From positions 62,001 to 126,000 of the forward strand of contig NZ_CP012369.1 of the NCBI RefSeq assembly GCF_001267405.1: a stretch of 64,000 nt of DNA, read 5' to 3'. The notes beneath the pieces were generated by a model. The model saw nothing but the letters and a program-made list of their open reading frames with translations. It searched no databases and had not been told where the DNA came from. The DNA comes from Moorella thermoacetica (GTDB lineage Bacteria; Bacillota; DSM-521; Neomoorellales; Neomoorellaceae). Of the stretch, positions 1-64,000 are shown piece by piece (position 1 is the first letter of the stretch; each line of letters starts with the position of its first letter). A program made the translations under genes and the position numbers.

Positions 1-1
1 C

Positions 2-202
2 GGGGCCAGCATCTACTATGACCCCAATGCCCAGGAGTCGACCTTTACTTATGTTGAGGATAATACGCCCCATGTGGTGTGGTTTGAAGACGTGCGCAGC
101 TTTAGCGTTCGCCTGGGGCTGGTCAGGGAGTACAACCTGCCTGGTATTGCTGTCTGGCGCCTGGGCCTGGAAGACCAGCGCATCTGGGAACTCCGGGGGT
201 AG
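2..202 (+). CDS. C-terminal end of a GH18-type glycosidase (partial)
   Basis: Only the last 66 residues lie in the window; the frame enters at base 2 and stops at TAG 200-202. The fragment reads YYDPNAQ, then VVWFEDVRSF, then LPGIAVWRLGLED. The paired pattern of a tryptophan-bearing strand, a short helix and GIAVWRLG is typical of the C-terminal barrel strands of glycoside hydrolase family 18, such as the YaaH/YdhD spore cortex hydrolases and chitinase-like proteins. The catalytic DxxDxE motif would lie upstream of the window and cannot be checked. Its neighbour, PFOR, converges on it and is functionally unrelated. Confidence 0.6.
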   Translation, partial: GASIYYDPNAQESTFTYVEDNTPHVVWFEDVRSFSVRLGLVREYNLPGIAVWRLGLEDQRIWELRG

Positions 203-275
203 GTTAAATATGGTCATTACCAATCCCTAAAAGAGGCTGGAATGCAATCCAACCAGCCATCACCTTTTTGCCAGG

Positions 276-314
276 TAAAATAAACAAAGGCCAGGAGTTT
301 GCACTCCTGGCCTT
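276..314 (-). terminator. Intrinsic terminator of the PFOR gene
   Basis: An 11-bp perfect stem (287-297 with 304-314, loop 298-303) lies 17 bp beyond the PFOR stop. On the minus strand it is followed by a T-rich run (TTTGTTTATTTTA). The same stem could also stop transcription coming from the glycosidase side. Confidence 0.85.
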
Positions 315-330
315 GCGGCGTACCAGGCGA

Positions 331-3849
<3,519 letters not shown>

Positions 3850-3893
3850 TCACCCTCCTTGAAAAAATTAAACCTACCCCTCTACCCCATATT

Positions 3894-3922
3894 ACTCTAA
3901 CACTACCTATACTAATGGTCAA
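3894..3922 (-). promoter_or_regulatory. Sigma-A promoter of the PFOR gene
   Basis: On the minus strand TTGACC (3917-3922) and TAGAGT (3894-3899) are separated by 17 bp and lie about 50 bp upstream of the PFOR start. The -35 box matches the consensus at 5 of 6 positions and the -10 box at 4 of 6. The AT-rich DNA upstream (3925-3960) contains the partial palindrome ACTTAAGT, whose role is unknown. Confidence 0.6.
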
Positions 3923-3969
3923 TACTTAAGTATAATGTATAAAAAAGACAAAATGATATGAGATCTACA

Positions 3970-4004
3970 TTAAAAACTACCCCCGGGGGTTACCTCCCCG
4001 GGGG
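3970..4004 (-). terminator. Terminator of the DUF4829-like lipoprotein gene
   Basis: A 9-bp GC-only stem (3980-3988 with 3996-4004) is followed on the minus strand by TAGTTTTTAATG. It lies 37 bp past the stop of the lipoprotein gene, just upstream of the PFOR promoter, so the two minus-strand genes are separate units. Confidence 0.8.
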
Positions 4005-4040
4005 CGAAAGTGTATCTGCTTACCTTGTGCGGGTATATAA

Positions 4041-5321
4041 TTATGGCCCGGTACTGATATCGTCGATTCGCCAGCCGGTAGTGGGTGTTTCCCGGCGCAG
4101 GGTGAAAAAGCGTACCTGGCGACCGCTGTCGTAAGTAATAACCCGCCGAACATTTATATCAACCTCGACCATATACTTCTTTACATCTGGTTGCTCCGGC
4201 CCGGGACCCTGGTAAGGCTGGATGCGGATGACCCTGGCCCGGGTGATATTATTGATCTCATCGGCATCATTGGTGGCGTAGGAGTAATTATAGAGGCGGT
4301 TATTGTCCATGTTGCGGAACAGGTAAGTGACCAGGCGGCGGCGGGTTTCACAGGCATGGGCCGTCCGCGGGTCTTTATGGTCGATGGCTTCATAGTAAGT
4401 CTCAATAACCTTTTCCGGGTTCATCTGGCTGATGAGTTTCTCCTGCTCGTTGCGGTGATCGATATACTGATCGACCCATTCACCCCAGGATTTTCCGGTG
4501 ATTTCTTCCAACCGCCGGCCCTTTAAGGAACAGGCAAAAGCATCGGGACCACCGGCGTCCAGCCAGGCACCGACAATTTTATCGCCGTCCCTGACTATTA
4601 CGGCCCGGCCGGCGTCCTGGCGCGGTTTCATAAAAGCCGGCAGGGGCTCTTCCAGTTTGTAAAGGTTAATCTGGACATTCTTTCCCAGGTAGGGGGTCAG
4701 GTCCAGGCCGACGTCCTTGCTAAGTTCGTTGTTGTAGGCATAGTAAAGGGCTACGGGGTATTCTCCTGATTCGTGGAGGAGCTTATCCGGCAGGCGGCCG
4801 CTGTAAGTCTTGATTTTATAAAAGATGGTCCAGCCGTATTGCTTGAGAAAGGCCACATCGGCCGGGTCCACATTGCTGGTGGCCTCAGGGTACTGGGCCA
4901 GGGTGGCCAGCCGGGAATTGAAAGCAGCCGGCACCTGGTGCCAGCCGTCTTCCAGCTCAAGGTAACCGGGGCCGTTGTCCTGGTGGTAATAGGGGTACTG
5001 CTTGCTGGCCAGAATCTCCCCATTATGGGTAAATTTAAAGGCCAGGAAGTCGCGAGCCCCCGTCCAGGAGTCCGGCGGCGGGTTGGTAACTGGTAACTGG
5101 CCCAAAAAATCTAGGAACCGCCGGGCAAGTTGCTTGTCGTTAAGGTTGATGACCTGCTTGGGGTCGCCTGAGGGTTGGTTTACATAAAATTCAAGCCCTA
5201 CAATGTTGCTTTTGAACTCCTTAAAACTGGCTGTCGCAGTAACCGGCTGTTTTTCCGCCCGGCACCCGGCGAGGCTTAAAGAAAGTAGAATTAAAAAGCA
5301 GGCAAGCAAACGCCGGAACAT
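4041..5321 (-). CDS. Secreted lipoprotein with a C-terminal DUF4829-like domain
   Basis: The ATG at 5321 has GGGAGAG 8 bp upstream, so I prefer it over the TTG at 5342. It gives a 426-residue protein with an arginine-containing signal peptide and the lipobox SLAGC (Cys20), so it should be anchored to the outer face of the membrane. The last 130 residues (MNPEKVIETYYEAIDHKD onwards, ending WRIDDI) have the NTF2-like pattern of DUF4829 or DUF4878 domains found in Firmicute lipoproteins. The middle region is not recognised. No enzymatic motif is visible and the function is unknown. It is monocistronic, with its own promoter and terminator. Confidence 0.75.
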   Translation of the reverse strand: MFRRLLACFLILLSLSLAGCRAEKQPVTATASFKEFKSNIVGLEFYVNQPSGDPKQVINLNDKQLARRFLDFLGQLPVTNPPPDSWTGARDFLAFKFTHNGEILASKQYPYYHQDNGPGYLELEDGWHQVPAAFNSRLATLAQYPEATSNVDPADVAFLKQYGWTIFYKIKTYSGRLPDKLLHESGEYPVALYYAYNNELSKDVGLDLTPYLGKNVQINLYKLEEPLPAFMKPRQDAGRAVIVRDGDKIVGAWLDAGGPDAFACSLKGRRLEEITGKSWGEWVDQYIDHRNEQEKLISQMNPEKVIETYYEAIDHKDPRTAHACETRRRLVTYLFRNMDNNRLYNYSYATNDADEINNITRARVIRIQPYQGPGPEQPDVKKYMVEVDINVRRVITYDSGRQVRFFTLRRETPTTGWRIDDISTGP

Positions 5322-5356
5322 TGGCTTCTCTCCCTGTTTCAAATGGCTTAGTCTAA

Positions 5357-5385
5357 TCTATAATAATATCCCTGTCCCGCCTCAA
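5357..5385 (-). promoter_or_regulatory. Sigma-A promoter of the DUF4829-like lipoprotein gene
   Basis: On the minus strand TTGAGG (5380-5385), a 17-bp spacer and TATAGA (5357-5362) lie 36 bp upstream of the chosen ATG. Confidence 0.6.
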
Positions 5386-5471
5386 TATCAATAGACGCCG
5401 GTTTTTTTATAAAGTTCCCGGCCATTGAGGAAAATAACCTTTCCCCCGGGTGCTTGGAGGCCAAGAAGTTC

Positions 5472-5501
5472 TTGACCTTTCTGCCACCATCAGCTTACAA
5501 T
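5472..5501 (+). promoter_or_regulatory. Sigma-A promoter of the ModE-like regulator
   Basis: TTGACC (5472-5477), an 18-bp spacer and TACAAT (5496-5501). Transcription would begin near 5508, leaving a leader of only about 10-20 bases before the regulator start. Confidence 0.6.
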
Positions 5502-5517
5502 AAAGGGGAATACAGGG

Positions 5518-5853
5518 GTGAAGACGATGCAGGTACGCTATAAGCTCTGGCTGGAAGAGGGGGAACATGTCTTCGGTGAGGGCCTCTTTGAACTCCTGCA
5601 GGAAATCGATCGCTTGGGGTCGATAAACCAGGCGGCCCGGAGCCTGAAGATGTCTTACCGCCAGGCCTGGGGTCAGGTGAAAAAGGCGGAGGAAAGGCTG
5701 GGGCAGCGTCTTCTCTTTACCCGGATAGGAGGGGAAACCGGTGGCGGGGCGGAGTTAACTCCCGAAGGGAGGTCGTTGGTGCAGCGTTACAGGCAATTTA
5801 AAAATGAGGCTGCCGGGGCTATTGAGACAGCCTTCCAACGCTATTTCGGGTAA
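5518..5853 (+). CDS. ModE-like molybdate/tungstate regulator, HTH domain only
   Basis: 111 residues from GTG 5518; an ATG at 5527 with AGGGGTG a few bases upstream is an equally good start. The chain is a single winged helix-turn-helix of the ModE N-terminal type: FGEGLFELLQEIDRLGSI, NQAARSLKMSYRQAWGQVKKAE, then GGGAELTPEG. E. coli ModE is about 260 residues and carries two C-terminal Mop (TOBE) domains that bind oxyanion; these are absent here, as in many short ModE homologues. A ModE-type palindrome begins 13 bp after its stop, and tupABC follow on the same strand, so control of tungstate uptake is the obvious role. How it would sense the metal is not visible. Confidence 0.85.
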   Translation: MKTMQVRYKLWLEEGEHVFGEGLFELLQEIDRLGSINQAARSLKMSYRQAWGQVKKAEERLGQRLLFTRIGGETGGGAELTPEGRSLVQRYRQFKNEAAGAIETAFQRYFG

Positions 5854-5865
5854 TTTTTATACCGC

Positions 5866-5889
5866 CGTTATGCTGGCTAAAACATAAGG
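5866..5889 (+). promoter_or_regulatory. Putative ModE-type operator upstream of tupABC
   Basis: Half-sites CGTTAT and ACATAAGG are separated by 10 bp, 24 bp in all. This is the same architecture and nearly the same half-sites as the E. coli modA operator as I recall it (CGTTAT-N10-ACATAACG). It lies between a ModE-like regulator and a tungstate transporter. Binding is inferred, not shown. Confidence 0.6.
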
Positions 5890-5904
5890 CGTGTAAGCTG
5901 GTAG

Positions 5905-6020
5905 GTGTAAAGGGGGGAGGACTGCCAGAGGCCTTAACACCCCATGACTATCGAGAGACGAATATTGCCGGCTGGCATTTACCAGCAATGGCCACGGGGC
6001 GGTGAAAAAAACAAGGCGGG
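5905..6020 (+). promoter_or_regulatory. Possible structured leader of tupABC
   Basis: The 270-bp gap between the regulator and tupA contains more than the operator. GGTGTAAAGG (5910-5919) pairs with CCTTAACACC (5933-5942) apart from one mismatch, and GCTGG/CCAGC form a second hairpin near 5970-5986. I looked for the molybdenum-cofactor riboswitch core and could not match it convincingly, so the class is left open. Confidence 0.3.
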
Positions 6021-6123
6021 TAGCACCAAATAATATAACCATCCGGGCAATATCGGGGAGATAATCTGTCCTTACCGGGTACCATGTGGGCTCAAGATAA
6101 ATAATTGTTCGGGGGGATACATA

Positions 6124-7026
6124 ATGGCGAAAATAAGAAGAATGTGGCTGGTTTTATTGGCGACCCTAATCCTGTTATTAACGTTTACTGGATGCGGCCA
6201 GGGGACAAAAACAGGGGACAAGCAGCAGACGCCGCTAGCCGCCGGACCTGTCAATAAAAACCTTATCCTGGCCACTACCACCAGTACTATGGACAGTGGC
6301 TTACTCGACGTCCTTATTCCCATGTTTGAAGAAAAGAGCGGCTATATCGTTAAACCAAATGCCGTAGGTACCGGGCAAGCCCTGGCCATGGGCGATCAGG
6401 GTAACGCCGATGTCTTGCTGGTCCATGCCCCGGCCGACGAGGTCAAACTGGTACAAAAAGGAACAGTCATTAACCGCCAGCTGGTCATGCATAATGACTT
6501 TATCATCGTCGGCCCGCCAAGCGATCCGGCCGGGATCAGAGGGGTAAAAAAAGCGGCCGACGCTTTTAAAAAGATTGCCGCCAAGCAGGCCATCTTTGTC
6601 TCCCGGGGAGACGATTCCGGCACCCATAAGAAGGAAAAGGATATTTGGAAAGAAGCCGGGATCAATCCCCAAGGCAAGTGGTACCAGGAAGCCGGTGCCG
6701 GCATGGGCCAGACCTTAAATATAGCCTCGGAAAAAGGCGGCTATACCCTGACGGACCGTGGCACCTACCTGGCATTAAAAAAGAACCTTAACCTGGATAT
6801 TATGTTAGAAGGGGAAAAGACCCTGCTCAATATCTATCATGTTATGCAGGTCAACCCGGAGAAGTTCCCCGGAATGAAGATCAACAGCGAGGGAGCGAAG
6901 GCCTTTGTAGATTTCATGGTGGCTCCGGAGACCCAGAAGGTTATCGGTGATTTTGGTAAGGATAAATTCGGTCAGTCCCTCTTCTTCCCCGACGCCGGCA
7001 AGGATGAGAATACCCTGGGGCAGTAA
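6124..7026 (+). CDS. tupA: Tungstate ABC transporter, substrate-binding lipoprotein
   Basis: 300 residues, ATG preceded by a run of G. The signal peptide ends in the lipobox TFTGC (Cys24). The mature protein begins with ATTTST (residues 50-55), the oxyanion-binding start of the TupA family, followed by MDSGLLDVLIP, GTGQAL and SRGDDSGTHKKE, all typical of TupA-type tungstate receptors rather than ModA. It captures tungstate outside the cell for TupBC. The first gene of tupABC; tupB starts 71 bp downstream. Tungstate supply matters because Moorella formate dehydrogenase is a tungsten-selenium enzyme (established knowledge). A closely related anion such as molybdate cannot be excluded as a secondary ligand. 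Confidence 0.93.
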   Translation: MAKIRRMWLVLLATLILLLTFTGCGQGTKTGDKQQTPLAAGPVNKNLILATTTSTMDSGLLDVLIPMFEEKSGYIVKPNAVGTGQALAMGDQGNADVLLVHAPADEVKLVQKGTVINRQLVMHNDFIIVGPPSDPAGIRGVKKAADAFKKIAAKQAIFVSRGDDSGTHKKEKDIWKEAGINPQGKWYQEAGAGMGQTLNIASEKGGYTLTDRGTYLALKKNLNLDIMLEGEKTLLNIYHVMQVNPEKFPGMKINSEGAKAFVDFMVAPETQKVIGDFGKDKFGQSLFFPDAGKDENTLGQ

Positions 7027-7097
7027 CGGGTCTCGTCCTGGGGACCCCAACAATGCCGGCCGGTAGCGAAGTTATTTGCGGAGGCAAAGCTTAAACG

Positions 7098-7835
7098 GTG
7101 GAAGCAATCTGGCAGGGCCTGGTACAGGCCTTCCTGTTAATTATCAAGCTGGACCCCGGGGTTATGGAAGTGGTAACCCTCACCCTGAAGGTGTGCGGTC
7201 TGGCGACGGCTATCAGCATCTTGATAGGGGTGCCCCTGGGCATCTTTCTGGCCTTGAAGGCTTTTCCTGGCCGCCAGGTGGTCGTCAGCCTGGTCAATAC
7301 CGGTATGGGTATGCCGCCGGTGGTCGTCGGGCTCGTGGTGAGTTTTCTCCTCTGGCGTAGCGGACCCCTGGGGTACTTCGGGCTTATCTATACCCCGGCG
7401 GCCATGGTAATTGCTCAGGCCCTGATTGCCGCCCCCCTGATTACCGGCCTGACCATGGCCGCCATCCAGCAGTTGCCCCGCGGGCTGAAGATCCAGGTCC
7501 TGGCCCTGGGGGCTACCCCGGGGCAACTCTACTGGACTTTACTCAAGGAGGCCCGCCTGGGCATCCTGGCGGCTGTTATCGCCGGCTTTGGCGGCGTTAT
7601 TTCCGAGGTCGGGGCGGCAACTATGGTCGGCGGCAATATTATGCACCAGACCCGGGTGCTGACAACGGCCACGGTGATGGAGGTATCCCGGGGGCACTTT
7701 GATGTGGCTATGGCCTTGAGCTTCATTTTGCTCGGCCTCTCCTTCGCTGTCACCTTCGCCCTGACTGTATTGCAACAGAGGGAACGTACTGGAAAGGCTA
7801 ATAAAAGAAGGTTTTTGCGGTTTTTCAGGAGTTAA
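7098..7835 (+). CDS. tupB: Tungstate ABC transporter, permease
   Basis: 245 residues from GTG 7098, with GGAGG about 15 bp upstream (a weakly placed SD). Several long hydrophobic segments carry the binding-protein-dependent permease fold. The cytoplasmic EAA-type loop is visible as ALGATPGQLYWTLLKEARLGI, followed by GFGGVISEVGAATMVGGNI, a stretch characteristic of TupB. It forms the membrane channel fed by TupA and driven by TupC. The basic C-terminal tail (KANKRRFLRFF) is cytoplasmic. The coupling ATPase begins 28 bp downstream. Confidence 0.92.
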   Translation: MEAIWQGLVQAFLLIIKLDPGVMEVVTLTLKVCGLATAISILIGVPLGIFLALKAFPGRQVVVSLVNTGMGMPPVVVGLVVSFLLWRSGPLGYFGLIYTPAAMVIAQALIAAPLITGLTMAAIQQLPRGLKIQVLALGATPGQLYWTLLKEARLGILAAVIAGFGGVISEVGAATMVGGNIMHQTRVLTTATVMEVSRGHFDVAMALSFILLGLSFAVTFALTVLQQRERTGKANKRRFLRFFRS

Positions 7836-7863
7836 CCGGGAGTGCTCTAAAAGGGGGAAGGCC

Positions 7864-8934
7864 ATGGGTATCAGCATCTGCGCCAGGGACGTGCGGGTAA
7901 TCAAGGGCGGCCGTCAGGTCCTGGCAGTCGATGACCTGGAAATCGGGCCCGGTGAGGTATGGGGCCTTATAGGGCCCAACGGCGCCGGCAAGAGCACCCT
8001 GCTTCAGGTCCTGGCCCTGCTGGAAAAGCCGGCCACGGGAGAGGTCTGGTTCGCCGGCCGGAAGGTTGACTACCGCCGGATATTACCCTGGCGGCGGCAG
8101 CTGGCCGTTGTCTTTCAGGAGTCTTTACTTTTAAATACCACCGTGTTTAATAATGTGGCTACGGGTTTGCGTTTCCGCGGCCTGCCGCGGCCGGTTATTA
8201 AGGAAAGGGTCGAACGCTGGTTAAAGGCCCTGCAAATCGAGGACCTGGCCGATCGGCCGGCCAGGGGGCTTTCCGGGGGTGAGGCGCAGCGGGTTAGCCT
8301 GGCCCGGGCCCTGGCCCTGGAGCCCCGGGTTCTTTTCCTGGATGAACCCTTTGCCGCCCTGGACGCCCCGACCCGGGCCGCCCTCCTGGAAGAACTCCAT
8401 CACATCCTTGAGGCCACAGGCATAACGGCTGTTTTCGTAACCCATGACTTCACCGAACTACCCTTTCTGGCGGACAGAGTGGCAGCTCTCCAGGAAGGGA
8501 GAATTGTTCAAACCGGCACCCCGGAGGCCATTCTCTGGCATCCGGCCAGTATACAACTGGCAGCCTTTGTGGGGATCGCCAATCTCCTCCCGGGGGAGGC
8601 CAGCTTGAACGGTGCTGGTCCTGCCAGGGTACGCCTGAGGGGAGGAACTACCATCCTGGCCGGGACCAGGGTCAAGGGCCGGGTGGTGGCCTGCCTCCGC
8701 CCGGAAGAGATAAACATCTGCGGCTTTCAGGAGGGGAAACAGGGGGCAAATATCCTCCGGGGGAGGATTGTGCGGGTGGTGCCCCTGGGAGGGCAGTACC
8801 GGGTGGAGGTAGATTGTGGCCTGGAATTGGTGGCCCTGGCCGGGGCCGCCCAGATACGCCGGAGTTTTATGGTCCCCGGGCGGGAGGTTATGGTAACCTT
8901 TCCCCCCGAGGCCGTCCACCTGATACCAGCTTGA
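7864..8934 (+). CDS. tupC: Tungstate ABC transporter, ATPase with C-terminal TOBE-like domain
   Basis: 356 residues, ATG preceded by AAGGGGGAAGG. ABC signatures in order: Walker A GPNGAGKST (37-45), Q-loop VVFQES, signature LSGGEAQR (about 136), Walker B VLFLDEP (about 157) and H-loop VTHD (about 192). The last 110 residues (after FVGIANLLPGEAS) resemble the TOBE-type regulatory domain of ModC/TupC, which can bind the oxyanion and inhibit transport. It completes tupABC. Because the neighbouring regulator lacks a sensor domain, this TOBE region is the only visible oxyanion-binding regulatory domain in the cluster. Confidence 0.92.
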   Translation: MGISICARDVRVIKGGRQVLAVDDLEIGPGEVWGLIGPNGAGKSTLLQVLALLEKPATGEVWFAGRKVDYRRILPWRRQLAVVFQESLLLNTTVFNNVATGLRFRGLPRPVIKERVERWLKALQIEDLADRPARGLSGGEAQRVSLARALALEPRVLFLDEPFAALDAPTRAALLEELHHILEATGITAVFVTHDFTELPFLADRVAALQEGRIVQTGTPEAILWHPASIQLAAFVGIANLLPGEASLNGAGPARVRLRGGTTILAGTRVKGRVVACLRPEEINICGFQEGKQGANILRGRIVRVVPLGGQYRVEVDCGLELVALAGAAQIRRSFMVPGREVMVTFPPEAVHLIPA

Positions 8935-8937
8935 TAC

Positions 8938-8966
8938 TTGCAGGCTTGCCGTCAAGCAGGTATAAT
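8938..8966 (+). promoter_or_regulatory. Sigma-A promoter of the response regulator
   Basis: TTGCAG (8938-8943), a 17-bp spacer and a perfect TATAAT (8961-8966), starting 3 bp after the tupC stop. Transcription should begin near 8973. The longest open frame would start inside the -35 box, which argues for a downstream translation start. Confidence 0.8.
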
Positions 8967-8988
8967 AGCCCGGGAAGGGGTGATAAAA

Positions 8989-9669
8989 CTGCCTAAAATA
9001 CTGGTAGTTGATGATGAGCCGGCTATTGTGGAGCTGGTAAAATTTAACCTGGAACAGGCGGGTTTTACCACCATAACTGCCAGTGACGGTGCGGAAGCAC
9101 TGCAGAAAGCTGAGGCCGAAAAACCCGACCTCATTATCCTGGACGTGATGTTGCCGAAGGTAGACGGTTTTGAGGTCTGCCGGAGCCTCAGGGCCAGGGG
9201 CAGCATGCCTATTTTGATGCTGACGGCCCGCCGGGAAGAGGTGGACCGTGTCCTGGGCCTGGAATTGGGGGCCGACGACTACCTGACCAAACCCTTCAGC
9301 CCCCGGGAACTGGTTGCCAGGGTGCGGGCAATTCTACGTCGGGTTGCGGAAAAACAGCAACAGAACGATGGTATAATTACCGTCGGCGACCTGGTGATAA
9401 ACCCCGCCAGCCATCTGGTGACGGTACGGGGTAAACCGGTGGATCTCACCTTGAAAGAGTACCAGCTTTTACAACTCCTGGCGGAAAACCGGGGCCGGGT
9501 TTTTAGCCGGGAAGCCCTCCTGGAACGTTTATGGGAAGGGGAATACTATGGTGACACCCGGACCATAGACGTTCATATCCGGCATCTGCGGGAGAAGATA
9601 GAAGCAAACCCCAGTAATCCCCGCTATATCATTACCGTCCGCGGGGTGGGCTATAAATTTCGTGACTAG
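8989..9669 (+). CDS. OmpR/PhoB-family response regulator (orphan)
   Basis: Receiver domain with acidic pocket VVDDE (D8, D9), phospho-acceptor D52 in LIILDVMLP and the conserved lysine in LTKPFSP, followed by an OmpR-type winged helix (LTLKEYQLLQLL, then TIDVHIRHLREKI and VRGVGYKF). I place the start at CTG 8989, which gives MPKILVVDD and puts the SD-like AAGGGGTGAT at good distance. The alternative GTG at 8980 lies inside that SD and leaves no spacing. No sensor kinase is adjacent: tupC precedes it and a convergent gene follows. It could be the PhoP/PhoB of the pst operon at 48 kb, but nothing here proves that. Confidence 0.9.
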   Translation: MPKILVVDDEPAIVELVKFNLEQAGFTTITASDGAEALQKAEAEKPDLIILDVMLPKVDGFEVCRSLRARGSMPILMLTARREEVDRVLGLELGADDYLTKPFSPRELVARVRAILRRVAEKQQQNDGIITVGDLVINPASHLVTVRGKPVDLTLKEYQLLQLLAENRGRVFSREALLERLWEGEYYGDTRTIDVHIRHLREKIEANPSNPRYIITVRGVGYKFRD

Positions 9670-9959
9670 CTGCGATCTTCCTGGCCATGGCGGGGGGCCT
9701 TTTTGACAATCATCAGGGCCCTGGTCAGGGCGCTGTAAATATCAGCCCGGTGCTGGGCTTCGAGCATGGCTATTTTCGAATAGATAGCCCCTTGCTCCCG
9801 GACCACGTAACGGGGCGGTAGCTGGTTCAGCGCCAGGGCGACTATATCGTGGCGGCAGGTATCGCAGCGACAGGCCTCCGGGTCCCGTTTAAGGACCTGG
9901 TCCAGCAATTCCCAGACACAATCCTCCATATAGTTTTTAAGAAAGAGCTCTCTGGCCAT
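9666..9959 (-). CDS. ComFB-like protein
   Basis: 97 residues from ATG 9959, with GGAAGGAG upstream; the longer frame to 10085 is low-complexity leader. MARELFLKNYMEDCVWELLDQVL and CRCDTCRHDIVALALNQLPPRYV match the late-competence protein ComFB family, including the cysteines of its usual CxxCxxD region. In Bacillus comFB lies between comFA and comFC, but here it stands alone. Members of this family have been reported to bind cyclic dinucleotides; I cannot test that from sequence. Its stop codon overlaps that of the response regulator (CTAG, 9666-9669), so the two genes converge with no terminator between them. Confidence 0.8.
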   Translation of the reverse strand: MARELFLKNYMEDCVWELLDQVLKRDPEACRCDTCRHDIVALALNQLPPRYVVREQGAIYSKIAMLEAQHRADIYSALTRALMIVKKAPRHGQEDRS

Positions 9960-10158
9960 TGCTTTCTCCTTCCTTTTTGAGTAACTCCCATGGGGGAGTT
10001 TATCTTGCCTGTTACATATTCGCCTTCCCTTTTTTCCTTCCTGCTTTTTCCCTGTTTTTAATGGTAATAATCTTAATAGGTCCATATTAAGAAAGAGGAA
10101 TCTTCTTTTTAATGGCTAATCATACATAGGTGAGCAAAATTTAGGGGGATGTTTATTT

Positions 10159-11016
10159 TTGGATGTCCTCACCTTGCCGGCCTATGGTAAAATAAATCTG
10201 ACTTTAAAGGTCCTCGGGCGGCGTTCCGACGGTTATCACAACCTGAGCACCATCTTCCAGTCAATTGCCCTGGCGGATAGACTCACTTTCAGCCGTTGCC
10301 GGGAAGGAATACGCCTGGAAACCTCAGGGCTGCCGGTACCGCAAGGACCGGAAAACCTGGCCTACCGGGCAGCAGCCCGGTTGCAGTCCCGTTACGGTTT
10401 TCCCGGGGTGCGGATAACCCTGAAGAAGCAAATCCCCCTGGCAGCCGGCCTGGCCGGGGGCAGCGCTGATGCTGCGGCTACCCTGATAGGTGTGAATGCC
10501 CTTTTTAACCTGGGCCTGACCCCCGGCCAGCTGGCCCGGGAAGGGGCGGCCCTGGGGTCGGACGTCCCTTTTTGCGTTATTGGTGGTACGGCCTTAGGAC
10601 GGGGGCGGGGGGAAGAACTCTTCCTTTTACCTCCCCTCCCGACACTATGGCTGGTACTGGTAAAACCGTCCTTCGGGGTCAGTACGGCAGCCGTATACCG
10701 GGGTTGGGATGCCAGCCCCGGCCAAACCCCCATGGAGGCCCCCGACGAGGAAAGGGCCCTGGCGGCCATTAGGCGGGGCGACCGGGCAGGAATTATGGCA
10801 TCCCTGGGTAATGACCTGGAAGCAGTCACCTGCCGCCTGTACCCGGAAGTTATGGCCATTAAGATGCATCTCCTGGCCGAAGGGGCAGAGCGGGCGGTGA
10901 TGTGCGGCAGCGGCCCGGCGGTCTTCGGGGTGGCTGCCGATGGAGAAACCGCCAGGCGCATCGCCTCCCGGTTACAGGAGACTTACCCCGAAACTATAGT
11001 CACCCGGACCTTATGA
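10159..11016 (+). CDS. ispE: 4-diphosphocytidyl-2-C-methyl-D-erythritol kinase
   Basis: 285 residues from TTG 10159, with AGGGGGA 9 bp upstream. A GHMP kinase that phosphorylates CDP-methylerythritol in the non-mevalonate isoprenoid pathway. The N-terminal PAYGKINLTLKVLGRRSDGYH motif region, the ATP-binding PLAAGLAGGSADAAA (about residue 93) and GSDVPFCVIGG, and the C-terminal CGSGPAVFG are all intact. This gene opens the conserved ispE to mfd neighbourhood. In Bacillus purR follows; here a GntR-type gene starts 15 bp downstream. Confidence 0.96.
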   Translation: MDVLTLPAYGKINLTLKVLGRRSDGYHNLSTIFQSIALADRLTFSRCREGIRLETSGLPVPQGPENLAYRAAARLQSRYGFPGVRITLKKQIPLAAGLAGGSADAAATLIGVNALFNLGLTPGQLAREGAALGSDVPFCVIGGTALGRGRGEELFLLPPLPTLWLVLVKPSFGVSTAAVYRGWDASPGQTPMEAPDEERALAAIRRGDRAGIMASLGNDLEAVTCRLYPEVMAIKMHLLAEGAERAVMCGSGPAVFGVAADGETARRIASRLQETYPETIVTRTL

Positions 11017-11031
11017 TCGAGGAGGCCAGCC

Positions 11032-11730
11032 GTGAAGAATCTACTCAGTGGCAAACTGGAAAATTATAAACCCTTGCGGGAAATAGTTTTTGAAGCCCTG
11101 CGGGAGGCCATTATCAACGGCCAGCTCAAGGCCGGGGAAAGGCTGATGGAGGTCCAGCTGGCGGAGGAAATGGGCGTCAGCCGGACCCCGGTGCGGGAAG
11201 CCATCCGCAAGCTGGAGCTGGAAGGCTTTGTCGTCATGATCCCCCGCAAAGGAGCCTACGTGGCCGACTTCTCCACCAAGGATATAGCCGACGTTTTTGA
11301 GATCCGCTCGGCCCTGGAAGCCCTGGCGGCAGCCCTGGCCTGCGAGCGCATTACCGAGGAGGAACTGGATGAACTGGAACGCCTCCTCATCAGGGTGGCC
11401 GACTGTACGGCCGCCAACGACCTGGAGACCCTGGTCGAAGTGGATACCCAGTTCCATGACGTCTTGTATAAGGCCAGCCGTAACGACCGCCTGGTGCAGA
11501 TCATCAATAATTTACGGGAACAGATCCAGCGCTTCCGGACTATCTCCATGGGCACCCCGGGGCGCATGCGGGAGACCCTGGAGGAGCATAAACAACTGGT
11601 AGAAGCCATCACGGAGCGCAACGTGGAACTGGCCCAGCGGATCGCCCAGGAGCATATAGAAAACGCTGAAAACCGCATGATGGAAGCCATCAGGGAAGAG
11701 ATGCGTTCCGGCGGCGGCCGTAAGGCCTGA
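11032..11730 (+). CDS. GntR-family (FadR/FCD subfamily) transcriptional regulator
   Basis: 232 residues from GTG 11032, preceded by GAGGAGG. The N-terminal winged helix has the GntR signature LREAIINGQLKAGERLMEVQLAEEMGVSRTPVREAIRKLE. The all-helical FCD effector domain follows, with EIRSALEALAA, the metal-site residues in VDTQFHDVLYKAS, and HKQLVEAI and QRIAQEHIENAE. The ligand is unknown; FCD domains usually bind small organic acids through a metal. It is the second gene of an apparent ispE-gntR-nucleotidyltransferase operon and occupies the place that purR holds in Bacillus. Confidence 0.93.
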   Translation: MKNLLSGKLENYKPLREIVFEALREAIINGQLKAGERLMEVQLAEEMGVSRTPVREAIRKLELEGFVVMIPRKGAYVADFSTKDIADVFEIRSALEALAAALACERITEEELDELERLLIRVADCTAANDLETLVEVDTQFHDVLYKASRNDRLVQIINNLREQIQRFRTISMGTPGRMRETLEEHKQLVEAITERNVELAQRIAQEHIENAENRMMEAIREEMRSGGGRKA

Positions 11731-11742
11731 GGGGGCAAGAAG

Positions 11743-12495
11743 ATGCAGGTTGATGCCATTATCCTGGCCGGGGATAAAGAAGGCCGGGCCCTTCTTCCCA
11801 TTGGGACCCGTCCGATGATTTCCTGGGTGGTGGCCGCCCTTGAGGCCTCCCCCAGTATCCGCCGGCTGGCAGTATCCGGCCTGCCGGAGCTTGAAACCAT
11901 CCTTCCCCCGGATGTTATCCTGGTGCCGGCGGGGCAGACTACCGTCGAGAGCGCCCTGAACGGGGCGGCAGCCTTTCCCGGGGCGGAATGGCTCCTCATG
12001 GTGACTGCGGACATCCCCTTGTTGAAACCCGCGGCGGTGGAAGACTTCCTGCAGCGCTGCCAGGAACGACCGGCGGATTTCTATTACCCCATTGTCAGCC
12101 GGGAGGCTAGTGAGGCCAGCTATCCAGGCGTCAAACGTACCTATGTCCGCCTGCGGGAGGGCACCTTCACCGGCGGGAATATGGTTTTGATCAAGGCCAG
12201 TGCCCTGAACGATTGTGCCAGCCAGGGACAGAAACTGGTGCGGCTGCGTAAGAGCCCCCTGGCCCTGAGCCGGTTAATAGGCCTGGGGTTTATTTTGAAG
12301 TTCCTTACCAGGCAATTGACTATTGCCGAGGCCGAGGAGCGCTTTTCCCATCTTTTGGGAGCCAAGGGGGTAGGCGTAATTACCCCCTACCCGGAGATCG
12401 GCATCGACGTCGATAAAGAGAGCGACCTGGAACTCGCTCGTGGCGTTCTGGGCGGCGAGGCCCCTGTCAGCCCCCATAACGGCGGCCGGTACTAA
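11743..12495 (+). CDS. Nucleotidyltransferase, MobA/GlmU-like fold
   Basis: 250 residues, ATG preceded by GAGGGGG. The start MQVDAIILAGDKEGRALLPIGTRPMI is a variant of the nucleotidyltransferase loop LAGGxGxRmg...K: Gly-Asp-Lys replaces the usual glycines and no lysine follows LPIG. VTADIPLL supplies the metal-binding aspartate, and GGNMVLIK and GIDVDKESDLELA match the family C-terminal elements. The substrate is not evident; MobA (molybdopterin guanylyl transfer) and sugar-nucleotide synthesis are both possible. It lies 12 bp after the GntR gene and is separated from glmU by a structured intergenic island. Confidence 0.8.
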   Translation: MQVDAIILAGDKEGRALLPIGTRPMISWVVAALEASPSIRRLAVSGLPELETILPPDVILVPAGQTTVESALNGAAAFPGAEWLLMVTADIPLLKPAAVEDFLQRCQERPADFYYPIVSREASEASYPGVKRTYVRLREGTFTGGNMVLIKASALNDCASQGQKLVRLRKSPLALSRLIGLGFILKFLTRQLTIAEAEERFSHLLGAKGVGVITPYPEIGIDVDKESDLELARGVLGGEAPVSPHNGGRY

Positions 12496-12503
12496 TGATA
12501 TGT

Positions 12504-12650
12504 AATTTCGGACTGGCTTGGGCGGAGGGGGAGAATTGGCGTCCAAGCAGCGAAGCGGCCAGCATTCAAACGCTGCCAGGAGGGGGGAGTTGAATACTAG
12601 CCGCTCCCCTAGGACCATGGAGCTAACGATAACCAAGCCAGCCCGCCCGG
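12504..12650. repeat. Structured intergenic island A (candidate repeat family)
   Basis: No gene. A 9-bp inverted repeat (12513-12521 with 12633-12641) encloses nested pairs: GCAGCG/CGCTGC and a CATTCAA/TTGAATA pair. It shares AATTTCGGA near its left edge, CGGAGGG followed by GAATTGG, and TTGGCG-N12-AAGCGG with islands at 33994 and 62491. It could be an RNA, a small non-autonomous element or both. Confidence 0.35.
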
Positions 12651-12653
12651 TAA

Positions 12654-12662
12654 TGGTATAAT
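12654..12662 (+). promoter_or_regulatory. Extended -10 promoter of glmU
   Basis: TG-N-TATAAT (12654-12662) with no good -35 box, 24 bp before the glmU start. It gives glmU-prs a promoter of their own, independent of ispE. Confidence 0.55.
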
Positions 12663-12686
12663 AGCTTTTTTGGGAGGAGATCTCTT

Positions 12687-14069
12687 ATGGCAGATACAGT
12701 CGCCGTCATCCTGGCCGCTGGCCAGGGGAAGCGGATGCATTCCCGGCGACCAAAGGTATTACACCGTATTGCCGGTCGCTGCCTGGTGGAACATGTCCTG
12801 GCGGCAGTCGGGGAGGCCGGTATAAAAAAGCAGATCGTCGTCATCGGCCACGGGGCGGAAGAAGTTCGGGAGGCCCTGGGCCCGGAATATACCTATGTCC
12901 TACAGGAGCAGCAACTGGGCACCGGCCACGCCCTGGCCCGGGCCCGGGAAGCGGCTGGCACGGCAGCAACCGTGCTGGTGCTCTGCGGGGATACCCCCCT
13001 CCTCAGGCCGGCAACCTTGGCCCGGCTTCTAAAGGAGCACCGGGACAGGCAAGCTGCCGTTACTATTTTAACAGCCGTACTCGATGACCCTACCGGATAT
13101 GGCCGCATTATTCGCGACGGCCAGGGTATGGTTGCGGGGATTGTCGAAGAGCGGGACGCCAACCCGGTAGAGAAGGCTATCAGGGAGATCAATGCCGGCA
13201 TTTATTGTTTCGAAGCTGCTTACCTCTGGCCCTTTCTGGAACAATTACAGCCGAATAACGACCAGGGAGAGTACTACCTTACCGATGTGGTGGGCCTGGC
13301 CTGCCGGGAAAACCTGCCCGTCCAGGCTGTAGCCGCCGGCGATCCGGAAGAGATCCTGGGGGTTAATGACCGGGCTCAGCTGGCCAAAGCCGGGGCTATT
13401 TTAAGACGCCGGATAAACATGGGCCTGATGCAAGCCGGGGTAACCATTATAGACCCGGAAACTACTTATATCGATGCCACCGTCAGGATCGGCCCGGACA
13501 CCATTATTTATCCCGGCACCTTTTTAGAAGGGAATACTATTATTGAGGAGGGATGCTCCCTTGGCCCGGGAACTACCCTCCGGGACTGCCAGGTAGGTAA
13601 GGGCAGCCATGTTATCCATACCGTGGCCCTGGAGAGTGAAATAGGCCCTGGTTGCCAGGTAGGTCCCTTTGCCTACCTGCGTCCCGGGACGGTCCTGGAT
13701 GCCAGGGTCAAGGTTGGGGATTTCGTAGAGATCAAGGCCTCCCGGATTGGGGCTGGCTCCAAAGTACCTCACCTGACCTACCTAGGTGATACCACGGTGG
13801 GTACCGGGGTGAATATCGGCGCCGGGACCATTACCTGTAATTACGACGGTGAGAAGAAGTGGCCGACGGTCATTGAGGATGGAGCCTTTATCGGTAGTAA
13901 TAGCAACCTGGTTGCTCCCGTCCGGGTAGGGGCCGGAGCCCTGGTGGGGGCCGGGTCTACCATAACGGAAGATGTACCCGCCGGTTCTATGGCCCTGGCC
14001 CGGGGAAGGCAGGTAAACTTATCCGGCCGCAGTAAAAAAAGTAGCGAAAAAAGGCAGGAAAAAGGTTAA
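12687..14069 (+). CDS. glmU: Bifunctional UDP-GlcNAc pyrophosphorylase / GlcN-1-P acetyltransferase
   Basis: 460 residues, ATG with GGGAGGAG upstream. The N-terminal uridyltransferase half carries [33 protein letters not shown] and EINAGIY. The C-terminal half is a left-handed beta helix of hexapeptide repeats ([15 protein letters not shown]..., [35 protein letters not shown]) with the acetyl-CoA site. It makes UDP-GlcNAc for peptidoglycan. The length is normal. The next gene, prs, is on the same strand; the glmU-prs pairing is conserved in Firmicutes. Confidence 0.97.
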
Positions 14070-14131
14070 TCAGGGCGAAATAGATAGAGTTAAACCTTTC
14101 CCCGGTAAACTTGGAGGTTATAAAAAAGCAA

Positions 14132-15079
14132 ATGGAAACCGAGAGCGGACGCCTGAAGATCTTCACCTGCAACGCCAACCCCAAACTGGCCGAGGAAATC
14201 GGCGCCTACCTGGGTGTGCCCCTGGGAGCGGCCAAGGTAAAACGCTTTAGCGATGGGGAAATAAGCGTCGTTATTGACGAGAGCGTGCGGGGGGAGGATG
14301 TTTTCGTCATCCAGCCCACCTGTGAACCCGTCAATGACAATCTGATGGAACTCTTGATCATGATCGATGCCCTGCGCCGGGCTTCCGCCAGGCGGATTAC
14401 GGCCGTCATACCCTACTATGGCTACGCCCGCCAGGAGCGCAAGACCAGGGCCCGGGACCCTATCTCCGCCAAGCTGGTGGCCAATCTCATTACCGCCGCA
14501 GGCGCCCACCGGGTCCTGACCATGGACCTGCACGCGGCGGCCATCCAGGGATTTTTTGATATTCCGGTAGATCACCTGACGGCAGTCCCCATCCTGGCCG
14601 ATTACTTTAACAGCAAGGGGTTTGAAAAGGCGGTGATTGTTTCCCCGGACCTGGGGGGCGTGACCAGGGCGCGTAACTTCGCCGAGCGCATAGGCGCTGA
14701 GATCGCCATTATTGACAAGCGGCGGCCGGCGCCCAACGTCGCTGAGATCATGAACCTCATCGGCGATGTGAAAAATAAAACGGTCATCATGATTGATGAC
14801 CTCATCGACACCGCCGGGACCATCTGCCTAGGAGCTAAAGCCCTGATGGAGCAGGGCGCCTGCGCCGTTTATGCCTGTTGTACCCATCCGGTCCTATCCG
14901 GACCGGCCCGGGAACGCCTGATGGCCTCTCCCCTGCAGGAGGTAGTTGTCTGCAATACCATTCCTGTCCCGGAGGGGAAAGAAATACCCAAGCTGCATCG
15001 CCTCTCCGTAGCTCCCCTCCTGGGGGAAGCCATTATTCGCATCCACGAAGACCTCTCGGTCAGTAAACTTTTCGATTAA
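14132..15079 (+). CDS. prs: Ribose-phosphate pyrophosphokinase
   Basis: Makes PRPP from ribose 5-phosphate and ATP for nucleotide, NAD, His and Trp synthesis. I start at ATG 14132 (315 residues, the normal length); the longer frame would begin at a TTG overlapping the GGAGG at 14113-14117. Visible: [22 protein letters not shown], the [16 protein letters not shown] flexible loop, [16 protein letters not shown] and the PRPP-binding [13 protein letters not shown]. Its stop overlaps the stop of the convergent PRC-barrel gene within TTAA (15076-15079). Confidence 0.97.
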
Positions 15080-15738
15080 CTGTTCTCTCCGGGGGGCGGC
15101 CCGTCGTTCTTCTTCTGGCTGAAGGGCAGACGCTGCCAGTAACGGTTGACAGTCTCACCAACTTTCCTGGTAATAGTGCCGGCACTGTCAAAGGTTTTAC
15201 CGGCGCTCTTGCAAGCATCTTGTAATTTTACGCTCAGCAGGCCGCCTGATTTCTGGAGGGCCTCTTCGGCGCCAGCCCGGGCAATAAGGGCGTCGCGGCC
15301 ACAGGTGATGATTTGGTCGGTCTCCAGGGAGCGTGCCCCGTGGAGGAGGCCGCTTTTAATGTCCAGGTAGTGGATTTTGCCGTCCTGGGGATCGAAGCGG
15401 AAATCTTCTACCGTGCCCAGGACGGTGCCCTCTTCGGTGATGACCCTGGCCCCCAGGAGGGGCAGGGGGTGTTTGGCCAGGGCCTCCAGCTCGGGCAGGG
15501 AACTGAGTTTCACCACGGCGCTGGCCTCATCTACAGTAACGGCATGGCTACCGACACTTTTAACATGGCTATATGGGACGACCGGTTGTTCCTTGAACCA
15601 CCCTTTGCGATCAACGGTAAAGGCGGCGATAGCCATCTTCGAGTGGTCAATGAGCAGGCGCTTAATGCGGCCCAGCTGGTGACCGTCGGCCAGGCTAACC
15701 ACCGGCATGCCCATGAGTTTTTTGCTGGTATAAAACAT
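15076..15738 (-). CDS. PRC-barrel domain protein
   Basis: 220 residues from ATG 15738, with GGGAGGTGAG upstream; the GTG at 15747 overlaps that SD. Two PRC-barrel units are visible: [30 protein letters not shown] at the start and [34 protein letters not shown] in the middle. These small beta barrels occur in photosynthetic reaction-centre H subunits, RimM and uncharacterised YlmC/YmxH-type proteins. The C-terminal third is hydrophilic and unrecognised. The function is unknown. It is inserted between prs and rplY, which are adjacent in Bacillus, and runs against the local direction of transcription. Confidence 0.85.
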
Positions 15739-15837
15739 CAGCCTCACCTCCCGGCTTATACATGCTTATTCAACCGGGGAGAGGTTTATGCTGACTACCA
15801 GCAGGCTAAAATTAAAAAGTGAAAGGAGTTGAGGGCC

Positions 15838-16464
15838 ATGCAAGCCCAAACATTAGAGGTAACTATGCGCCCGGAAGTAGGCAAACAAGCTGCCCGGCGA
15901 CTGCGCCGGCAGGGTAAATTACCCGGGATAATCTATGGTAAGAAGATCGCTAACTTGGCAGTGATTATTCCCGCCCGGCAACTCGAACACATCCTGGCCA
16001 CCGAGGGGGAAAACGCCCTGTTAAAGCTGGTTGTCAGCGGTGATGGCCAGAATAAGGAATTTACCGCCGTAATCCGGGAAGTTCAGCGTCACCCCCTCAA
16101 GGGGAACTTGACCCATGTTGATTTCTATCAGGTTTCCATGGAAGATAAACTCCGGGCCACGGTACCTGTTATCCTGGAGGGCGAAGCCCGGGGCGTCAAG
16201 GAAGGCGGCATTCTCCAGCACGGGGTCCGGGAGATTGAAATTGAAAGCCTTCCGGCCGACTTGCCGGAGAGTATCGTCGTTGATGTCAGCCACCTGGGCG
16301 TAGGGGAGCATCTGACGGTAGGCGAAATTAAGGTGCCGGCTGGAGTCAAGATTCTCTCGGAACCTGATACCGTCATAGCGACTGTAGTAACTACCCGCGC
16401 GGTCGAGACGGAAACCGAAGAGGAGACGACTACCGGGGAATCGCCAGCCCAGCCAGCTGAATAA
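15838..16464 (+). CDS. rplY: Ribosomal protein bL25, long (CTC/TL5) form
   Basis: 208 residues from ATG 15838; AAGGAG sits 9 bp upstream, so the in-frame TTG at 15829 is rejected. The N-terminal 5S rRNA-binding domain is recognisable (RPEVGKQAARRLRRQGKLPGIIYG, then REVQRHPLKGNLTHVDFYQV). The C-terminal CTC domain follows (VKEGGILQHGVREIEIESLPADLPE), ending in a Glu/Thr-rich tail. In Bacillus this is the general stress gene ctc, in the same position between prs and pth. Confidence 0.96.
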   Translation: MQAQTLEVTMRPEVGKQAARRLRRQGKLPGIIYGKKIANLAVIIPARQLEHILATEGENALLKLVVSGDGQNKEFTAVIREVQRHPLKGNLTHVDFYQVSMEDKLRATVPVILEGEARGVKEGGILQHGVREIEIESLPADLPESIVVDVSHLGVGEHLTVGEIKVPAGVKILSEPDTVIATVVTTRAVETETEEETTTGESPAQPAE

Positions 16465-16720
16465 AACCGGTCTCCTGCAGCTACTTATAATTACAGCCGC
16501 TGCTTGATGGTAGGGCGGGTTCCCGGAGGAGCCGCGCAAGGGGGGGCGCCCTCCGAAGGGCGGGGCGGACCGGTAAAAAAGCGCGGCCAGAGTTTCATGG
16601 CCAGCAGGCCGGGTTTGGCCGCGGCCCGGGACCTGCTAAGCTGGAAGGAACCCACCTCCTTAACATCGTTAGCTAGTTCGCCAGTTAAAGTAATAAATCT
16701 GGGAGCGGAGGTTGGCGCTG
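16465..16720 (+). other. GC-rich structured intergenic region between rplY and pth
   Basis: 256 bp without a supported gene. Local inverted repeats are dense: CCGCGC (near 16533) with GCGCGG (near 16580), GCCCT/AGGGC around 16549-16564, GGCCA/TGGCC, and AGCAGG with CCTGCT. It ends in the pth SD (GGAGG, 16707-16711). I see no riboswitch or T-box consensus. Open frames on both strands here look like composition artefacts. Confidence 0.35.
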
Positions 16721-17284
16721 GTGCTGATGGTGGTGGGCCTGGGCAATCCCGGGCCCCGTTATGCAACGACCAGGCATAATGCCGGTTTCATGGTGGTCGA
16801 TCTCCTGGCTGATGATTTGGGGATTACTCTGGACCGTACCCGGGAACAGGCCCTGACCGGCCAGGGCCTGGTAGGAAACAACCGGGTTCTTTTAGTCAAG
16901 CCCCAGACATATATGAATAATAGCGGTCAGGCGGTAGCCCCACTGGCCCGCTGGTACGGCATCGCCCCGGAGGCAATACTGGTCATCCACGATGACCTGG
17001 ACCTCGCGCCGGGGCGGTTGCGTCTCCGGCGCGGGGGGAGTTCGGGGGGGCACCGCGGCCTGCAGTCGATTATCACCCATCTGGGGACAACAGCCGTTCC
17101 GCGGTTAAAAATAGGTATCGGTAGGCCTCCCTTGGGGCAAAATGTAATTGATTACGTCCTCAAGCCCTTCAGTGAAGGGGACTGGGAACTGATACGCCCG
17201 GTGCTCCTCGAGGCCGCCCGGGCTGCCCGTTTTCTCCTGGAAGGGGGCAGTATGGACGAGGCCATGAATCGCTTTAACCATTAA
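16721..17284 (+). CDS. pth: Peptidyl-tRNA hydrolase
   Basis: 187 residues from GTG 16721. The GGAGG at 16707-16711 is 9 bp upstream, while the TTG at 16712 touches it. It recycles peptidyl-tRNAs released from stalled ribosomes. Family motifs present: VVGLGNPGPRYATTRHNAGF with the catalytic histidine, KPQTYMNNSGQAV, VIHDDLDL and GGSSGGHRGLQSI. The position before mfd matches spoVC (pth) in Bacillus. Confidence 0.97.
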   Translation: MLMVVGLGNPGPRYATTRHNAGFMVVDLLADDLGITLDRTREQALTGQGLVGNNRVLLVKPQTYMNNSGQAVAPLARWYGIAPEAILVIHDDLDLAPGRLRLRRGGSSGGHRGLQSIITHLGTTAVPRLKIGIGRPPLGQNVIDYVLKPFSEGDWELIRPVLLEAARAARFLLEGGSMDEAMNRFNH

Positions 17285-17366
17285 CTAAATTTGCCGCCGG
17301 CTGGCATGTTCTTCCTGTTCCGTGTTTCTCGCAGCATCAAATGCCAGCCATGGAGTAAGTCAGGTG

Positions 17367-17798
17367 ATGTTTTTCGTTAAAACCCTGCTGGTGGGTCTCA
17401 GCGCTGCCCTTTGCGCCTGGCTCCTCAACCGCTTGCTGCTGCACCTGGGAGTTCACGGAGTCCCAGCCCTCCTGGGGCCGGTTATCGAGGAGACGTTAAA
17501 AACGGGTCTGGCCCTGGCTGCCGGGGCCTCCCTGGCCGGCGTCCACAGCACCTTTGGCCTGATTGAGGGACTCTGGGAACTGCCGGCCGGGACCCCGCCG
17601 GGGGCTCCAGCCGCCCCGGTCCGGGGGTATCCTGGCGCCTGGATAGGGCCGGCCCTGGCGGCCTGGGGCGGCCATTCCTTTTTTGGTTTGCTGGTATTAT
17701 TGACCTATACCCGTACCGGACATCCAGGTACGGCCTGGGCTATGGGCCTCCTGGCCCATCTGGCCTGGAACAGGGCCGTCCTGGCCTTACATCGCTAA
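17367..17798 (+). CDS. Small PrsW-like membrane protein (putative glutamic-type intramembrane protease)
   Basis: 143 residues from ATG 17367, the first start with reasonable upstream GGAG. It is strongly hydrophobic with about four membrane segments. VIEETLKTGLALAAGA has the EExxK pattern of PrsW/CPBP-type membrane proteases, and later histidines lie in WGGHSFFGLL and LLAHLAWNR, which fit the other family motifs. PrsW in Bacillus cleaves the anti-sigma factor RsiW. No sigma/anti-sigma pair is nearby. It sits in the pth-mfd interval where Bacillus has fin, to which it bears no resemblance. The assignment rests on motif pattern only. Confidence 0.5.
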   Translation: MFFVKTLLVGLSAALCAWLLNRLLLHLGVHGVPALLGPVIEETLKTGLALAAGASLAGVHSTFGLIEGLWELPAGTPPGAPAAPVRGYPGAWIGPALAAWGGHSFFGLLVLLTYTRTGHPGTAWAMGLLAHLAWNRAVLALHR

Positions 17799-17817
17799 AT
17801 TTACGCGGGAAGGAAAC

Positions 17818-17847
17818 TTGACTTCCTTTAGTGGGGCCGAATATAAT
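17818..17847 (+). promoter_or_regulatory. Sigma-A promoter of mfd
   Basis: TTGACT (17818-17823), an 18-bp spacer and TATAAT (17842-17847). The start site near 17854 lies upstream of two hairpins, so the mfd leader contains them. Confidence 0.75.
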
Positions 17848-17858
17848 ATATACTGAAC

Positions 17859-17905
17859 TTATATTGGGAATATAAAAGAGGCCCGGGTTAAAAGGGCCTT
17901 TTATT
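17859..17905 (+). terminator. Tandem hairpins ending in an intrinsic terminator, in the mfd leader
   Basis: Hairpin 1 is TTATATT/AATATAA (17859-17865 with 17869-17875). Hairpin 2 is AGGCCC/GGGCCT (17879-17884 with 17894-17899) followed by TTTTATT. It may terminate upstream transcription, but because a promoter precedes it, it could also attenuate mfd or end a short RNA of about 50 bases. Confidence 0.6.
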
Positions 17906-17944
17906 AGTCCAATGAGGCCTGTCCTGGGTAATGGAGTGCGGTAG

Positions 17945-20900
17945 ATGTACAATAACAGCATATTACAAATTATCAGAGATAGCGAACAATTTTACGCCAT
18001 CGCCGGGGGCCTGCGTCGGGGCGCAGGCGAGGTGCAGCTTTATGGCCTGCCGGAAGGGATGAAGGGCTTGTGGCTGGCGGCTATGCTGGATGAATTTAAC
18101 CCCATTCTGGTAGTCACCCCCGGGAGCGAAGAAGCCCAGCGCCTGGCAGCGGATATAGAATCCTTCTGGCCGGGGGAGGGCATTGACTACCTGCCGCCGT
18201 CTGAGCTCCTGCCGTTGGAGGTTTATACCCCCAGCCCGGAACTGGCCGCCCAGCGCCTGAAGGTCCTGACGAACCTGGTCAGCGGCCGGACCCGCATCCT
18301 TGTGGTGCCGGTGGAGGACTTGCTCCGCAAGCTGCCGCCGCCGGATACCCTGCGCCATTCCCTCCAGTCCCTGGAGGTAGGCCAGATTATTGACCGCGAG
18401 GCCCTTTTGCAGAAATTAACTGGCCTGGGGTACAGGCGGGAAGAGGTGGTTGAGGCCCCGGGCCAGCTGGCGGTAAGGGGAGGTATTATTGATATCTTCC
18501 CCCTAGGAGCCGAGGAACCGGTGCGTTTAGAATTATTTGGCGATGAAATCGATTCCTTGCGCCGCTTTGACCCCGTCAGCCAGCGCTCGGTGGCCGACCT
18601 GCGGGCTATAGTCGTGGGGCCGGCCCAGGAAGTCCTCCCGCCCCCGGACCTGGGGCCGGGGCTGGAAACCCTGAAGGCAGAATTTTCCCAGACCTATGCC
18701 ACCCTGCGCCAGCGCCAGCCCCAGGCCGCCAGGGAACTGAAGGACCGGGTCCAGGAGTTGATTGCCATGCTGGAGGCTGGTTCCTGGCCCGGTGGTAGCA
18801 GCCAGCTCCAACCCTTCTTTTACCCCCGGCAGGCCACCCTTTTTGAATACTTCCAGCGCCAACCCCTGCTGGTCCTTGACGACCCGGCTCGTCTGCTGGA
18901 AGAGATGCGCCGTCGGGAGCAACAGCGCCTGGGAATTTTTACCGATATGCTGGCCGCTGGCCTGGCTCTGCCCTCCCAGGGCCAGGCCTATCTGGATAGC
19001 GCCGACCTGGAACGGTTGTGGCAGCGCTACCAGCGCCTGTATTTCTCCCTGCTACCCCGTCGGGTACCGGGGAGCAATCCCCGGCCGGCAGTAGGTATCA
19101 GTGCCCAGACCATACCGGCTTTCCAGGGTAAACTCGGCCTGGTGGTAGAAGAATTGACCCGCTGGCGCCGCGAGGGGTACCGGATCATCCTGATGGTAGC
19201 TGACCCGAACCGGGTGGTAGCCCTGCGCCAGGCCCTGGCCGAGCAGGGTATCGAGGCCCTGACCCATCCTGAGGCCAGGGACACCCTGGGACGGGGAGAG
19301 GTAATAATGGTCTCCGGCCGCCTGCGCCAGGGCTTTACCTGGCCGGAGATGCGCCTGGCCATTATCGGGGATACGGAGATCTACGGCCCGATCAGGAGGC
19401 CGCGGCGGGTCAAGACGCCCCGCGAAGGAAGCAAGATTAGCTCCTTTACTGACCTCAAAGAGGGAGACTATGTTGTCCACGTTCACCACGGTATCGGTCG
19501 TTACCTGGGCCTGCAACAACTGGACGTAGGCGGGGTTAAAAAGGACTACCTCCTCATTCAATATGCGGGCAAGGACCGCCTCTATGTACCTGTGGACCAG
19601 GTTTCCCTGGTCCAGAAGTATGTCGGCGGTGAGGGGCATGTTCCCCGCCTGTATCGCCTGGGCGGCAATGAATGGAACAAGGTCAAGAGCCGGGTTCAGG
19701 AGGCCGTCCAGGAGATGGCTCAGGAACTGCTGGACCTTTATGCCCGTCGGGAGGCCATCCCCGGGCATGCCTTTGGGCCCGATACCCCCTGGCAGCGGGA
19801 ATTCGAGGAGGCATTCCCTTATACGGAAACGCCGGATCAGCTCCGGGCCATCGCCGAGGTTAAGGCCGATATGGAAAAGCCCCGGCCCATGGACCGCCTC
19901 CTTTGCGGCGACGTGGGCTACGGCAAGACGGAAGTGGCTATGCGGGCGGCCTTCAAGGCGGTCATGGATGGTATGCAGGTGGCTGTCCTGGTACCCACCA
20001 CTATCCTGGCCCAGCAGCATTACGAGACCTTTAAAGCCCGTTTTGCCCCTTTTCCGGTAAAAATCGCCGTATTGAGCCGCTTTTGTTCGCCCAGGGAACA
20101 AAAGGTAGTCGTGGAGGCTTTAAAGCGGGGTGAGGTGGATATAGTTATCGGTACCCACCGGCTTCTCTCCAGCGATGTAAATTTTAAAAACCTCGGCCTG
20201 GTGATTATCGATGAGGAACAGCGCTTCGGCGTTGCCCATAAAGAAAAGCTGAAGCAATTGCGTTACAGCGTTGACGTCCTGACCATGACGGCTACCCCTA
20301 TACCCCGGACCCTGCATATGTCCCTGGCCGGCGTACGCGATATGAGTATGATTGAGACACCGCCCGAAGACCGCTTCCCCGTCCAGACCTATGTGGTGGA
20401 GTATAACCCGGAGCTGGTGCGGGAGGCCATCCGCCGGGAACTGGATCGAGGCGGGCAGGTCTTTATAGTTCATAACCGGGTGCAGGATATTGATCGCTTC
20501 GCCTACCATATTCAGCAACTGGTGCCGGAAGCCCGGGTCGGCATCGGCCACGGCCAGATGGGCGAAGAAGAGCTGGAGAATGTGATGCTGGACTTTATCT
20601 CCGGCCGCTACGACGTCCTGGTCAGTACCACGATCGTGGAAAACGGTCTGGACATTCAGAATGCCAATACCCTGATTGTCGATGAGAGTGATAACTTCGG
20701 CCTGGCTCAGCTCTACCAGCTCCGGGGCCGGGTCGGCCGCACCAACCGCCTGGCCTATGCCTACTTCACCTACCGGCCGGACAAGGTACTCGGTGAAATA
20801 GCTGAAAAACGCCTGGCCGCTATCCGGGAGTTTACGGCTTTCGGTTCGGGGTATAAGATTGCCCTGCGGGACCTGCAGATCCGGGGTGCAGGTAATTTCC

Positions 20901-21496
20901 TGGGGCCCGAGCAACACGGCCATATGGTGGCCGTCGGCTTTGACCTCTACTGCCAGCTCCTGGAGGAAGCAGTCCGCAAACTGAAGGAGCAACGTGGCGA
21001 GGGAGTGCCCCGGCCAGCCTTGGCGGAACCCCAGGCCACCCCCATTGAACTGTCGGTAGATACCTTCCTGGGTGATAACTATATCCCGGAGGCTACCTTA
21101 AAAATGGAACTCTACCACCGCCTGATGAATGCCGGGGATCTAGCTGCCGTAGAGGATATCGCCGCGGAAATGGAGGACCGTTACGGACCGCCGCCGCCGG
21201 AAGCCAGGAACCTTCTGGCCCTGACCAGGGTCCGCATCCTGGCCCGTGAGGTAGGGGTAATAAGCGTCAACCAGAAAAACCGGGAAGTAGAATTGAGCTT
21301 TGGCCAGCATACCGGCCTGCGGGGAGAAAAACTCCTGCAGCTCAACCAGTATTTCCCCCGGAAGCTGGCTTTCTCTTCAGCCGGCGGCCTTACCATCAGG
21401 GTACGGGTCATGGGTCTGAGCCAGGAAGAATTACTGGACCTGCTGGAGAAAGTCCTGACCAGGATCAAGTACCTGGTAACCGAAGCAGCAAGTTAG
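17945..21496 (+). CDS. mfd: Transcription-repair coupling factor
   Basis: 1183 residues, the usual Mfd length. It removes stalled RNA polymerase and recruits UvrA to lesions. In order: UvrB-homology region ([19 protein letters not shown] and [17 protein letters not shown]); the CarD-like RNA polymerase interaction domain ([20 protein letters not shown], about residue 500); RecG-like translocase motor with Walker [12 protein letters not shown] (about 655), DEEQ box IIDEEQRFG (about 757) and TATPIPRT; and motif [11 protein letters not shown] with the TRG motif region. The C-terminal regulatory domain is intact. It follows its own promoter and a hairpin leader. Confidence 0.98.
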
Positions 21497-21507
21497 GAGG
21501 GTCGACA

Positions 21508-22419
21508 TTGCTTTCGGATGATCTTACCCGGCTCTGGCAGGGCCTTAAGCCGGGGTTGCTCTCAATCCTCACGAAATTATTCCGGGCCGCAGTCATCATG
21601 GTGGCCGCCCTGGTCCTCTACCGGCTGATCTCCAGGTTTATTCACCGCATTTTCCAGGTTGCCAGGAGGGATCCCCAGAGGGAAAAAACCCTGGAGATCC
21701 TCCTCAGCTCTGCCGTGCGCTACCTCATTTATACTGTAGCCGCCATGATGGCCTTAAACCAGTTTGTTAACATAACCCCAATTATCGCCGGTGCCGGAGT
21801 GGTGGGCCTGGCCATAGGTTTTGGCGCCCAGAGCCTGGTCAAAGATATCATTACCGGTTTCTTTATTATTTTTGAGGACCAGTTCCACGTCGGCGATCTG
21901 GTGGAGATCAACGGCCAGGTGACCGGGACGGTAGAGGAACTGGGCCTGCGCATGACCACCGTCCGGGAATGGAGCGGCAAGAAGTTTTATATCGCCAACA
22001 GCGAGATCAAAACCGTCCGCAATTATAACCGGGATGAGCTGCGGGCCATTGTTACGGTTACCTTTCCCTTCGAGGAAGACCCGCGCCGCATCCGGACGGT
22101 TCTGGAGCAGGTGTGCCGTGAGGTAGAAAGGGAGTACCATGAAGAATTTATCCCCGACCCCTCTGGCCAGGGCCTGGCCGAGCCACCCCAGATTTACGGA
22201 GTCACTGATATTGATAAAACGGATAAGGGGGGCCAGTTTACCATTACGGCCCGTACCAGGACCGGCGCCCTCTGGACCGTTGAAAGGGCTTTACGGGAAA
22301 AGATCTGGCAGGCCTGCCGGGATAACGGTATCCGCCTGGCCTACCCCACCAGGGTTTATGTCGGCAACCAGCCCGGCGGCGAAGAGGTCCCGGCGGGGAG
22401 CAACTCGCCGATGCTATAA
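21508..22419 (+). CDS. Small-conductance mechanosensitive channel, MscS family
   Basis: 303 residues from TTG 21508, with AGGAGGG 7 bp upstream. Three predicted N-terminal membrane helices are followed by the pore-lining helix with GAGVVGLAIGFGAQSLVKDIITGFFII, the Gly/Ala-packed TM3 of MscS. Then comes the cytoplasmic beta domain (FHVGDLVEINGQVTGTVEELGLRMTTVREW) and the alpha-beta cage. It releases solutes on hypo-osmotic shock. It starts 11 bp after mfd, so it is probably cotranscribed. Confidence 0.93.
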   Translation: MLSDDLTRLWQGLKPGLLSILTKLFRAAVIMVAALVLYRLISRFIHRIFQVARRDPQREKTLEILLSSAVRYLIYTVAAMMALNQFVNITPIIAGAGVVGLAIGFGAQSLVKDIITGFFIIFEDQFHVGDLVEINGQVTGTVEELGLRMTTVREWSGKKFYIANSEIKTVRNYNRDELRAIVTVTFPFEEDPRRIRTVLEQVCREVEREYHEEFIPDPSGQGLAEPPQIYGVTDIDKTDKGGQFTITARTRTGALWTVERALREKIWQACRDNGIRLAYPTRVYVGNQPGGEEVPAGSNSPML

Positions 22420-22488
22420 ATACCATAGTCTTAGCAAAAGAACCTGATTTTATACCTGGCTCCAGTTATAGAAAAGGAAGGGAAAAAA

Positions 22489-22519
22489 TGAATAAACCCT
22501 TGCAGCGGATTATATACTA
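22489..22519 (+). promoter_or_regulatory. Sigma-G promoter of spoVT
   Basis: TGAATA (22489-22494), an 18-bp spacer and TATACTA (22513-22519). The sigma-G consensus is TGAATA-N17/18-CATACTA, so only one position differs. spoVT is a known forespore sigma-G gene in Bacillus, which supports the reading. Confidence 0.75.
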
Positions 22520-22581
22520 ACAGTGAAAGCTATCTTAGGAAAAAGGCTACCTTAAAAAGGGTAAAGGGGGGATAGATTGCA

Positions 22582-23133
22582 GTGAAAGCAACAGGCATTG
22601 TACGGCGCATCGACGATCTAGGACGCGTAGTGATACCTAAAGAAATCAGGCGAACCCTGCGGATCCGCGAAGGAGATCCCCTGGAGATCTTCGTTGACCG
22701 CGAGGGCGAGGTGATTTTAAAAAAATACTCGCCCATTGGCGAGCTGGGAGACTTTGCCAAGGAGTACGCAGATTCGCTTCACGAAGCCATCGGTCATATT
22801 GCCTGTATCGCAGATCGGGACAATATTATCGCGGTGGCAGGTGCCCCCAAGAAGGAGTTCCTGGATAAACCTATCGGCCAGGCAATAGAGAGGGTAATGG
22901 AGGAAAGGAAACCTCTTCTGGCCAATTCCCCGAGTGAAGACCTTTTCCCCATTGACGGCGAGGGCGAGGCCTATAAATTTACAGCTGAAGTTATCGCTCC
23001 AATCATCGCCGAAGGAGACCCTATCGGAGCCGTCATCCTCTGCTCCCGGGAACCGGGGGTAAAAATGGGAGATATGGAATTAAAGCTGGCGGAGACGGCG
23101 GCAGGCTTCCTGGCCAAACAAATGGAACAATAA
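22582..23133 (+). CDS. spoVT: Stage V sporulation protein T, AbrB-type regulator
   Basis: 183 residues from GTG 22582, after AGGGGGG. The N-terminal AbrB swapped-hairpin DNA-binding domain reads MKATGIVRRIDDLGRVVIPKEIRR, almost invariant in SpoVT. The C-terminal GAF-like domain spans about residues 55-180 (GHIACIADRDNIIAVAG and PIIAEGDPIGAVILCS). It modulates late forespore genes made by sigma-G polymerase. The sigma-G promoter upstream and the terminator 3 bp after the stop make it a single-gene unit. Confidence 0.97.
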   Translation: MKATGIVRRIDDLGRVVIPKEIRRTLRIREGDPLEIFVDREGEVILKKYSPIGELGDFAKEYADSLHEAIGHIACIADRDNIIAVAGAPKKEFLDKPIGQAIERVMEERKPLLANSPSEDLFPIDGEGEAYKFTAEVIAPIIAEGDPIGAVILCSREPGVKMGDMELKLAETAAGFLAKQMEQ

Positions 23134-23135
23134 TG

Positions 23136-23164
23136 GCAGCGCCCCGGGCGCTGCTTTCTTTTTG
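23136..23164 (+). terminator. Terminator of spoVT
   Basis: GCAGCGCC (23136-23143) pairs with GGCGCTGC (23147-23154), followed by TTTCTTTTT. Confidence 0.88.
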
Positions 23165-23174
23165 ACTTGGTTTC

Positions 23175-23183
23175 TGGTACAAT
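23175..23183 (+). promoter_or_regulatory. Extended -10 promoter of mazG
   Basis: TGGTACAAT (23175-23183) is a TGn-extended -10 box just past the spoVT terminator and 34 bp before the mazG start. No convincing -35 box; the 17-bp position falls in the terminator T run. Confidence 0.5.
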
Positions 23184-23216
23184 AAAGCGGTATTCCTTTC
23201 CTGTGAGGCGAAAGTA

Positions 23217-24689
23217 ATGGCAGGCAAGGTGATAGTTACCGGCTTGGGGCCGGGGGACCCGGCCCAGGTGCCAGAAGCTGTCCTTAAGGCCCTGGCCGGG
23301 GCGGATAAGATTTACCTGAGAACCGCCCACCACCCGGCGGTAGCCGCCCTGGAGGTACGGGGCCTTAAGTGGGAAACCTTTGATTCTTTTTATGAGGAAG
23401 CGGCGGACTTCGAGGAACTCTACCAGCGCATAGCCAGTTTTCTCCTCACCGCGGTAGCTAAGACAGATAAGAAACTGGCCTACGCCGTACCGGGTCATCC
23501 CCTGGTCGCGGAGCGAAGCGTGGCCCTGCTGCTAGAAAAGGCCCCGGCAGCCGGTGTCGACCTGGAGATTATTCCGGCAATGAGCTGCCTGGATGCCCTT
23601 TACGCCACCCTCAAAATAGACCCCGCCCTGGGGTTGACCGTAGCCGACGCCCTGACCTTCACGGTGGCTGGCCTGGACCCGGCCCGGGGTTTAATCCTTA
23701 CCCAGGTATATAACCGCCGGGTAGCCGGGGAGATTAAATTAGACCTTATGACTGTCTACCCGGATGAATACCCGGTAACCGTCGTCCGCGGCGCCGGTCT
23801 TCCTGACGGCGAAAGGGTAGCCACCGTGCCCCTCTACACCATCGACCGCCTGGAATGGCTTGATCACTTAACCAGTCTTTACCTGGCACCCTACCCCGAG
23901 GGCCGGGATCGCACCCTGGCGGGCCTGGAAGCCATTATGGCTCGCTTACGAAGTCCGGAGGGGTGCCCCTGGGACCGGGAGCAAACCCATATCACTCTGA
24001 AACGTTATCTGGTAGAAGAGACCTACGAGGTCCTGGAGGCCATCGACGCCGGGGACATGAATAAACTATGCGAAGAATTGGGAGACTTACTGCTACAGGT
24101 GGTCTTCCACGCCAGGCTGGCGGAGGAAGAGGGTGATTTTACCCTGGCCGACTGCCTGGAGGGTATCTGTGCCAAGATGCGCCGGCGCCACCCCCACGTC
24201 TTCGGCCAGGCCGTTCTGAATACGGCCGGGGAAGTACTGGCGCGCTGGGACCAGATCAAGGCTACCGAAAGGAGAGAAAAAGGCGAAGAAGCACCGTCGG
24301 TATTGAGCGTGCCCCGGGGCTTGCCGGCCCTCTTAAAGGCCTTGAAGGTCCAGGAGCAGGCCGCCCGGGTGGGTTTTGACTGGCCCCGGATAGAGGAAGT
24401 CTGGACCAAGGTGGAAGAAGAACTGGACGAGTTGAAAAAAGCGGTTGCCGGCGCCGGGGTGGAGGAGCAGGCGGCTGAGATGGGGGATCTCCTCTTCTCC
24501 CTGGTCAACCTGGCCCGCTGGCTCCAGATTGAACCGGAGGCGGCGCTTCAGGCAACGGTTGCTAAATTCGCTCGGCGCTTCAATTATATAGAAAAGGCCG
24601 CCCTGAAGGGAGGCAGGGATATCGAGGATCTCTCCCTGGCGGAGATGGACGCCCTCTGGGAAGAAGCGAAAAAAATTAGGCCATCTTAG
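23217..24689 (+). CDS. mazG: YabN-type fusion: tetrapyrrole-methylase-like domain + MazG pyrophosphohydrolase
   Basis: 490 residues. The N-terminal half has the SAM-dependent tetrapyrrole methylase fold (VTGLGPGDPAQVP, YAVPGHPLVAERSV, IIPAMSCLDALYA) and the C-terminal half is a full MazG (LRSPEGCPWDREQTHITLKRYLVEETYEVLEAI, then EELGDLLLQVVFHARLAEE with the metal-binding EExxE/ExxD pattern). MazG hydrolyses noncanonical NTPs. The role of the methylase-like half is not established. The fusion and its place between spoVT and rqcP equal yabN of Bacillus. Confidence 0.95.
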   Translation: MAGKVIVTGLGPGDPAQVPEAVLKALAGADKIYLRTAHHPAVAALEVRGLKWETFDSFYEEAADFEELYQRIASFLLTAVAKTDKKLAYAVPGHPLVAERSVALLLEKAPAAGVDLEIIPAMSCLDALYATLKIDPALGLTVADALTFTVAGLDPARGLILTQVYNRRVAGEIKLDLMTVYPDEYPVTVVRGAGLPDGERVATVPLYTIDRLEWLDHLTSLYLAPYPEGRDRTLAGLEAIMARLRSPEGCPWDREQTHITLKRYLVEETYEVLEAIDAGDMNKLCEELGDLLLQVVFHARLAEEEGDFTLADCLEGICAKMRRRHPHVFGQAVLNTAGEVLARWDQIKATERREKGEEAPSVLSVPRGLPALLKALKVQEQAARVGFDWPRIEEVWTKVEEELDELKKAVAGAGVEEQAAEMGDLLFSLVNLARWLQIEPEAALQATVAKFARRFNYIEKAALKGGRDIEDLSLAEMDALWEEAKKIRPS

Positions 24690-24770
24690 CTGGAAATGCA
24701 GGAGATTGTTGGATTATAGCGAATACATGACGACAGGGGCAAATGTCACAGCAGGAGGGATTGAGTAAGG

Positions 24771-25046
24771 ATGAATAAAATGGACCTGATTGCCAGCGTC
24801 GCCGAAAAAACGGACCTGACAAAAAAAGACGCCGAAAAGGTGGTTAACGCGGTCCTGGCAAGCATCGAAGAAGCCCTGGCCCAGGGCGAAAAGGTACAGC
24901 TGGTTGGTTTCGGCACCTTTGAGATCAAGGAACGGGCGGCCCGGGTAGGCCGTAATCCGCGGACGGGGGAAGAAATCCAGATTGCCGCCACCCGTGCGCC
25001 GGTCTTTAAGGCGGGTAAAGCCTTAAAAGACGCTGTCGCCCGCTAA
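24771..25046 (+). CDS. hup: HU-type DNA-binding protein
   Basis: 91 residues, ATG preceded by GGAGGG. The beta-arm signature [23 protein letters not shown] and the helical N terminus ([25 protein letters not shown]) are those of HU. It compacts and bends DNA. HU is normally elsewhere (hbs) in Bacillus, so its place between mazG and rqcP is a local feature seen in Clostridia. It ends at a strong terminator 7 bp downstream. Confidence 0.97.
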
Positions 25047-25053
25047 TGAAAGC

Positions 25054-25089
25054 AAAAAGAAAATCAGGCCACGGCCTGATTTTCTTTTT
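25054..25089. terminator. Strong, symmetric terminator after hup
   Basis: A 17-bp perfect stem (25054-25070 with 25073-25089) whose outer part is A-run/T-run, so it could work in both directions. rqcP starts 14 bp beyond it, so some read-through or an unseen promoter is needed for rqcP. Confidence 0.9.
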
Positions 25090-25103
25090 GGGGGAGGTAT
25101 ACA

Positions 25104-25373
25104 ATGCGCCTGGATAAATTTCTCAAGGTGTCCCGGCTGATAAAGCGGCGAACCCTGGCCAAGGAGGTCTGCGACGGCGGCGGGGTTGAGGTTAACCGCC
25201 GGCCGGCCAAGGCCAGCACCGAGGTAAAACCGGGGGACGTCCTAACTCTAAAGCTGGGCAATCGCTGGCAGACTGTTGAAGTCCTGGCCACACCGGAACA
25301 CATCGCCGCCAACCAGGCCCGGGAAACCTACCGGGTCCTGGCCGAAGGCCAGGCTGAGAATCCCGAAAAATAG
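25104..25373 (+). CDS. rqcP: RqcP/YabO, S4-domain ribosome quality-control factor
   Basis: 89 residues, ATG with GGGGGAGG upstream. The S4 RNA-binding domain covers nearly the whole protein (MRLDKFLKVSRLIKRRTLAKEVCDGGGVEVN, then ASTEVKPGDVLTL). In Bacillus YabO/RqcP stabilises tRNA on the 50S subunit during RqcH-driven alanine tailing. Position after mazG matches yabO. The short charged C-terminal tail is typical. Confidence 0.95.
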   Translation: MRLDKFLKVSRLIKRRTLAKEVCDGGGVEVNRRPAKASTEVKPGDVLTLKLGNRWQTVEVLATPEHIAANQARETYRVLAEGQAENPEK

Positions 25374-25443
25374 GGCCGGTGTGCATACTCCGGCCTCCTT
25401 CCGGCCTATAATAAGGTTAAATCCTTTAAAGGCAGGGAAGGAT

Positions 25444-26373
25444 ATGGCGCGCGGGTTTAAACTGGTAGCGGTTCTCCTGAATATCTTGCTATTAAGTCAA
25501 CTCTTTGCCGGTTGCCGGGCACCAGCCAGGAAACCGGCAGCCCAGGAACCAATAATCTCCCTTTATGTAAACCAAACCGGCGAGGTTAAGCGGATGAAGA
25601 TCGAGGACTACCTGCCCGGAGTGGTGGCGGCGGAAATGGATCCCACCTGGCCCCTCAACGCCCTGGCAGCCCAGGCGATTTTAGCCCGGACCTTCACTAT
25701 GAAAAAAATCCAGGAGGGCGGCGTCAAGGCCCACGGCACTGATGCTTCCACCAGCGTCGAGGAGTTTCAAGCCTATGATCCCACTAAAATCAATGATAAC
25801 GTTCGCCGGGCCGTAGAGATGACCCGGGGCGAGGTTGTCAAGTACAATGGTAATTATATTAACGCCTGGTTCTACGCCTCCGGCGGGTCCCGGACGGCCT
25901 CCTCGGCCATAGAAGGCCTGAACTTTCGTAGTGAACCGGCACCCTATATCCAGAGCGTACCCGATCCGGGGATGGCCATCACCACGGCGGAAAATAAAAG
26001 CTGGACGGCGAGCTTTAGTAATGCCGAACTGGCAGCGGCCGTACGTAGGATTACCGGCCAGGACCCGGGGCCGATTACCAGTGTAAGGGTAGCCGCCAGA
26101 GGGCCCTCGGGCCGGGCCACTCAGCTAAGAATCGGCAGACTCACCGTCGATGTCCCGGCCCTGCGGCTGGCCTTGGGCAACGACCGGCTGCGCTCCACCT
26201 TGATAACCGGGATCACCACCAGCGGCGGCCGGGTGACCTTTAAAGGCGAAGGTTACGGCCACGGCGTGGGTATGAGCCAGTGGGGGGCCAGGGCCCTGGC
26301 CCAGCAGGGGAAATCGCCCCAGGATATAATCAAATACTTTTTCAAAGACATCCAGCTGGTCAAGGCCTGGTAG
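25444..26373 (+). CDS. SpoIID/LytB-family lipoprotein
   Basis: 309 residues from ATG 25444 (GGGAAGG upstream). Signal peptide with lipobox LFAGC (Cys24), so it is membrane anchored. The SpoIID domain is complete: MKIEDYLPGVVAAEMDPTWPLNALAAQAILARTFT contains the glutamate expected to be catalytic for lytic transglycosylase activity, and GYGHGVGMSQWGARALAQQGKSPQDIIKYFF closes the domain. It is a paralogue of SpoIID, the engulfment hydrolase, rather than spoIID itself, which is normally next to spoIIIAA or murA. It lies directly upstream of yabP-yabQ, suggesting a spore-envelope role. Confidence 0.92.
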   Translation: MARGFKLVAVLLNILLLSQLFAGCRAPARKPAAQEPIISLYVNQTGEVKRMKIEDYLPGVVAAEMDPTWPLNALAAQAILARTFTMKKIQEGGVKAHGTDASTSVEEFQAYDPTKINDNVRRAVEMTRGEVVKYNGNYINAWFYASGGSRTASSAIEGLNFRSEPAPYIQSVPDPGMAITTAENKSWTASFSNAELAAAVRRITGQDPGPITSVRVAARGPSGRATQLRIGRLTVDVPALRLALGNDRLRSTLITGITTSGGRVTFKGEGYGHGVGMSQWGARALAQQGKSPQDIIKYFFKDIQLVKAW

Positions 26374-26390
26374 GCCGCCGGCTTTTTTTT

Positions 26391-26420
26391 ATACTTTTTT
26401 ACCCCCTCACCTCATAAAAT
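26391..26420 (+). promoter_or_regulatory. Possible sigma-E promoter of yabP-yabQ
   Basis: CATAAAAT (26413-26420) resembles the sigma-E -10 box CATACANT, with ATACTT (26391-26396) 16 bp upstream, near the ATA-centred -35 box. It is followed at once by GGGAGGGGG, so the leader is very short. yabP is sigma-E dependent in Bacillus; the sequence match here is weak. Confidence 0.35.
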
Positions 26421-26442
26421 TTACGGGAGGGGGTATGGCGGG

Positions 26443-26709
26443 ATGGCTGACGGGCAACACCAGCTGTCCATAATCAACCGGGAGAAACTGGTTATCAGCG
26501 GCGTCCTCCAGGTCCTGAACTATGATGAAGAAGAAATTCTCCTGGAGACCACCCTGGGATACCTGGTTATTAAGGGCAGCAATTTTAACATCAGCAATTT
26601 AAGCCTTGAGACCGGCAACCTGGAGCTCAGCGGCCGGGTGAATAATCTCAGCTACAGCGAGGGGAAGGGCGCCAGGGGTAAAGGCCTGATGCAGCGCCTG
26701 TTTAAATGA
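26443..26709 (+). CDS. yabP: Sporulation protein YabP
   Basis: 88 residues from ATG 26443, with GGGAGGGGG 10 bp upstream. The sequence INREKLVISGVLQVLNYDEEEILLETTLGYLVIKG and NLSLETGNLELSGRVNNLSY is the YabP/YqfC family fold. A mother-cell protein needed for spore assembly in Bacillus. Its stop overlaps the yabQ start as ATGA (26706-26709), so the two are translationally coupled. Confidence 0.94.
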   Translation: MADGQHQLSIINREKLVISGVLQVLNYDEEEILLETTLGYLVIKGSNFNISNLSLETGNLELSGRVNNLSYSEGKGARGKGLMQRLFK

Positions 26710-27182
26710 TCCCTGTTCTCGACCAGTGGCAGATATTTTTAGCCCTGGCCGGGGCGGGGATGGTGCTGGCCTTTGCCTTCGACTGCTACCGGGTGGGCCG
26801 TTATTTCTGGCGGCCCCGGTCCCTGGCTACCATGGTCGGGGATGCCCTTTTCTGGCTCTTATTTACCCTCCTTACCTTTATCCTGCTCATGCTCATCAAC
26901 TGGGGCGAGGTACGGGCCTATACCTTTCTAGCCCTGGTCCTGGGAGCCTTACTTTACGGCCTTTTCCTGAGCCGCAGCACTCGCCGCTGCCTCTATGCCG
27001 GGGGGCGTATTTTGGGGTCAGCCCTGGCCCTGGGCCGGCGCCTTCTCAACCGGACGGTGCTGGTTGTCCTCCTGCCCGGTCGCCTGGCCCTCAATTTCCT
27101 GGCCTGGCCCCGTAAAACCTTGCAATTTATATGGCGCCGCTGGCGGCGGCCCGGCGGTCCCGGAGGGTCGGCAGGCGGTTAA
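26706..27182 (+). CDS. yabQ: Spore cortex membrane protein YabQ
   Basis: 158 residues, about four to five membrane segments. DQWQIFLALAGAGMVLAFAFDCYRVGRY and GDALFWLLFTLLTFILLMLINWGEVRAYTFLAL are YabQ family elements. The C-terminal tail is basic and glycine-rich (WRRWRRPGGPGG). YabQ is needed for cortex formation in Bacillus. Coupled to yabP by a 4-bp overlap. Confidence 0.92.
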   Translation: MIPVLDQWQIFLALAGAGMVLAFAFDCYRVGRYFWRPRSLATMVGDALFWLLFTLLTFILLMLINWGEVRAYTFLALVLGALLYGLFLSRSTRRCLYAGGRILGSALALGRRLLNRTVLVVLLPGRLALNFLAWPRKTLQFIWRRWRRPGGPGGSAGG

Positions 27183-27244
27183 TTTATTTACCCCGGCTGG
27201 CAGGATTCCCCTCCCTGGCGGCGAATTATATACTTGTCCAATAG

Positions 27245-27276
27245 TTGTCCACAATTTGTGCATAATATGTGGATAA
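27245..27276. promoter_or_regulatory. Cluster of three DnaA boxes
   Basis: TTGTCCACA (27245-27253, plus strand, one mismatch), TTATGCACA (27257-27265, minus) and TTATCCACA (27268-27276, minus). The last two match the TTATNCACA consensus perfectly. All lie in the 110-bp gap between yabQ and the small HTH gene, immediately upstream of its SD. Confidence 0.6.
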
Positions 27277-27292
27277 ACCTGGGGAAGAGAAC

Positions 27293-27535
27293 GTGCAAAT
27301 TGAAATCCGGGGTGCGGAAAAACTGAGTTTCCGGGAGCGCCAGGTAGTGGCCCTCAAGGAGATGGGCTTAAGTAACGAAGAGGTTGCCCGGCGCCTGGGC
27401 CTGAGTGCCAGCAGCGTGGCTACCCTTTACCACCGGGCCCGGACTAAGGGCTATCAGGTGGTAATTGTCCTGCCTGGCGAAACCCTGGGAATATTTGCGG
27501 AGGAAGAGGATGAGCAAGGTAATCCGTCTGCCTAA
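27293..27535 (+). CDS. Small helix-turn-helix protein (sigma-70 region 4 / LuxR-like)
   Basis: 80 residues from GTG 27293, with GGGGAAG upstream; the in-frame GTG at 27269 lies in a DnaA box and has no SD. KLSFRERQVVALKEMGLSNEEVARRLGLSASSVATLYHRARTKG is a complete region-4/GerE-type HTH with no other domain, ending in an acidic tail. It overlaps divIC by 26 bp. I do not know a named homologue at this position in Bacillus. It may autoregulate or control the division gene it overlaps. Confidence 0.8.
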   Translation: MQIEIRGAEKLSFRERQVVALKEMGLSNEEVARRLGLSASSVATLYHRARTKGYQVVIVLPGETLGIFAEEEDEQGNPSA

Positions 27536-27854
27536 AAAGCGCCGGTTGTGGCCTGAGCTGATAATTATACTGGTTGCCGTCTATCTCCTGTACTCCTTTG
27601 CCCACCTGGGCCTGGCTCTCTATCAGACCAACCTGCAGATACAGGCCTATGAAAACCAGAAGGCCGCCCTCCTTCAGGAGAATGCCCGCCTGCGCCAGGA
27701 AATCCAGGAATTAAACAGCGATAGTTATATTGAAAAGGTGGCCCGGGAAGAACTGGGACTGGTCAAACCCGGTGAGCGGGTGATTATGTCCGCTCAGCCC
27801 GGCCAGGTAAGGCCTTACAAACCGCCGGAGCCGGGACATCAATTTCGCGATTAA
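27510..27854 (+). CDS. divIC: Cell-division septum protein DivIC/FtsB
   Basis: 114 residues from ATG 27510 (GGAGG 6 bp upstream). A short basic cytoplasmic N terminus (VIRLPKKRR) is followed by one membrane helix (LIIILVAVYLLYSFAHLGLAL), a coiled coil (ENQKAALLQENARLRQEIQELNS) and the conserved YIEKVAREELGLVKPGE that binds partner division proteins. Its position between yabQ and the S1 protein matches Bacillus. The reading frame starts inside the HTH gene. Confidence 0.95.
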   Translation: MSKVIRLPKKRRLWPELIIILVAVYLLYSFAHLGLALYQTNLQIQAYENQKAALLQENARLRQEIQELNSDSYIEKVAREELGLVKPGERVIMSAQPGQVRPYKPPEPGHQFRD

Positions 27855-27866
27855 CCATCTTGGTTA

Positions 27867-27896
27867 TTGACAAATTTCTTAACTCTTGCATATAAT
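27867..27896 (+). promoter_or_regulatory. Sigma-A promoter of the S1-domain gene
   Basis: TTGACA (27867-27872), an 18-bp spacer and TATAAT (27891-27896); both boxes are perfect. Confidence 0.88.
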
Positions 27897-27934
27897 GGGA
27901 TCAGCTTGATGAGAACAGGAGGAATTCCGCTCGT

Positions 27935-28327
27935 ATGTCCATCGCTGTAGGCACTGTTTTGGAAGGGGTGGTCAGCGGGATCACCAAGTTCGGTGCCTTC
28001 GTGGAATTACCCGGCGGCTTGACGGGTCTGGTGCATATTTCCGAGGTTGCTGATACCTACGTGAAAGATGTCAATGACTACGTGAAGGAAAAAGACCGGG
28101 TCAGGGTAAAGGTTATCAACATCGATGAAAAGGGAAAAATCGGCCTTTCCATTAAACGCGCCAATCCCGATTACGTGGAGCGGCGCGGGCCACGTCACAG
28201 CCGCCAGGCTGCTTCAGCCTCCTTCGAGGATAAACTGGCCCGTTTTATGAAGGAGAGCGAGGAGCGCATCCAGGATTTAAAGCGGCATACGGATTCCAAG
28301 AGGGGCGGTCGTGGTACGCGGTATTGA
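27935..28327 (+). CDS. S1 RNA-binding domain protein (YabR-like)
   Basis: 130 residues, ATG with AGGAGG upstream. One S1 domain fills the first 75 residues (VGTVLEGVVSGITKFGAFVELPGGLTGLVHISEVADTYVKDV, then VKVINIDEKGKIGLSIKRA). The rest is a charged, probably disordered tail. YabR of Bacillus is the syntenic equivalent; a general RNA or ribosome role is inferred from the domain. It has a strong promoter and its own terminator. Confidence 0.93.
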   Translation: MSIAVGTVLEGVVSGITKFGAFVELPGGLTGLVHISEVADTYVKDVNDYVKEKDRVRVKVINIDEKGKIGLSIKRANPDYVERRGPRHSRQAASASFEDKLARFMKESEERIQDLKRHTDSKRGGRGTRY

Positions 28328-28359
28328 AATAGGGACTTATTATATGTGCTAATTCCTCC

Positions 28360-28389
28360 GGGCACCTTAAGGGTGCCCTTAAATTTTGC
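28360..28389 (+). terminator. Terminator of the S1-domain gene
   Basis: GGGCACC (28360-28366) pairs with GGTGCCC (28372-28378), followed by TTAAATTTT. Confidence 0.7.
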
Positions 28390-28407
28390 CAGCAGGTGAT
28401 GGTTATA

Positions 28408-29298
28408 ATGACCCTTTACGCTGCCCTGGATATAGGCTCCAATTCGGTCCGGTTGCTGCTGGGAGAGGTAGCGGGGGAACACGTAAAGCCCCGCCGGGCC
28501 GAACTCCGGAGTACCCGGCTCCTGGCCGGGGCCACCGGCGGCTGGCTCCAGGAGGAACCTGTCCGGCGCACGGCAGCGGCTGTGGCCGAGCTGGCCGGCC
28601 TGGCCCGGGGCTATCACCCGGCAGGGATGGCCTGCATCGCCACCAGTGCCGCCCGGGAGGCCCGCAACCCGGAAATCTTAACGGCCGCAGTAGCGACCGG
28701 AGCCGGTTTGGATGTTATTATTATTGATGGCTCTGTCGAAGCCCGCCTGACCTACCGGGGAGCCCTGGCCGGCCTGACCGTACCGGTAGACAACCCCCTG
28801 GTTATCGACATTGGCGGCGGCAGCACGGAGTTTAGCTGGCGGGAGGGCGGGGAAGTCCAGTTTACCAGTGTCAGGGTGGGGGCCGTGCGGGTTATGGAAG
28901 AGTCCCTGGACCGGGAGGCCATCAGGTCCCTGCTGGCCCCGGTCCTGGCCCGGGTCCGGAAGAGCCGGCCGGGGTTTATTATCGGTACCGGCGGTACTAT
29001 TACCACCCTGGCGGCCCTGGAACTAGCCCTGCCCACCTACCGGCCGGAGCTGGTTCACGGCCTGGTCTTACCGGCAGGAAGGGTGGAGGACTGGCGGCGG
29101 CGCCTGGCGGCCCTGCCCCTGGAGGCCCGGCGCAACCTGCCGGGCCTGCAGCCGGAGCGGGCGGATATTATCGTAGCCGGAGTAACCATTCTGGAAATAA
29201 TTCTGGCCGGGCTGGGGGCGGCCAACCTGCAGGTTAGTGAGGCCGACCTCCTGTGGGGATTGCTCCTGGCCATGGCCCGGGGGGAACGACTAAAATGA
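28408..29298 (+). CDS. Ppx/GppA-family phosphatase
   Basis: 296 residues from ATG 28408; AGGTGAT upstream serves as SD. ASKHA-fold motifs are present: YAALDIGSNSVRLLLGEV (phosphate 1), VIDIGGGSTEFSW (phosphate 2) and IIGTGGTITTLAALEL. Family members hydrolyse inorganic polyphosphate or pppGpp. At about 300 residues it is the short form that lacks the C-terminal HD domain. The start codon of ubiX overlaps its stop (ATGA). Confidence 0.93.
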   Translation: MTLYAALDIGSNSVRLLLGEVAGEHVKPRRAELRSTRLLAGATGGWLQEEPVRRTAAAVAELAGLARGYHPAGMACIATSAAREARNPEILTAAVATGAGLDVIIIDGSVEARLTYRGALAGLTVPVDNPLVIDIGGGSTEFSWREGGEVQFTSVRVGAVRVMEESLDREAIRSLLAPVLARVRKSRPGFIIGTGGTITTLAALELALPTYRPELVHGLVLPAGRVEDWRRRLAALPLEARRNLPGLQPERADIIVAGVTILEIILAGLGAANLQVSEADLLWGLLLAMARGERLK

Positions 29299-29861
29299 AA
29301 CTGGTTGTCGCAGTTACCGGAGCCACCGGGGCTGTTTACGCCGTCAGACTCTTGGAAGCCTTGCGGGCGACGGGGAGCGAAGTCCACCTGGTATTAAGCC
29401 GCTGGGCCGGAGAGACCCTGCGCCTGGAGACGGATACTACAGTAGATACCCTGCGGGGCCTGGCTACTCGCTGCTACCAGGAGAATGACCTGGCAGCCCC
29501 GGTAGCCAGCGGTTCCTTCCAACACCAGGGGATGGTAGTTGTCCCCTGCAGCATGAAGACCCTGGCCGGTATTGCCCACGGTTATGCCGCCAACCTGATC
29601 ATGCGGGCGGCCGACGTCACCATCAAGGAGGGGCGCAAGCTGATCCTGGTACCTCGGGAAACGCCCTTAAGCCCCATTCATCTGGAAAATATGTTAACCT
29701 TGGCTCGCCTGGGAGTGGTGATCATGCCTCCCATGCCGGCCTTTTATTACCGGCCCCGAACCGTTGACGATGTGGTCAACCACCTGGTGGCCAGGATCCT
29801 GGACCATCTGGGCCTGGAGCAGGACCTGGTACCCCGCTGGGGCTCCCCCGGGGAGGATTAG
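29295..29861 (+). CDS. ubiX: Flavin prenyltransferase UbiX family (MqnM-like)
   Basis: 188 residues from ATG 29295. It makes prenylated FMN, the cofactor of UbiD decarboxylases, from FMN and dimethylallyl phosphate. KLVVAVTGATGAVYAVRLLEAL binds FMN; VVPCSMKTLAGIAHGYAANLI and LILVPRETPLSPIHLENML carry the conserved Ser/Met/Arg/Glu residues of the active site. The partner decarboxylase follows 56 bp downstream. In Moorella this pair probably serves menaquinone synthesis. Confidence 0.95.
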   Translation: MKLVVAVTGATGAVYAVRLLEALRATGSEVHLVLSRWAGETLRLETDTTVDTLRGLATRCYQENDLAAPVASGSFQHQGMVVVPCSMKTLAGIAHGYAANLIMRAADVTIKEGRKLILVPRETPLSPIHLENMLTLARLGVVIMPPMPAFYYRPRTVDDVVNHLVARILDHLGLEQDLVPRWGSPGED

Positions 29862-29917
29862 GCCGGGAGGAAATACCCGCCCGGCGGCGAATTTATTCCC
29901 GGGAAAGGAGAAGGAAT

Positions 29918-31354
29918 TTGGCTCACCAGGATTTGCAGGCCTACCTGGCCTATCTAGAAGCCCACAAACTGTTGCATCGCGTTAAGGTAGAGGTCGACCC
30001 CATCTTTGAGATTGCGGCCATCAGCGACCGGGTGGTCAAACGGGGCGGCCCGGCCCTGCTCTTCGAGCGGGTAAAGGGTTCGACCCTGCCCGTGGCCACC
30101 AACCTCTTCGGCAGTATAGACTTGGTAAAGGCGGCCCTGGAAGTGACCGACCTGGAGGAACCGGCCCGGCGCCTCCGGGCCCTCCTGGAACTGCCGGCCG
30201 ATTCGGGTGGCTGGCTGGATAAGCTGCGCTTTCTGCCCCGCCTGGCAGAACTGGGCCGTTACCTCCCCCGCCGGGTAAAGGAGGCTCCCTGCCAGGAGGT
30301 CAGGGTAGAACCGCCATCTTTGGAGGAACTGCCGGTACTGCAACTCTGGCCGGGAGACGGCGGCCGTTTCCTTACCCTGCCCCTGGTCTTTACCCATGAC
30401 CCCCTGACCGGCCGCCGGAATGTAGGCATGTACCGAATGCAGGTGTTTGACGCGGTCACCACCGGCATGCACTGGCATATCCACAAGGACGGGGCCGAGC
30501 ACCTGCGCCGCAGCGGGGACCGCCTGGAAGTAGCTGTCGCCCTGGGAGCTGACCCGGCGGTGATCTACGCCGCCACTGCCCCCCTGCCTCCGGGCCTGGA
30601 CGAGATGCTCCTGGCCGGGTTTTTACGCCGGGAACCGGTGGAGATGGTACCGGCCCTGACGGTGAATATCGATGTCCCGGCCCGGGCGGAGATTATCCTC
30701 GAGGGTTATGTCGACCCTGGGGAAACCCGCCTAGAGGGCCCCTTCGGCGACCATACGGGTTATTACTCCCCGGCTGACAATTATCCCGTTTTTCACCTGA
30801 CCTGCCTGACCCGGCGCCGCCGGGCGGTTTACCCGGCTACGGTGGTGGGACCGCCGCCCATGGAGGACGCCTACCTGGGGAAAGTAACGGAACGCCTCTT
30901 CCTGCCTTTGATCCAGCTCCAGCTCCCGGAGGTGGTGGACATCAACTTCCCCCCCGCAGGGGTTTTCCATAACTGCGTCATTGTCGCCATCCGTAAAGCT
31001 TACCCCGGCCAGGCGCGCAAGGTCATGCATGCCCTCTGGGGGATGGGGCAGATGATGTTTACCAAGCTCATCATCGTAGTCGATGCCGATGTCAACGTCC
31101 ATGATCTTCAAGAGGTCGCCTGGCGCGTCCTGGGTAATATCGACCCCCGCCGGGATGCCGTTATAGTCGACGGGCCGGTGGATATCCTGGATCACGCCGC
31201 TCCCCGCAGGGGTTTCGGTAGCAAGATGGGACTGGATGCCACCCGGAAACTGCCGGAAGAAGGAGCCTCGCGTCCCTGGCCGGAGGAGGCCCGGGCTGCC
31301 CGGGAGGTCCTGGAACTCATCGACAGGAGGTGGCAGGAGTATGGTCTGGCGTAA
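29918..31354 (+). CDS. ubiD: UbiD-family prenylated-FMN decarboxylase (MqnL-like)
   Basis: 478 residues from TTG 29918, with AAAGGAG upstream. Family hallmarks: NLFGS, VDPGETRLEGPFGDHTGYYS (with Arg/Glu residues of the E-R-E active site), VVGPPPMEDAYLGK and FTKLIIVVDADVNVHDLQEV. Placed between a UbiX and a UbiA homologue, it is best explained as the decarboxylase that acts on the prenylated 1,4-dihydroxy-6-naphthoate intermediate of the futalosine menaquinone pathway. The earlier mqnA-D genes are not in the window. A role in another aromatic decarboxylation is possible. Confidence 0.95.
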   Translation: MAHQDLQAYLAYLEAHKLLHRVKVEVDPIFEIAAISDRVVKRGGPALLFERVKGSTLPVATNLFGSIDLVKAALEVTDLEEPARRLRALLELPADSGGWLDKLRFLPRLAELGRYLPRRVKEAPCQEVRVEPPSLEELPVLQLWPGDGGRFLTLPLVFTHDPLTGRRNVGMYRMQVFDAVTTGMHWHIHKDGAEHLRRSGDRLEVAVALGADPAVIYAATAPLPPGLDEMLLAGFLRREPVEMVPALTVNIDVPARAEIILEGYVDPGETRLEGPFGDHTGYYSPADNYPVFHLTCLTRRRRAVYPATVVGPPPMEDAYLGKVTERLFLPLIQLQLPEVVDINFPPAGVFHNCVIVAIRKAYPGQARKVMHALWGMGQMMFTKLIIVVDADVNVHDLQEVAWRVLGNIDPRRDAVIVDGPVDILDHAAPRRGFGSKMGLDATRKLPEEGASRPWPEEARAAREVLELIDRRWQEYGLA

Positions 31355-32198
31355 AATCAGGATTTTTTTGGCCATGATTAAATTTGAACATACCATTTTC
31401 GCCCTCCCCTTTGCCTACCTGGGGGCCTTTATTGCTGCTGGCGGCCGCCCGACGGCGGCCCAGCTTGGATGGATAACCCTGGCCATGTTCGGGGCGCGCA
31501 CGGCGGCCATGTCCTTGAACCGGCTGATAGACCGCCATATTGACGCCCTCAATCCCCGCACCGCCGACCGCGCCCTGCCCCGGGGACTTATATCCGTAAC
31601 CGAAGTCTGGCTCTATACCATCCTGTCTTTCGGCCTGCTTTTTTTTGCCGCCACCCGCTTGAACTGGCTCTGTGTGGAGCTGATGCCCATAGCCGTCCTG
31701 GTCCTGGTCATCTACTCCTATACCAAGCGCTGGACCTGGGCCTGCCATTTCGCCCTGGGTCTGGCCGATGCCCTGGCGCCTGTGGGGGCCTGGGTGGCCA
31801 TCCGGGCGGCCATTGACCTGCCGGCCGTCATCCTGGGCCTGGGGATGGGGACCTGGGTGGCGGGTTTTGATATCATCTATGCCTGCCAGGATTATGATTT
31901 TGACCGCCGCTACGGTATTCATTCCATCCCGGCCCGTTTCGGTAAAGAACGGGCCCTGGTTATCGCCCGCTACCTGCACGCCTTTTCCATCGTCATGCTG
32001 GCCGGCGTGGGCTACCTTTTACACCTGGGCTGGCTGTACTTCCTGGGCGTCTTGCTGGCCGCAGTAATCCTGACCTATGAACATCGCCTGGTATCGCCGG
32101 AAGACCTGTCGCGCTTGAACCTGGCCTTCTTAAATATGAATGGTTATTTGAGCGTGCTGATGTTTGTCTTTACCCTGCTGGCCTTAACCCTTGAATAA
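31341..32198 (+). CDS. ubiA: UbiA-family prenyltransferase (MqnP-like)
   Basis: 285 residues from ATG 31341 (AGGAGG 10 bp upstream); it overlaps ubiD by 14 bp. A polytopic membrane enzyme that transfers a polyprenyl chain to an aromatic acid. First aspartate motif in SLNRLIDRHIDALNPRTADRALPRG (NxxxDxxxD), second in DIIYACQDYDFDRRYGIHSIPARFG (DxxYxxQDxxxD). Tight coupling with ubiD supports a shared quinone pathway. Confidence 0.94.
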   Translation: MVWRKIRIFLAMIKFEHTIFALPFAYLGAFIAAGGRPTAAQLGWITLAMFGARTAAMSLNRLIDRHIDALNPRTADRALPRGLISVTEVWLYTILSFGLLFFAATRLNWLCVELMPIAVLVLVIYSYTKRWTWACHFALGLADALAPVGAWVAIRAAIDLPAVILGLGMGTWVAGFDIIYACQDYDFDRRYGIHSIPARFGKERALVIARYLHAFSIVMLAGVGYLLHLGWLYFLGVLLAAVILTYEHRLVSPEDLSRLNLAFLNMNGYLSVLMFVFTLLALTLE

Positions 32199-32236
32199 CA
32201 GCCGGGGATTGCTGACCCTATCCGGAGGTGTTGAAT

Positions 32237-33223
32237 ATGAAAATCAGGGGACTGGCCCTTCTTTTACTCCTACTCTTCCTGGTCCCTGTCGTATCTGGCT
32301 GCGGCAGCCCGGCTAGCAGCGGGAGCAGCCAGGAAGAGAGCCTGAAGCTGGGGTTAATCCCGGTGGAGGATAACTTCCCCTTTTTTGTCGCCGAGAAGGA
32401 AGGCCTCTTTACCAAAGCCGGCTTGAAGGTTGAACTGGTACCCTTTAATAGTGCCCGGGATCGCGATCTGGCCCTGCAGTCCGGGAGTATCGACGGCGAG
32501 GTGGCCGATATTGTCGCTACGGCCCTGCTACGTAAAGGCGGAACGCCGGTGAAGATCGTCTCCCTGACCATGGGGGCCACCCCGGCCGAGGGACGCTTCG
32601 CCCTCCTGGCCCGGCCCGGGGCCGATATCAGCTCCCCCGGCCAGCTCAAAGGCCGGACCGTCGGCATCTCGGAAAACACCATCATCGAGTATGTCGCTGA
32701 CGGCCTCCTGCGGGAAGGAGGGGTAGACCCCGGCTCCGTCCAGAAAGTCGCCGTACCCCAGATCCCGGAACGGCTCCAGCTCTTGCTGGGTGGTAAGTTG
32801 GACGCCGCCCTGCTGCCTGATCCCTTTGCTTCCCTGGCCGCCAGGAAAGGGGCCAGGGTGATCCTGGACGATACGAAAATTAACCGCAATCTCTCCCAGG
32901 TGGTACTTATCTTCCGGGAGGAAGCCATCAAACATAAGACACCGGCTATTAAGAAGCTACTCCAGGTATATGCCGGGGCCGCGAGCTTGATTGCCCGGAA
33001 CCCCTCCGCCTACCGGGAGCTATTTATTGAAAAGGCCAGGATACCGGCGGAACTCCGGGACACCTACCTGGCGCCCCAATACTCCCCGCCGCAACTGCCC
33101 CGGCAGGAGGAGGTCGCGGCGGTGATGGACTGGATGGTGGCCAAAAAACTCCTGGCCGCACCCTATAAATACGAAGAGCTGGTTGACCCGGATTTGGTTA
33201 ACCCCGGTGGGAACAACCGGTGA
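32237..33223 (+). CDS. ABC transporter substrate-binding lipoprotein (NMT1/SsuA-like)
   Basis: 328 residues from ATG 32237 (GGAGG 10 bp upstream). Signal peptide with lipobox VVSGC. The mature protein starts LKLGLIPVEDNFPFFVAEKEGLFTKAGL, the type-2 periplasmic fold used by nitrate/sulfonate/thiamine-precursor receptors, with GLLREGG and KLDAALLPDPFA later. The ligand is unknown. Its stop overlaps the ATPase start as GTGA. Association with ubiXDA hints at an aromatic or quinone-precursor substrate, but this is inference only. Confidence 0.88.
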   Translation: MKIRGLALLLLLLFLVPVVSGCGSPASSGSSQEESLKLGLIPVEDNFPFFVAEKEGLFTKAGLKVELVPFNSARDRDLALQSGSIDGEVADIVATALLRKGGTPVKIVSLTMGATPAEGRFALLARPGADISSPGQLKGRTVGISENTIIEYVADGLLREGGVDPGSVQKVAVPQIPERLQLLLGGKLDAALLPDPFASLAARKGARVILDDTKINRNLSQVVLIFREEAIKHKTPAIKKLLQVYAGAASLIARNPSAYRELFIEKARIPAELRDTYLAPQYSPPQLPRQEEVAAVMDWMVAKKLLAAPYKYEELVDPDLVNPGGNNR

Positions 33224-33960
33224 TCCGGGTTACCGGCGTTTCCTATACTTATATAAACAACGGCGCGAGGGTATCGGCCCTGGAGGATATTAACCTCACC
33301 ATACCTGCCGGGCAGGCCTGCGTTCTGATAGGGCCCTCGGGCTGCGGCAAAACAACCCTGTTGTACCTGCTGGCCGGGTTATTAAAACCCACCCGGGGGG
33401 AGATCCGGATTAACGGCGCCAGGGTGACCCGGCCGCGCCGGCAGACGGCCATTATCCTCCAGGATTACGGCCTCCTGCCCTGGAAAACAGTCTGGAAAAA
33501 CGCCGCCCTGGGCCTGGCCCTGCGGGGCTGCTCCCGGCAGCGACAGCAAGAGATCCTTGAACCCCTTCTGGCTGCCCTAGGCCTGTCCGGCCTGGAGAAG
33601 CGCTACCCGGCCCAGTTGAGCGGCGGCCAGAAGCAGCGAGTAGCCATCGCCCGGGCCCTCTCCCTGGAACCTGATACCCTTCTGATGGACGAACCCTTTT
33701 CGGCCCTCGACGCCCTGACCCGGGAGGGCCTGCAGCAGACCCTGGTGGATATACGCCGGCAGCGATGTCTAACGACGGTCCTGGTTACCCATAACATCGA
33801 AGAGGCCGTCTTCCTGGGGCAGCAGATTGTAGTCCTGACGGCCGCCCCGGGGCGCCTCAAGGCCGTCCTGGAGAACCCGGAAGCAGGAACCCCGGACTAC
33901 CGCTTTTCCGAAACCTTCCACCGTAACTGCTCCCGGGTGCGCCAGCTTCTCCAAAAATAG
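33220..33960 (+). CDS. ABC transporter ATPase (SsuB/TauB-like)
   Basis: 246 residues from GTG 33220. Walker [11 protein letters not shown]-loop [13 protein letters not shown], signature LSGGQKQR, Walker B TLLMDEP and H-loop VTHN are intact. QDYGLLPW is characteristic of the nitrate/sulfonate/taurine subfamily. The partner permease lies 312 bp downstream, an unusually wide gap for such an operon, and is interrupted by a stop codon, so the transporter may not work. Confidence 0.93.
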
Positions 33961-34272
33961 GCTTCTGGTAAAAAGGGATGCAGATGCCATTCAGTTTCGG
34001 AGCCGGCGGGTGCAGCTCCGGGCTCCGGGTGCTTAAGCGAACAAACTTGGCGCTCAGTTGCTTAAGCGGCGGTGGTGGCTTGGGGCGTGATACTTCTCGT
34101 TTCTGAAACCACGTTACCATCCCTATCCCGTTCACCACCGCCGCGCCGCGGCCTGGCGCAAAGCTTGCGTCTCGAACCGAGTCGCCCTCCGCCTGTACCC
34201 GCCAGCCCTTGCCTCAACCTACATTTTCATTGTTCGCTGGCGGAGACATTAGCCCCCATGAGGAGGGCTTTT
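33961..34272. repeat. Structured intergenic island C splitting the ABC operon (candidate repeat family)
   Basis: 312 bp without a gene. GGCGGTGGTG (34068-34077) is the exact inverse of CACCACCGCC (34133-34142), and GCTTAAGCG occurs twice (34031-34039, 34060-34068). GTTTCGGAGCC (33994-34004) and TTGGCG-N13-AAGCGG (34047-34069) resemble parts of island A at 12.5 kb. The right half is C-rich on this strand, unlike the flanking genes. It looks like inserted DNA, but I find no clear target duplication. Confidence 0.35.
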
Positions 34273-35019
34273 GTGGATATGCCTTTTAAACACAAAATAG
34301 TCGCCTACCTGGGATCCATTCTCTTTTTGTTTGGCTGCTGGTGGCTGCTGGCCCGGGGAATCAACAACCCCGGTTTGCCGGAGCCCCGGCTGGCCTTGCA
34401 GGGGCTGGCCCGTTTCTGGCCTGAACTCGCCCGGCATCTTTATTTCAGTGTTTATCGGGTGGTGGTCAGCCTGGCCCTGGCCCTGCTCCTGGCGGTGCCC
34501 CTGGGTCTCTGGGCCGGCCGTAACCGGGCTGTTGACTCCTTTCTGGCCCCCATGGTTTACCTCCTCTACCCTGTTCCCAAGGTGGCTTTACTGCCGGTGG
34601 CCATGGTCCTTTTGGGCATCGGGGACGGGGCCAAGATGCTCATTATTTTCCTGGTAATCTTCAACCAGATCCTGATAACCACCCGGGATGCGGCCCGTAA
34701 GATCCCGGACCAGCTGTTGCTCTCCGTCGCCTCCCTGGGAGCCGGCAAAGCCAGCCTGTTCCGCTAGGTAATCCTGCCGGCCTGCCTGCCGGATATTATT
34801 ACGGCCAGCCGCGTTTCCCTGGGCAGCGCCATTTCCGTCCTTTTTTTGAGCGAGACCATAGCCGGTAATAGCGGCCTGGGGTACTTCATCCTGGACGGCC
34901 TTTTCCGGGCCGACTACGGGGCCATGTTCGCCGGCATCCTGACCATGGCCGGTATGGGCCTGGTATTATATATCCTGCTGCATCTATTTGAATACCTCCT
35001 CTGCCCGTGGGAACGGTAG
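34273..35019 (+). pseudogene. ABC transporter permease (SsuC-like) interrupted by an in-frame amber codon
   Basis: Starts at GTG 34273 or ATG 34279, after GAGGAGGG, and reads as an intact binding-protein-dependent permease through the EAA loop: LLSVASLGAGKASLFR. TAG then interrupts at 34765-34767, and the same frame continues VILPACLPDIITASRVSLGSA up to TAG 35017-35019. Homologues normally have Tyr or a similar residue between R and VILPA, so a single base change (TAC/TAT to TAG) explains it. Total length would be 248 codons, normal for the family. Either the gene is dead, or the stop is read through, or the base is an error. Confidence 0.85.
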
Positions 35020-35177
35020 CAGCCGGTACGATTCTGGCAGCCTCCTGTGGTTGCACGAGGCTATACTGGCGTGGGCAAGAAAACTCTCCGGGCGGATATT
35101 TACTGAAGTAAGCAGCTTGGTCTGGGCGCGAAGCGCCTGGTGAAAGGATAAACCTAACAAGAAAGGGGTGATAGGTG

Positions 35178-35600
35178 ATGCGGGGTATAAACTGCATAGC
35201 CGGCAGGGGACGCTACCGGGTATCTTGCCGGGTCTTTGTCACCGGCGAGGGCCTTATCGCCCACCTGCTGGGGGGCGAAAAACCCCATGTGGGGGCAGTG
35301 GCCCTGGGGATACCGCGCCCGAGTCTGCGGGGAGAGGGTGCGAGCGCCACTACATCGGTATTGACCCTGACGGGCCATAAGGATGACGAGGTGGCCCGGC
35401 CGGCTGCTACCACCCTGGCGGCAGCCTGTCAGGCCCCGGTGGTAGTCGTCGCGGGCATTCACCTGGACGGGGCCACGCCGGGGGAACTGGTACAGCTCCA
35501 GGAGAATGCCCGCCGGGCTGTGGCAGGGGTCCTTAAGTATCTGAAAGGGGTACGTCGAACCCCAGGGCCCTCAGGGTCCGGGCATCAGCCACCCCGGTAG
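35178..35600 (+). CDS. LpdD-like protein (putative prenylated-flavin chaperone of the UbiD system)
   Basis: 140 residues from ATG 35178; AAAGGGGTGAT upstream. GRGRYRVSCRVFVTGEGLIAHLLGGEKPHVGAVALGIPRPSL, SATTSVLTLTGHKDDEVARPAA and VVVVAGIHLDGATPGELVQL match my memory of the LpdD-like domain, the small subunit that accompanies UbiD-type gallate and related decarboxylases. The nearby ubiX-ubiD pair supports this. The C-terminal 20 residues (RRTPGPSGSGHQPPR) look like read-through into the opposing gene, which it overlaps by 68 bp. Confidence 0.6.
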   Translation: MRGINCIAGRGRYRVSCRVFVTGEGLIAHLLGGEKPHVGAVALGIPRPSLRGEGASATTSVLTLTGHKDDEVARPAATTLAAACQAPVVVVAGIHLDGATPGELVQLQENARRAVAGVLKYLKGVRRTPGPSGSGHQPPR

Positions 35601-36471
35601 CCGTGAGCCCGTGGTAGAGCTGGAACTCCTTGACGGCCAGCTCGGTCATCAGGCCGTAGTCGCCATCAGTGGGCCCGAAAAGGTAAAAACCCTTTTCCCG
35701 TAGGCGGGCCTGCAGGGTGATGACCTCCGGGGAGCCCTGGCCGGGTTTCAGGGGACCGGTGGGCATGATATAGGGCCCTTTAACTACTACCGGGGTTCCC
35801 ACCGGGATCCAGGGGTAGATGGTCTCGATATCCTCGTTGAACATGCGGAAACAGCCCGCCGAGGCCGCCCAGCCGATGGACCAGGGCCGGTTGGTGCCGT
35901 GGATGCCGTAGTTGCCCCAGGGGACATTGAGGCCCATCCAACGGGTGCCAAAGGCACCCCCGGACTCATAAGCCTTGTCGACGATTTTCCACTCGCCGAC
36001 GGGCGAGGGGCTGGTGTATTTGCCTATTGCCACGGGGTATTTTTGAAAGACCCGGCCATCCACCAGAATTGTCAGTACCAGGCGTTCGGTATCGATGACA
36101 ATCTTCAAGTTTTTCCCGGGAGGTGGGCCGGCCGGGGCCTGGTGGGCGACTGCGATACCCCGGGCTAGTTCCTTCCAGGTAGCCGGCCCGACCCGGCCCA
36201 GGGGGGTTAAATGGTGTTCCCGTTGAAAGTTAATTACGGCCCGCTGGGTGGTTTTATTATAAATACCGTTCAGGGGACCGAAGTAATAACCCATCTGGGC
36301 CAGGCGCAGCTGGAGATCACTGACGTCCAGGCCCGTAAGGGGGGGCTCGGTTAACTCCAGGACCCGGGAATCAGTATCGTTACAGGGGCAGGGCCCATGG
36401 GCTAGGGCAGGGTTCATAAAGAGGCAAAAAAAGGCCAGGAAAACCAGGATGCGACAGTACCCGTGAACCAT
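35533..36471 (-). CDS. L,D-transpeptidase (YkuD) with two peptidoglycan-binding domains
   Basis: 312 residues from ATG 36471 (GGGAGG 8 bp upstream); the longer frame starts upstream of the SD. A signal peptide (ending NPALAHG) is followed by a PG_binding_1 domain (DLQLRLAQMGYYFGPLNGIYN...TQRAVINFQREH). The catalytic YkuD domain has GIHGTNRPWSIG and the catalytic cysteine in SAGCFRM, and a second PG-binding domain (ITLQARLREKGFYLFGPTDGDYG) closes the chain. It forms 3-3 crosslinks or anchors proteins in the wall or spore envelope. Transcribed opposite to its neighbours and overlapping the LpdD-like gene at its 3' end. Confidence 0.95.
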   Translation of the reverse strand: MVHGYCRILVFLAFFCLFMNPALAHGPCPCNDTDSRVLELTEPPLTGLDVSDLQLRLAQMGYYFGPLNGIYNKTTQRAVINFQREHHLTPLGRVGPATWKELARGIAVAHQAPAGPPPGKNLKIVIDTERLVLTILVDGRVFQKYPVAIGKYTSPSPVGEWKIVDKAYESGGAFGTRWMGLNVPWGNYGIHGTNRPWSIGWAASAGCFRMFNEDIETIYPWIPVGTPVVVKGPYIMPTGPLKPGQGSPEVITLQARLREKGFYLFGPTDGDYGLMTELAVKEFQLYHGLTATGVADARTLRALGFDVPLSDT

Positions 36472-36597
36472 AGTCCTTTCCTCCCAGTAAAATACCTCCA
36501 GAATAGTATGCGCCGGGAGGGGGATATTCATGTTTAGATACCCCCGGTCGGCGGGAACATTAAGGGGGAAAGAAATTTTGCTGGCAGGGATGCATCC

Positions 36598-37029
36598 ATG
36601 TGGTTGGCCCTCTTAATCGCCCTGGTATCCGGTATTGCCATGGCCTTCCAGGGTTCTTTGAATTCTGCCCTGGCCAAAATCACCGGCCTGCTCCAGGCTA
36701 CCCTGGTCGTCCACCTTACTGCCACCCTGGCAGTGGGAGTCCTCCTTTTCTTCCCTTTGAGCGACGGCCACCTGGGCCGGATCTGGCAGTGCCCCTGGTA
36801 TCTCTGGCTGGGTGGCCTGATTGGCGTAGTTATTACCTATGGGGTGGTGGCCAGCATTCCCAGGGTGGGTGTGGCCCTGGCTACTACAGCCATCATCGTG
36901 GGCCAGGTGACGACGGCTCTCATCATAGACCACCTCGGTCTCTTTGGCCTGGATAAAATCCCCTTTACCTGGTGGAAGGCTGCCGGCCTGATCCTTCTGG
37001 CCACCGGCGCCCGCCTGATGTTAAATTAG
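36598..37029 (+). CDS. DMT-superfamily membrane protein (DUF606/YdcZ-like)
   Basis: 143 residues from ATG 36598, with CAGGGA as a weak SD. Four to five membrane helices; LALLIALVSGIAMAFQGSLNSALAKITGLLQATLVVHLTATLAVGVLLFF and WYLWLGGLIGVVITYGVVASIPRVGVALATTAIIVGQVTTALIIDHLG are the DUF606 half-transporter pattern. Such short DMT proteins work as dimers; the substrate is unknown. A DMT gene of this type next to tRNA genes has no evident functional link. Confidence 0.85.
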   Translation: MWLALLIALVSGIAMAFQGSLNSALAKITGLLQATLVVHLTATLAVGVLLFFPLSDGHLGRIWQCPWYLWLGGLIGVVITYGVVASIPRVGVALATTAIIVGQVTTALIIDHLGLFGLDKIPFTWWKAAGLILLATGARLMLN

Positions 37030-37055
37030 GACAACCAGAGGGGTTGATTTTACCC

Positions 37056-37084
37056 TTGACAACCGGGCGCGATTCAGGCATAAT
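37056..37084 (+). promoter_or_regulatory. Sigma-A promoter of the tRNA-Met/tRNA-Glu operon
   Basis: TTGACA (37056-37061), a 17-bp spacer and CATAAT (37079-37084), 12 bp before the first tRNA. Confidence 0.88.
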
Positions 37085-37095
37085 AACATATGCGT

Positions 37096-37172
37096 GGCGG
37101 TGTAGCTCAGTTGGTTAGAGCATGCGGTTCATACCCGCAGTGTCGTAGGTTCGAATCCTACCACCGCTACCA
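37096..37172 (+). tRNA. tRNA-Met (CAT), elongator type
   Basis: 77 bases including the encoded CCA. Acceptor GGCGGTG/CACCGCT, D-arm GCTCAGTTGGTTAGAGC, anticodon stem TGCGG/CCGCA with loop TTCATAC (anticodon CAT), T-arm GTAGG-TTCGAAT-CCTAC. The sequence resembles elongator tRNA-Met. A CAT anticodon that is modified to read AUA (Ile) is not fully excluded but less likely. Confidence 0.95.
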
Positions 37173-37180
37173 TGTCCCAT

Positions 37181-37255
37181 GGCCCGTTGGTCAAGAGGTT
37201 AAGACACGAGCCTTTCACGCTCGTAACGGGGGTTCGATTCCCCCACGGGTCACCA
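37181..37255 (+). tRNA. tRNA-Glu (TTC)
   Basis: 75 bases including the encoded CCA. Acceptor GGCCCGT/ACGGGTC, anticodon stem CGAGC/GCTCG with loop CTTTCAC (anticodon TTC), T-arm GGGGG-TTCGATT-CCCCC. Separated from tRNA-Met by 8 bp and cotranscribed. Confidence 0.96.
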
Positions 37256-37260
37256 CTCAA

Positions 37261-37290
37261 CCACCCTGACAGCAGGGTGGTTTTTTATTT
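37261..37290 (+). terminator. Terminator of the tRNA operon
   Basis: CCACCCTG (37261-37268), loop ACAG, CAGGGTGG (37273-37280), then TTTTTTATTT. Confidence 0.93.
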
Positions 37291-37317
37291 TCCGGTAGGG
37301 GGGTGACCCTGTTTCTT

Positions 37318-37384
37318 TGTCGAAAAATTGTCCTTTACCATTCCCTTGAGCTGACAATATTTTTAGCAAAATATGGCTTATAAT
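37318..37384 (+). promoter_or_regulatory. Spo0A-activated long-spacer promoter of spoIIE
   Basis: A Spo0A box TGTCGAA (37318-37324) lies upstream of CTGACA (37351-37356), a 22-bp spacer and TATAAT (37379-37384). The spoIIG and spoIIE promoters of Bacillus have the same oddity, consensus boxes 21-22 bp apart that need Spo0A~P to be used. Confidence 0.65.
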
Positions 37385-37416
37385 ATTGCCAGGTAATGGT
37401 AAAGGCGGTGGTTTTC

Positions 37417-39459
37417 ATGTCCGGTCAAACCCGTGCCCACTCTATGCGACAGCAAACCGGGGTTTTGGCAGGGAGCGAGTTTTTTCTCGATGTTTTGCTT
37501 CTGGGGGCAGTATTTTTCCTTGTTCGGGCGGCCCTTCTGGAGGAACTCTTTCCCTTCGGTCCGGCGGTAATAATTGCTGTCGGTGCCAGGCGGCGCCTCC
37601 TCTGGCCGGCGGTAGTGGTAGCAGCCGTCAGCGCCTGGCTGGCCGGCCTGCCCCAGGTATACAGCCGCCTGCTGATTTTCCTGTTCCTGGGCCTGGCCTG
37701 CACCCTTTATCCTTCCCTCAACCAGCGCGGTCCCCTTACCCGGGCTACCCTGGCACCGGTAGCCATTACCCTCGTAAGGGGCCTGGGCCTGACCCTCTGG
37801 CAACCCTCCTTTTATGGCTGGGTGCAGGTGATCTTTGAAGCTCTTCTGGCCTGGGGACTGAGCCTGGGGTTGCTGGAAACCGCCACGGCCAGGCGCCAGG
37901 AGGAGCGTCTGCTGGGCGGGGGGCTCTTCCTCCTGGGGCTCCTCCTGGGTTTACAGGGGTGGCAGGTATCCGGCCTTTCCATCCAGGGGATCATCAGCCG
38001 TTATATCCTGCTCCTGGCAGCCCTGGCCGGGGGGGCAGGAACAGGAGCTGCCGCCGGGGCGGCTGTAGGTTTCCTACCCAGCCTTTCAACCCTGATTACA
38101 CCCTCCCTGGCGGGGTTAATGGCCTTCACCGGCCTGGTGGCCGGTTCTTTAAAGAACCTGGGCAAACCAGGAGTGATTAGCGGCTTTTTGCTGGCCCACC
38201 TGGTACTGGCCAACTACTTCCTAGGCAGTGACGGTGTCCAGGCCGCCCTGAGGGAAAGCGGCCTGGCTGTCCTGTTCCTGGTGGCTACACCGCCCCTCCT
38301 GGTTTATTACTTTCGGGAATTCCTGGCGGTACCGGTGGCCGCCCAGCAGGCGCCGGCAGATACCAGCCCCCGGGACAACCTCAAAGTTGCCCTGAAAAGC
38401 CTGGCTCAAAACCTCAAATTCCATGGTTTCAACGAAAGTCCCCTGGAGACCGTTCGTCAGGTGGCCAGGGCTGCCTGCCGCGGGTGCCCGGCAGGTAAGG
38501 TTTGCTGGGAGCTTGAAGGGGAACAGATGCTCAATACTTTACAGGAGCTATTGCACCGGGGCAGCCAGGGCCCCCTGACCTTGGCCGCCCTCCCCGAATG
38601 GCTGGCTTCGCGTTGCAATCGCGGCCGTGAACTCCTGGCCGCCCTGACCACCAGGGCCGGCAAGGGGCAACCCCAGCCCTTGGAGGATGGCCTGACCAAC
38701 TGGCTGGCCAGTATTTTTGATAACCTGGCGGTCATGGTCGAAAACAGGGGGATCAAAAAAGAAAATTCAGCGGGCAGCGGCACCGGTCAACCGGCCTTGA
38801 AGATCAGCGTTGGTATGGCTGCTACCCCGCGCCACCGGGCGGAGGTCACTGGCGACGCCTTCGTCGCAGCTACCCTGGAACCAGGCAGGCAACTGTTAAT
38901 TCTGGGCGACGGTATGGGCGCCGGGCGGGAAGCGGCAGACGCCAGCGGCACAGCCCTGGAGTTGCTCCAGGATTTACTGGCCGCCGGATTTAGCCCCGAG
39001 CTCGCCCTGCGGACAGTCAACATGGTGCTACTGCTAAGAACGACCCGCGAGAACTTTACCACCATTGACCTGGCCATGGTCAATTGCCACAATGGCCAGA
39101 CTGAATTCTATAAGCTGGGGGCCTGTCCCAGCTTTATCCAGGGGAAGGATGGCGTCAAGATCTTGCGGAGCCACTCCCTGCCGGTAGGTATCCTTGAAGA
39201 CCTCCAGGTAGAAGCCCTCAAGGAAGAACTGCAGGAAGGAGACCTGCTGGTAATGGTCAGCGACGGCGTCCTGGAGGCCCACCGCGATTTAAATGAAAAG
39301 GAAAAGTGGGTGAGTAAAGCCCTGCAGCGAGCCGGGGATGCCCGGCCCCAGGAGATTGCCGATCGTCTGTTGAAACAGGCCCGGGCCCTGGCCGGCGGCA
39401 ATCCTCCCGATGACATGACGGTGGTAGTTGCCAGGGTGGAGAAGGCCGCCAGCGCATAA
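37417..39459 (+). CDS. spoIIE: Stage II sporulation protein E, membrane PP2C phosphatase
   Basis: 680 residues from ATG 37417, with AAGGCGGTGG upstream. The N-terminal half is a long series of membrane helices (from about residue 20 to 300). A central regulatory region (Cys-bearing RAACRGCPAGKVCWELEGEQML) and a C-terminal PP2C domain follow: GDGMGAGREAADASG, LMVMVSDGV-type MVSDGVLEAH and PPDDMTVVVARV contain the metal-binding aspartates. It dephosphorylates SpoIIAA to activate sigma-F in the forespore. At 680 residues it is shorter than the 827 of Bacillus, mainly by a reduced central region. It lies upstream of tilS as in Bacillus. Confidence 0.95.
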   Translation: MSGQTRAHSMRQQTGVLAGSEFFLDVLLLGAVFFLVRAALLEELFPFGPAVIIAVGARRRLLWPAVVVAAVSAWLAGLPQVYSRLLIFLFLGLACTLYPSLNQRGPLTRATLAPVAITLVRGLGLTLWQPSFYGWVQVIFEALLAWGLSLGLLETATARRQEERLLGGGLFLLGLLLGLQGWQVSGLSIQGIISRYILLLAALAGGAGTGAAAGAAVGFLPSLSTLITPSLAGLMAFTGLVAGSLKNLGKPGVISGFLLAHLVLANYFLGSDGVQAALRESGLAVLFLVATPPLLVYYFREFLAVPVAAQQAPADTSPRDNLKVALKSLAQNLKFHGFNESPLETVRQVARAACRGCPAGKVCWELEGEQMLNTLQELLHRGSQGPLTLAALPEWLASRCNRGRELLAALTTRAGKGQPQPLEDGLTNWLASIFDNLAVMVENRGIKKENSAGSGTGQPALKISVGMAATPRHRAEVTGDAFVAATLEPGRQLLILGDGMGAGREAADASGTALELLQDLLAAGFSPELALRTVNMVLLLRTTRENFTTIDLAMVNCHNGQTEFYKLGACPSFIQGKDGVKILRSHSLPVGILEDLQVEALKEELQEGDLLVMVSDGVLEAHRDLNEKEKWVSKALQRAGDARPQEIADRLLKQARALAGGNPPDDMTVVVARVEKAASA

Positions 39460-39561
39460 AGGCATTTAATTCAGGAAAAACTCCCCAAAAGAAAGCAGGA
39501 AAAAGGCTCTTAACGACGAAATAAGGAACTCAGGAGCCAAAACTACGGAGGAATGGGCCAG

Positions 39562-40929
39562 GTGCTGGACAGGGTCCGGCAGACAATTCAGGACTACCAT
39601 CTGCTAGTACCGGGGGACAAAGTAGTTGTCGGGGTGTCCGGGGGGCCGGATTCCCTGGCTTTATTGCACAGCCTCATGACCCTGCAGGAAGAGTATGGCT
39701 ATACCCTCCAGGTAGCCCATCTAAACCACGGGCTGCGGCCGGAAGCAGCGGCTGATGCTGAGTATGTTCGCGATTTGGCCACAGGCTGGGGCCTGCCGGT
39801 TACCGTCGCCCAACGCGACGTCTTAGCCTACCGGCAGGAACACCACCTATCCATCGAGGCCGCCGCCAGGGAGGTACGCTATAATTTCTTCCAGGAAGTG
39901 GCGGCAGCAGTCGGGGCGACCAGGATAGCCGTCGGCCACCAGGCGGAAGACCAGGCGGAAACCGTCCTCCTGAACCTCCTGCGCGGCAGCGGCTTAACCG
40001 GGCTAAAAGCCATGTTGCCCCGACGAGGGCGGCTTATCAGGCCTTTGCTTTTTGTTACCCGGGCCGAGATTGAGGCCTACTGCCGGGATAACGGCCTCCA
40101 TCCGCGCCGGGATTTTACCAACGAGGACCCGGCCTACCGGCGCAATAAAATCCGGCACCAGCTACTCCCCCTCCTGGCCCGGGAGTATAACCCGGCCATA
40201 GTTGCCACCCTGGGGCGGACGGCCCTGATCCTCCAGGAAGACGAAGCCCTCCTGGCGGATCTGGCCCACAGAGCCCTGGAAGGAATTATTAAAAGGCGAG
40301 AAGGGGAAACCCTGGTCCTGGACCGCCAGGGGTGGCAGGACCTGGCCCCGGCCCTCCAGCGCCGGGTTCTGAGGCTGGCGGCAGCTACCCTGGGCCGGCG
40401 CGTAAGTTTTAACCAGGTGGAAAAGGCCCGGGCAGTGGCCCGGGAAGGGGGCACCCTGACCTGGCCGGGCCGGTTAAGTATCCGGGCCCGGGGTGCAGAG
40501 CTGCACCTCCAGTTACCCGGCAAGTCAGCTGGTAAAGTCTCCTTCTCTTATCAACTGCAAGTTCCCGGCCTGACCCCCCTGCCGGAGGTAGGCAAGGCCA
40601 TCAGGGCGGAGATCGCTCCACCACCTCGGGCCTTTAAACCCGGGAGGGAGGATGAGGCCTGGCTGGACCGCGCCAAATTAAAACAACCCCTCCTGGTACG
40701 TAACTGGCTGCCAGGGGATTGTTTCCGGCCCCTGGGAATGAAGGGGACGAAAAAGCTACAGGACTATTTTATCGACAGGCACCTCCCGGCTGCCCGACGC
40801 CCCCTGATACCCCTGGTTATCAGTGAAGGCCGCATTGCCTGGGTTGCAGGACTTGGCCTGGCCGAAGACTTCAAAGTCACACCCGCAACCCGGGAGACCC
40901 TGCATCTGAAATTGGAGCCATGGCCGTAA
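39562..40929 (+). CDS. tilS: tRNA(Ile)-lysidine synthase
   Basis: 455 residues from GTG 39562 (10 bp after GGAGG); the ATG at 39553 is only 1 bp from the SD. It converts C34 of tRNA-Ile(CAU) to lysidine so that it reads AUA. The PP-loop SGGPDSLALLHSL, HLNHGLRPEAAADAEYV, GHQAEDQAETVLLNLLRG and DPAYRRNKIRHQLLPLL are diagnostic. The C-terminal TilS domains (NWLPGDCFRPLGMKGTKKLQDYFID) are complete. hpt, which usually follows, is missing here. Confidence 0.96.
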   Translation: MLDRVRQTIQDYHLLVPGDKVVVGVSGGPDSLALLHSLMTLQEEYGYTLQVAHLNHGLRPEAAADAEYVRDLATGWGLPVTVAQRDVLAYRQEHHLSIEAAAREVRYNFFQEVAAAVGATRIAVGHQAEDQAETVLLNLLRGSGLTGLKAMLPRRGRLIRPLLFVTRAEIEAYCRDNGLHPRRDFTNEDPAYRRNKIRHQLLPLLAREYNPAIVATLGRTALILQEDEALLADLAHRALEGIIKRREGETLVLDRQGWQDLAPALQRRVLRLAAATLGRRVSFNQVEKARAVAREGGTLTWPGRLSIRARGAELHLQLPGKSAGKVSFSYQLQVPGLTPLPEVGKAIRAEIAPPPRAFKPGREDEAWLDRAKLKQPLLVRNWLPGDCFRPLGMKGTKKLQDYFIDRHLPAARRPLIPLVISEGRIAWVAGLGLAEDFKVTPATRETLHLKLEPWP

Positions 40930-40949
40930 AAATGTTCATAAAGGGTAAA

Positions 40950-40978
40950 TTGCAATCATATTTTCCCTGTGCTACAAT
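40950..40978 (+). promoter_or_regulatory. Sigma-A promoter of ftsH
   Basis: TTGCAA (40950-40955), a 17-bp spacer and TACAAT (40973-40978). Confidence 0.72.
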
Positions 40979-41023
40979 ATATACCTATAAGATGAAGGGG
41001 CGGGGCAAGAGGAGGGTAACCCT

Positions 41024-42961
41024 TTGAACCGAATTTTTAAGAACCTGGCTATCTATCTTTTAATAGTATTACTGGCGGTTTCCGTTATCGGGCTTTCCAC
41101 ACCGCCGGAGAAACCAGCGCAGGAATGGGATCTCACCCGTTTCTATCAGGCCGTCGATCAGGACCAGGTTCGGGAAGTAACCTTGACACCTCAGGACAAC
41201 ATTATTAAAGTTGACGGGGTCTTAAAGGACAACACCAAGTTTATCGTTAATGCCCTGTCTTCAACCCCGCTGACGGACAGGTTAATCAGCAAAGGCGTCA
41301 GGATCAAAACCCAGCCGTCACCCCAGCCGCCCTGGTGGACCAGCCTGCTGGGCAGCCTTTTACCTATCCTCCTGCTGGTGGGGCTGGTCTTCTTTATGAT
41401 GCAGCAGACCCAGGGTGGGGGTTCGCGGGTCATGCAATTCGGCAAGAGCCGGGCCAGGTTGCATACCGATGATAAGCGGAAAGTCACGTTTGAAGATGTT
41501 GCCGGGGCCGATGAGGTCAAGGAAGAACTGGAGGAAGTCGTCGAGTTTCTGAAGAACCCGCGCAAATTTAATGAGCTGGGGGCCAGGATACCCAAAGGGG
41601 TTCTCCTTTTCGGCCCGCCAGGTACAGGCAAAACCTTGCTGGCCAGGGCTGTGGCCGGAGAAGCAGGGGTACCCTTTTTTAGTATCAGCGGCTCTGACTT
41701 TGTAGAAATGTTCGTCGGTGTGGGCGCTTCCCGGGTGCGGGATCTTTTTGAACAGGCCAAGAAAAATTCGCCCTGTATCGTTTTTATTGACGAGATTGAT
41801 GCCGTCGGCCGCCAGCGAGGTGCCGGCCTGGGCGGCGGCCACGATGAGCGCGAGCAGACCCTGAACCAGCTGCTGGTAGAGATGGACGGTTTTAATGCCA
41901 ATGAAGGCATTATCATTATTGCCGCCACCAACCGGCCGGATATCCTGGACCCGGCCCTGCTACGCCCGGGCCGTTTTGACCGCCAGATTGTAGTTGATAT
42001 ACCTGATGTCAACGGCAGGAAGGATATTTTAAAGGTGCATGTCCGGGGGAAACCCCTTGATGAAACCGTTGACCTGGACGTCCTTGCCCGCCGTACCCCT
42101 GGCTTCACCGGTGCCGACCTGGCCAACCTGGTCAATGAGGCGGCCCTCCTGGCAGCCAGGCGCGGTAAACATAAAATCAGTATGGAAGAAATGGAGGACT
42201 CTATCGAACGGGTCATCGCCGGGCCTGAGAAAAAGTCCCGGGTCATCAGCGACTACGAGAAAAGGCTGGTGGCCTTCCACGAAGCGGGCCATGCCCTGCT
42301 GGGGCATTATTTACCCCATACGGATCCCCTCCACAAAGTATCCATTATTCCCCGGGGCAGGGCCGGCGGTTATACCCTGCTTTTGCCCAAGGAAGACCGT
42401 CGCTATATGACCAAATCCCAGATTATCGACCAGGTCACCATGCTCCTGGGTGGGCGGGTTGCCGAGGCCCTGGTTCTTAAAGAGATCAGTACCGGTGCCC
42501 AGAACGACCTGGAACGGGCCACCGAGCTGGTTCGTAAGATGATCACCGAGTTCGGCATGTCGGAGGAACTGGGCCCTTTGACCTTCGGACGCAGGCAGGA
42601 AACCGTCTTCCTGGGCCGGGATATCGCCCGGGATCGCAATTATAGCGAGGCTGTAGCCTTTTCCATCGACAAAGAAGCCCGGCACATCATCGATGAGTGT
42701 TATAACCGGGCAAAGGAAATGCTCCAGAAGCACCTGGCGGAATTGCACCTGGTGGCCAGGGCGTTGATGGAAAAAGAAACCCTGGAAGCCGAGGAGTTTA
42801 CGGCTATTATCGAGGCTTATGACCGGGAACACGGGGTTCCTGAGAATTCTTCCGACGCCGGGAAACCGGCAGCTGCCGGCGGCCAGGATACGGGAAAAGA
42901 TACCCCCGGGAATACTCTTATTAAGTTAACCTTCCTGCAGGGCCTGAAAGGGGTATGGTAG
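41024..42961 (+). CDS. ftsH: ATP-dependent zinc metalloprotease FtsH
   Basis: 645 residues from TTG 41024, with GAGGAGGG upstream. Two membrane helices flank a small outer domain (residues about 8-125). The AAA+ domain has Walker [10 protein letters not shown], Walker B IVFIDEID and the second region of homology [19 protein letters not shown]. The protease carries the zinc motif HEAGH (about residue 420). It degrades membrane and regulatory proteins. It is followed immediately by ndk (start 1 bp after the stop). Confidence 0.97.
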
Positions 42962-43381
42962 TTGGCTGTAGAACGCACCTTCAGTATGATTAAACCGGAA
43001 GGAGTCCGGCGGGGCCTGGTAGGAGCCATCCTGGCCCGCCTGGAACAAAAGGGCTACCGGATTGTTGCTTTAAAAATGCTGCGGCTCACACCTGAAATGG
43101 CTGCTGCCCACTATGCCGAACACCGGGATAAACCCTTTTACCAGGACCTGATTAACCATATCACCTCCGGGCCGGTAGTAGCCATGGTCCTGGAAGGTCC
43201 CGGGGTTATTGCCGGCCTGCGCCGGCTCATGGGGGCTACCAACCCCCAGGAAGCAGCTCCGGGTACCATCCGCGGGGACTTTGCCCTGGAAACGAGCGAT
43301 AACGTCATCCATGGCGCCGATTCTCCAGCCAGCGCCGAGCGCGAAATAGCCCTTTACTTTACCCCGGCGGAACTGGGGTGA
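42962..43381 (+). CDS. ndk: Nucleoside-diphosphate kinase
   Basis: 139 residues from TTG 42962, with AAGGGG upstream. ERTFSMIKPEGVRRGLVGAI, the AEH of HYAEHRDKPFY and the active-site histidine in NVIHGADS (about residue 116) are intact. It balances NTP pools by phosphate transfer. Directly abuts ftsH and ends at a perfect-palindrome terminator. Confidence 0.96.
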   Translation: MAVERTFSMIKPEGVRRGLVGAILARLEQKGYRIVALKMLRLTPEMAAAHYAEHRDKPFYQDLINHITSGPVVAMVLEGPGVIAGLRRLMGATNPQEAAPGTIRGDFALETSDNVIHGADSPASAEREIALYFTPAELG

Positions 43382-43386
43382 GGCCC

Positions 43387-43410
43387 AGGCCGGTTAACCG
43401 GCCTTTTTCT
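43387..43410 (+). terminator. Terminator of ndk
   Basis: An 18-base perfect palindrome (43387-43404: AGGCCGG, TTAA, CCGGCCT) followed by a T run (TTTTTCTT). Confidence 0.9.
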
Positions 43411-43484
43411 TATGGGCCGTTCATGGCGTTGGACGGCTAATTCATTTGCGGATTGAGTAACAACCGGAGGCTGCGGGTCTTGCC

Positions 43485-43994
43485 ATGAAAACCAAGGAAC
43501 GGCGGCAAAAAATCCTGGAACTCCTGGATAACAACCTCCCCCAGAAGGGAACCGACCTGGCTGCTGCCCTGGGCGTCAGCCGCCAGGTAATCGTCCAGGA
43601 CATCGCTGTCCTCCGGGCCGCGGGTGTCAATATCCTGGCTACCCCCCAGGGTTATCTCCTCCCCGGGCGGGAGAATTTATGCAGGCGTACCTTTGCCTGC
43701 CGGCACGACCTGGCTGGTCTGGAGCAAGAGCTTCTCCTGATGGTTGATTACGGCGGCAAGGTGATAGATGTAATCGTTGAGCATCCCCTCTACGGCGAGA
43801 TCCGGGGTTACCTGATGCTCTCCTCTCGTTACGAGGTGCGCAAATTTGTCACCGACCTGAAGGCCAGCGATGCGCGGCCCCTGTATACCCTCACCGGTAA
43901 CGGGGTGCACCTGCATACGGTGGAAGCCAGCCGGCAGGAACTTTTAGATACCATAGAAGACAGGCTGGCCCGGGCCGGTTTTCTCCTTAAATGA
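43485..43994 (+). CDS. niaR: NiaR-type transcriptional regulator (HTH_11 + 3H domain)
   Basis: 169 residues from ATG 43485. N-terminal HTH_11 (RRQKILELLDNNLPQKGTDLAAALGVSRQVIVQDIAVLRAAG), then the 3H domain named for three histidines, here in FACRHDLAG, IVEHPLYGEIRG and GNGVHLHTVEA. NiaR represses NAD synthesis and niacin transport genes when nicotinic acid is bound. No NAD gene is adjacent, so its targets lie elsewhere. Confidence 0.9.
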   Translation: MKTKERRQKILELLDNNLPQKGTDLAAALGVSRQVIVQDIAVLRAAGVNILATPQGYLLPGRENLCRRTFACRHDLAGLEQELLLMVDYGGKVIDVIVEHPLYGEIRGYLMLSSRYEVRKFVTDLKASDARPLYTLTGNGVHLHTVEASRQELLDTIEDRLARAGFLLK

Positions 43995-44012
43995 AGTAGG
44001 GGAGGGATTAAA

Positions 44013-44459
44013 ATGCCGGGATTCCTGGAGTACACCCTTTACCTCAGCACCGATGATGTCCGCGTGGCCCATCACCTGGCCCGGATATTGAACCAGAAGG
44101 GTGGACGGGACGTTGTCGCCCGGGGACAGGAAAGTGAACGGGGGGCGGCGGTAGTGGTCCGGATTTTTGGCTGGCAGGAGTTTTCCCTGGTGCGTGTCCT
44201 CGAGACGGTCCGGGCTGGGGCCAGGAACTATAACGTCCAGGTTACCGGGGGAAACCTTAGTCCTGCACCGGTAGAAGCCCTCCTGGCAGTGGTTCAGCAT
44301 GCCCTCCTGCTTGATCGTTTACCTCTAATTGCCGGGGCTACTCCCCGGGAGCCTTTGCGAGAAGCCTCCGAGAAAGGCCGATGCCAGTACCGTTTAATGT
44401 TTGTTTATTTGTTATTATCATTTTTATACACGGCAAAAAATGTTGTTTGTTTTTTATGA
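44013..44459 (+). CDS. Hypothetical protein with a hydrophobic AT-rich tail
   Basis: 148 residues, ATG with AGGGGAGGG upstream. I do not recognise it. Residues 1-120 (PGFLEYTLYLSTDDVRVAHHLARILNQKGG...YNVQVTGGNL) look like a small soluble alpha/beta domain. The last 22 residues (MFVYLLLSFLYTAKNVVCFL) are suddenly hydrophobic and coded by AT-rich DNA, so the original stop may have been lost or the tail may be chance extension. It lies 18 bp after niaR and upstream of fhs. Confidence 0.55.
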   Translation: MPGFLEYTLYLSTDDVRVAHHLARILNQKGGRDVVARGQESERGAAVVVRIFGWQEFSLVRVLETVRAGARNYNVQVTGGNLSPAPVEALLAVVQHALLLDRLPLIAGATPREPLREASEKGRCQYRLMFVYLLLSFLYTAKNVVCFL

Positions 44460-44474
44460 TTACTGGTATATAAT
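44447..44474 (+). promoter_or_regulatory. Candidate upstream promoter of fhs
   Basis: TTGTTT (44447-44452), a 16-bp spacer and TATAAT (44469-44474) inside the AT-rich patch. The start site would be about 145 bp before the fhs start, with the Rex-like site downstream of it as a roadblock. Confidence 0.45.
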
Positions 44475-44556
44475 AATGAATAGTCACCTGGTAGACTATA
44501 AAGAAACAAAAAATTTAATATTCAATTTACAACTGCACAAGCAGGAAAACCGAACT

Positions 44557-44574
44557 TTGTGTAGAACTTCACAA
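44557..44574 (+). promoter_or_regulatory. Rex-type redox operator upstream of fhs
   Basis: The 18-bp TTGTGTAGAACTTCACAA matches the Rex consensus TTGTGAA-N4-TTCACAA at 13 of 14 fixed positions. It lies 53 bp before the fhs start. Rex represses genes when NAD+ is high relative to NADH. No rex gene is in the window. Confidence 0.65.
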
Positions 44575-44627
44575 TATGTGACGTGCAACCGGATGTTCAC
44601 TTTTTCGAATGAGAGGAGTGGATTACA

Positions 44628-46307
44628 TTGTCCAAGGTACCCAGTGATATTGAGATTGCCCAGGCAGCCAAAATGAAACCGGTCATGGAACTGGCCCGGG
44701 GACTGGGCATCCAAGAGGACGAGGTCGAGCTTTATGGTAAGTACAAGGCCAAGATCTCCCTCGATGTCTATCGTCGCCTCAAAGACAAGCCTGACGGGAA
44801 ACTAATCCTGGTAACCGCCATTACCCCTACTCCGGCCGGCGAAGGGAAAACTACTACCAGTGTCGGTCTCACCGATGCCCTGGCTCGCCTGGGGAAAAGG
44901 GTGATGGTCTGCCTGCGGGAGCCCTCCCTGGGACCCAGCTTTGGTATCAAAGGCGGTGCCGCCGGCGGTGGTTATGCCCAGGTAGTACCCATGGAAGATA
45001 TCAACCTGCACTTCACCGGCGATATCCACGCCGTCACCTATGCCCACAACCTGCTGGCGGCCATGGTGGATAACCACCTGCAGCAGGGTAACGTCCTGAA
45101 TATTGATCCCCGTACCATCACCTGGCGCCGGGTCATCGACCTTAATGACCGGGCTCTGAGGAACATAGTCATCGGCCTGGGTGGCAAAGCCAACGGCGTA
45201 CCGCGGGAGACAGGGTTTGACATCTCCGTTGCCTCGGAGGTTATGGCCTGCCTGTGCCTGGCCAGCGACCTCATGGATCTCAAGGAACGTTTCAGCCGCA
45301 TTGTTGTCGGCTACACCTATGACGGCAAACCGGTCACCGCCGGCGATCTGGAGGCCCAGGGTTCCATGGCTCTTCTCATGAAGGACGCCATTAAACCCAA
45401 CCTGGTCCAAACCCTGGAGAATACGCCGGCCTTTATCCACGGTGGTCCCTTCGCCAATATCGCCCACGGTTGCAACAGCATTATCGCAACCAAGACGGCC
45501 CTGAAACTGGCGGATTATGTCGTGACGGAAGCCGGTTTCGGTGCCGACCTGGGTGCCGAGAAGTTCTATGACGTTAAATGCCGTTATGCCGGCTTTAAAC
45601 CCGATGCCACAGTCATCGTGGCTACCGTCCGCGCCCTCAAGATGCACGGCGGCGTACCCAAATCAGACCTGGCCACTGAAAACCTGGAAGCCCTGCGGGA
45701 AGGCTTTGCCAACCTGGAGAAACACATCGAAAATATCGGCAAGTTCGGCGTACCGGCAGTCGTGGCCATCAATGCCTTCCCCACCGATACCGAGGCCGAG
45801 CTAAATCTCCTCTACGAGTTGTGCGCCAAAGCTGGGGCCGAAGTTGCCCTCTCGGAAGTCTGGGCTAAGGGCGGCGAAGGCGGTCTGGAACTTGCCCGGA
45901 AGGTGTTGCAGACCCTGGAGAGCAGGCCATCCAACTTCCATGTCCTCTACAACCTGGACCTGAGTATTAAAGACAAAATTGCCAAAATCGCCACCGAGAT
46001 CTACGGGGCCGACGGCGTCAACTATACGGCCGAAGCCGACAAAGCTATCCAGCGTTATGAATCCCTGGGCTACGGCAACCTGCCGGTGGTCATGGCCAAG
46101 ACCCAATACTCCTTTTCCGATGACATGACCAAGCTCGGGCGGCCGCGGAACTTTACCATCACCGTGCGCGAGGTGCGCCTCTCGGCCGGAGCAGGCTTTA
46201 TCGTCCCCATCACCGGCGCCATAATGACCATGCCCGGGCTGCCCAAACGCCCGGCGGCCTGCAACATCGACATCGATGCCGACGGCGTCATTACCGGTCT
46301 TTTCTAG
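44628..46307 (+). CDS. fhs: Formate-tetrahydrofolate ligase (formyl-THF synthetase)
   Basis: 559 residues from TTG 44628, with GAGGAG 10 bp upstream. This is the Wood-Ljungdahl methyl-branch enzyme that activates formate with ATP to 10-formyl-THF; the Moorella protein is the structural reference for the family. ATP-binding [15 protein letters not shown] (about residue 65), [26 protein letters not shown] and the C-terminal [15 protein letters not shown] and [14 protein letters not shown] are complete. It is a single-gene unit with an AT-rich upstream region, a Rex-type operator and a terminator. Other pathway genes are not adjacent, but folP follows. Confidence 0.99.
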
Positions 46308-46333
46308 TATGCCTGGAGTAAAGCCTATCCCTA

Positions 46334-46361
46334 CCCCACTCCTCCAGGGAGTGGGGTTTTT
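46334..46361 (+). terminator. Terminator of fhs
   Basis: CCCCACTCC (46334-46342) pairs with GGAGTGGGG (46348-46356), followed by TTTTT. Confidence 0.92.
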
Positions 46362-46386
46362 GCTGTCTATATGAGAATGATATAAT
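46360..46386 (+). promoter_or_regulatory. Candidate promoter of folP
   Basis: TATAAT (46381-46386) with TTGCTG (46360-46365) 15 bp upstream, or TTTGCT with a 16-bp spacer. It starts in the T run of the fhs terminator. Confidence 0.5.
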
Positions 46387-46507
46387 CTAAGAAGCTGGTT
46401 TTCCAAGCCGTACCTATCATAGGGGCTGCGCCACCGCCCATGAACCACGAAAATGCAAAAAGATATCATTCATGTTAGAACTCTGTTTACCGGAGGAGGA
46501 ACGATTT

Positions 46508-47716
46508 ATGTCCTGGCATGACGAGATAGAAGTTATTACCGTAGCCGATGCCGCCACTGCCGCCAGGTTGATGCAGGAAGTAGGTGCTGACGCGGGAGGG
46601 ATCGACCTGATGCTTCCTAAGGCCTGCTTCTACTGCCTCAAACTCAAGGATGTACCGGCCCGGGCGGCCAATATCCTCAAGCAGGAGATCCTGGCCCGGG
46701 GCGGCGAGGCCGCCATGGCTGCCGGGGTAGCCGGCTGGTCGGTAGATAAGACCGATGTGCTCATTTTCGCCACCCGGCGCCAGCTGGAACTCCTGGTGGC
46801 GAAACTTCCCGTCCAGGGCTTCGGCTTAGATAAACTTGCGGCTGGTATTAAAACTACCCTGGCCAACTGGGAAAGGAACGACGTCCGGAAAATAGGTTGT
46901 CCCCGGGGTCCTCTGGTTTTGGGTAAGAGGACCCTGGTTATGGGCATCGTCAATGTCACCCCGGATTCCTTTTCCGACGGTGGCCAATTCTATGACCCGG
47001 GTGCGGCGGTGGAACACGCCCATCAGCTGGTCGCTGAAGGGGTTGACATTATCGATGTCGGCGGGGAATCCACCCGTCCCGGTCATGAACCGGTGAGTGC
47101 CGCAGAGGAATGGCGGCGCCTGGAGCCCGTCCTGACACGCCTGACCCGGGAAATCAAGGTGCCCATATCGGTAGATACCTATAAAGCCAGTACTGCTCGC
47201 CGGGCACTGGAGATGGGAGTTGACATAATCAATGATATCTGGGGCTTCCGGGCTGACCCGGAAATGGCCCGGGTTTGCGGCCAGTACCAGGCGGCAGTTG
47301 TCCTTATGCATAACCAGGAGGGGACCAGCTACAAGGACCTGATGTTTGACATCCTTACCTTCCTGCGCCAGAGCATCCGAATGGCTGAGGACAACGGCGT
47401 TCCCCCGGAAAAAATTATTGTCGATCCGGGTATCGGTTTTGGAAAGGACCTGGACCAGAACCTGGAGGTGATGGGGCGTCTGGAGGAGTTTAAGGTCCTG
47501 GGGAAACCGGTCCTGCTGGGAACTTCCCGTAAATCAATGATCGGCAGGACCCTGGACCTGCCCGTTGATCAGCGCCTGGAGGGAACGGCAGCCACCGTCG
47601 CCCTGGGTATTGCCCGGGGCGTGGATATCGTTCGCGTCCACGACGTCCGGGCCATGGTGCGGGTAGCCCGGATGACCGACGCTATAGTTCGCCGAAAAAA
47701 GGGCTCTACCCGATGA
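46508..47716 (+). CDS. folP: Dihydropteroate synthase with a long N-terminal extension
   Basis: 402 residues from ATG 46508 (GGAGG upstream). Residues 130-395 are a full pterin-binding barrel: VMGIVNVTPDSFSDGGQF, DIIDVGGESTRPGHEPVS, ISVDTYKA, NDIWGF, VDPGIGFGKDLDQNL, LLGTSRKSMIG and the final RVHDV. It joins p-aminobenzoate to dihydropterin in folate synthesis. The first 120 residues (EVITVADAATAARLMQEVGADAGGIDLM...LDKLAAGIKTTLANW) are an additional domain absent from E. coli FolP (282 residues); its role is unknown. Placing folate synthesis next to fhs suits an organism with high folate demand. Confidence 0.95.
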   Translation: MSWHDEIEVITVADAATAARLMQEVGADAGGIDLMLPKACFYCLKLKDVPARAANILKQEILARGGEAAMAAGVAGWSVDKTDVLIFATRRQLELLVAKLPVQGFGLDKLAAGIKTTLANWERNDVRKIGCPRGPLVLGKRTLVMGIVNVTPDSFSDGGQFYDPGAAVEHAHQLVAEGVDIIDVGGESTRPGHEPVSAAEEWRRLEPVLTRLTREIKVPISVDTYKASTARRALEMGVDIINDIWGFRADPEMARVCGQYQAAVVLMHNQEGTSYKDLMFDILTFLRQSIRMAEDNGVPPEKIIVDPGIGFGKDLDQNLEVMGRLEEFKVLGKPVLLGTSRKSMIGRTLDLPVDQRLEGTAATVALGIARGVDIVRVHDVRAMVRVARMTDAIVRRKKGSTR

Positions 47717-47828
47717 GCGTAACCCCATGGGTGCTCTTAACAAAAGTTTTACAGTATCCGGGTTGTCGCAGGAAATGCCGGTAAGGTAAAATAGAAGGGT
47801 AATCTGACGAAAAGGGAGAGGCCCCGGC

Positions 47829-48353
47829 ATGAATATCAGGCGCTGGGTGCAGGCGGGGGATTATTACCTTTTCTATTATGTCAACCAGCGATTGCAGTGC
47901 TCTTTCCTGGATCGGGTTATGCCCTTCTTTACCATACTCGGGAGTGCAGCTTTCGCCCTGTTTTTTTCCCTGGCTACAGCCATCCTGGGACGGGAGCAGG
48001 CCCGGGCGGCAGGCTGGCAGGCCTTTTTCGCCCTGACAGGGAGTCACCTCATGGTCCGATTGTTTAAAAACTGGGTAGGTCGCTGCCGCCCTTACCTGGC
48101 CCTGCCCGGGGCCCGTTACCTGGCCAGGCCCTGGCAGGACTACTCTTTCCCATCTGGGCATACTGCGGCCAGCTTCTCTCTGGCTATTATTTTTGCCCTT
48201 AATTTTCCAGCCCTTACCTTGCCTCTGGTAGCCCTCGCCGGGCTGACGGGCATCAGCCGCATGTATGTGGGCATGCACTATCCTACGGATGTCCTGGGAG
48301 GAGCTACCATGGGCGCCCTTTTTGCCTATATAGTTCACTCTTGGCCCTGGTAA
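47829..48353 (+). CDS. PAP2-family membrane phosphatase
   Basis: 174 residues from ATG 47829, with AAAGGGAG upstream. Several membrane helices and the three PAP2 motifs: KNWVGRCRP (KX6RP), SFPSGHTAA (PSGH) and SRMYVGMHYPTDVLGG (SRX5HX3D). Members dephosphorylate undecaprenyl pyrophosphate or phosphatidate-type lipids. Because the Pho boxes begin directly after its stop, it is not part of the pst operon, though both concern phosphate. Confidence 0.92.
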   Translation: MNIRRWVQAGDYYLFYYVNQRLQCSFLDRVMPFFTILGSAAFALFFSLATAILGREQARAAGWQAFFALTGSHLMVRLFKNWVGRCRPYLALPGARYLARPWQDYSFPSGHTAASFSLAIIFALNFPALTLPLVALAGLTGISRMYVGMHYPTDVLGGATMGALFAYIVHSWPW

Positions 48354-48392
48354 TTAACCTAAGCTTAACAAAATACTAATAAAACCTTAACA
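48354..48392 (+). promoter_or_regulatory. Pho boxes upstream of pst
   Basis: TTAACC (48354), TTAACA (48365), CTAATA (48376) and TTAACA (48387) recur with an exact 11-bp period, the layout of the PhoP-binding direct repeats of Bacillus (TTAACA with 11-bp phasing). The last repeat doubles as a -35 element. Confidence 0.75.
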
Positions 48393-48414
48393 GGGCTGGC
48401 ATATAATTTATAAT
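48387..48414 (+). promoter_or_regulatory. Promoter of pstCAB-phoU
   Basis: TTAACA (48387-48392), a 16-bp spacer and TATAAT (48409-48414). A second TATAAT lies at 48402-48407. The -35 box is part of the Pho box, as in PhoP-activated promoters. Confidence 0.65.
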
Positions 48415-48461
48415 GGTATTAAAGGTCGAATTTTGGCCGAAGATAGGGAGTGGGTCTACCG

Positions 48462-49385
48462 GTGCAGCGCGGTACTGGTACCATGACGGCGACCAGGCGA
48501 AAGCAACTCTACCGGGAATACCTGGGCCATTATTTAACTTTCGCCTGCGCAGCCCTGTTGATTGTCATTACCGTGGCCATCGTTGTTTTTATCGCCCTCC
48601 AGGGACTGGCGACGTTCTTTGCCAATCACATCAATCCCTGGCAATTCCTCTTCAGCACCAAGTGGCAACCGGATCGCCCTCTGAGTGAGGGAGGTCCCCT
48701 GGTCGGTACTCTTGCCTTTACGGTAGGCTCAATTGCCGTCTCCTTGCTGGCGGTCTTAATTGGTGGCCCGCTAAGCATTGTGGCCGCCGTTTTTATGGTC
48801 GAAATCGCTCCGAGGTGGGGGCGAAGAGTGCTGCAACCGGCCGTCGAAATCCTCGCCGGTATCCCCTCGGTAGTCTACGGTTGGATTGGCCTGAGCCTCC
48901 TTGTACCCTTCCTGCGGCGCGAATTGCATACCTTTGGTTTCAGCCTCCTGGCAGGTTGCCTGGTCCTGGCGGTGATGATTATCCCCACCGTCGTCAGCTT
49001 GACCGCCGATAGCCTGCGTTCCCTTTCCAGGGATCTCAAGGAGGCTGCTTATGCTTTGGGCAGCACCCGCTGGCAAACGATCTCCAGGGTCCTTTTACCG
49101 GCGGCCAGGCCGGGCATTATGACCGCCATAGTGCTGGGGCTGGCCAGAGCCTTCGGGGAGGCCCTGGCGGTGCAAATGGTCATTGGTAATACCCGCAGCC
49201 TGCCGACCTCCATATTGTCGCCCATGACCACCCTGACCAGCGCCATAACCATTGATATGGGTTATACGATACCAGGCACGGCCTGGAATAACGCCCTCTG
49301 GTCCATGAGTCTCCTCCTGTTGCTTATTACCTTCGGCTTTATTATCCTTATTCGACTGGTAGGCAAGGGGAGGGTTTACCGGTGA
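48462..49385 (+). CDS. pstC: Phosphate ABC transporter permease PstC
   Basis: 307 residues from GTG 48462, with GGGAG 11 bp upstream; ATG 48483 is the alternative but lacks an SD. About six membrane helices and the permease loop ALGSTRWQTISRVLLPAARPGIMTAI. AGIPSVVYGWIGLSLLVPFL and GEALAVQMVIGN are PstC signatures. First gene of pstC-pstA-pstB-phoU. No pstS gene precedes it, which is unusual. Its stop overlaps the pstA start (GTGA). Confidence 0.95.
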   Translation: MQRGTGTMTATRRKQLYREYLGHYLTFACAALLIVITVAIVVFIALQGLATFFANHINPWQFLFSTKWQPDRPLSEGGPLVGTLAFTVGSIAVSLLAVLIGGPLSIVAAVFMVEIAPRWGRRVLQPAVEILAGIPSVVYGWIGLSLLVPFLRRELHTFGFSLLAGCLVLAVMIIPTVVSLTADSLRSLSRDLKEAAYALGSTRWQTISRVLLPAARPGIMTAIVLGLARAFGEALAVQMVIGNTRSLPTSILSPMTTLTSAITIDMGYTIPGTAWNNALWSMSLLLLLITFGFIILIRLVGKGRVYR

Positions 49386-50314
49386 AAGCTCGACTGGTGG
49401 ATCACGTGGCAACATTTTTTTTCTGGCTGGGAGCGGGTATTATTTTGGTGTTGCTGGGCGTCCTGGTAGGCTACGTGCTGTTTAAAGGGGGCAAGTGGCT
49501 CGACCTGGCTTTTATTACCCGGCCGCCGGAGAATCTTAAAGCCGGCGGCGGTGTTGGGCCCCAGCTCTTTAATTCCTTTTACCTCCTGGTCTTATCCATG
49601 CTCTTTACCATTCCCCTGGGTGTAGGGGCCGGTATTTACCTGGCGGAATACGCTGGCAGCGGCGACGTAAACCCGGCCCTTGCTCTGCCCCGTAGCAAAA
49701 GGGCGACTAATTACCTGCTGGCGGCATTAAATCTCTCCATCGAGACCCTGGCTTCCCTCCCCTCCATTGTCGTTGGCCTTTTTGGCCTGCTAGTTTTTGT
49801 CGTCAGCACCGGCTGGGGGTACTCCCTGATGGCCGGGGCTCTGGCCCTGACGGTCTTGAATTTACCGGTAATGGTGCGTATCAGCCTGGAAGCGCTTCAA
49901 GCAGTACCCAGGGACCTCAAAGAGGCCAGCCTGGCCCTGGGGGCTTCCCGTTGGGAGACCATCTGGAAGGTAGTTTTGCCGGCCGCCTTCCCGGGGCTGG
50001 TAACGGGCGGGATCATTACCGCCGGCCGGGTTTTCGGCGAGGCCGCTGCCCTTTTGTATACCGCCGGAATGAGTAGCCCGGTCCTGGATTTCAGCGACTG
50101 GAACCCCCTGCATCCCAACTCCCCCTTAAATCCTTTCCGGCCGGCGGCTACCCTGGCAGTTCACATTTGGAAAATCAACTCGGAGGGGTTAATTCCCGAT
50201 GTCAGGCGGGTGGCCGACGGTTCCGCCGCCCTCTTGATTATCGTTGTCTTGGTATTTAATCTATTGGCCCGTTGGCTGGGAAACGTTTTGTACCGGCGCA
50301 TGACGGCCAGTTAG
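49382..50314 (+). CDS. pstA: Phosphate ABC transporter permease PstA
   Basis: 310 residues from GTG 49382, coupled to pstC by a 4-bp overlap. Membrane helices plus GVGAGIYLAEYAG, LASLPSIVVGLFGLLVF and the EAA-type loop ALGASRWETIWKVVLPAAFPGLVTGGIITAGRVFGEAAALLYTAG, all PstA-specific. Forms the phosphate channel with PstC. pstB begins 22 bp later. Confidence 0.95.
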   Translation: MKARLVDHVATFFFWLGAGIILVLLGVLVGYVLFKGGKWLDLAFITRPPENLKAGGGVGPQLFNSFYLLVLSMLFTIPLGVGAGIYLAEYAGSGDVNPALALPRSKRATNYLLAALNLSIETLASLPSIVVGLFGLLVFVVSTGWGYSLMAGALALTVLNLPVMVRISLEALQAVPRDLKEASLALGASRWETIWKVVLPAAFPGLVTGGIITAGRVFGEAAALLYTAGMSSPVLDFSDWNPLHPNSPLNPFRPAATLAVHIWKINSEGLIPDVRRVADGSAALLIIVVLVFNLLARWLGNVLYRRMTAS

Positions 50315-50336
50315 GCTGTAGGAGGCATGCCAGAGA

Positions 50337-51095
50337 ATGGCGCAACCGAAAATTACCATCAATAATTTAAACTTTTACTATGGTTCCAACAGGGCCTTAA
50401 AGGATGTCAACCTGGAAATACAGGCTCATGCGGTAACAGCCCTTATCGGTCCCTCAGGGTGCGGTAAATCCACTTTCCTGCGGACCCTGAACCGCCTCAA
50501 TGACCTGATTGATGGGGTCCGTATCTCCGGGGAAATTCTCCTGGATGGGCAGAATATCTACGCCCCCGAGGTCGATGTGGTGGCCCTGCGTAAGCGAGTA
50601 GGGATGGTATTCCAGCGTCCCAACCCTTTCCCCATGTCCATCTATGATAATATCGCCTACGGGCCCAGGATTCACGGTATAACCAGTCGCCGGGAACTGG
50701 ATGGGATTGTTGAACGCAGCCTCAAGGCCGCTGCCCTGTGGGACGAAGTGGCCGGCCGTTTGCGCCATTCGGCCCTGGGGTTATCCGGGGGCCAGCAGCA
50801 GCGCCTTTGCATTGCCAGGCTTCTGGCCGTGGAACCGGAAGTCGTCCTGATGGACGAGCCCTCCTCGGCCCTGGATCCCATTTCCACATTAAAGATTGAA
50901 GAACTAATTCATAACTTGAAAGAAAAATACACCATTGTCATTGTGACCCATAACATGCAGCAGGCGGCCCGGGTTTCCGATTATACGGCTTTCTTCCTTA
51001 ACGGGGAAATGGTAGAATACGATGAGACAGAGATCATCTTTACCAAACCCCGGGACAAGCGGACGGAGGATTATATCACCGGGCGCTTCGGTTAA
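50337..51095 (+). CDS. pstB: Phosphate ABC transporter ATPase PstB
   Basis: 252 residues, ATG 50337 after GTAGGAGG. Walker [34 protein letters not shown] (a PstB hallmark), signature LSGGQQQR, Walker [15 protein letters not shown]-loop [22 protein letters not shown]. It drives high-affinity phosphate import with PstCA. Confidence 0.97.
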
Positions 51096-51165
51096 CGCTC
51101 CTTTTACATGGGAGCAGTATTTTTTTAAGAATGATAAGTAGTAGAAAGACAGGGAGGTGAGTATA

Positions 51166-51870
51166 ATGGAAGGTAATAAACTTACGGGAGGGCTGGCCAT
51201 GGCCTCGACCACCAGGCAGGGCTTCCAGAATTCCCTGGAAGAGTTACAGCAGAATATCCTGCGGATGGGCAGTATTGTGGAGCAAACCATTGCCAAATCG
51301 GTTGAATGCCTCGCTAAACAGGATGACAAAATGGCGGCCGAAGTAGTTGAGGGGGACGTGGTTGTCGACGACCTGGAACTCCTGATCGAAAACCAGTGTT
51401 TAAAGCTGATTGCCACCCAGCAGCCCATGGCCAAGGATTTACGTAAAATCGCCGCCGGGTTCAAGATCATCACCGACCTGGAACGGATGGCCGACTACTC
51501 GGTGGACATCGCCCGTACGGCCCAGAGGATCCTGGCCACGGGTCAACCGCTGATCAAGCCGTTGATAGATATTCCCCGTATGGCCGAACTGGCCCAGGTG
51601 ATGGTCAAACAATCCCTGGACGCTTACGTGCGCGAAGACACCGAACTGGCCTACAGGGTTGCCCGGGCGGATGATCAGATAGATTCCCTCCACAATCAGG
51701 TTTTCAGGGAGCTACTGGTTTTGATGATGGAAGACCCCAAAACAATCAATCAGGCCACCCATCTCCTTTTTGTCAGCCGTTACTTGGAGCGCATTGCCGA
51801 CCATGCGACCAATATCGCCGAGGATGCCATTTACCTGGTCACGGGCGAACGAAAAGAACTAAATGACTGA
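51166..51870 (+). CDS. phoU: Phosphate-signalling protein PhoU
   Basis: 234 residues from ATG 51166 (GGGAGGTGAG upstream). Two PhoU three-helix repeats: NSLEELQQNILRMGSIVEQTIAKSVECL...VVDDLELLIENQCLKLIATQQPMAKDLRKIAAGFKIITDLERMADY and a second ending RYLERIADHATNIAEDAIYLV. The E/DxxxD metal-binding patterns are intact in both. It links Pst activity to the Pho two-component system, whose genes are not adjacent. Ends the operon at a bidirectional terminator. Confidence 0.96.
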   Translation: MEGNKLTGGLAMASTTRQGFQNSLEELQQNILRMGSIVEQTIAKSVECLAKQDDKMAAEVVEGDVVVDDLELLIENQCLKLIATQQPMAKDLRKIAAGFKIITDLERMADYSVDIARTAQRILATGQPLIKPLIDIPRMAELAQVMVKQSLDAYVREDTELAYRVARADDQIDSLHNQVFRELLVLMMEDPKTINQATHLLFVSRYLERIADHATNIAEDAIYLVTGERKELND

Positions 51871-51875
51871 AGGGG

Positions 51876-51908
51876 AAAACCCCGGGGTCTCACGACCCCG
51901 GGGTTTTT
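51876..51908. terminator. Bidirectional terminator between phoU and the MFS gene
   Basis: A 14-bp perfect stem (51876-51889 with 51894-51907), loop TCAC. AAAA on the left and TTTTT on the right give a T tract in both directions. The stop codon of the MFS gene lies inside it. Confidence 0.95.
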
Positions 51909-53127
51909 AATGTCCCGGCAGTAATTCCGGCGGGAGCATCTTTTCGGTCTGGATAAAGGCAATAGTCAAAAAGGCAATAATCCCCACCAGCACGGCGGCT
52001 CCGAGGAACAGGGGTAACTTTCCCAGGGTCATGGCCAGGCCGAAGGCCGGGGGCCCAAGGGCGACGCCAAAAAACCGGGCCGAGCCATAAAGACAGGTAA
52101 TACCACCCCGTTCCCTGGCGGAAGCGCTGGTAATCAGGGTATTGACCGCCGGTAGGACAATTCCCGTTCCGAAACCCATGAGGATCATAGCCAGGAAAAA
52201 GATATAAATATTGGCAAAGAAGCCCATGATCACCAGAGCGGCGGCTTCCAGCACCAGGCCGGCAATGATTACGATTTTGAGAAAGTTGCCGGCTGTTTTC
52301 TGTAAGTAACTGCCGGATAAATAGGAAGTCAGGGCCATGGTTCCTACAGGGATGGCAATGAGCAGGCCGATGCGGATGCCTGTGACGCCGTACCTCCCTT
52401 CCAGCAGGTCGGATACATAACTCAAGACCCCGAACAAAATAAAAAGAACAATCATCCCGGCCAGGATACTGGCCATGAGGGAAAGACCTTTCTCCTGGAG
52501 GACCTGCCCCAGGTTATGGAAATAACTATGAAAATCGGTCTTGTTTTTATTCCCCTGTTCAGGTTCCCGGACCAGAAACCATACTGCCAGGCCGATGGGA
52601 ATGGCCAGAATTCCATAGACAAAAAAGGGGGCGAACCACAGCAGCAGGCCCAGGGCTGCGCCGGCAATGGGGCTGACGACCTTACCCAGGCCATTGGCCG
52701 CCTCCAGCAGGCCCAGGGCTTTGGTTCGCTCGTTGCTCTGGAAGATATCACTGGCCAGGGCCATAGCCAGCTGGTAGGTGCCACCGGCGCCGATACCTTG
52801 CAGGATGCGGCTACCCAGGATCAGGTAATAGGGGGAGGCTACCAGCCAGGCGGCCAGGCCGGCCAGGATCCCGCCGGCTCCGTAGATGATGAGGGCCGGG
52901 GCCATGATGGTTTTACGGCCGTAGCAGTCGGACAGAAAGCCGGCAAAAGGGATTACTATCCCGGCCGGCAGGGAGAAGGCCGTGATGAAAAGGCTCACCT
53001 GGACCAGGGTAACATTGAGGCTCGAACGCATCAGGGGTAACAGGGGAACCAGCATCGAGTTACCCAGGACCATAATGAAGGGAACAGTACAGAGGATAGC
53101 AAAGGGTAATTTCATAGATGCTTTCAA
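51907..53127 (-). CDS. MFS transporter (drug-efflux type)
   Basis: 406 residues from TTG 53127 (GGAGG 11 bp upstream); ATG 53115 is an alternative start without an SD. Twelve hydrophobic segments. GFLSDCYGRKTIM is the MFS motif A between TM2 and TM3, and LGSRILQGIGAGGTYQLAMALASD fits the TM4-TM5 pattern of drug:H+ antiporters. The substrate is unknown. It converges on phoU with a shared terminator and is transcribed away from yqhV. Confidence 0.9.
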   Translation of the reverse strand: MKASMKLPFAILCTVPFIMVLGNSMLVPLLPLMRSSLNVTLVQVSLFITAFSLPAGIVIPFAGFLSDCYGRKTIMAPALIIYGAGGILAGLAAWLVASPYYLILGSRILQGIGAGGTYQLAMALASDIFQSNERTKALGLLEAANGLGKVVSPIAGAALGLLLWFAPFFVYGILAIPIGLAVWFLVREPEQGNKNKTDFHSYFHNLGQVLQEKGLSLMASILAGMIVLFILFGVLSYVSDLLEGRYGVTGIRIGLLIAIPVGTMALTSYLSGSYLQKTAGNFLKIVIIAGLVLEAAALVIMGFFANIYIFFLAMILMGFGTGIVLPAVNTLITSASARERGGITCLYGSARFFGVALGPPAFGLAMTLGKLPLFLGAAVLVGIIAFLTIAFIQTEKMLPPELLPGH

Positions 53128-53201
53128 TTTCGCTCATTCCTCCTTCGGGCCTGCTTCTATTTTGCCCTCCCGCAGCATAAAAGATAACGGGAGGAGATGC
53201 C

Positions 53202-53477
53202 ATGTTTTTCTTTCTACCGGACAAGCATGTCCTGGCCATGGCAGCCATGCGGGTATTATCGAGTTTAATCGAGTTAACGGCGGCCATGCTGATGCTTAAA
53301 TTAAACCAGGTTGAGGCGGCCTTAAAAATAAATGCCACCCTGGCCCTGGTCGGCCCGACGATCATGATGCTGGTTATGGCCCTGGGACTCTGGGGCCTGG
53401 CCGGAAAAATCCACCCCGAAAAGATGTTGGCCATTATCCTGGGAGTCGGTTTGATTTTTTATGGTGTCAGGCATTAA
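53202..53477 (+). CDS. yqhV: YqhV-family small membrane protein (DUF2619)
   Basis: 91 residues, ATG with GGGAGGAG upstream. Three hydrophobic helices (VLAMAAMRVLSSLIELTAAMLMLKLN, INATLALVGPTIMMLVMALGLWGLAG, MLAIILGVGLIFYGV) match YqhV, a conserved protein of spore formers that lies beside spoIIIA in Bacillus. The function is unknown. Confidence 0.8.
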   Translation: MFFFLPDKHVLAMAAMRVLSSLIELTAAMLMLKLNQVEAALKINATLALVGPTIMMLVMALGLWGLAGKIHPEKMLAIILGVGLIFYGVRH

Positions 53478-53604
53478 AGATGGTGGGGGCACAGTCCTCG
53501 GACCTGTGAAAAACTACCGCCCCGCCACCTGTTACCCCTTTCCCGCCGGAGGCATAAAGATAAAAAAGCAGCCAGAAAAAATAATCAAGAAGGGGCGACT
53601 TTAT

Positions 53605-54420
53605 ATGCAGTATAAGGATCAGAGTGCCTGGCGGGATGTCCTGGAGTTTCCCATTGGCGGTCGCCAGCAAAAACCACGCCGGACGGGAAAGACCATGGTC
53701 ATTGACAAGGGCCTGGGCCTGACGGAGTTTAAAGACCTGCTGGAGGTGGCAGCGCCCTATATCGACTTTATTAAGCTCGGCTTTGGCACCTCAGTTTTTT
53801 ACCCGGCGGACATCCTGCGGGAGAAGATCCGCCTGGCTCGTTCCCACGCCGTTGACATTTTCCCCGGCGGCACCTTCTTTGAAGTGGCCGTCCTCCAGGG
53901 CCGCCTGTCCCTCTACCTTCAGACGGCACGGGAGCTGGGGTACACTTTTATTGAAATCTCGGACGGCACTATTGACCTCAGCCGCACCCTGCGGTATGCC
54001 GCCCTGCGCCAGGCCCGGGCTGCTGGCTTTGGCGTCATAACCGAGGTCGGTAAGAAGGACCCGCGGGACGCCCTGAGCGATACCCATATTTTGAGCCAGA
54101 TAGCCATGGATCTGGAGGCCGGGGCCGATTATGTGATCGTTGAAGGCCGGGAGTCCGGCCAGGGGGTGGTAATCTACGACAGCCGCGGCGTCGTTAAAGA
54201 GGACACCCTGGCCTACCTGATCGAGGGCATCGGCGACCTGGACCGGATCATCTGGGAAGCACCCCAGAAACAGCAACAGCAGGTCTTAATCATAAACCTG
54301 GGGGCTAATGTCAACCTGGGTAACGTTCAGCCCGGGGACGTACTGGCCCTGGAAGCCCTGCGGGTAGGCCTCCGGGGAGACACCCTGCGGACGACTCTGG
54401 TGCGGGAGGGAGTCAGTTAA
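53605..54420 (+). CDS. comA: Phosphosulfolactate synthase
   Basis: 271 residues from ATG 53605 (AAGGGG upstream). Adds sulfite to phosphoenolpyruvate to form 2-phospho-3-sulfolactate. KTMVIDKGLGLTEFKDLLEVAAPYIDFIKLGFGTS, IFPGGTFFEVAVLQG, FIEISDGTIDL and VGKKDP are ComA (YitD) barrel motifs. With the next gene it forms the first two steps of coenzyme M synthesis in methanogens; in Bacillus the same pair yields 3-sulfolactate, a spore solute. No comC-E genes are present here, so sulfolactate is the likely product. Confidence 0.93.
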   Translation: MQYKDQSAWRDVLEFPIGGRQQKPRRTGKTMVIDKGLGLTEFKDLLEVAAPYIDFIKLGFGTSVFYPADILREKIRLARSHAVDIFPGGTFFEVAVLQGRLSLYLQTARELGYTFIEISDGTIDLSRTLRYAALRQARAAGFGVITEVGKKDPRDALSDTHILSQIAMDLEAGADYVIVEGRESGQGVVIYDSRGVVKEDTLAYLIEGIGDLDRIIWEAPQKQQQQVLIINLGANVNLGNVQPGDVLALEALRVGLRGDTLRTTLVREGVS

Positions 54421-54548
54421 GCACAATACTGGACTGCGCGGCTCCGGGAAATATCTCCAGCCTGTGGGAAAGGTAGATACGGCTGGCAGGAATTTAGGCC
54501 TGACGGTGCGAATATATACAGGGCTTGGTGATGATTGGAGGTAAAGAT

Positions 54549-55280
54549 ATGGAGATCGAAGTTTTTACTACCCTGAATGGTATACCTGATGAGACCATAA
54601 ACAGCAAAACCATCATAGTAATCGATGTCCTACGGGCTACGACCACCATCACCGCAGCCCTGGCTGCCGGTTGCCTGGAAATTATCCCCGTCCTGACTCC
54701 AGAAGAAGCCATCGAAATGCGCGAACGGCTGGAAGACGACCGGGTACTCCTGGGCGGTGAACGTAACGCCCTGAAAATACCAGGTTTTGATCTGGGTAAT
54801 TCGCCCCTGGAATATACGGCCGACGTCGTGGCCGGCAAAAGGCTAATCATAACCACCACCAACGGCACCCGGGCCATTCGTCGTGCCGCCAGCGGGCGGC
54901 AGGTTCTCCTGGGAGCCATGATCAACGGTCCGGCGGTAGCCAGGGTTGCCGCCGCCGGCGCCGCGGATATAACAATTATCTGCGCCGGTACGAGGGATCG
55001 CTTTTCCCTGGAGGATTTTTTAACGGCCGGCCTGCTGGTAGATGAACTGGGCAACCAGGGAGATTTTACCCTTCGCGACGGTGCCCGGGTGGCCCGGGAT
55101 TACTACCGTTTGCACCGAGAAGACCCGGAAGCAGCCATGAAAGCCAGCTACCATGGCCAGCTCCTGGCCGGCCTGGGCATGGAGGATGATGTTGAATACT
55201 GTGCCCAGGTGGACATCACGACCATTGTCCCGGTATACAGCAGCGGAATTATCAAAAGTCCGGACCGGGGAACAGAATAG
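54549..55280 (+). CDS. comB: 2-phosphosulfolactate phosphatase
   Basis: 243 residues from ATG 54549 (GGAGG upstream). Removes phosphate from 2-phosphosulfolactate. IIVIDVLRATTTITAALAAGC, LLGGERNALKIPGFDLGNSP, TTTNGTRAI and CAGTRDRFSLEDFLTAG are ComB signatures with the acidic magnesium-binding residues. The 128-bp gap after comA contains no obvious promoter; the pair is probably cotranscribed. Confidence 0.95.
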   Translation: MEIEVFTTLNGIPDETINSKTIIVIDVLRATTTITAALAAGCLEIIPVLTPEEAIEMRERLEDDRVLLGGERNALKIPGFDLGNSPLEYTADVVAGKRLIITTTNGTRAIRRAASGRQVLLGAMINGPAVARVAAAGAADITIICAGTRDRFSLEDFLTAGLLVDELGNQGDFTLRDGARVARDYYRLHREDPEAAMKASYHGQLLAGLGMEDDVEYCAQVDITTIVPVYSSGIIKSPDRGTE

Positions 55281-55353
55281 GAGGCCCGGTTCTTGCAACG
55301 AACGCCCCGGCATATAATGGGAATGAATGGCCGGTACAAGGGGCGTTGGCTTC

Positions 55354-55809
55354 ATGAGCGCAGCGACCGTAATTCTTATCCTGCTAATGCTGCTCGGTAT
55401 TCTGGGCCGCTCCAATGTTATTGCGGCGGCGGCTGCCTTTCTTTTATTGCTGCAATTTACCAGCCTGCAAAGGTTTTATCCTATCCTCGAACGCCGGGCC
55501 CTGGAGGCCGGCCTTATTTTTCTGGTGGTTTCGATCCTGGTTCCCTTTGCTTCCGGCCGGGTAGCTCCCCGAGACATGCTCCAATCCTTTGTCTCCTTGC
55601 CGGGGTTAATTGCCATCGCCAGCGGCATCATCGCCACCCATATGAATTGCCAGGGCCTGGAGCTCCTGCAACGCTTCCCCCAGATGATGATCGGTATGGT
55701 TATCGGTTCCATTATTGGGGTGGCCTTTTTTGGCGGTATACCGGTTGGCCCCCTCATGGCCGGGGGTATCGCTGCCCTCCTGGTCCATTTAATGGCCTGG
55801 TTGCGGTGA
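55354..55809 (+). CDS. DUF441 (UPF0756) membrane protein
   Basis: 151 residues from ATG 55354, with AAGGGGCG upstream. Four membrane helices; ILILLMLLGILGRSNVIAAAAAFLLLLQF and GLEAGLIFLVVSILVPFASGRV-type segments, then LPGLIAIASGIIATHMNCQGLELL and GSIIGVAFFGGIPVGPLMAGGIAALLV match the DUF441 family (YtwI in Bacillus). The function is unknown. Confidence 0.85.
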   Translation: MSAATVILILLMLLGILGRSNVIAAAAAFLLLLQFTSLQRFYPILERRALEAGLIFLVVSILVPFASGRVAPRDMLQSFVSLPGLIAIASGIIATHMNCQGLELLQRFPQMMIGMVIGSIIGVAFFGGIPVGPLMAGGIAALLVHLMAWLR

Positions 55810-55979
55810 CCGCATAGCCAGGTGCCGGGTGGGCAGACTAAGTAAAAAAGGCAGGTGCAGTAAAACTGGTAAACCGCATCATTATACCTGACTGGCCCCG
55901 GGAAGCCCCGGAGCCCAACAGTGTGCCCCATCCCGAGACCGCGCCGCCGGAGCTGCCCGCCTGGGACGAACCGGTAGCC

Positions 55980-56001
55980 AATCCCCCCCAGGGGGATTTT
56001 T
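55980..56001 (+). terminator. Terminator upstream of panB
   Basis: AATCCCCC (55980-55987), a 2-base loop, GGGGGATT (55990-55997), then TTTT. It ends the DUF441 unit. Confidence 0.75.
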
Positions 56002-56047
56002 TAATGGCCAACAGGCGCCGGGTAAACTGGCGAAAAAACGCTTTTAC

Positions 56048-56056
56048 TGCTATAAT
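56048..56056 (+). promoter_or_regulatory. Extended -10 promoter of panB
   Basis: TGCTATAAT (56048-56056), 29 bp before the panB start; no good -35 box. Confidence 0.55.
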
Positions 56057-56085
56057 GGCAATAGATGGATTGAGGGGGAATAAAG

Positions 56086-56895
56086 ATGGCGCAACGCTCC
56101 AGGGTAACCCTGCCCCAGCTCCAGGCCATGAAGGAGCGGGGCGAGAGGATTACCATGGTAACTGCCTACGACTACCCATCCTCTTTACTGGCCGATAGGG
56201 CCGGTATGGATATGATCCTGGTGGGGGATTCCCTGGGAATGGTAGTCCTGGGCTATTCAAGCACTGTACCTGTAACTATGGACGAGATGATCCACCACAC
56301 CAAAGCAGTGGTGCGGGCCAATCCTGCTGCCCTGGTGGTGGCCGATCTGCCCTTCCTATCCTACCAGACCAGCGTACCCGATGCCGTCTATAACGCCGGC
56401 CGGTTGATCAAGGAGGGCGGAGCCGACGCCGTAAAACTGGAAGGGGGACAGGCCGTGGTGCCTACGGTCCGGGCCATAGTGAACGCCGGAATCCCGGTTA
56501 TGGGACACCTGGGTCTGACACCCCAGTCGGCTGTCCAGCTGGGTGGTTTCCGGGTCCAGGGACGGAGCGAGGCCGAAGGGGAGAAGATTGCCGCCGATGC
56601 GGCTGCCCTGGTGGAGGCAGGGGTTTTTGCCCTGGTCCTGGAGTGTGTCCCGGCCGACCTGGCCCGCCGGATAACGGCCGCTTTACCGGTGCCGACCATC
56701 GGCATTGGCGCCGGGCCGGATTGTGACGGCCAGGTGCTTGTTTACCACGACCTCCTGGGCCTCTTTGACCGTTTTCGCCCCAAATTCGTCAAACAGTACG
56801 CCAATCTCGCTGAAGCGACAGTCGCCGCCCTGGAAAAATACCGGGACGAGGTGCGCCAGGGTAAATTCCCGGATCAGGAGCACAGCTTTAAGTAA
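56086..56895 (+). CDS. panB: 3-methyl-2-oxobutanoate hydroxymethyltransferase
   Basis: 269 residues, ATG with AGGGGG upstream. It transfers the hydroxymethyl group of 5,10-methylene-THF to ketoisovalerate, the first pantothenate step. MVTAYDYPSSLLADRAGMDMILVGDSLGMVVLG, HTKAVVRA, AVKLEGG, GHLGLTPQS and FVKQYANL are diagnostic. panC and panD do not follow. It uses a folate C1 unit, like fhs and folP nearby, but this is no proof of linkage. Confidence 0.97.
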   Translation: MAQRSRVTLPQLQAMKERGERITMVTAYDYPSSLLADRAGMDMILVGDSLGMVVLGYSSTVPVTMDEMIHHTKAVVRANPAALVVADLPFLSYQTSVPDAVYNAGRLIKEGGADAVKLEGGQAVVPTVRAIVNAGIPVMGHLGLTPQSAVQLGGFRVQGRSEAEGEKIAADAAALVEAGVFALVLECVPADLARRITAALPVPTIGIGAGPDCDGQVLVYHDLLGLFDRFRPKFVKQYANLAEATVAALEKYRDEVRQGKFPDQEHSFK

Positions 56896-56909
56896 AGGAT
56901 GGCCGCCCA

Positions 56910-57620
56910 GTGCTGAATTACCTGGACTTGATCCTGCTTATAATCCTGGCCCGGGGTGCCTGGCGGGGTTACCGCCTGGGCCTGGTGAACCTGCTGGCCG
57001 GGTGGATCAGCTACCTGGTGGCAGGCCTGGTGTCTGCCATTTACTCCCGGCCCCTGGCGGAAATTGTGAATCAAACCTGGCACCTAACCGGCCGCTGGGG
57101 CGGGGAACTGGCCTCCCGTCTACCTCTGCCTGGAGCGGTACTGAACCAGCCCCTGAGCACGCCGGCCATCCGGCAAACGGAGAGTTTTTTATCCGGCCTG
57201 CCCCTGCCGGGGCCGGTACAGCAAAACCTGCTGGGTGCCCTGGACAGGGCCTCCGGGGGAACCGTGGGCCAGGTACTGGCCGGGCAGATAGCCTTTCTGG
57301 GGCTGGAACTGCTGATCCTGGTAGTCCTTTTTTACGGCAGCTTTTTTCTCCTGCGGCATATTGCCCGGCGTTTTTCCCCGGGGACCAGAGGAACCGTGGA
57401 AATGGCTGACCGGGGGCTGGGGCTGCTCCTGGGTGTCCTGGGTCCGGCCTTCGGTCTGGCCCTGGCCATCGGCATCCTGCGTTCCCTCTTCACCATTCCG
57501 TCCATGACGGCAGCCCCCGTATTTCTACCCCTGGTTAGGCAACTGCATAGCTCCGGGGTAGCAGCCATACTGGGCGATTTTTATGATTGGCTGGCCACTT
57601 TACTGCATACCCTAATTTAG
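56910..57620 (+). CDS. CvpA-family membrane protein
   Basis: 236 residues from GTG 56910, 14 bp after panB. N-terminal helices with LNYLDLILLIILARGAWRGYRLGLVNLLAGWISYLVA fit CvpA (DLxxxxxxxxxxxxGxxxG), followed by a periplasmic segment and two C-terminal helices (FGLELLILVVLFYGSFFLL-type and LGLLLGVLGPAFGLALAIGIL). Such proteins are linked to envelope integrity; the exact role is unknown. Confidence 0.75.
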   Translation: MLNYLDLILLIILARGAWRGYRLGLVNLLAGWISYLVAGLVSAIYSRPLAEIVNQTWHLTGRWGGELASRLPLPGAVLNQPLSTPAIRQTESFLSGLPLPGPVQQNLLGALDRASGGTVGQVLAGQIAFLGLELLILVVLFYGSFFLLRHIARRFSPGTRGTVEMADRGLGLLLGVLGPAFGLALAIGILRSLFTIPSMTAAPVFLPLVRQLHSSGVAAILGDFYDWLATLLHTLI

Positions 57621-57690
57621 AAGCCGGCAGCCGGGAACCATAGGGTTTTGGCCAACCCCGTCCCGGCATTTAAAAGGAGGAATGGATAAA

Positions 57691-59121
57691 ATGGCTGAAA
57701 GAGAAGAAAGCAGGGGTAAGAAACTACAAAAAGAACTGGGTCTGCCCCGTAAGAGCGCCTGGGAGCGCCTGGAGCCAGGTACCAGGGAAAAGGTCTTTGC
57801 CTTTGCCGAGGGGTATAAGGGTTTCTTAAGCCGGGCCAAGACCGAGCGAGAGGCCATTCGGGCCGCTCTGGAGGCTGCCCGGGGTCACGGCTTTATCTCC
57901 CTGAACGATATTCCCTCCGGCCGGGGGTTGGATCCCGGCAGCCGCTTCTTTTTAACCTGGCGAGATAAGGTCATGCTCCTGGGGATAGCCGGTACTGCTC
58001 CCCTGGAAGAAGGGATCAGGCTGGTCGGGGCCCATGTCGACGCCCCGCGCCTGGACCTGAAACCCATGCCCCTGTATGAAAAGGACGGTCTGGCCATGTT
58101 TAAAACCCACTACTACGGGGGGATCAAGAAGTACCAGTGGACCGCCCTGCCCCTGGCCCTCCATGGCGTGATCATGCTCCGCGACGGTCGCCGGGTGGAA
58201 GTGGTAATCGGCGAAGACGCCGGCGATCCCATCTTTAGCGTCAGCGACCTCCTGCCCCACCTGGCCAAGGAGCAGATGAAAAAGAATATGGAAGAAGCCT
58301 TAAGCGGCGACGACCTGAACCTGGTGGTTGGCAGCTTGCCCTTTGAGGGTGAAGAAGAGCTCAAGGATAAGATCCGCCTGGCTATCCTCCAGCTCCTGAA
58401 CCAGCGTTACGGCCTGGTGGAAGAAGACTTCATCACCGCCGAACTGGAACTGGTACCGGCCGGTCCGGCGCGGGACCTGGGTCTGGATCGTTCCCTGGTA
58501 GGGGCCTACGGCCAGGACGACCGGGTGTGCGCTTATACCGCCCTGCAGGCCGTCCTGGAACTGGAGAACCCCGGCCATACAGCTCTGGTACTCCTGGTCG
58601 ATAAAGAAGAGATCGGCAGTACCGGCAACACCGGCGCCCACTCCCGCTTCCTGGAGTATGCCCTGACGGAGCTGGCGGCCCGTATGGGTTCGGCCAGTAT
58701 CGTCAATGTCGGCCGGATAATGGCCAATTCCCAGGCTATATCCGCCGACGTAACCGCCGGGGTGGATCCTACCTACGAAAATTACTTTGATATGTATAAC
58801 GCCTCTTTCCTGGGATACGGCGTAGTCCTCAATAAATACTCAGGCTCCCGGGGTAAATACGATGCCAATGATGCTAGCGCCGAGTTCATGGGCCGGTTAA
58901 GGGATATCTTTAACCACAACCGCGTCATCTGGCAGAGTGGCGAACTGGGTAAAGTAGACGCTGGCGGCGGGGGCACCATTGCCAAGTTCCTGGCCTATTT
59001 CGGCCTGGATGTCGCCGATTGCGGTCCGGCCCTCCTCTCCATGCACGCCCCCCTGGAGATCGCCAGCAAAGTAGATATCTATATGGCTTACCGGGCCTAT
59101 GGCGCCTTCCTTGCCAGTTAA
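57691..59121 (+). CDS. M18-family aminopeptidase
   Basis: 476 residues from ATG 57691 (10 bp after GGAGG; ATG 57682 is only 1 bp away). A zinc aminopeptidase of the M18/aspartyl aminopeptidase type. RLVGAHVDAPRLDLKPMPL carries the first metal histidine and aspartate; LLVDKEEIGSTGNTGAHS provides the catalytic glutamates; DVTAGVDPTYE, GKVDAGGGGT and LSMHAPLEIASKVDIY the remaining ligands. Cleaves N-terminal residues from peptides in the cytoplasm. It ends at a terminator. Confidence 0.94.
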   Translation: MAEREESRGKKLQKELGLPRKSAWERLEPGTREKVFAFAEGYKGFLSRAKTEREAIRAALEAARGHGFISLNDIPSGRGLDPGSRFFLTWRDKVMLLGIAGTAPLEEGIRLVGAHVDAPRLDLKPMPLYEKDGLAMFKTHYYGGIKKYQWTALPLALHGVIMLRDGRRVEVVIGEDAGDPIFSVSDLLPHLAKEQMKKNMEEALSGDDLNLVVGSLPFEGEEELKDKIRLAILQLLNQRYGLVEEDFITAELELVPAGPARDLGLDRSLVGAYGQDDRVCAYTALQAVLELENPGHTALVLLVDKEEIGSTGNTGAHSRFLEYALTELAARMGSASIVNVGRIMANSQAISADVTAGVDPTYENYFDMYNASFLGYGVVLNKYSGSRGKYDANDASAEFMGRLRDIFNHNRVIWQSGELGKVDAGGGGTIAKFLAYFGLDVADCGPALLSMHAPLEIASKVDIYMAYRAYGAFLAS

Positions 59122-59176
59122 AAGGTTCAGCAGGAAAACCGACTATCCCTGTAGAAAACTTAATAAAAATAAAAGC

Positions 59177-59215
59177 AGCACCTCATAGGCGCTCTGCGCC
59201 AGGTGCTTTTCTTTT
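59177..59215 (+). terminator. Terminator of the M18 aminopeptidase gene
   Basis: An outer stem AGCACCT (59177-59183) with AGGTGCT (59201-59207) encloses an inner GGCGC/GCGCC hairpin; TTTTCTTTT follows. Confidence 0.85.
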
Positions 59216-59233
59216 AGAAAGGGGTTGGCGGAA

Positions 59234-59815
59234 GTGGAAAAGGTTGTCGACGCCCGGGGCCTGGCCTGTCCCCAGCCGGTTATCCAGACCAAAAAGGCCA
59301 TGGAATCTCTAGGGCCAGAAACCGAGCTGGTGACCATTGTTGATAACGAAGTAGCCAGGGATAATGTCCTGAAACTGGCCCGGAGCATGGCTTGGGAGGC
59401 TGAGGTTAAGGAACAAGGGAGTGACTACTACATCCGGATCCGCAAAGGAGCCATGCCCACGACGGGGGTGTCTTTAACTGCCGGCCAGGTGTTACTGGTC
59501 GGTTCCGCTACCCTGGGCCGCGGTTCCGAAGAACTGGGCAGCATCCTTATGCGCAACTTCTTCTACAGCCTGAGTGAAGCAGAGGTGCTGCCCCGCCGGG
59601 TGCTCTTTTTCAACAGCGGGGTTCAGCTCTGCTGCCAGGGCTCACCCGTCCTGGACAGCCTCCTGGCCCTGGAGCAAAAGGGAGTGGAGCTCCTGGCCTG
59701 CGGTACCTGCCTGGACTACTATCACCTCAAGGATAAACTCTGTGTCGGTAGCGTTACCAATATGTACACCATTGTCGAGCACCTGATGGCAGCGGAGAAG
59801 GTAATTTCCCTGTGA
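59234..59815 (+). CDS. yedF: Sulfurtransferase-like selenium-metabolism protein YedF
   Basis: 193 residues from GTG 59234 (AAAGGGG 9 bp upstream; the TTG at 59225 abuts it). The N-terminal TusA-like domain has KVVDARGLACPQPVIQTKKAM (CPxP motif); the C-terminal DsrE-like domain has LLVGSATLGRGSEELGSILMRNFFYSLSE and cysteines in VQLCCQGSP and LLACGTCLDYY. YedF often lies near selD and selenoenzyme genes and is thought to carry sulfur or selenium. No selD is nearby. Moorella makes selenocysteine formate dehydrogenase, which fits. Confidence 0.92.
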   Translation: MEKVVDARGLACPQPVIQTKKAMESLGPETELVTIVDNEVARDNVLKLARSMAWEAEVKEQGSDYYIRIRKGAMPTTGVSLTAGQVLLVGSATLGRGSEELGSILMRNFFYSLSEAEVLPRRVLFFNSGVQLCCQGSPVLDSLLALEQKGVELLACGTCLDYYHLKDKLCVGSVTNMYTIVEHLMAAEKVISL

Positions 59816-59828
59816 GGGGGGATTCCCC

Positions 59829-60689
59829 TTGTTGTGGCCGGGCTGGCGCCGCCGGGACCGGCAGCACCTGATAACAGACCTGGAGCAATGCCGGGGTAGA
59901 ATAGGCCGGGGCTTGCGCCGTCAACTCTCACTGCTGGACCCCCTGGAGCTGGCCCCTTTGCTAATCGCTGCCTGGCCCCGGCTGGGGCCGGATATCCGGA
60001 GCCAGCTGGTATCCCTGGCAGAAGAAGAGGGGTTTGTTGACCGCTGGCTGGAGCTCCTGGCCCGGGGCCGGGCCGGGGCCAGGGTTACGGCGGCTACCAT
60101 CCTGGGCGAGATGGAGGTGGGGCGGGCCCTGGGACCCCTCCTCGAGGCCCTGGGGGAGAGGGAAGAGGGTGTCCAGCTGGCGGCAACGGCAGCCCTGATC
60201 CGCCTGCGGGACCCACGTTGCCTGGAACCCCTGCTGGCAGCCCTGGCGGAACCCCGGCGCTGGCCGCCGGCCAGGGTGGCCGAAATACTGCTGGCCCTGG
60301 GCCCGGTGAGTATCCCGCCCCTGCTGGCGCTCCTGAAACAGAGTGCGCCGGAACTGGCGGTCCGGGTGATAGCCATCCTGGGATTATTTAAAGACCCCCG
60401 GACCCTCCCGGACCTTGAAGATTGCCTGCAAAGGGGCCCGGCACCGGTCCGGGAAGCGGCGGCCCGGGCCCTGGGTGAGATGGGCCTGGCACGGGCCGCT
60501 CCACTCCTGCAACTGGCCCTGGCGGATCCGGAGGCCGGGGTAAGGGCAGCGGCGGCCCGGGCCCTGGGACGACTGAAATACCGGCAAGCTAGAAAACAAC
60601 TCCAGGCCTGCCTGGACGACGGGGCCTGGGAAGTCCGGGCCGCAGCGGCGGCAGCCCTGCAGGAAGTCGCTGCCGCCAGGGAGATTTGA
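59829..60689 (+). CDS. HEAT-repeat protein
   Basis: 286 residues from TTG 59829 (GAGGGGGG upstream), 13 bp after yedF. Alpha-helical repeats of about 30 residues with the PBS-lyase/HEAT pattern, for example VRAAAARALGRLKYRQARKQLQACLDDGAWEVRAAAAAAL and VREAAARALGEMGLARAAPLLQLAL. Ala/Leu/Arg-rich. A scaffold or phosphate/lyase-type adaptor role is possible; no catalytic residue is visible. Function unknown. Confidence 0.85.
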   Translation: MLWPGWRRRDRQHLITDLEQCRGRIGRGLRRQLSLLDPLELAPLLIAAWPRLGPDIRSQLVSLAEEEGFVDRWLELLARGRAGARVTAATILGEMEVGRALGPLLEALGEREEGVQLAATAALIRLRDPRCLEPLLAALAEPRRWPPARVAEILLALGPVSIPPLLALLKQSAPELAVRVIAILGLFKDPRTLPDLEDCLQRGPAPVREAAARALGEMGLARAAPLLQLALADPEAGVRAAAARALGRLKYRQARKQLQACLDDGAWEVRAAAAAALQEVAAAREI

Positions 60690-60750
60690 AAATTTGAGCT
60701 TCTATGTTTTGCAGCGAGGGAATAGAAGGTTTTCGGAGGAAAACTGCAGC

Positions 60751-60936
60751 ATGGATTTTCACATAGGTGATATCGTCCAGACCAAAAAAACCCACCCCTG
60801 CGGCAGCGACCGGTGGGAAATCCTCCGGGTGGGGATGGATTTTCGCCTGCGCTGCCTGGGGTGCGGCCGGTTAATCCTCATACCCCGGGTAAAGGCGGAA
60901 AAGAGTATCAAGAAGGTTTTGCCTAAGCCATCTTGA
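60751..60936 (+). CDS. DUF951 family protein
   Basis: 61 residues from ATG 60751 (GGAGG 11 bp upstream). FHIGDIVQTKKTHPCGSDRWEILRVGMDFRLRCLGCGRLILIPR is the whole DUF951 domain, with three conserved cysteines (HPCG, RCLGCG) that suggest zinc binding. In many Firmicutes it lies next to rpsF-ssb-rpsR, as here. Function unknown. Its 3' end overlaps the convergent CGGC-like gene by 14 bp. Confidence 0.9.
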   Translation: MDFHIGDIVQTKKTHPCGSDRWEILRVGMDFRLRCLGCGRLILIPRVKAEKSIKKVLPKPS

Positions 60937-61432
60937 GGAGCGTAAGGATTTGCAGGGCCTTCCGGGGGGCGCTCGCCTGCCGGTCATAGAGGTATTGTAA
61001 ATAGTTAAGGTTGAGGAGCCGCTGGCGGCACTCGGTGATGCTGGGGATATCACCGGGCTTGATAATCACCGAAGCGCAGGAACGGGCCCTGGCAGCCTCC
61101 AGGTAACTCCCCAGCAAAACTGGCCGGCCGGTGGCCGCCTCGATGGCCCTGGCGTGGCTGGCGGCTGTGGGGCAGTGATTGTTAAAGAAGAGGCAGGAAG
61201 GGAAAACAAAGCAGTCGACCCTGTCGTGGGCGATCATCCTGCGGGCCAGTGCCAGGCGACCGGTTCCCGGGCAACCCGGGCAGGGTTGCATGGCTACAAT
61301 ATTTGCTCCCTCCAGCTCGCCCAGGGGTCCTTGATGCTTTTCCCGGGCCAGGAAGCAGAGGATGTGGGCTTGATAACCGGGACAACCCTTCTTCCAGTAA
61401 TCTCGACAAGCAATAATACCAACGCGTAACAT
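60923..61432 (-). CDS. CGGC-domain-like cysteine-rich protein
   Basis: 169 residues from ATG 61432 (GGAG 10 bp upstream). LRVGIIACRDYWKKGCPGYQAHILCFLAR, then IVAMQPCPGCPGTGRLALARRMIAHDRVDCFVFPSCLFFNNHCPTAASHARAIEAATGRPVLLGSY, resemble the CGGC domain (normally CGGCPG...SSC...CPF), with PCPG in place of CGG. The cluster of cysteines suggests metal or redox chemistry. The final 30 residues are unlike the family. Opposite in direction to the neighbouring ribosomal operon. Confidence 0.7.
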   Translation of the reverse strand: MLRVGIIACRDYWKKGCPGYQAHILCFLAREKHQGPLGELEGANIVAMQPCPGCPGTGRLALARRMIAHDRVDCFVFPSCLFFNNHCPTAASHARAIEAATGRPVLLGSYLEAARARSCASVIIKPGDIPSITECRQRLLNLNYLQYLYDRQASAPRKALQILTLLKMA

Positions 61433-61602
61433 TTTAAGAGAACTCCTTTTTACAATTGTTGACAATTTATGTTTTATGCAGCTTATTTTCACAACAAGAG
61501 TAGTTTAGCACATCTAACCCAAAAATCATGTCGGAATTTGCCAGTAACCCAACTTAATAATTTTACGAAATATAAAGGAGAGCTAATACGCCTTACAAAA
61601 CC

Positions 61603-61631
61603 TTGCCCCTGGGAATCAAGTATGATATAAT
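61603..61631 (+). promoter_or_regulatory. Sigma-A promoter of rpsF-ssb-rpsR
   Basis: TTGCCC (61603-61608), a 17-bp spacer and TATAAT (61626-61631). Transcription should begin near 61638. Confidence 0.8.
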
Positions 61632-61643
61632 CAACCGGAAAAG

Positions 61644-61693
61644 CTTCCCTGCTCCACTACGAAGTGGGGCCATAAGTCCAGAGGGAGGAGGTG
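61644..61693 (+). promoter_or_regulatory. Structured rpsF leader (candidate S6:S18 regulatory RNA)
   Basis: An outer helix 61644-61650 with 61682-61688 takes up the start of the SD (GGGAGG). An inner 7-bp hairpin (61651-61657 with 61664-61670, loop TACGAA) leaves an 11-base 3' bulge. rpsF leaders in many bacteria bind the S6:S18 complex through such a motif. The match is by architecture and position, not by a checked consensus. Confidence 0.5.
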
Positions 61694-61701
61694 CTCCAGC
61701 G

Positions 61702-61998
61702 ATGCGTAATTACGAAGTCGTCTTTGTAATTAGGCCCGACCTGGAAGCCGAAGCCACCACAGCAGTGGTAGAGAAATTTACCCAGCTGATCACCGACCAG
61801 GGTGGCCAGGTTACCAGGGTCGACCAATGGGGTAAAAAGCGGATGGCCTATGAAGTGCGCAAGTACCGGGAAGGTTATTACGTCCTGGTCGAGTTCAAAG
61901 GCACACCGGCCGTCGCCCAAGAATTAGAACGGGTGCTAAAAATTAGCGACGACGTTATTCGTTACCTCATTACACGCCTGGAAGAAGAGGCCAGCTAA
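61702..61998 (+). CDS. rpsF: Ribosomal protein bS6
   Basis: 98 residues from ATG 61702. [56 protein letters not shown] and [13 protein letters not shown] are bS6 signatures. S6 forms a dimer with S18, encoded two genes downstream. SSB starts 23 bp later. Confidence 0.97.
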
Positions 61999-62021
61999 AG
62001 AACAAAGGCGGTGGGAGAAGG

Positions 62022-62486
62022 ATGTTAAACCGGGTAATTCTAATCGGCCGCCTCACCCGTGACCCCGAGCTGCGTTATACAGCCAGCGGTGTAGCCATGA
62101 CTACCTTTACCCTGGCGGTAGACCGTAATTTTGTCAACCAGCAGGGGGAACGGGGTACTGACTTCATCCGGATTACCGTCTGGCGCAAGCTGGCCGAAAC
62201 CTGCGCCAACCACCTGGGCAAGGGTCGCCTGGTGGCCGTCGACGGCCGCCTGCAGACGCGTACCTACGAAACCCCCGACGGCCAGAAACGTTCTGTAACG
62301 GACGTGGTAGCCGAGGATGTCCGTTTCCTGGACTGGCCCAAAGAAGGCCGGGGACCGGCTGGCAGTGGTCCGGTTGCTGGTCCGGGGACAGGTGGCGGTA
62401 TGGAGACGGCCGGGAGCGGTTTCAACCAGGATTTCAGTGATCTTGGCACCGAGGTGGAAATAGGAGAAGACGATCTCCCCTTTTAG
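62022..62486 (+). CDS. ssb: Single-stranded DNA-binding protein
   Basis: 154 residues, ATG with GGGAGAAGG upstream. OB fold at residues 1-107 ([71 protein letters not shown]), a Gly/Pro-rich linker and the acidic tip DDLPF that recruits repair and replication proteins. It sits between rpsF and rpsR as in most Firmicutes. Confidence 0.97.
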
Positions 62487-62490
62487 GAGC

Positions 62491-62657
62491 ATTTTCGGAA
62501 GAGCCCCTCATGGAGGCTGGCGCCTAGGCGCCTCCGCCATAAACAAGGAAATCCAGGCTAAAGCAAGGGGCTGGAGGGTACAGACGGAGGGCGAATTGGT
62601 TCGAGGCAAGGAAAGCCAACCAATAAAGGCCTGATTTGGGAGAACCCTATTTTCGGA
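62491..62657. repeat. Structured island D between ssb and rpsR, flanked by direct repeats
   Basis: ATTTTCGGA occurs at 62491-62499 and 62649-62657 and encloses nested hairpins: GGAGGC/GCCTCC (62512-62517, 62530-62535), GCCCCT/AGGGGC (62503-62508, 62566-62571) and ATTGGTT/AACCAAT (62595-62601, 62618-62624) with an inner GGC/GCC. CGGAGGGCGAATTGG (62585-62599) resembles island A. No gene is present. Confidence 0.4.
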
Positions 62658-62721
62658 GAAGCCTTCCGGGGCGGTCCGGTTACCGCCGCCGGTGAAAAGG
62701 TGAAAAAGGAGTGCAAAAGGT

Positions 62722-62949
62722 TTGCGACGTGATAAGAAACGTTCCCGGAAGCGGGTGTGCAGCTTCTGTGTCGATAAAATAGAACAGGTCGATTACAAAG
62801 ATGTCAACCGCCTCCGCCGGTATATCAGCGAAAGGGGTAAGATTTTACCCCGCCGTATCTCCGGCAACTGTGCCCACCACCAGCGTCAGCTGACGAGGGC
62901 CATTAAACGTGCCCGGGCCCTGGCCCTGTTGCCGTATACGGCCGAATAA
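62722..62949 (+). CDS. rpsR: Ribosomal protein bS18
   Basis: 75 residues from TTG 62722 (GGAG 11 bp upstream). [63 protein letters not shown] is bS18 with the zinc-type cysteines (CSFC, C of NCAHH). It is part of the rpsF-ssb-rpsR operon but lies 235 bp from ssb, an unusually wide gap. Confidence 0.97.
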
Positions 62950-62964
62950 TTAAAAGGATTTAAG

Positions 62965-62990
62965 GAGGGAGGATAATAACTCCCTCTTTT
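62965..62990 (+). terminator. Terminator of rpsF-ssb-rpsR
   Basis: GAGGGAG (62965-62971), loop GATAATAA, CTCCCTC (62980-62986), then TTTT. Confidence 0.85.
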
Positions 62991-63019
62991 CACTATTCTT
63001 GAGCTGAAACGGAGGTACG

Positions 63020-64000
63020 ATGGGTGGGAGATTTATGGCAGAAGGCAGGGTAACGGCTCTGGCGGAGGGGGCTTTAATGGCCGCCCTGACGGTTGTTCTG
63101 GTCTTGACCGGCTACTTTATCCCGCCGCTACAGCTATTGACCAATATCATCTGGACAGTGCCCATTGTCGTCCTCATTGTCCGCCAGAACCTGCGCCTGG
63201 GGGTAATGGCCACCTTTATTGCCGGGGTGGTAATCGCCCTCTTTACCGGGCCCCTGAACGCCACCCTCCTCTTCGTCCAGTTTGCCGCCCTGGGGCTGGT
63301 CTACGGCTACCTGTTTAAAATCAAGGCCGGGGCCGGGCGCACGATCGTCATCGGAGCCCTGGTTGCCCTTTTATCCCTGCTTCTGACCCTGGCCCTGACC
63401 TTCAAACTGACGGGCCTGCCGGTGGGAGGCCTGATCCAGGAGTTCGAGGGTACGGTCAATTATGCCATGGAATTCTACCGCCGGGCGGGGATCCTGGATC
63501 ACCTGGCCGGCCAGGGGTTGACCCCGGATCAGATTCAGGCCAGCCTCCAGGGCATGATCAACCTGTTAAAGCTCTTATTACCGGGTATTCTCATGACGGC
63601 CTCCCTGCTGGCGGCCTTTGCCAACTACCTGGTAGCTGAAAAAGTCCTGCAGCGTCTGGGCCTGAAAGCAGCGGGGCTTCCTCCCTTTCGCTACTGGCAG
63701 TTGCCCTGGTACGCCGTATGGGGGGTCATTGCAGGCCTGGCCCTGTGGCAACTGGGCGATTACTATCACCTGGCCCTGGCCAGCAGGGTGGGGGTAAACA
63801 TTCTTTATGTTTATCTGCCCTTGCTGGCAGGTAATGGCCTGGCGGCAGTAACCTTTATCTTCTATCACCTGCGCCTGGCCCCCTTTTTCAAGGCGGTCCT
63901 GGTCCTTGTCGCCTTGATGTACTTTCCCGTGGCCCTGGTCTCCCTGGTAACCCTGGGGCTATTTGAACCCTTTTTCGGTTTCCGACGGCACCTCAGGCCG
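63020..64000 (+). CDS. YybS-family membrane protein, DUF2232 (partial, runs off the window)
   Basis: ATG 63020 follows GGAGGTACG; ATG 63035 is an alternative. The frame stays open to the window edge (327 codons seen). Several hydrophobic helices: ALMAALTVVLVLTGYFIPPLQLLTNIIWTVPIVVLIVRQNLRLGVMATFI, LLLPGILMTASLLAAFANYLVAEKVLQRLG and VWGVIAGLALWQLG match YybS. In Bacillus yybS is followed by gdpP, rplI and dnaC, so these are expected beyond the window. Role unknown. Confidence 0.85.
   Translation, partial: MGGRFMAEGRVTALAEGALMAALTVVLVLTGYFIPPLQLLTNIIWTVPIVVLIVRQNLRLGVMATFIAGVVIALFTGPLNATLLFVQFAALGLVYGYLFKIKAGAGRTIVIGALVALLSLLLTLALTFKLTGLPVGGLIQEFEGTVNYAMEFYRRAGILDHLAGQGLTPDQIQASLQGMINLLKLLLPGILMTASLLAAFANYLVAEKVLQRLGLKAAGLPPFRYWQLPWYAVWGVIAGLALWQLGDYYHLALASRVGVNILYVYLPLLAGNGLAAVTFIFYHLRLAPFFKAVLVLVALMYFPVALVSLVTLGLFEPFFGFRRHLRP

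Follow-up and report, generated by a model that had tools for sequence, protein, structure and literature searches.

A probable sigma-H-type promoter with a Rex-like palindrome on its -10 upstream of fhs in Moorella thermoacetica

Described promoters and operators

Little is known of how acetogens turn on carbon fixation. The closest described promoters are those of Sporomusa sphaeroides KIAC, where mapped starts give a SigH motif (AGGA/GAAT, 17-18 nt spacers) at Wood-Ljungdahl genes; in 2025, sigma-H control was also predicted for the Wood-Ljungdahl clusters of Moorella thermoacetica (PMC12456013). We have analyzed a stretch of 64,000 nucleotides of the M. thermoacetica genome that carries fhs (the window). 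The Moorella promoters resemble those of Sporomusa in having a -35 AGGA, a GAAT-type -10 and a 17-nt spacer before Wood-Ljungdahl genes. They differ in that fhs lies apart from the acs operon, the -10 is GAAC in the window and a palindrome, found in Moorellaceae only, sits on the -10. The Pcauto motif of Clostridium autoethanogenum (PMC6873888) is likewise a dedicated promoter type for acetogen autotrophy genes; it differs in being described as sigma-A-driven (PMC12456013) and activated by a TetR-family protein, a separation from the fhs element made at the level of description.

The palindrome invites comparison with operators of Rex. In the structure of T. maritima Rex on its operator, the protein reads G3 and A6 most specifically, through direct contacts (PMC8836258). 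The site before fhs is like a Rex operator in its length, its dyad spacing, 13 of 14 bases in this strain, its core-promoter position and the presence of rex genes, and unlike one in its T at position 6, the loss of the outer A in most relatives and the lack of a supporting regulon in this genome. The present analysis adds four points: fhs and acs have twin elements, the 17-nt spacing is fixed across many lineages, the palindrome overlaps the -10, and the T at position 6 speaks against a standard Rex site. This brings sequence support from many Clostridia to a sigma-H link that was put forward in 2025, chiefly on Sporomusa data: fhs and acs in Moorella would share one sigma-H-type promoter, and the remaining question is narrowed to the overlap of the 18-bp palindrome with the -10.

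The conserved element before fhs and cooC-acs

The putatively regulated gene, fhs (formate--tetrahydrofolate ligase; NCBIfam NF010030, 959 bits), occupies 44628..46307 on the + strand and starts with TTG. The original prediction described an 18-bp site that agrees with TTGTGAA-N4-TTCACAA in 13 of its 14 fixed positions and lies 53 bp before fhs, and read this site as a Rex-type operator. The match itself was confirmed: the palindrome TTGTGTAGAACTTCACAA lies at 44557-44574 (+), with 53 bp between its end and the TTG at 44628. Its sole mismatch is a T for A at half-site position 6 of the left half, the right half being intact. In the window, it is the only match to the Rex consensus with up to 3 mismatches, against a mean of 1.06 in shuffled sequences; Markov simulation gave 0.12 matches per window at up to 2 mismatches, and 60 simulated windows contained no match with 1 or fewer. 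The palindrome is also the only site in the whole genome with up to 1 mismatch. Since the reversed control pattern yields one such site as well, the match taken by itself does not exceed chance genome-wide. The weight of the palindrome comes from its position and conservation, not from its match score.

The conserved block is larger than the palindrome. An alignment of 10 Moorella fhs upstream regions revealed the block AGCAGGAAA-N7-TTTGTGTAGAATTTCAC; in the window it reads GCAGGAAAA-N7-TTTGTGTAGAANTTCAC, with the core AGGA-N17-GAA(T/C). The -35 region GCAGGAAAA spans 44541..44549 (+), and its GCAGGA is invariant in 23/23 Moorellaceae fhs and acs promoters. The -10 region GTAGAACTT (44561..44569, +), placed by alignment and column counts, fits the published SigH motif (PMC12456013). 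Its core, which lies inside the palindrome, is GAAC here and GAAT in most other Moorella fhs promoters. Upstream of fhs, AGGA-N17-GAA was present in 16/21 genomes of the order, with 0-1 at other spacings, and the core without the palindrome was found before distant fhs genes (~45-50% identical; G004, G008, G016 and G017), as in GAAGGAAATTTATAAAATATGGCGAATAAAT of G004. The relatives were represented by one genome per species, and the short-promoter alignments across 22 genomes are small. By its layout, AGGA-N17-GAA(T/C) before fhs is a candidate sigma-H-type promoter, which we have named P2.

A matching element, missed by the original prediction, precedes the acs operon too. This near-identical twin lies before cooC-acs at G000:C1:1137731-1137762, on the minus strand (L005, L095). 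The AcsB encoded in this genome shares 98% identity with the AcsB of M. thermoacetica DSM 21394, in keeping with a Moorella. We have searched 22 genomes of the order, plus a control, for the element with up to 3 mismatches. Moorella genomes carried it before fhs and cooC-acsA, one of them (G009) with a single weaker third match, and three related genomes carried it before cooC-acsA. The form GCAGGANA-N7-TTTGTGTAGAANTTCAC occurred in well-assembled Moorella genomes once before fhs and once before cooC-acs, and 0 times in the control. Among 45 non-redundant clostridial cooC-acs loci, which include Desulfosporosinus, Thermincola, Peptococcaceae and others, 27 had AGGA-N17-GAA, while spacing 18 was seen in 8 and other spacings in 0-4 (binomial p ~2e-25 for the peak at 17). 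Judged from the sequence, both Wood-Ljungdahl branches thus carry the element, one at fhs and the other at cooC-acs. The fhs and acs promoter-leader regions of three other Moorella align over 71-87 bp at 78-82%, and the similarity running on through the leader is suggestive of a copied promoter cassette.

Further along the leader, GTTCACTTTTTCGAA with its flank (44592..44607, +) is common to the acs leader at an equal 22-nt distance. A piece like GTNCATTTTTNCGAA stands 22 nt 3' of TTCAC in fhs and acs leaders (window 44592-44607; L088, L090 and L092), and an AAAAATG...CATTTTT dyad can be formed in some of the acs leaders. Divergent from the acs operon, we have observed a PocR-domain reading frame (L005 2014-3018), split here over two adjacent ORFs by a possible frameshift. 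As a regulator of acs and fhs it was rejected, since it is not kept beside acs in other Moorella.

Sigma-H and the proposed promoter P2

The genome contains a sigH gene (TIGR02859, 378 bits vs. a cut-off of 294.8). Genome-wide, 22/30 AGGA-N17-GAAT sites were intergenic, compared with 6/24 at the control spacing of 19 (p = 0.0008). Such sites precede genes whose protein sequences read as spoVS, a minC-like gene and mreB/mbl, typical targets of sigma-H, as well as pnp and folE. Directly visible in the sequence are the motif with its fixed spacing and conservation, the acs twin and the sigH gene.

We consider it probable that P2, the conserved block before fhs, functions as a core promoter of the sigma-H type, with the Rex-like palindrome superimposed on its -10. 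P2 would have its -35 AGGA at 44543-44546 and its -10 GAAC at 44564-44567, 17 nt apart, with a predicted start near 44574-44578; the palindrome covers the -10 and would extend to about this start. We infer that sigma-H RNA polymerase would read fhs from P2, and the cooC-acsA-acsB operon from the twin element, the two Wood-Ljungdahl branches thereby sharing one promoter type. The palindrome would be partly a consequence of the promoter sequence, and the arms TTGT and CAC.A a Moorellaceae-specific addition. These arms would either have arisen incidentally or form a weak operator at which a dimeric repressor blocks the -10.

Against P2 as a sigma-H promoter stands the -10 of the window, GAAC, which is one base off GAAT. 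There is also a tension in that the classical role of sigma-H lies in the transition state and sporulation, whereas fhs must be strongly expressed in growth. Growth expression may be served by a possible promoter further upstream, P1 (TTGTTT-N16-TATAAT, 44447..44474, +), read from the sequence and the alignment and conserved in Moorella, which did not pass a consensus promoter scan. P1 is likely of the sigma-A type; together with P2, fhs would then have two promoters in tandem, one for sigma-A and one for sigma-H.

The conserved TTTGTG of the spacer and the TTCAC 3' of the -10 go beyond what the core promoter by itself requires, hence something more may be selected there. One tentative extension, which we regard as somewhat doubtful, is that in Moorellaceae a dimeric repressor, be it Rex or a new regulator, covers the -10 of the twin sigma-H promoters and gates both Wood-Ljungdahl branches. 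If so, gating would be joint: carbon fixation would depend on the transition-state sigma factor and, in addition, on a signal from redox state or a metabolite.

Other intergenic sigma-H-like sites were seen in the window at 14054-14080, 24698-24724, 27200-27226, 29866-29892 and 39495-39521. The genes 3' of them read as prs, HU, a small HTH protein with a divIC-like gene, a ubiD-like gene and tilS. These further sites suggest a putatively broad sigma-H-like regulon.

The palindrome over the -10

The original prediction would fall in a genome without rex; two rex genes were found (NCBIfam Rex, 333 and 269 bits), with 42% identity between them. One lies in a folC-like operon and the other adjoins a mltG-like gene (neighbors named by reading the proteins), and both products have a recognition helix with the RK pair, like the Rex proteins of Thermus and Thermotoga. 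Were the palindrome a working Rex operator, Rex with NAD+ would sit on the -10 and repress fhs (and acs), and a high NADH/NAD+ ratio would release it. The 13/14 match in the window and the two RK-type Rex proteins are consistent with this, as are the arms conserved at Moorellaceae fhs and acs promoters and the finding that all palindrome-bearing genomes have rex, two rex-less genomes being without the palindrome. Rex-like motifs occur at fdh and other clusters in Calderihabitans, a related genus (PMC7306483), and, as far as that article's citation of Zhang 2014 goes, Wood-Ljungdahl enzymes of Clostridium are reported to be under Rex. The quality of the site argues in the other direction. The left position 6 is T in 20/20 Moorella fhs and acs promoters, where Moorella hyd operons keep A, so that these promoters do not keep G3 and A6 in both halves (the left A6 is lost), and this A is read directly by T. 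maritima Rex (PMC8836258). The match drops to 11-12/14 in 21/23 Moorellaceae fhs/acs promoters; this drop is seen outside M. thermoacetica and one other species. The genome-wide scan for the Rex consensus gave no second site with up to 1 mismatch to lend support, and an alternative consensus, TTGTNAA-N4-TTNACAA, was discarded for want of enrichment (5 matches vs. 5 in the control). Moreover, deep relatives carry the promoter without the palindrome, and the genes reported as changed by rexA deletion in T. kivui are ldh, pfor2, gcv and others, with fhs unmentioned (PMC12044746). We therefore judge a working Rex operator unlikely. What holds of the Rex-type operator claim is the pair of rex genes and the conservation of the block in 10/10 Moorella fhs promoters; this block appears to be chiefly a sigma-H-type promoter, and the good match of this strain gives way in most relatives to a poorer one with a constant mismatch on a base that Rex reads. 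The Rex reading of the fhs site is weak, with Rex control a possible one.

The same site could instead serve another dimeric regulator specific to the Wood-Ljungdahl genes, binding TTGTG-N8-CACNA over the -10, for example one of the CRP/FNR type (TGTGA-N6-TCACA). In the 18 family genomes scanned, the exact TTGTGNNGAANTTCACNA was confined to the regions upstream of fhs and cooC-acs, and position 6 is constant yet not Rex-like. In the fhs promoter of the closest relative, G014 (L096), TTATG...CATAA replaces TTGTG...CACAA, both arms being altered symmetrically, which would fit a dimeric binder and is at odds with a palindrome that nothing binds. No candidate regulator was found in a search that lay outside the CRP/FNR genes, and the PocR-domain frame beside acs is not conserved. 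Likewise, the outgroup acs promoter L145 carries TTTGTGT but no 3' arm, and the 5' arm may thus predate the palindrome. We rate such a regulator as improbable, to the same degree as Rex. About an even chance can be given to the view that nothing binds: the palindrome would be a by-product of dyad-like flanks of the sigma-H -10, shared by fhs and acs as a copied promoter cassette. The -10 itself accounts for G5, A7, T12 and T13 of the dyad, the ~80% alignment of the fhs and acs regions in several Moorella is consistent with duplication, and there is no palindrome beyond Moorellaceae. Within the family, its conservation is mixed: the arms are kept in Moorella, but the outer bases are degraded in the relatives, most sites ending in CACTA, and at fhs the palindrome is absent outside the genus. 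Against a mere by-product, TTGT and CAC.A are retained at Moorellaceae fhs and acs promoters while the adjoining spacer and leader bases vary, including at the acs promoters of Thermanaeromonas and genus g7. A role as an RNA hairpin or riboswitch part of the fhs leader is very improbable. The palindrome would be transcribed if the upstream P1 were used, but the stem has five pairs and is AT-rich in a thermophile, leader folding was no better than that of shuffles (z 0.13, -0.68 and -0.62), and the region had no Rfam match up to E = 5, the tetrahydrofolate riboswitch type included.

A better Rex-like site was found elsewhere in the genus. In eight Moorella genomes, TTGTGAA-N4-TTCACCA lies ~35 nt before an operon whose genes read as DRTGG, HATPase, ferredoxin-like and NuoE-like (L220 near 1501-1518; also L218, L219, L221, L223, L224, L230 and L231). 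The operon so led is probably the HydABC hydrogenase. Its site belongs to the same palindrome class as that of fhs and differs in having A6 in both halves and a -10 that is not the sigma-H GAAT. In the genome studied here, the hydrogenase operon was not found in 60 kb at the place suggested by synteny, and its Rex-like site is known from the other Moorella.

In G014, with the TTATG...CATAA palindrome at fhs, only one rex gene was seen. Two genes upstream of fhs, 43485-43994 encodes an HTH_11 plus 3H-domain regulator, which is NiaR-like, a niacin/NAD-type repressor by domain.
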